Positions 1-12,879 of a stretch of DNA of 12,879 nucleotides are shown one piece after another. Origin of the DNA: DRGV01 sp018903055 [NCBI: bacterium] (lineage in GTDB: Bacteria; UBP18; UBA7526); assembly GCA_018903055.1 (NCBI GenBank), contig JAHIPW010000042.1:1-12879 (forward strand). Direction: 5' to 3'. Made by a program: the position numbers and the translations under genes. The number at the start of each line of letters is the position of its first letter. Positions within the stretch are counted from its first letter, which is position 1. The notes under the pieces are model-generated. The model was not told where the DNA came from, searched no databases, and was given only the letters and a program-made list of their open reading frames with translations.

Positions 1-883
1 AAATAAACATAATAGCAAAAAGGACGATTAGAATATTCTGGAATAGAAGGCTGAAGAGGGCAACAAGCATTAAGACAACTCCAATATTAACAATCCTTAT
101 TCTACCCACTCTATCGGCTAATACCCCTCCTAGGGATTCACCCAAAATTCCACTTAAGTGTATGGTGATCAAAAGCATACTGACGAGAAATTGCTCCAGA
201 CCATAAATCTTAGAGAAATAGACACCCAGCCACTGCCTTACCCCGTGGTAAAAAAAACTGATAGAGAATATGTAAAGGAATAAACGCAAGACCCGTCTGT
301 CAGAGAGCGCTTGAAGATAATTAAACTTCACCTTCTCTTTTACTAGAGAAATATCAGGAAAATAGAGATAAATCCCCAGGCAAACCAGCGCTGCCCCGAT
401 GGCCGGTAGTAAAAATATCCAGCGCCAAGGGATCAGTCCGCTCAAAAACAAGCCCAAAAGCGAAGAAGTAAAAGTAAGGCTAAAAAATCCCCCTACCTTC
501 TTGCCCCTCTCGCTAGAAGAAGAAGTTTTAGCAATCAAGATTAGACTTAAAGGTATAATGGCTGCCCCGGCTATACCAGCTAAAGTCCTCGCGGCAAAAA
601 GAGCATATAAACTGGGGGCTAAACCGGACAGAAGATTGGCTAAAGAGAAGATGCCTATACAAGAGAAGAGTATCCTTTTGAAATCCAGGCTCCTGGCCAG
701 TGGACCATAGAGCAACGCGGCCAGGCCATAAGGAAGCATATAAAGCCAGACAATCTTGCCGGCACAGAAATCATCTACCCTGAACGTATTAGCCACTGAA
801 GGAATTATTGCTGAAGCAGCAGCTACATTAAAAGAAAGGATAAAACCAGCTGAAGCAATAATGAAAAAAAGTGACCTTTTTAT
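1..883 (-). CDS. MFS transporter, partial (3' end beyond window)
   Basis: This is the N-terminal ~294 residues of a major facilitator superfamily transporter, likely the exporter of the polyketide made by the upstream genes. The reading frame is open from 883 to the window edge and has alternating hydrophobic segments of about 20 residues. The loop after TM2 carries a degenerate motif A (GPLARSLDFKR), and the later loop carries a clean motif A (GGVLADRVGRIR), the usual pair in the two MFS halves. The start is odd: no ATG, GTG or TTG lies in frame between the preceding in-frame stop and the first membrane helix. The best start is ATA at 883-881, preceded by GAGGAAGGC and overlapping the TAA stop of the aromatase gene as ATAA. 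An ATGA overlap changed by one base, or a sequencing error, would look the same. Next conserved residues would be KRSLFFIIASAG. The MFS assignment is firm; the substrate is inferred from context. Confidence 0.9.
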   Translation of the reverse strand, partial: MKRSLFFIIASAGFILSFNVAAASAIIPSVANTFRVDDFCAGKIVWLYMLPYGLAALLYGPLARSLDFKRILFSCIGIFSLANLLSGLAPSLYALFAARTLAGIAGAAIIPLSLILIAKTSSSSERGKKVGGFFSLTFTSSLLGLFLSGLIPWRWIFLLPAIGAALVCLGIYLYFPDISLVKEKVKFNYLQALSDRRVLRLFLYIFSISFFYHGVRQWLGVYFSKIYGLEQFLVSMLLITIHLSGILGESLGGVLADRVGRIRIVNIGVVLMLVALFSLLFQNILIVLFAIMFI

Positions 884-1320
884 GCCTTCCTCTCTTCCTC
901 AATAATACGTTTGAATATCTTCAGATTCTCCTGGGAGTGTTTATTAACCAGCTCCTCCACCTGGCGATCATTAAACTTGGCCTTCTCATCCATCTGGAAG
1001 TCCTGAATCCAGGTCATCAAAATACCCTGAGGTGTAGGAGTATAGAGCCAGATAATCTTCATATATTTGAAAGGGAATTCCGGGGGCAGCTTCTGGGCAT
1101 AGGCAAAATAATAATCCTTAAAAAGCAACCGAAAAGATTGCCAGGAGTGGCCTTCATGGTCAGTTAAGCGGAAGGTGAGTTTATTGCCTTCGCGTTTTAA
1201 AATCTTGGCCTCCTTATATTCCTCCCCAAATAGTTCTGTCCAGCGTTCAATATCGTTAGAGATGTCGAAGATTTTATCGTAGGACGCGTTAATCAGAATA
1301 GAATTACTGGTATGTCCCAT
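880..1320 (-). CDS. SRPBCC-family polyketide aromatase/cyclase (TcmN/WhiE-VI-like)
   Basis: A single-domain, 146-residue SRPBCC (Bet v1 / START-like) protein. Its landmarks match the aromatase/cyclases of type II polyketide synthases that direct first-ring closure and dehydration of ACP-bound poly-beta-ketones: an early DIERWTELFGEEY segment, a middle LTFRLTDHEG...SWQSFR stretch, then PEFPFKYMKIIWLY and MTWIQDFQM, and a C-terminal helix rich in charged residues (residues ~115-146). In TcmN- and WhiE-type enzymes the equivalent pieces read roughly 'DIxRWPELFPEY', 'PFxYMxIxWxY' and 'MxWxQDFxM', recalled from the family. Length equals the mono-domain type (TcmN N-domain, ZhuI), not the di-domain reducing type. 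The start at 1320 follows AAAGGAGGTAGAAG, a strong ribosome binding site. The stop TAA overlaps the presumed ATA start of the MFS gene. It acts in the cytoplasm with the KS pair and ACP upstream. Confidence 0.88.
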   Translation of the reverse strand: MGHTSNSILINASYDKIFDISNDIERWTELFGEEYKEAKILKREGNKLTFRLTDHEGHSWQSFRLLFKDYYFAYAQKLPPEFPFKYMKIIWLYTPTPQGILMTWIQDFQMDEKAKFNDRQVEELVNKHSQENLKIFKRIIEEERKA

Positions 1321-1340
1321 CTTCTACCTCCTTTAAATGA

Positions 1341-1382
1341 GCCCACAACTTACGGAACAAAGTGAACGTAAGTTGTTTGGGC
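1341..1382. repeat. Inverted repeat between cyclase and aromatase genes
   Basis: ACAACTTACG (1345-1354) pairs with CGTAAGTTGT (1367-1376); the outer GCCC (1341-1344) also pairs with GGGC (1379-1382) across a two-base bulge. The hairpin sits in the spacer of the operon, just upstream of the aromatase ribosome binding site. There is no T-tract, so it is not an obvious terminator; it may stabilise or process the mRNA, or be one of the mini-palindromes scattered through this DNA. Confidence 0.6.
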
Positions 1383-1440
1383 GAATTTATCCCGAGGCTG
1401 CAAAGCGGCCGAGGGATCTCAGCTGACTGTGCGAATTTAT
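1381..1440. repeat. Direct repeat GCGAATTTAT flanking a ~40-bp insert
   Basis: The ten bases GCGAATTTAT occur at 1381-1390 and again at 1431-1440. The 40 bp between them are GC-rich (CCGAGGCTGC...GGCCGAGGGA). The second copy contains the stop codon of the PF04199 cyclase (TAA at 1439-1437). The arrangement resembles a small insertion with a target duplication, but could be chance duplication. Confidence 0.4.
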
Positions 1441-2240
1441 TCAATCATGGCCACCACCCGGGCAAAGCTTGCTCCGGCATCTTTTATCCTTACCGGGAAG
1501 CAGGCAACCTTAAAGCCAAAGGGCTTGGGCAGTTTATCCAGATTGGCTAAGCGCTCTATATGAGCGTATTCCCTATTTCGACCGTAAAAATGGGCCGGCC
1601 AGAGAACCGTTTTGTCTTTCTTTAATAAGAAATCCTTGAGCATTGCGGGATAGGGTCGGTCAAAACCCAGGGTATCGATTCCCATCACTTTTATGCCCTG
1701 ATCCAAAAGCCACTCTATGGCCTCTGCACTCACCCCACAGAATTTGGTCATATAGTCTTTGTCGCCAAAGTGTTTATCGGCGCCGGTATGCAGAAGGACG
1801 ATGTCCTTTGGCTTTAATCTATAACCAATCTTATCCAGCGAAGTTTCTAAGTCTTTCCTGGTAATTGCTTCTGCTGCTTTCTTATGGGTTAGATCCAGGA
1901 CTACTCCATCTCCATAAAACCAATCCAGTGGCAGATCATCAATCTTTTTTGACTCCCTACCTTCACATCTTGTGCCAAAATGAAAAGGGGCATCCACATG
2001 TGTTCCGGTATGCACACTGCAATAAACCATCTCCAGAGAGAGGAATTCTTCATCAGGTAAATCGCTGGGTTTGATTATCCTTTTCCCTAAGAGATGTAAG
2101 ATGAAGCCCTTGAGGCTCTTGCGCATCATTAACCGATTCAAATGCTCAATGCCTTTTTTATGGGCAAGCCTCTCTATCCTAATGGGATGGGCCTCAGGAT
2201 TCTTATCATCGATGGGTAGGCTTAAATCAATGAATCTCAT
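1437..2240 (-). CDS. PF04199 cyclase / kynurenine-formamidase-like metal-dependent protein
   Basis: A 267-residue member of the 'putative cyclase' family PF04199 (KynB-type fold). The metal-binding signature HxGTHxDxPxH is intact as HTGTHVDAPFH at residues 77-87, and the C-terminal landmarks AHFYGRNREYAHIERLANLDKLP and a closing ARVVAMIE-like segment are also family-typical. Family members hydrolyse N-formylkynurenine or act as later-ring cyclases in aromatic polyketide pathways (DpsY-type proteins, as I recall). Sitting one base after the ACP stop (TAA-A-ATG) and upstream of an SRPBCC aromatase, it is most simply read as a polyketide ring cyclase acting after the first cyclisation. No tryptophan-degradation genes are in the window, which argues against kynurenine formamidase. 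There is no strong Shine-Dalgarno sequence, so translation is probably coupled to the ACP gene. Family is secure; exact reaction inferred. Confidence 0.85.
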   Translation of the reverse strand: MRFIDLSLPIDDKNPEAHPIRIERLAHKKGIEHLNRLMMRKSLKGFILHLLGKRIIKPSDLPDEEFLSLEMVYCSVHTGTHVDAPFHFGTRCEGRESKKIDDLPLDWFYGDGVVLDLTHKKAAEAITRKDLETSLDKIGYRLKPKDIVLLHTGADKHFGDKDYMTKFCGVSAEAIEWLLDQGIKVMGIDTLGFDRPYPAMLKDFLLKKDKTVLWPAHFYGRNREYAHIERLANLDKLPKPFGFKVACFPVRIKDAGASFARVVAMIE

Positions 2241-2241
2241 T

Positions 2242-2481
2242 TTAGGACGCAGCCTTTTTGCTTTCGATAAGGGTAACTATCTCTTGGGGTGAGCTGGACT
2301 TAGTAATTTCCTTGGCGTCAATCTTTACCCCGAATTTTTTCTCCAAGGCAACGGTCAGATCTACCATCTCTGTAGAATCCACTCCTAAAGAATCAGATAG
2401 TTTCTCCTCCACCTTAACTTCTTCCGGTTTCACGCTTAAGGTTTGGACAATAGCCTCTTTTACCTCCTCTTCCACTGACAT
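2242..2481 (-). CDS. Acyl carrier protein of a type II polyketide synthase
   Basis: A 79-residue acidic carrier protein. The phosphopantetheine attachment serine is Ser36 in LGVDSTEMVDL, followed by the usual helix II and the VALEKKFGVKI helix. N-terminal EEEVKEAIVQTLSVKPEEV is the standard ACP helix I. Length is that of a free-standing ACP. It would carry the growing poly-beta-ketone between KS-alpha/KS-beta and the cyclases and needs a phosphopantetheinyl transferase encoded elsewhere. The start at 2481 is preceded by GAAGGAGGTGTAAT, the strongest kind of ribosome binding site, as expected for a protein required in excess. It is separated from KS-beta upstream by 258 bp of palindromic repeats and followed after one base by the PF04199 cyclase gene. 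A housekeeping fatty-acid ACP is less likely given the neighbours (KS-alpha/KS-beta plus cyclases). Confidence 0.93.
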   Translation of the reverse strand: MSVEEEVKEAIVQTLSVKPEEVKVEEKLSDSLGVDSTEMVDLTVALEKKFGVKIDAKEITKSSSPQEIVTLIESKKAAS

Positions 2482-2504
2482 ATTACACCTCCTTCAATGA
2501 GCAG

Positions 2505-2605
2505 ACCCCGCACCTTTGATTTATTTATCTTTCACTTTTTACATATTCAAAATGTTAAACAATCATTCCTTAAAGCAAAATATGAATCCTAAAAAGGTGC
2601 GGGGT
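2505..2605. repeat. 13-bp perfect inverted repeat enclosing AT-rich DNA
   Basis: ACCCCGCACCTTT at 2505-2517 is exactly inverted as AAAGGTGCGGGGT at 2593-2605, enclosing 75 bp of AT-rich sequence upstream of the ACP gene. It is one of three palindromes packed between KS-beta and ACP. The enclosed DNA has only weak promoter-like matches on the minus strand, so I do not call a promoter there. The ends resemble the CCCC...GGGG ends of the element inside panC. Confidence 0.65.
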
Positions 2606-2617
2606 AGGCCGTAGGCC

Positions 2618-2699
2618 GTCTGCGAATTGAACCCAGCACTAATTTGCTTAAGTTATCGTATAATTCAAATTAGTGCTGGGTCAAATTCAGCCTGCAGAC
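2618..2699. repeat. Long imperfect palindrome between KS-beta and ACP
   Basis: The core arms ACCCAGCACTAATTTG (2631-2646) and CAAATTAGTGCTGGGT (2666-2681) are perfectly complementary over 16 bp. Pairing continues outside after a two-base mismatch with GAATT/AATTC (2624-2628, 2684-2688), and further with GTCTGC (2618-2623) and GCAGAC (2694-2699). The 19-base loop is AT-rich. In RNA this would form a very stable hairpin in the operon transcript; no T-tract follows on the minus strand. Confidence 0.7.
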
Positions 2700-2735
2700 T
2701 TATGTTTGCTCACTTCGTTCGCCTCCATAAGTCTG
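2695..2735. repeat. Third palindrome, abutting the KS-beta stop
   Basis: CAGACTTATG (2695-2704) pairs perfectly with CATAAGTCTG (2726-2735). The 21-base loop contains TTGCTCACTTCGTTCGCC, which resembles the CGCTTCGCTCAC piece of the element before the KS-alpha start. The palindrome ends five bases from the KS-beta stop codon (2742-2740) and overlaps the outer arm of the neighbouring palindrome. Confidence 0.65.
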
Positions 2736-2739
2736 GGCT

Positions 2740-3978
2740 TCATTTGACCTTCTCTAGTGCCATCACGGCATTAATCCCTCCCCGACCGCGAGATATGACC
2801 AGAGCGCGTTTGATCTCTTTAGGCCGGGCCTTATTGGGGACATAATCTAAATCGCATTCCGGGTCAGGATTTCTATAATTTATTGTGGGACAGATGGTAT
2901 TAAACATCATACTCAAGACGGTAGTAATGACATCCACACTTCCCTGGGCACCCAGCATATTGCCAAACATGGACTTCGGTACGCTTACGGGAATGTCTTT
3001 TGCCTTCTTGCCAAAAACCTTCTTTATTGCTTTGGTCTCGCTTATGTCTCCAGCAAGAGTTGCTACTCCATCAGCACAGATATAATCAATACTCTCCTTA
3101 TCAAATCCTGCTTCCTTAAGCGTCTCCTCAATGGCTTTAGCCAAATGGATTCCCTCCGGATCTGGCTCGATGCGATCATATCCATCGCAATTGGTATGAA
3201 AACCGCAAATTCTGGCATAGATAGGGGCCTTTCTTTTCCGGGCTTCATCCAACCTTTCTAAGATTAAAACTCCTGAGCCCTCAGCAATAACAAATCCGTC
3301 ACGCTCCTTATCAAAAGGTGCGTAGGCCTGCTCCGGTTTTTCATTCTTTCTGGAAAGGGAGCCAGAGGTATTACAGCATAAGAGGGCATAGGGGCTAACT
3401 GGTGCCTCCATTCCACCAGCCAAAACCAAATCCAGTTTTTCTCTCTCTAAGGTCCGGGCTCCGTAAGCGATGGCCATCAAGGAGCCGGCCCGGTCAGCAA
3501 CCACGGTCTTAGAATATCCTTTAATTCCATAAAAGATAGAAATCTGTCCCTGGGGGGCAGCGGGAAACCATGCCGAGACCATAAAGGGACTAATACCCTC
3601 CCGTCCTTCCACATAGAGGTCCCTTAATTCTGTTTCCGCAAAGAGCCAGCCGCCGATAGCATTGCCCATAAAGATTCCTGTGCGCTTGAGATCAAAATTC
3701 TTCAGATCAATATCGGCATCTTTCAAAGCCAGTTCTGCTGCTACTAAAGCCAGATGGGAGAAGAGGTCGATCTTTTTCAGAAGTCGGGGGGAGAAACTAT
3801 TGCTATAAGACTCAAGTTCCTTAACCTGTCCGGCAATGCGCGAAGGATAGAGTGAAGAATCAAAGCGGGTAATAGGGGTGATAGAAGAATTTCCCTCTCG
3901 AATATGCTGCCAGAAATTTGCTTTTCCAATTCCGGCCGGAGAGACTATGCCCATTCCGGTAATAACAATCTCCGCCAT
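2740..3978 (-). CDS. KS-beta / chain-length factor of a type II polyketide synthase
   Basis: A 412-residue thiolase-fold ketosynthase partner that lacks the catalytic triad. At the active-site elbow, where KS-alpha has STGCTAG, this protein has VADRAGS, so Cys is replaced by Arg163 (actinobacterial chain-length factors usually have Gln). The two histidine motifs are also changed: ADGVAT with Asp303 in place of His, and SMFGNMLGA with Asn340. Lys335 and the scaffold motifs (VITGMGIVSPAG at the N-terminus, APFDKERDGFVIAEGSG in the middle) are retained. It should heterodimerise with KS-alpha and set the length of the polyketide. The start is ATG at 3978, whose A is the last base of the KS-alpha TGA stop (TGATG), with GGGAGGAAG as Shine-Dalgarno; a TTG one codon upstream is unnecessary. 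One-base overlap fits translational coupling for 1:1 production. KS-beta role is very likely. Confidence 0.92.
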   Translation of the reverse strand: MAEIVITGMGIVSPAGIGKANFWQHIREGNSSITPITRFDSSLYPSRIAGQVKELESYSNSFSPRLLKKIDLFSHLALVAAELALKDADIDLKNFDLKRTGIFMGNAIGGWLFAETELRDLYVEGREGISPFMVSAWFPAAPQGQISIFYGIKGYSKTVVADRAGSLMAIAYGARTLEREKLDLVLAGGMEAPVSPYALLCCNTSGSLSRKNEKPEQAYAPFDKERDGFVIAEGSGVLILERLDEARKRKAPIYARICGFHTNCDGYDRIEPDPEGIHLAKAIEETLKEAGFDKESIDYICADGVATLAGDISETKAIKKVFGKKAKDIPVSVPKSMFGNMLGAQGSVDVITTVLSMMFNTICPTINYRNPDPECDLDYVPNKARPKEIKRALVISRGRGGINAVMALEKVK

Positions 3979-5243
3979 CAATCTTCCTCCCAGCGCTTCA
4001 GAATCATAGAGGAATGTATTCCGGAAAAACCGGAAGTCGTCTTTAGAATATAATCCACCCTCTCTTCTCTCCCTTTATTGGGTATGTAGTCCAGATCACA
4101 CTCTGGATCGGGAACCTCCTGATTGCCAGTAGGCGGCAAAAAGTTATTTTTAAAGATTAAGGTGCAAACAACCAACTCCAGCGCATTAGCCGCCGCTAAG
4201 GGATGGCCAAGCATAGATTTTAGGGAACTAACAGGAATTTTATAGGCGTAATTGCCAAAGACCTTCTTATAGGCGTTGGTTTCGAAAATATCATTTTGAC
4301 GCGTAGATGAACCATGAGCACTGATATGCCCAATCTTCTCCGGCCCAATGCCCGCATCTTCTAAAGTGAGGTTTATACATTCCGCCATGGCCTCTCCGTC
4401 ATCCGGCAAATCGGTCATATGAAAAGCATTATTGCAGGTTCCATAACCAACAACCTCTGCATAAATCTTGGCCTTGCGCTTTCGGGCATGTTCTAATTCC
4501 TCCAAGACTAAGATGCCACAACCTTCGGAAATGACAAAACCGTCGCGTTTACCATCAAAGGGGCGGGAAGCCTTTTCTGGTTCATCGTTAGAAACAGAAA
4601 GTACATTAACCACATCGAAGGCGCCGAAAGTAATGGGGGTAATGGGAGCTTCAGAGGCCCCGGTAATAATTACCTCCTGCCTTCCATCCTGAATCATCTC
4701 ATAGGATAGACCAACAGAATCTGTTCCCGCAGTGCAGCCGGTAGAGACCGTAAGACAGACGCCGTTTAATTTATAAAGGGTGGAAATCTCACTGGAAGGG
4801 GTATTAAACATAGAGGCATCATAGAGGTCGGGACGAACTAAGCGGGGGTCGATGGGCGCTTTTCCCATATTGGTTACCCGTAAGAACTCCTCTTCCATAT
4901 ATCTTGTGCCACAGATGGCATTTGCCAGAACTACTCCTACACCTTCTTTGTTTTCTTGACCAAGATCCAAAGAAGAATCTTCGATAGCCATTTTGGTAGC
5001 GGCCAGAGCAAACTGCACATAGCGGTCCATCCTTCTTACCATCTCTTCACTTAAACCAAATTTGTAGGGGTCAAAGTTCTCAACTTGTGCCGCAATCTGG
5101 GAGTTAAACTGGGAAACATCATAATTGGTTACTCTCTTTATCGCTGAAACCCCTTTAGATATATTGCCCCAGAATTCTTCCAGGCCGATACCACTGGGGG
5201 CGATTACTCCTAAGCCGGTTATAACTACTCTTTTCTTTTCCAT
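3978..5243 (-). CDS. KS-alpha ketosynthase of a type II polyketide synthase
   Basis: A 421-residue FabF-like condensing enzyme that extends the ACP-bound chain with malonyl units. The catalytic residues are visible: Cys170 in VSTGCTAGTDS, His310 in SAHGSSTRQND, Lys342 and His347 in SLKSMLGHPLAA. The N-terminus RVVITGLGVIAPSGIG and the GKRDGFVISEGCG segment are standard. Being followed with a one-base overlap by a triad-less homologue identifies it as the KS-alpha of a KS-alpha/KS-beta pair rather than housekeeping FabF. I take ATG at 5243 (MEKKRVV) as the start: the frame stays open to 5291, but that extension is translated repeat DNA (CAGATTAG/GAGCGAAGCGA) and has no homology to the family. 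No clear Shine-Dalgarno precedes 5243. The gene follows the TIGR04076-like gene on the same strand. Aryl-polyene KS/CLF pairs are an alternative, but the aromatase downstream argues for an aromatic product. Confidence 0.93.
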   Translation of the reverse strand: MEKKRVVITGLGVIAPSGIGLEEFWGNISKGVSAIKRVTNYDVSQFNSQIAAQVENFDPYKFGLSEEMVRRMDRYVQFALAATKMAIEDSSLDLGQENKEGVGVVLANAICGTRYMEEEFLRVTNMGKAPIDPRLVRPDLYDASMFNTPSSEISTLYKLNGVCLTVSTGCTAGTDSVGLSYEMIQDGRQEVIITGASEAPITPITFGAFDVVNVLSVSNDEPEKASRPFDGKRDGFVISEGCGILVLEELEHARKRKAKIYAEVVGYGTCNNAFHMTDLPDDGEAMAECINLTLEDAGIGPEKIGHISAHGSSTRQNDIFETNAYKKVFGNYAYKIPVSSLKSMLGHPLAAANALELVVCTLIFKNNFLPPTGNQEVPDPECDLDYIPNKGREERVDYILKTTSGFSGIHSSMILKRWEED

Positions 5244-5345
5244 TAGTTCGCTTCGCTCACTAATTGCACAGATTAGCACAGATTTGCTCACAGATTAGCA
5301 CAGATAAAATATCTGCGATCATCTGTATCTTTTAATCTGTGCCCA
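5244..5345. repeat. Repeat element A, directly before the KS-alpha start
   Basis: A roughly 100-bp element beginning at the start codon: ATTAGTTCGCTTCGCTCAC, TAAT, then CACAGATTAGCACAGATTT and, after a turn, ATCTGCGATCATCTGTATC and TTTTAATCTGTG. The halves are complementary (CAGATTAG/AATCTG, CACAGAT/ATCTGT), so it can fold on itself. A clearly related copy lies before the TIGR04076-like gene at 5941-6036. The innermost part ATTAGT...ACTAAT is itself a six-base inverted repeat. Confidence 0.7.
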
Positions 5346-5358
5346 TCTGTGGTTAGCA

Positions 5359-5940
5359 TTAAGAAACCCTACTCACCCTAAAAACGATATTTCCCCCATC
5401 CGGGCAGGTTACGGTATCTATGGAGTCTGGATTGTCCATAAAGAAAAATTTTGCTCCAAAATTAAGGGCAAAGAGTGCCGGAAACATAGTATGATAGGCG
5501 GCTCCACACATATTAGGTATACACTTCAACCCTTCCACTTCAAATTTATTACCTAATTTATAACCATAGGCACATTTCCCTTTGGCCTTAACTACCTCCA
5601 CAAGCATCTTTTTCGGCTGCGGGCCTTTATAAGTGGGGTCTTTGGGTATCCTTTCGACCTTTTTCTCTTCATCCAATATCTCTGCTTTGAATTCTAACTT
5701 CCCCCCGTCAGGACAGGTAATAAAAATGGAGCGCTGATTATCCATAAAGGGAAAACGCGCTCCAAAACTTAAGGCATAAATACAGGGAAAAAGAGCATGA
5801 GCTAAACCCAGACAGAAATGCTTAGGGGGATGGGTAAAATCCTCTAAGATGATTTCATCACCAATCTTATATCCGTGATAGCAATGACCCTCTACCTTAT
5901 TAACCGTAAGCTTTAATCTGGGAAATGATCTCTTAGCCAT
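5359..5940 (-). CDS. Tandem TIGR04076-like two-domain protein
   Basis: A 193-residue cytoplasmic protein built of two copies of one ~80-residue domain that I recognise as TIGR04076-like (a family of unknown function). Copy 1 spans about residues 9-88, copy 2 about 111-190, with a Lys/Pro-rich linker. Each copy has GxCxxGYKxG (residues 18-27 and 121-130), a middle Cys (43, 145), a FPxxxALxFGAxFxFMDN block (51-68, 153-170) and TCPDGG (75-80, 178-183). Cys20/43/76 match Cys123/145/179 in position, suggesting a structural or metal-binding trio per domain. Members are usually single-domain, as far as I recall. The start ATG at 5940 has AAAAGGAAC about eight bases upstream, supplied by the repeat element. 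It lies between the reductase and KS-alpha in the polyketide operon. Function unknown; context suggests a role in processing or binding the polyketide. Confidence 0.85.
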   Translation of the reverse strand: MAKRSFPRLKLTVNKVEGHCYHGYKIGDEIILEDFTHPPKHFCLGLAHALFPCIYALSFGARFPFMDNQRSIFITCPDGGKLEFKAEILDEEKKVERIPKDPTYKGPQPKKMLVEVVKAKGKCAYGYKLGNKFEVEGLKCIPNMCGAAYHTMFPALFALNFGAKFFFMDNPDSIDTVTCPDGGNIVFRVSRVS

Positions 5941-6036
5941 TAATTAGTTCCTTTTGCTCACTAATTACACAGATTAGCACAGATTTATATCACAGATTGG
6001 CACAGATATCTGCGATTATCTGTGTCTTTTAATCTG
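5941..6036. repeat. Repeat element B, directly before the TIGR04076-like start
   Basis: A second copy of the element found at 5244-5345, again starting immediately upstream of a start codon: TTAGTTCCTTTTGCTCACTA, then CACAGATTAGCACAGATTT, CACAGATTGGCACAGAT, ATCTGCGATTATCTGTGTC and TTTTAATCTG. By eye about four of five bases match copy A. On the minus strand the copy provides AAAAGGAAC, the best available ribosome binding site for this gene. Confidence 0.7.
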
Positions 6037-6038
6037 CC

Positions 6039-6074
6039 TGCCCCGTAGCTCGCCGAAGGCGATGGTATGGGGCA
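6039..6074. repeat. Imperfect palindrome with CGCC-GAA-GGCG core, after the reductase gene
   Basis: TGCCCC (6039-6044) pairs with GGGGCA (6069-6074), and an inner CGCC (6051-6054) pairs with GGCG (6058-6061). It begins two bases after the reductase stop on the minus strand. The shape (CCCC/GGGG ends with a CGCCnnnGGCG core) resembles the element inside panC. No T-tract follows, so an intrinsic terminator is unlikely and read-through into the TIGR04076-like gene is expected. Confidence 0.6.
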
Positions 6075-6075
6075 A

Positions 6076-7086
6076 TCATTTGTGTATCAAGAACTCCCTG
6101 GTTTGATTTATTAATTCTTCTTCGCTAAAAAATCGCTTACTCTTTTCTACTCTATGGACCATCCGGACCAATCTTTCATTCAAAGGGGCATCTTGACCGA
6201 TTGAGTTGGCAAGATTGACAAATTCTCCATTAATATAGTCTATCTCTGAAGACCGACCTCTCTTTATGCTCTGCAATATCGAACCATAAAGGGGCTCCTG
6301 GCTTAAACTGGCCATTATATTAGAGAATATCCTGGCTGCTTCATCTGGTGGTAGAGAGATGAGCCCGCTGATTCGTTCCAATGGAAAATCAGGCAAGGAG
6401 GCCAGCTTTATCCGGGCCTTGTTCACTAATCTCCATCCTTCCTGCCAGATACCCAAACTGATTTTGCAGATGGAAATATCTTTAAATGTCTCTTGCATGC
6501 TCTTGCCTAAAATTGCCGGTAGACAGTTATTGGCATTTACGAATAACTTTAGCCATTTCATCCCCATTATTTCATCACTTAAGGGGGAAGGGAATATCTT
6601 AGAGGTGACCTTTCTGATTTCTTCTAAATCCACCTTTGGCCGGTTGTCTATTCTTCCCAATATCCAATCGCCTTCAAAGTTGTGCACAATCTTGCCTGGG
6701 GCAAGATATGTTGCTCCAAACATAACTATACTAGCGAACAATCTGTCTTTACCGAGCCTTTTGGCAACAATCTCCTCTGCCCTAACGCCATTCTGAACGG
6801 TTAAAATACATGCCTCTTTCAGATAGGTAAAATTCTCCGAAATAGCCTTTTCTAAATCCTGAGTCTTGATAGCTAAAATAGCTAAATCAACCTTTTCATC
6901 CAGTTGCCTTTTAACGGGTAAAGTGACTGATAACCTGCCCCGGGTGCCTTCTATTCTTAAACCATTTTGAGAAACGGCCGTGAATTGCTCCGGATGGGCT
7001 ACTAAAACTACTTCTTCATCTTTGTCAGCGAGATACCCCGCTACCAAGCCTCCAATGGCTCCTGCTCCAATAATGGCAATCTTCAT
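6076..7086 (-). CDS. ApbA/PanE-family NADPH reductase (ketopantoate reductase-like)
   Basis: A 336-residue protein of the 2-dehydropantoate 2-reductase family. The N-terminal Rossmann fold has GAGAIGG (residues 7-13); the conserved KTQD (74-77) and TVQNG (96-100) segments follow. The C-terminal helical domain has the catalytic lysine region KWLKLFVNANN (Lys180, with Asn184) and the substrate-binding glutamate in SSEIDYINGE (Glu281), matching E. coli PanE Lys176 and Glu256. It therefore should be an active NADPH-dependent reductase of a 2-keto acid or similar compound. As first gene behind the promoter at 7129-7156, it leads the polyketide operon. Two readings are open: true ketopantoate reductase (panC lies about 5.5 kb upstream, and pantothenate feeds the ACP prosthetic group), or a tailoring reductase of the polyketide. 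Many paralogues have unknown substrates, so I give no gene symbol. No strong Shine-Dalgarno precedes ATG 7086. Confidence 0.88.
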   Translation of the reverse strand: MKIAIIGAGAIGGLVAGYLADKDEEVVLVAHPEQFTAVSQNGLRIEGTRGRLSVTLPVKRQLDEKVDLAILAIKTQDLEKAISENFTYLKEACILTVQNGVRAEEIVAKRLGKDRLFASIVMFGATYLAPGKIVHNFEGDWILGRIDNRPKVDLEEIRKVTSKIFPSPLSDEIMGMKWLKLFVNANNCLPAILGKSMQETFKDISICKISLGIWQEGWRLVNKARIKLASLPDFPLERISGLISLPPDEAARIFSNIMASLSQEPLYGSILQSIKRGRSSEIDYINGEFVNLANSIGQDAPLNERLVRMVHRVEKSKRFFSEEELINQTREFLIHK

Positions 7087-7100
7087 AACATAAACTCAAT

Positions 7101-7120
7101 AATAGTAAAATTTTACTATT
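7101..7120. promoter_or_regulatory. Perfect 20-bp palindrome, candidate operator
   Basis: AATAGTAAAATTTTACTATT reads the same on both strands. It begins about one base downstream of the predicted transcription start of the polyketide operon (positions about +2 to +21), where a bound repressor would block transcription. Symmetry and placement are seen; regulation is inferred. As RNA it would also form a weak AT-rich hairpin in the leader. Confidence 0.55.
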
Positions 7121-7128
7121 TAAATTTT

Positions 7129-7156
7129 ATTATATCATACCTTTTGCCTATGTCAA
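7129..7156 (-). promoter_or_regulatory. Sigma-70-type promoter for the polyketide operon
   Basis: On the minus strand TTGACA (7156-7151) and TATAAT (7134-7129) are both perfect consensus hexamers separated by 16 bp. The predicted start is near 7122, giving a leader of about 36 bases to the reductase ATG at 7086. No comparable promoter is obvious between the reductase and the MFS gene, so the whole cluster may be read from here. Confidence 0.8.
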
Positions 7157-7488
7157 GTCCTTTCTTAAACGCGGATTTTTCTTATTGCTTACTGCTCAGG
7201 CATAGTGGACGCGGATTATCACAGATAAATTCTAATGCGATTAATGGGATACAGATTACAAAGTCTTATCCGTGTTTATCCGTTTATCATCTGTGCGAAT
7301 CCGTGTCTATAAAAAAGCCGCCCGTTAAGGCGGCTAACTCTTCTTCCCATCAATGTCAACTAAAGCAACTAACCAATGATTAACAGTTATTCATTGGTAG
7401 GGCAAGCAAGCTATCAAGAACAAAGATCAAGGATCCAGGATCAAGGATCTAGTATCTGTGATCTGTGAAAATCTGCAAGTTATCTGTG
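7157..7488. other. Repeat-rich intergenic region without a gene
   Basis: No credible coding region. It holds degenerate copies of the 'CGCGGATTATCACAGAT / ATCCGTGTTTATCCG / ATCTGTGCGAATCCGTG' repeat family (about 7208-7310 and 7453-7500), the terminator at 7311-7335, an 8-bp inverted repeat ACCAATGA/TCATTGGT (7372-7379, 7391-7398), and a short direct repeat GATCAAGGATC (from 7425 and 7439). Confidence 0.6.
7311..7335 (-). terminator. Intrinsic terminator downstream of the permease gene
   Basis: On the minus strand AGCCGCC (7335-7329), a six-base loop TTAACG, and GGCGGCT (7322-7316) are followed by a T-run at 7316-7311. The stem is seven perfect pairs and GC-rich. It closes transcription of the permease, about 155 bp after its stop, and insulates the polyketide promoter downstream. 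Confidence 0.85.
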
Positions 7489-9021
7489 TCAATCTGTGGT
7501 TTTCACCACTTCTAATTTATGGCCTGTCCTCCCGAAGAGCCAGAGACTGAAGAATAGAACACCGAGGAAGAGATAGCCCAGGGCATGCCAGGGAGCAGCC
7601 TTAAAAGCCAGCTCCGGGGCATGAATGACCCCGAAGAAAGCAAGAATAGCAGCAGAGAAGGCATAAACCCCGGCGCTTCTGAATCTCTTATCGATTAAGA
7701 AAGCGGTCATGGCTGCCAGGAGCAATCCAGTAACAATGGCTCCATAGCCTAAGGAGGCCAGTCCTCTATAACTCACCCCATGGTCCTCTAAGGCAATCAT
7801 TCCTACCTTTTCTGCGGTAGTCTTGGCTGCCAATAGTGCTCCCTCAACATTGGTCCTTACATAGTTTGCGATGTGGGGGATGAAAGCAATGACCACTGCC
7901 GGGGCATGGAGCTTGGGGGTTGTCTGGAAGGCCTGGGCACCGATGACCAGGGCAATATAAAGCAGAATGCAGAAGGCCACCTCCTTTGGTATGAGCGCTG
8001 TTGCTAAGCCTAATAAACCAAATATCCCAATTAAGAAGATGACTATTCCATTGATGAGGGAATAGCCGGTCCGAGCACCCACCGCCTTCCAACCCGGATG
8101 GCCGATATAGACCGTAGTGGGAAAACAGGAGCCGAATAATGCCCCGGCCATGGTTCCTACCCCATCCATCATCATGGCCGTTCTGGTATTATATTTATCC
8201 CCGGCAGCAGAGGCGCTCTCCACGTTCTGCATGGTTTCTAAGAAGTTATAGATCCCCATGGGGATGACCACTGCTAAGAAGGGAGCCACCTCCTTTATCC
8301 CCTCCTTCATAGCACCAAAAACCGGGGTAGGACAGTAGAATCCCACCTGGGCAGCGGCGATTCCCACTGCCTCTGGTTTCATGAAGCCGATGGCCCAGGC
8401 CAGGCCGGAACCGAGAAGGATGGCTAAAAAGCCAGCCGGTATCCTGAAGGGGAAGGCGATCCTGGCGATAAAGCCAACCAGGATAATGGCTAAGGGTAAG
8501 AAACCAATCTGAGGGTTCTCCCAGATCCCTATGGTGGGCTTCATGGCAATCCAGGTAATGGCGATTCCCGCCAAAGTGCCCAATAGTGCCGCCCGCGGGG
8601 TATACTTCCTCACCGCATTCCCTACAAAGGCCCCCAGGAATTCGATGACTCCACCAATGAAGGCTGCCGCCACCCCTACCTTCCAGGCCAGTTCCGCATT
8701 GTTCGTCTTCCAGTATATGGGTCCAATGACCAGGAAGAGATAAGCGAACATAATGGGGGTCGATATTCCATAGGGAAGGGCGGTGACGTTCTTCCTTCCC
8801 TCTTTCCTTGCCAGCCTTCTCGCCATATAGGTATAGAAGATATTTCCCAGGATGATGGCTATGGCTGCCCCTGGTATCACCCGGCCATAGACAATTTTAG
8901 CGGGCATCTTAAATAGCCCGCTTAGGGTAATGGCGATGATGAGTAAGTTTACCAGGTTATCGATGAACAGTCCAAAGAAGCCATCGATATCCCTTCTCAC
9001 AAAAAAAGGTACTTTCTCCAT
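7489..9021 (-). CDS. NCS2/AzgA-like nucleobase permease family protein
   Basis: A 510-residue integral membrane protein with about 12-14 hydrophobic segments. It belongs to the xanthine/uracil permease superfamily: the N-terminal FGLFIDNLVNLLIIAITLSG, NVTALPYGISTPIMFAYLFL near residue 80, a VESASAAGDKYNTRTAMMMDGVGTMAGALFGS segment (the family's central substrate-site region), and GSCFPTTVYIGHPGWKAVGARTGYSLINGI. The nearest group I can name is AzgA-like (COG2252), with purines as known substrates, but this looks like a divergent branch, so the substrate is open. The start at 9021 is preceded by GAAGGAGGGTTT. A solid terminator follows at 7311-7335, so it is a separate transcription unit from the polyketide operon. 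Its GC content is visibly higher than its repeat-rich flanks. No purine riboswitch is apparent upstream. Confidence 0.85.
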   Translation of the reverse strand: MEKVPFFVRRDIDGFFGLFIDNLVNLLIIAITLSGLFKMPAKIVYGRVIPGAAIAIILGNIFYTYMARRLARKEGRKNVTALPYGISTPIMFAYLFLVIGPIYWKTNNAELAWKVGVAAAFIGGVIEFLGAFVGNAVRKYTPRAALLGTLAGIAITWIAMKPTIGIWENPQIGFLPLAIILVGFIARIAFPFRIPAGFLAILLGSGLAWAIGFMKPEAVGIAAAQVGFYCPTPVFGAMKEGIKEVAPFLAVVIPMGIYNFLETMQNVESASAAGDKYNTRTAMMMDGVGTMAGALFGSCFPTTVYIGHPGWKAVGARTGYSLINGIVIFLIGIFGLLGLATALIPKEVAFCILLYIALVIGAQAFQTTPKLHAPAVVIAFIPHIANYVRTNVEGALLAAKTTAEKVGMIALEDHGVSYRGLASLGYGAIVTGLLLAAMTAFLIDKRFRSAGVYAFSAAILAFFGVIHAPELAFKAAPWHALGYLFLGVLFFSLWLFGRTGHKLEVVKTTD

Positions 9022-9056
9022 AAACCCTCCTTCATTTGTTAAACTCTAAAATAAGT

Positions 9057-9204
9057 TGATACGTTAATAAGCTGATAAGTTGATAAGTAAATACATATTT
9101 TTTGTTCTTGTATTTGCCTTCTCGTAACTGCTCGTAACCGTTAGTAACTGTTCGTAACCGATCACTGATTACCGATCACCGATTACCAAGCTGTTCGTAA
9201 CCGT
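9057..9204. repeat. Short-unit tandem repeats (TGATAAGT and 10-bp NTNGTAACNG)
   Basis: TGATAAGT-type units occur at about 9073-9088. Then 9121-9160 is four consecutive 10-bp units: CTCGTAACTG, CTCGTAACCG, TTAGTAACTG, TTCGTAACCG, followed by ATCACTGATTACCG/ATCACCGATTACC and one more TTCGTAACCG at 9194-9203, ending at the exonuclease stop. A similar array is at 10961-11013. Confidence 0.7.
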
Positions 9205-9205
9205 T

Positions 9206-10042
9206 TCACTTTAATCTTTCCCACTCTTTTAAATAGTTTTTAAGATGACTGCGTTCTGGTTTTTCCGACTCTGTAATTAGCAACTGTCGCAATAGTTCCT
9301 GCTCTTGTTCATACTGCTCAGTTCCGAAGAAGCCGGCAAAATGAGCCAAACGTAACCAGAGTAAATAAGTTGTCAGTGCATCGAACTCGTTATATGCAAT
9401 GATTTTATCTAATCCTCCACTGAGCCATAACGGAGCAACTTCTTGTCCATCTATTCCCATTTTACCTGGAATACCGGAAACTACCGCCATTTCATTAAGC
9501 GACGGAGTGGATTTTCCCCATCCTCCCAAAATTTTTATGAGGTCTATATTCCAATCGCCATAAGCTGAAAAATAGTCTATCCCTTGCCAGGGTTTATCCG
9601 GTCGTGAGCAAAACTGAGACGCTTCAATTCCATGGGCTACGCCACGTTGTATTAATATTCTGAGGTCAGAAGATAAAGAATTAAAACCTATCAGTTGAGC
9701 CTGGCGCTTTCCTAATGTTTGTAGAAATGTTTCAATAATATTTTTCTCGGAAGTAAGTTCTGGATTTGTAGGATCTGTAGGCAGAGAATGAAGATTAATC
9801 TCAATATCTGTATCCGTTTTTTTATAGCGGGTAACAAATGAAATCGAGACAACCCGGCACAGTGTGGTCTTCAAGTATGGCATGGGATCGTCCGCCGTCG
9901 CTCCTCCCTCTTTCCACATTTCGTGGATTATCTCTTCATCCGACATAGAATCTGGTAATTTATAAAGTTTTCTACCTGCTATTGGATCGGGAACCCACTC
10001 TACATCAAATACCCATACCTTGTCATGAACGAATTTAAACAT
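9206..10042 (-). CDS. PolB-like 3'-5' exonuclease (DEDDy family)
   Basis: A 278-residue protein related to the exonuclease domain of family B DNA polymerases (PF10108-like), without polymerase domain. The DEDDy residues are visible: Asp13 and Glu15 in VFDVEWVPD, Asp126 in GFNSLSSDLRIL, and Tyr217/Asp221 in AYNEFDALTTYLLW. These bind two metals and remove nucleotides from 3' ends, so it should act on nucleic acid in the cytoplasm, in repair or turnover. I choose ATG 10042 (MFKFVHDKVWVF) because GGAGA lies eight bases upstream; the open frame extends to a TTG at 10066, but that part overlaps the AACATTCGAAA motif. Upstream lies the DUF6717-like gene 78 bp away. It is a usual single-domain form; the biological substrate is unknown. 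Confidence 0.85.
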   Translation of the reverse strand: MFKFVHDKVWVFDVEWVPDPIAGRKLYKLPDSMSDEEIIHEMWKEGGATADDPMPYLKTTLCRVVSISFVTRYKKTDTDIEINLHSLPTDPTNPELTSEKNIIETFLQTLGKRQAQLIGFNSLSSDLRILIQRGVAHGIEASQFCSRPDKPWQGIDYFSAYGDWNIDLIKILGGWGKSTPSLNEMAVVSGIPGKMGIDGQEVAPLWLSGGLDKIIAYNEFDALTTYLLWLRLAHFAGFFGTEQYEQEQELLRQLLITESEKPERSHLKNYLKEWERLK

Positions 10043-10120
10043 TATAGTCTTCTCCAAAAATCTCAACTAACATTCGAAACCAACGGCTTTACGGGGTTAA
10101 GACGCGACTTCTTTTATTCC

Positions 10121-10537
10121 TTACTTCTTCTCGGCCTTGAAATATATGACCTTAGGTGCTTCTCTGAAGTACTTCAAAAGGGCTGGACAGAGCCAGCCTT
10201 CCATTTGGCATTGGGGGCACGCGTACCAGTTGCCGCCCGCCTCTTTAACTTTCCAGACAAGAGTGTGCGTATGGCCGGGAAAAGACTGGGCTGAAAATAA
10301 GAGCCGGAAGCCTTTGTCCGCATCAGGTATATCTTCTGCCAACTTGTCAATTATTCCCGGTATTCCCGCAACAAACGGCTCTTGGTACAGCCCTCGGCTT
10401 ACATCATTAAAAACCCACGTACCCGCGTAGCGATAGGGAGCAATGACGAAAATCGAGTTGGAAGAGGTGGCAACGGGCTTTTTGCCACAGCCACAAAGAG
10501 TGGTAATGAGGAGCGCTACGAATAGAATCTTTCTCAT
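10121..10537 (-). CDS. Small lipoprotein, DUF6717-like
   Basis: A 138-residue predicted lipoprotein. The N-terminus MRKILFVALLITTLCGC has a positive n-region, a hydrophobic stretch and a lipobox LCGC with Cys17 as the lipidation site. The mature part matches, from memory, DUF6717: FVIAPYRYAGTWVFND, LYQEPFVAGIPGIIDKL, DKGFRLLFSAQSFPGH and EGWLCPALLKYF. A CPQC pair and a further Cys near residue 116-125 could bind metal. Function is unknown. The frame is open to 10570, but ATG 10537 is preferred: it starts the signal peptide and follows GGGAGG by nine bases; the upstream part is the shared AACATTCGAAA motif. It lies between the exonuclease and the DUF5679-like gene. Confidence 0.8.
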   Translation of the reverse strand: MRKILFVALLITTLCGCGKKPVATSSNSIFVIAPYRYAGTWVFNDVSRGLYQEPFVAGIPGIIDKLAEDIPDADKGFRLLFSAQSFPGHTHTLVWKVKEAGGNWYACPQCQMEGWLCPALLKYFREAPKVIYFKAEKK

Positions 10538-10602
10538 TTTATCTCGCCTCCCAACATTCGAAACCAACAATCGGAAATTTCAAGCGGATACTAAGATACC
10601 AA

Positions 10603-10642
10603 GTGTCGCAGACGAAATTCAAAAAGATTTCGTCTGCGGCAC
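10603..10642. terminator. Strong hairpin after the DUF5679-like gene, possible terminator
   Basis: GTGTCGCAGACGAAAT (10603-10618) pairs with ATTTCGTCTGCGGCAC (10627-10642), 16 pairs with a single T/G mismatch, loop eight bases. It lies 24 bp past the DUF5679-like stop on the minus strand. There is no T-tract after it on that strand, so it may be a weak terminator, a 3' stabiliser or a mobile palindrome. Confidence 0.5.
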
Positions 10643-10665
10643 ACAAAATAAAAGGCAGGTAATTG

Positions 10666-10809
10666 TTATTTGCCCATTATCCGATACATACCAGTACCGC
10701 AGGATGGGCAGCAACCTTTCATTGCCTTTCTGCCATTCTTCATGGTGACTTCTTTGGCGTCTTTCATTTCTTTCTTCGCCTTGCACTTTACACAATAAGC
10801 TTCTGTCAT
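10666..10809 (-). CDS. 47-residue Cys-rich protein, DUF5679-like
   Basis: A very short gene: MTEAYCVKCKAKKEMKDAK, then EVTMKNGRKAMKGCCPSCGT and GMYRIMGK. Two cysteine pairs, YCVKC at residues 5-9 and CCPSCG around residues 33-38, form a likely zinc ribbon. I recognise the pattern as DUF5679 (often annotated as small zinc-ribbon proteins of unknown function). The start ATG at 10809 is strongly supported by AAAAAGGAGGTGTATC just upstream. A longer overlapping open frame on the same strand (about 10619-10843) is in another frame and is a shadow. It is the first gene after a 239-bp repeat-rich spacer; the hairpin at 10603-10642 follows. Confidence 0.85.
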   Translation of the reverse strand: MTEAYCVKCKAKKEMKDAKEVTMKNGRKAMKGCCPSCGTGMYRIMGK

Positions 10810-10845
10810 GATACACCTCCTTTTTCAGTTTGAAATAGTTCACAC

Positions 10846-11013
10846 GAGTTGCGAGTTACGGGTTACGGGTTTCGAGTTTCGAATTGCAACCTTCGATTTC
10901 CAATCTCCGAACTTACAACTCCGAACTAAACCACTTATTTTTGTATTTACGTTCTTGCAACTATTCGTAACTGCTAGTAACTATTAGTAACCGTTAGTAA
11001 CTGATCATAATCG
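10846..11013. repeat. Low-complexity intergenic repeats, including a second 10-bp array
   Basis: 10961-11013 repeats a 10-bp unit (CTATTCGTAA, CTGCTAGTAA, CTATTAGTAA, CCGTTAGTAA, CTGATCATAA), the same family as 9121-9160. 10846-10925 consists of GAGTTACGGGTTACGGGTTT-type short repeats and TTCGAGTTTCGAATTG. It fills the spacer between the 56-residue protein gene and the DUF5679-like gene. No coding potential seen. Confidence 0.65.
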
Positions 11014-11025
11014 GTGGATTGAGTT

Positions 11026-11032
11026 GTTAGGT
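11026..11032 (-). other. ACCTAAC box (minus strand), integron-like core site
   Basis: On the minus strand ACCTAAC (11032-11026) lies 16 bases after the stop of the 56-residue protein and is the exact complement of the GTTAGGT box upstream of the nucleotidyltransferase. RYYYAAC is the consensus opening box of integron attC sites. No complete attC fold is recognisable downstream. Confidence 0.3.
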
Positions 11033-11048
11033 TTTAATATATTCTCTA

Positions 11049-11219
11049 TTACTTCGAAGAATGAATTTCCCTCAGTTTCCGCCGGATTAGTTTGCTGCGC
11101 TTCGACGAACATCTAACAATGAATTCATTCATCTGGCGAAGCCACTCCAATTTTTTCTTGGGTGGTATCTTCATAAATCTTAAAAGACGTTCTTCTTCGG
11201 TTTCCCATTTGAAAATCAT
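11049..11219 (-). CDS. 56-residue basic protein coupled to the nucleotidyltransferase
   Basis: A short gene whose start overlaps the nucleotidyltransferase stop as ATGA (ATG 11219-11217, TGA 11218-11216), so the two are translated together. The product begins MIFKWETEEERLLRFMKIPP, then KKKLEWLRQMNEFIVRCSSK, and ends in a very basic SKLIRRKLREIHSSK tail. It is predicted helical and soluble. I cannot name the family, though similar small proteins next to nucleotidyltransferases are familiar to me. It might be a nucleic-acid-binding or antitoxin-like partner; that is inference from the overlap and charge. Confidence 0.75.
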   Translation of the reverse strand: MIFKWETEEERLLRFMKIPPKKKLEWLRQMNEFIVRCSSKRSKLIRRKLREIHSSK

Positions 11220-11713
11220 AGATTCTTCCTCAATTTTTTTATCTTCTTTAATTCTTCTATATCTAACTTATCGACCGCCCGTGCTGTTTTCCTTTTCATT
11301 TTAATTAGATTATCTATGGAAATTACGGGTATTGTTAAATCACCAACTTTAATACGTATAATATTTTTTCGGGCTTCCTTAAAGGATACCGGTGATTCTA
11401 TAATTATGTCGACTTCTTTTAGTTCATCCTCTTTATGGAAGTTAAAAGCCTTCATATGTTTGTTCTTAATCCAATCTTCTCTTGTCTTTCTATCTGCAAT
11501 TTTCATTGGATCAACCGGTCGTTTTACATGATAGCCACGTCTTTTCAGAATCTTGACAATTTTTTCGAGGTTATTATCGCTCATTTCAACAAGGATATCC
11601 AAATCGGCGGTACTGCGCATTGAGCCAAGAAGATTAACAGCAATTCCACCGACAATTACATATTTCACTTTTTGCTTTTGAAATGCCCGTAATATCTCTT
11701 CATAAAAAATCAT
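11216..11713 (-). CDS. Nucleotidyltransferase, pol-beta fold (AbiEii/DUF6036-like)
   Basis: A 165-residue minimal nucleotidyltransferase. The signature GG...DxD is VVGGIAVNLLGSMRSTADLD (Gly22-Gly23 then the two Asp), and a third carboxylate follows in KEVDIIIES. The C-terminal part VISIDNLIKMKRKTARAVDKLDIEELKKIKK is typical of stand-alone nucleotidyltransferases in toxin-antitoxin or abortive-infection systems and of uncharacterised cassette genes. All three metal ligands are present, so it should transfer a nucleotide to a protein, RNA or small molecule. The start ATG 11713 follows AGAGGTTAAAA. It overlaps the 56-residue gene by four bases and lies 30 bp downstream of a GTTAGGT box. HEPN partners, common with MNT-type enzymes, are not seen; the partner here is shorter and basic. 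Confidence 0.8.
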   Translation of the reverse strand: MIFYEEILRAFQKQKVKYVIVGGIAVNLLGSMRSTADLDILVEMSDNNLEKIVKILKRRGYHVKRPVDPMKIADRKTREDWIKNKHMKAFNFHKEDELKEVDIIIESPVSFKEARKNIIRIKVGDLTIPVISIDNLIKMKRKTARAVDKLDIEELKKIKKLRKNL

Positions 11714-11764
11714 TTTTAACCTCTACTGTTTTACAATTTTATAACCTAACATTCGAAATCAGTG

Positions 11765-11790
11765 GCCCTAAACTACGTAGAGTTTAGGGC
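11765..11790. repeat. Perfect 10-bp hairpin after the NTF2-like lipoprotein gene
   Basis: GCCCTAAACT (11765-11774) and AGTTTAGGGC (11781-11790) pair perfectly around the loop ACGTAG. It lies between the lipoprotein stop and the AACATTCGAAA motif. No T-run follows on the minus strand, so its role as a terminator is doubtful; it could be the internal stem of a cassette end. Confidence 0.6.
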
Positions 11791-11854
11791 AAGCGGGCCC
11801 CGCAATTGCCGAAAGTGGCGCTTTACTAGGTCAGGTGCAGCAAGTTGTTATGTG

Positions 11855-12265
11855 TCATTTGTAGTGTATAACGTGCACAACCTCACCAGTGGATCTTCGG
11901 ATTATGGCCTTGGCAGTGCCGCCCAGCCAGCCCTCGGGAAGAGAACCAGTCGCCACCCAGTAACCATCAACCAAATATGCGAAGTACGGTGCTTCGCGCT
12001 CGATCTGCTTCACTCCATAGATGGGTTTCCATACGGCTAGGGCTATGGAGATGGCCGTCTCAGCGTCTGGCACGTAACCTGATGGCGGCATATACTCGGT
12101 GAGCTTCCCAGCCTCGAACTCAGTCAAGTACTCCTTGGCCCATGCCTCGCCGAGTTCCACCGGACGCTCCTCGTGAGAGACCTGGCGGAGAATTGCACAT
12201 CCTACGATCATGGAAAGAGTACACGCAGACCAAAGGGATAGCACCAATGCCGTTCTCTTGTTCAT
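11855..12265 (-). CDS. Lipoprotein with NTF2-fold-immunity-like domain
   Basis: A 136-residue predicted lipoprotein. MNKRTALVLSLWSACTLSM leads into the lipobox IVGC with Cys23. The mature C-terminal part (GYVPDAETAISIALAVWKPI, YGVKQIEREAPYFAYL, DGYWVATGSLPEGWLGG and a closing STGEVVHVIHYK) looks like the NTF2-fold immunity-protein family (PF15655-type), members of which protect against contact-dependent toxins; no toxin gene is nearby, so that role is not shown. The frame is open to 12283, but ATG 12265 is chosen because GTGAGGTAACT precedes it and it begins the signal peptide. The gene and its 3' flank are more GC-rich than neighbours, suggesting transfer. A TATAAT hexamer at 12291-12286 lies upstream. 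Confidence 0.75.
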   Translation of the reverse strand: MNKRTALVLSLWSACTLSMIVGCAILRQVSHEERPVELGEAWAKEYLTEFEAGKLTEYMPPSGYVPDAETAISIALAVWKPIYGVKQIEREAPYFAYLVDGYWVATGSLPEGWLGGTAKAIIRRSTGEVVHVIHYK

Positions 12266-12285
12266 AGTTACCTCACACAACATGT

Positions 12286-12291
12286 ATTATA
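12286..12291 (-). promoter_or_regulatory. Possible -10 box for the NTF2-like lipoprotein gene
   Basis: TATAAT on the minus strand, 20 bases before ATG 12265, at a distance that suits a short leader. No good -35 hexamer lies 16-18 bp upstream, so this is only a candidate. Confidence 0.3.
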
Positions 12292-12602
12292 CGGCCTAAA
12301 TACTTCGACAAATATGGCAATTTTTTCTTCTTATGTCTATTATAGCTGTTATATCTTCTATGTTAGTTTCTGGTTCTACTTAAAATCTTAGCATATTATG
12401 GTAGAAATTGCAAGCAATTTTCTATTCTACCCTTAAACAAAAAAAGAGCCTTTTGGGGCTCCTTTCAGTCACGCTTCAAGCCTCATACTGCAAACTTCAA
12501 GTTTTTTCAGCCTGCAGCCTGTGGCCTGGAGATTGAAGCCTGTTTGCGCAACCGTAACTTATCCGTTTAAATCTGCTCAAATCCGTCTGAATCCGTGATT
12601 TT
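12292..12602. other. Intergenic region downstream of panC, no gene
   Basis: AT-rich DNA next to the lipoprotein promoter, then the panC terminator (12436-12464), then repeated CTTCAAGCCT/CTTCAAG and CAGCCTGCAGCCTGTGGCCT tracts (about 12474-12545) and a TCCGTTTAAATCTGC/TCCGTCTGAATCCGTG repeat stretch (about 12560-12600) ending at the panC stop. I see no coding region on either strand. Confidence 0.6.
12436..12464 (-). terminator. Intrinsic terminator downstream of panC
   Basis: On the minus strand GAGCC (12461-12457), loop, GGCTC (12450-12446) is followed by seven T (12445-12439). The stem may lengthen by AAA/TTT around a bulge. It is oriented to end transcription coming from panC, about 140 bp after its stop. 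Confidence 0.75.
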
Positions 12603-12879
12603 CTAAGAGACCTCAACTGTGATATTGTCAATGAGTCTCGCCTTACCTATCTTTGCCGCAAGAGAGATATTCACCCCATTAGAAGTCCTCGCCAAAGGCG
12701 AGGCAGACGTCTCAGGCGTCTTACTTCTAACGGGGCATACCCCTTTCTTTATTATTCTTACTTCTTTTAAAGTTTCTGGGTCAGTAATAGCAACGTATTC
12801 TAATTTTATTAACTTCTCTTTTTTTATTAGTTTCTTCATCTGCCTGATAATCTTTTTACTATCCCTTTCTCCTTCTCTT
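12603..12879 (-). CDS. panC: Pantothenate synthetase, C-terminal part, with in-frame palindromic insert
   Basis: The last ~91 residues of pantoate-beta-alanine ligase; the gene continues beyond the right edge. The open frame from 12879 reads REGERDSKKIIRQMKKLI, then EYVAITDPETLKEV, and ends with LAAKIGKARLIDNITVEVS, which match the PanC C-terminal domain (family pattern 'Y.E..DPETL.PV ... G.TRLIDN'). The enzyme joins pantoate and beta-alanine using ATP in pantothenate synthesis. Between KKG and VNISLAAK lies an extra 22-residue stretch, VCPVRSKTPETSASPLARTS plus NG, absent from the family: with it removed, the spacing from the ETL motif to RLIDN equals that of ordinary PanC. It is encoded by a 66-bp palindromic element (see the repeat entry) that keeps the frame. 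The insertion lies in a surface loop before the final strand, so the protein may still work. Confidence 0.85.
   Translation of the reverse strand, partial: REGERDSKKIIRQMKKLIKKEKLIKLEYVAITDPETLKEVRIIKKGVCPVRSKTPETSASPLARTSNGVNISLAAKIGKARLIDNITVEVS
12673..12743. mobile_element. 66-bp palindromic mini-element inserted in frame in panC
   Basis: The outer arms CCCCATTAGAAGT (12674-12686) and ACTTCTAACGGGG (12723-12735) pair with one mismatch. Inside are two further hairpins: CCTCGCC-AAA-GGCGAGG (12687-12703) and AGACG-TCTCAGG-CGTCT (12705-12721), giving a three-way-junction fold. ACCCC occurs at 12673-12677 and 12739-12743, consistent with a 5-bp target duplication spaced by exactly 66 bp, a multiple of three. 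All six-frame consequences aside, the panC frame stays open through it. Confidence 0.8.

Follow-up and report, generated by a model that had tools for sequence, protein, structure and literature searches.

The window, the 12,879-nucleotide stretch of DNA analysed here, spans all of C18, one of 191 contigs in a genome of 1.085 Mb. Between positions 2 and 7086 its minus strand encodes an ApbA/PanE-like oxidoreductase, a double TIGR04076 protein, a pair of ketosynthases (KS-alpha and KS-beta), an acyl carrier protein (ACP), a PF04199 cyclase (CYC), a TcmN-type aromatase (ARO) and an MFS transporter (Table 1). A profile search with Pfam and NCBIfam recovered every gene named in the original prediction. 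The TIGR04076 gene was absent from that prediction, as were radical-SAM and salvage genes that lie on a separate contig. The operon had been called complete-looking, which is wrong: no sequence precedes position 1 on this contig, and the operon is truncated there, its genes running past the edge. The description of its genes as overlapping or abutting holds for KS-alpha and KS-beta, which overlap by 4 nt, and for the abutting cyclase and ACP genes, but not for KS-beta and ACP, which are separated by 258 nt. Compared with the radical-SAM protein that many relatives encode at this point, the gap gave no significant match. Repeats of the kind found between KS-alpha and the TIGR04076 gene also occur on other contigs of the genome.

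Table 1. Features of the window, in order of position.
Feature	Position	Strand	Detail
MFS transporter, probable exporter, cut by contig start	2..796	minus	PF07690 1.4e-30; 265 aa present
Aromatase/cyclase, mono-domain SRPBCC, TcmN/WhiE type	880..1320	minus	Polyketide_cyc PF03364 5e-8
Second cyclase, PF04199	1437..2240	minus	4.3e-38; HTGTHVDAPFH motif
ACP	2242..2481	minus	PF00550 (PP-binding) 4.7e-12; phosphopantetheine Ser36 (VDST)
Two inverted repeats in KS-beta/ACP gap	2505..2688		Arms 2505-2538/2572-2605 and 2624-2646/2666-2688
KS-beta / chain length factor	2740..3981	minus	Ketoacyl-synt N and C domains
KS-alpha ketosynthase	3978..5243	minus	Ketoacyl-synt N and C domains
Dispersed repeat copies, 44 nt and 31 nt	5242..5339		Between KS-alpha and TIGR04076 gene
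Two-domain TIGR04076 protein	5359..5940	minus	TIGR04076 1.2e-28, two stretches
Second copies of 44-nt and 31-nt repeats	5943..6036		Far side of TIGR04076 gene
ApbA/PanE-like oxidoreductase (ketopantoate-reductase family)	6076..7086	minus	PF02558 1.4e-33, PF08546 2.8e-18

Numbered from the ATG at 5243, KS-alpha carries Cys170, His310, Lys342 and His347, and the originally predicted Cys170/His310/His347 are correct on this numbering. This ATG is the likelier start, since the alternative GTG at 5291 lies beyond the 44-nt dispersed repeat (5242-5285). In an active-site alignment of the window's protein with 50 relatives and 20 other KS-alpha proteins, the Cys, His, Lys and His are intact in all 71. 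In the window's KS-beta these positions are occupied by Arg, Asp, Lys and Asn, bearing out its description as triad-less, and the Cys site is Arg or Lys in 44 of 44 relatives examined.

In a KS-alpha tree of 59 rows that included AntD and the actinorhodin KS and left out aryl-polyene KS, the window's protein grouped with type II polyketide synthases (PKS), apart from FabF (100/100), and was placed within their non-actinobacterial part in an Omnitrophota-type clade (100/99). This excludes the FabF clade, one of the placements named in the original prediction as speaking against it. In this tree, as in the core tree, the window falls apart from the main Omnitrophota groups. Among solved structures, KS-alpha scored 395 bits to 6smo (6smo and 6smp being, we assume, AntD of the Photorhabdus anthraquinone PKS), 358 to actinorhodin 1tqy_A and 356 to the best FabF, and 216 to 6kxd, presumably a polyene-type KS. 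KS-beta scored higher to FabF (up to 302 bits) than to the actinorhodin chain length factor 1tqy_B (244 bits). KS-alpha passes the FabF-type subfamily model NF005589 (436 bits against a cut-off of 387), and KS-beta falls narrowly below it. We rejected an identity as housekeeping FabF: both proteins miss the TIGR03150 equivalog cut-off of 494 bits (KS-alpha 452, KS-beta 400), and the genome's FabF-type KS sits on another contig (C11) with FabG and an acyltransferase.

The ACP serine was confirmed from the translation, and VDST is found in 30 of the 36 ACPs of the group, the window's included. The PF04199 cyclase matches at 45% its counterpart in a type II PKS cluster on a plasmid of Priestia megaterium. 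For the aromatase, failure to match TcmN/WhiE-type profiles had been raised as a possible refutation; against solved structures it gave nearly full-length similarity to 3tl1, 3tvr, 2rez (TcmN) and 2kf2 (2e-23 to 5e-23; E ~2e-23 to 2e-22 over the solved members), and its seven strong matches all carry the name TcmN or "polyketide cyclase". We take 3tl1 and 3tvr to be WhiE. The tree and the aromatase matches thus support an aromatic type II minimal PKS with two cyclases, outside Actinobacteria and in an uncultured lineage. The history of CYC and ARO differs from that of the ApbA and KS genes (AU p 8e-5 and 8e-10), which points to exchange of cyclase and aromatase between clusters of different phyla; such exchange can change product shape.

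Of the 28 relatives whose sequence extends 8.5 kb or more upstream, 27 have the ApbA-like gene. In the TIGR04076 protein, Cys 20, 43, 76, 123, 145 and 179 are invariant across 30 aligned sequences; its predicted structure (pLDDT 91.5) gave no clear match to known folds, and an iron-sulfur or redox role is our guess. The MFS frame remains open upstream of GTG 796 to ~898, the limit of the sequence inspected, with no standard start codon on the way, and the protein is 69% to the MFS protein of relative locus L079 over 275 residues, in an alignment that reaches base 826.

To place the operon among related loci, we retained 80 loci from a single scan of named genomes. In 51, of which 45 are titled Omnitrophota or Omnitrophica, KS-alpha is 62-71% identical to the window's, and in the remaining 29 it is 45-51% identical. 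All twenty long relatives (those of the 51 loci with 15 kb or more) encode KS-beta, ACP, CYC, ARO, a short-chain dehydrogenase (SDR), an amidohydrolase (AMDH; in one locus a fragment at the edge) and a BchE-like radical-SAM protein (rSAM; one split over two frames). The majority also encode ApbA (19/20), a PCP_red-like protein (19/20), TIGR04076 (16/20), an MtnA-like isomerase (15/20) and a phosphorylase (PNP; 14/20), and six each an aldolase and an aldehyde dehydrogenase (ALDH). None of the 29 other type II loci had rSAM, TIGR04076, ApbA, PNP, MtnA, aldolase or ALDH, a zero that is weak for short genes, as the obligatory ACP was detected in one of the 29 (22 of which are at least 15 kb). Every one of the 20 relatives that extend 8.5 kb or more downstream has an SDR there, and the window's contig stops inside the MFS gene, so the earlier argument from a missing SDR ketoreductase to an unreduced scaffold is unsupported. 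In 18 of the 20 long relatives no unclassified frame of at least 200 aa lies between ApbA and AMDH, which leaves little space there for a large oxygenase, though a small one may be present; in the other two this stretch holds unclassified frames of 211-480 aa. Locus L111 has a cupin there. The supposed rarity of such PKS is not supported by the literature, in which KS-CLF pairs have been published for 14 phyla, Candidatus Omnitrophica included (PMC10132072).

One end of another contig of the same genome, C94, encodes rSAM, AMDH, PNP, an MtnA-like protein, a class II aldolase fused to SCP2, ALDH, a PPTase and PadR, and is probably the missing half of the operon. We infer that C94 joins C18 over a gap of ~1.4-1.8 kb holding the rest of the MFS gene, the SDR and the start of rSAM; the order that this join predicts is the one seen in L079 (MFS-SDR-x-rSAM). 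The C94 rSAM matches at 63% and the AMDH at 53%. GTAAC-N5-GTAAC repeats occur six times on C18 and four times each on C94, C169 and C91, compared with once in 669 kb of relatives' loci; a second repeat kind is common to C18, C169 and C11. Contig C89 has neither kind, and C11 lacks the GTAAC-N5-GTAAC kind. Among 16 other contig stretches of the family, C94 correlated most strongly in tetranucleotide composition with the PKS half (0.90). The join was seen in no read or assembly. The assembled genome holds no SDR ortholog (two SDRs match at 31-32% only), and its assembled part no PCP_red-like protein.

CxxxCxxC is present in all 33 rSAM proteins with coverage above 0.7, and the L111 protein has a B12-binding domain (PF02310), before which the C94 copy ends; both features mark the cobalamin radical-SAM class. 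BchE proper was rejected as an identity, leaving BchE-like only: against the TIGR02026 equivalog cut-off of 481 bits, the truncated C94 copy scores 169 and three full-length relatives 204-210. As described in PMC13142503, the ketone oxygen introduced by BchE derives from water, and the cobalamin radical-SAM class is mostly linked to methylation. The phosphorylase, MtnA and class II aldolase families are adjacent on C94. The MtnA-like protein passes the TIGR00524 subfamily cut-off (196 of 186 bits) and does not reach the MtnA equivalog cut-off; PNP scores highest as a uridine phosphorylase, below cut-off, and reaches none of the phosphorylase models.

From these gene families, we consider it likely that the operon supplies the polyketide half of an aromatic type II PKS island that works independently of oxygen, with rSAM tailoring and by-product salvage, and is of a kind widespread in Omnitrophota. 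KS-alpha would condense malonyl units on the ACP, with KS-beta as length factor; the aromatase would close and aromatise the first ring, which for TcmN and WhiE means C9-C14, and a later ring would be left to the PF04199 cyclase. A ketone may be reduced by the SDR, the ApbA-like enzyme or both. The BchE-like cobalamin rSAM would stand in for an oxygenase, adding water-derived oxygen or a methyl group. Its by-product 5'-deoxyadenosine could be cleared through PNP, the MtnA-like isomerase and the aldolase to dihydroxyacetone phosphate and acetaldehyde; ALDH would then oxidise the aldehyde, and the MFS protein would export the polyketide product. An end-to-end O2-free pathway, in which rSAM oxygenates from water and the island recycles 5'-deoxyadenosine, possibly turning the C2 piece into an acetyl-CoA starter, is a speculative extension that we hold to be rather unlikely.

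The salvage genes might instead serve ordinary methylthioadenosine (MTA) salvage and lie beside the island by chance, a possibility of some weight that we nevertheless think doubtful. The same enzymes are described as acting on MTA and 5'-deoxyadenosine (PMC10986504), and of the 17 relatives flanked by more than 8 kb on each side, three lack all four genes in the stretch and four have the full set. Against chance, these genes lie near the island both in the window's genome and, in varied orders, in Omnitrophota loci, they occur in 0 of 29 control loci, and five other genomes of the phylum (G001-G005) have distant versions only (phosphorylases at 33-35%, one genome having none and a second G003 match being at 26%; aldolases at 28-31%). 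We regard as improbable that this is an ordinary non-actinobacterial aromatic PKS, the C94 genes being unrelated neighbours and rSAM acting on another substrate. In its favour, KS-CLF pairs are known from many phyla (PMC10132072), Bacillota plasmids carry KS-KS-ACP, PF04199 and SRPBCC genes with no radical-SAM protein annotated, and the C18-C94 join is one that we infer. It fits poorly with rSAM in 20 of 20 long relatives and in none of the 29 other type II loci, and with close orthologs of rSAM, AMDH, PNP and aldolase being confined to the window's genome among six of the phylum, some of them 53-85% complete.

That the window is an Omnitrophota contig misbinned into this genome is very improbable. 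Its nearest loci are from Omnitrophota, the aromatase occurs in only this one of the six phylum genomes, and the bin has an estimated contamination of 2.95%; yet the window shares intergenic repeats, nearly missing from relatives' loci, with C94, C169 and C91 and with C169 and C11, it lies outside the main Omnitrophota groups in both trees, and a genome of the same family (G002) has ApbA-TIGR04076-KS-alpha-KS-beta adjoining its S10 ribosomal-protein operon. We give equally little credence to a non-aromatic, polyene or fatty-acid-like product: the FabF scores of KS-beta and the NF005589 result for KS-alpha would fit one, but KS-alpha clusters with AntD and the actinorhodin KS among the type II proteins, aromatase and cyclase genes adjoin the KS pair, and the match to 6kxd, the presumed polyene KS, is just 216 bits (AntD, 395), with aryl-polyene KS absent from the tree.

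Type II aromatic polyketides are known mainly from oxygen-using bacteria, and their tailoring relies on oxygenases. If a widespread island combines a PKS with salvage-type genes and a radical-SAM protein of the cobalamin type, it would show how aromatic polyketides can be finished free of O2, would point to an unexplored chemical family in Omnitrophota, and would offer a natural-product locus in which the linked salvage of a by-product can be tested. Omnitrophota are described as a phylum without isolates, in many members of which aerobic respiration is predicted (PMC10066038), a prediction that weighs against an oxygen-independent island. Should the O2-free pathway be true, its spread across the phylum would suggest a pigment or core redox metabolite more than an occasional antibiotic.

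Among known systems, Photorhabdus AntD is the top solved match of the window's KS-alpha (395 bits), but it groups with Proteobacteria on a long branch, and we know of no radical-SAM or salvage genes in the Ant cluster. The Bacillota loci compared (Priestia L059, Apilactobacillus L061, Lactobacillus gasseri L062 and Staphylococcus saccharolyticus L063) and the cyanobacterial ones (Phormidesmis L122 and Pleurocapsales L125) resemble the window in having KS-alpha, KS-beta and, farther along, a PF04199 cyclase then an SRPBCC aromatase, and in the Arg/Lys at the KS-beta Cys site; their KS-alpha proteins, however, are 35-48% identical to the window's, and instead of rSAM, TIGR04076 and ApbA the annotation of the Bacillota plasmids lists a CoA ligase along with methyltransferases, cupins or hypothetical proteins. 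The window's aromatase resembles the mono-domain ARO/CYC proteins of WhiE and tetracenomycin (TcmN) over nearly its whole length (2e-23). Unlike those systems, described as non-reducing (PMC5321127), the window has an ApbA-like enzyme, and its relatives also an SDR. The clostrubins are described in the same source as aromatic polyketides from anaerobic bacteria (PMC5321127), a setting like the one that the oxygen-independent reading would give the window's product. Coelulatin, from a soil DNA clone expressed in Streptomyces, is described as the product of a type II PKS cluster with a HemN-like radical-SAM methylase, CoeI (PMC9714029); what it shares with the window is an aromatic type II polyketide tailored by a radical-SAM enzyme (predicted on the window's side), the difference being a BchE-like protein with adjoining salvage-type genes here. 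Finally, the DHAP shunt for 5'-deoxyadenosine and MTA (PMC8102628, PMC6079011), whose phosphorylase variant is described as acting on both (PMC10986504), combines a phosphorylase, an MtnA-type isomerase and a class II aldolase, whose Pfam families are those seen on C94; the C94 genes differ in lying beside a polyketide island, in the fusion of the aldolase to SCP2 and in the adjacent ALDH.

The window carries a minus-strand operon of eight genes (7086 to 2), which is a type II aromatic polyketide synthase (PKS) operon. The top solved match of its KS-alpha is 6smo (395 bits), which we take to be AntD of the Photorhabdus anthraquinone PKS, and the protein scored 358 bits against the actinorhodin KS-alpha structure and 356 bits against the best FabF structure. 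With structure and profile scores this close, we assign KS-alpha to type II PKS because a 59-row tree (containing 23 hand-picked relatives out of 50, and leaving out FabF rows L010 and L013 and a masked KS-alpha piece from G002, another genome of the phylum) separates type II KS-alpha from FabF-type KS at 100/100; the window KS-alpha lies inside a clade of Omnitrophota-type KS-alpha (100/99). KS-beta by itself would be ambiguous between FabF and CLF, since its highest-scoring FabF structure reaches 302 bits and the actinorhodin CLF 244 bits. KS-alpha does pass a looser FabF-type subfamily model (NF005589), but we reject a housekeeping FabF identity for the pair given the tree split, the fact that neither protein reaches the FabF equivalog cut-off, and the location of the genome's FabF on contig C11 together with FabG and an acyltransferase. 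Among solved structures, the aromatase hits TcmN and further polyketide cyclases at 2e-23, as the original prediction had proposed, and this, with the placement of KS-alpha outside FabF, indicates that the predicted aromatic type II PKS is real. A plasmid DNA search with window 1-7156 gave ten short matches; the five listed each covered 2% of the query and were FabF where annotated.

Genes of the operon, each assigned by family profile match
Gene	Window position	Strand	Remark
ApbA/PanE-like	6076-7086	minus	
Two-domain TIGR04076 protein	5359-5940	minus	
KS-alpha	3978-5243	minus	start = ATG at 5243
KS-beta	2740-3981	minus	
ACP	2242-2481	minus	
PF04199 cyclase	1437-2240	minus	
SRPBCC aromatase	880-1320	minus	
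MFS transporter	to 2	minus	truncated by contig start

Numbered from its ATG, KS-alpha contains Cys170, His310 and His347, as predicted, along with Lys342, and the four positions are kept in 71 of 71 aligned KS-alpha; the ORF caller instead begins the gene with the GTG at 5291, on the far side of a dispersed repeat. KS-beta likewise lacks the catalytic triad, with Arg, Asp, Lys and Asn aligned to the Cys/His/Lys/His places of KS-alpha. The Cys place is Arg or Lys in all 44 relatives examined, as well as in 11 Bacillota, cyanobacterial and proteobacterial sequences, whereas in actinobacterial KS-beta (n=9) it is Gln, Ala, Glu, Ser or Gly.

Other features of the window were also recorded. The MFS frame is open upstream of the first standard start codon (796-898), leaving start codon or frame uncertain, and its residues can be aligned with the MFS protein of the Omnitrophota locus L079 as far as base 826. 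The TIGR04076 gene has copies of two imperfect direct repeats, of 44 nt and 31 nt, on either side (5242-5339 and 5943-6036), and this kind of repeat recurs on other contigs of the genome. The KS-beta/ACP gap, which in many relatives is the site of a radical-SAM gene, holds two inverted repeats (2505-2688), one with 23-nt arms that are 91% complementary; a decayed radical-SAM gene in these 258 nt was considered and rejected, as only chance matches were found (best radical-SAM E 0.55). We also rejected a remnant, in 7087-7488, of the PCP_red-like gene found in relatives, as the 20 matches listed include none to that gene, and Rfam and tRNA scans of the whole window found nothing. Elsewhere, 7489-9021 encodes a 510-aa protein that looks like a permease by eye and has no hit at 1e-3 in Pfam or NCBIfam, and 11216-11713 a small protein of nucleotidyltransferase type, with hits to Aminoglyc_resit (2.6e-8) and DUF6036.

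Relatives were taken as the best 80 loci from one scan of named genomes. Among these 80, 51 have a KS-alpha 62-71% identical to that of the window, a lower bound for the size of this group, and 45 of the 51 are titled Omnitrophota or Omnitrophica; misbinning or transfer may account for the remaining six (Syntrophaceae, Planctomycetales, Dehalococcoidales and three unnamed bacteria). In the 29 loci left, from Actinobacteria, Proteobacteria and Cyanobacteria, KS-alpha is at 45-51%. Gene order is largely kept in the 51: PCP_red-like, ApbA, TIGR04076, KS-alpha, KS-beta, (radical-SAM), ACP, cyclase, aromatase, (MFS), SDR, amidohydrolase, with the radical-SAM gene after KS-beta, before ApbA or after the SDR. 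Genes were labelled by best-scoring blastp match (E 1e-5) to one representative each, nine from the window and the rest from loci L065, L087, L104 and L111, without a coverage limit in the relatives and with coverage over 0.7 in the 29 control loci. Among the 20 loci with at least 8.5 kb downstream, KS-beta, ACP, cyclase, aromatase and SDR were each present in 20, the amidohydrolase in 19 and MFS in 13; among the 28 with at least 8.5 kb upstream, ApbA and PCP_red-like were each found in 27 and TIGR04076 in 23. All 20 loci of at least 15 kb have the radical-SAM gene (one split) and the amidohydrolase (one an edge fragment), and they encode an MtnA-like isomerase (15 loci), a PNP-type phosphorylase (14), an AMP ligase (7), an aldolase (6) and an ALDH (6), salvage-gene counts that are lower bounds because flanks reach 9 kb at most. 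In 18 of these 20 loci there is no unclassified frame of at least 200 aa between ApbA and the amidohydrolase. Ten unlabelled proteins of the long loci matched cupin, PC4, ThiS, IF-2B pieces, aldehyde ferredoxin oxidoreductase or 23S intervening-sequence protein, or had no match; the matches include no oxygenase family, unless the cupin counts. In the Syntrophaceae-titled L065, the aldehyde ferredoxin oxidoreductase gene (1883-3784) lies between PCP_red-like and ApbA, and a ThiS-type gene adjoins ACP. No radical-SAM, TIGR04076, ApbA, PCP_red-like, PNP, MtnA, aldolase or ALDH gene was seen in the 29 control loci, which are also type II; because ACP itself was seen in only 1 of the 29, these zeros carry little weight where the gene is short and more where the enzyme is long.

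The window is an entire contig (C18) of a 1.085-Mb genome, G000 (191 contigs, 85% complete, 3% contamination), and cuts the operon at position 1. Using the radical-SAM protein of the Omnitrophota locus L111 as query against the phylum's genomes, we found one close match, on G000 contig C94 (13363-14475, 63% identical), which reaches the contig end; all other matches were at 32% or less. An amidohydrolase ortholog (53%), for which no counterpart was found in the other phylum genomes, adjoins it, and further along C94 are a PNP-type phosphorylase, an MtnA-like isomerase, a class II aldolase-SCP2 fusion, an ALDH, a holo-ACP-synthase-type PPTase and a PadR regulator. Paralogs of the phosphorylase and aldolase in G001-G005, the other genomes of the phylum, are distant (35% or less and 28-31%). 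The aldolase-SCP2 fusion (C94, 9724-10725) also occurs in L111 (4491-5519). The orientation of the contigs and the MFS-SDR-x-radical-SAM order in the relatives' loci L079 and L104 suggest that the C94 end joins the C18 start, across a gap that we infer to hold the missing part of MFS, an SDR and the beginning of the radical-SAM gene. Neither an SDR ortholog nor a PCP_red-like gene was found in the assembled genome, whose two own SDR matches are at 31-32%, one being the C11 FabG. Our verdict is that the window holds about half of a gene island.

Given its relatives, the window might be a stray Omnitrophota contig misbinned into G000, and among the six genomes compared in the phylum, all of one family, the aromatase was found in G000 only. 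This is unlikely because GTAAC-N5-GTAAC intergenic repeats are common to C18 (6 copies) and C94, C169 and C91 (4 each), against a single copy across the 669 kb of loci from the 51 relatives. C11 and C89 lack the repeat, and of the 11 G001-G005 stretches compared G003:C2 alone carries it (9 copies); a second intergenic repeat connects C18 with C169 and C11. In the window, a 10-nt unit with GTAAC forms arrays at 9098-9170 and 10951-11013; this intergenic repeat also occurs in C94, C169, C91 and G003:C2 and is useful for binning. In G002, ApbA-TIGR04076-KS-alpha-KS-beta directly adjoins the S10 ribosomal-protein operon (C28, L029, 12039-16315); in this partly masked contig the 0.4-kb gap after KS-beta holds no ACP frame on the same strand, and the set, without ACP or cyclases, is a remnant or a split cluster.

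The phylum has other KS and radical-SAM clusters. A second KS pair in G000 lies behind a FabA-family dehydratase (C169, L027, 546-3791); its first KS passes the FabF cut-off, and its second is below it and, by eye, no longer has the Cys motif or the first His motif. The pair is possibly a lipid or polyene system, and KS pairs occur in G003-G005 too. G000:C89 (L157) encodes three radical-SAM proteins; the two that were scanned have BchE as their top model without reaching its cut-off, and one of them contains a B12-binding domain. There and in G003:C18 (L173, L174), which has PCP_red-like stretches too, a CrtI-family-like protein and a thioesterase cluster with radical-SAM proteins.

The operon appears to have a mosaic history. 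A 27-locus tree of ApbA, KS-alpha and KS-beta groups L079 with 12 other Omnitrophota (100/100), apart from the window, and a cyclase-aromatase tree makes L079 the sister of the window (100/99). In the core data, forcing the window to group with L079 was rejected (AU p 7.6e-5), as was forcing the core's 13-locus clade together in the cyclase-aromatase data (AU p 8.4e-10), the groups for both tests having been picked after identities and trees had been seen. The MFS tree also pairs the window with L079 (SH-aLRT 98); single-gene and joined trees used LG+G4, without a mixture model. Read most simply, these trees suggest that a block of cyclase, aromatase and exporter genes moved between clusters, taking L079's Omnitrophota title on trust.

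As for chemistry, the minimal PKS and two cyclisations are the predicted steps with direct sequence support; the TcmN and WhiE aromatases are non-reducing enzymes that work at C9-C14 (PMC5321127, excerpt). The original prediction argued for an unreduced scaffold from the missing SDR, an argument we reject since all 20 relatives with long downstream flanks have one; together with the ApbA-like enzyme, this makes reduction at some stage of the pathway likely. BchE was the top NCBIfam model in 4 of 4 island radical-SAM proteins scanned, with a score far under the family cut-off. As BchE installs a ketone anaerobically with oxygen from water (PMC13142503, preprint, excerpt), the enzyme may oxygenate the polyketide with water-derived oxygen; alternatively, it may methylate it, the predominant reaction of the cobalamin radical-SAM class. 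Many Omnitrophota are predicted to respire aerobically (PMC10066038, excerpt). A phosphorylase, MtnA and a class II aldolase make up a 5'-deoxyadenosine/MTA salvage route to DHAP and an aldehyde (PMC10986504, excerpt), and 5'-deoxyadenosine inhibits radical-SAM enzymes (PMC8102628, excerpt). Mainly because they sit beside a radical-SAM gene, PNP, the MtnA-like gene and the aldolase could be its service genes; 3 of 17 well-flanked loci have none of PNP, MtnA-like, aldolase and ALDH.

The six cysteines of the TIGR04076 protein are invariant across 30 aligned sequences, and its predicted structure is confident (pLDDT 91.5). Foldseek gave no clear structural relative (best E 0.57), and in a second comparison the top Z of 6.5, to a protein titled xanthine dehydrogenase and covering one half of the model, is within the range given for models without a clear match. 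The only paper found on the family among open-licence PMC papers lists it, in the excerpted text, with a potential part in redox reactions or in the metabolism of iron clusters (PMC8667426).

Type II PKSs outside Actinobacteria are not new, because McBride et al. already list 14 phyla with KS-CLF pairs, Candidatus Omnitrophica being one of them (PMC10132072, excerpt). KS-KS-ACP clusters with PF04199 and SRPBCC genes also occur on Bacillota plasmids; the stretches around the Enterococcus faecium and Crinalium PF04199 matches carry no annotated type II KS pair in the PLSDB gene table, which is incomplete. The main text of an Omnitrophota overview (PMC10066038) has 0 occurrences of 'polyketide', 'secondary metabol' or 'biosynthetic gene'. 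PKS gene clusters in general and ladderane-type clusters have been reported from Omnitrophota (PMC9902471), in a text whose excerpts do not mention the present island. Searches of the open-licence PMC literature turned up no paper that deals with the Omnitrophota island, with a BchE-like protein in a type II PKS cluster, or with genes for 5'-deoxyadenosine salvage in such a cluster. One described system, as excerpted in PMC9714029, is an aromatic type II polyketide with radical-SAM tailoring by a HemN-like enzyme, whereas the enzyme of the present island is BchE-like.
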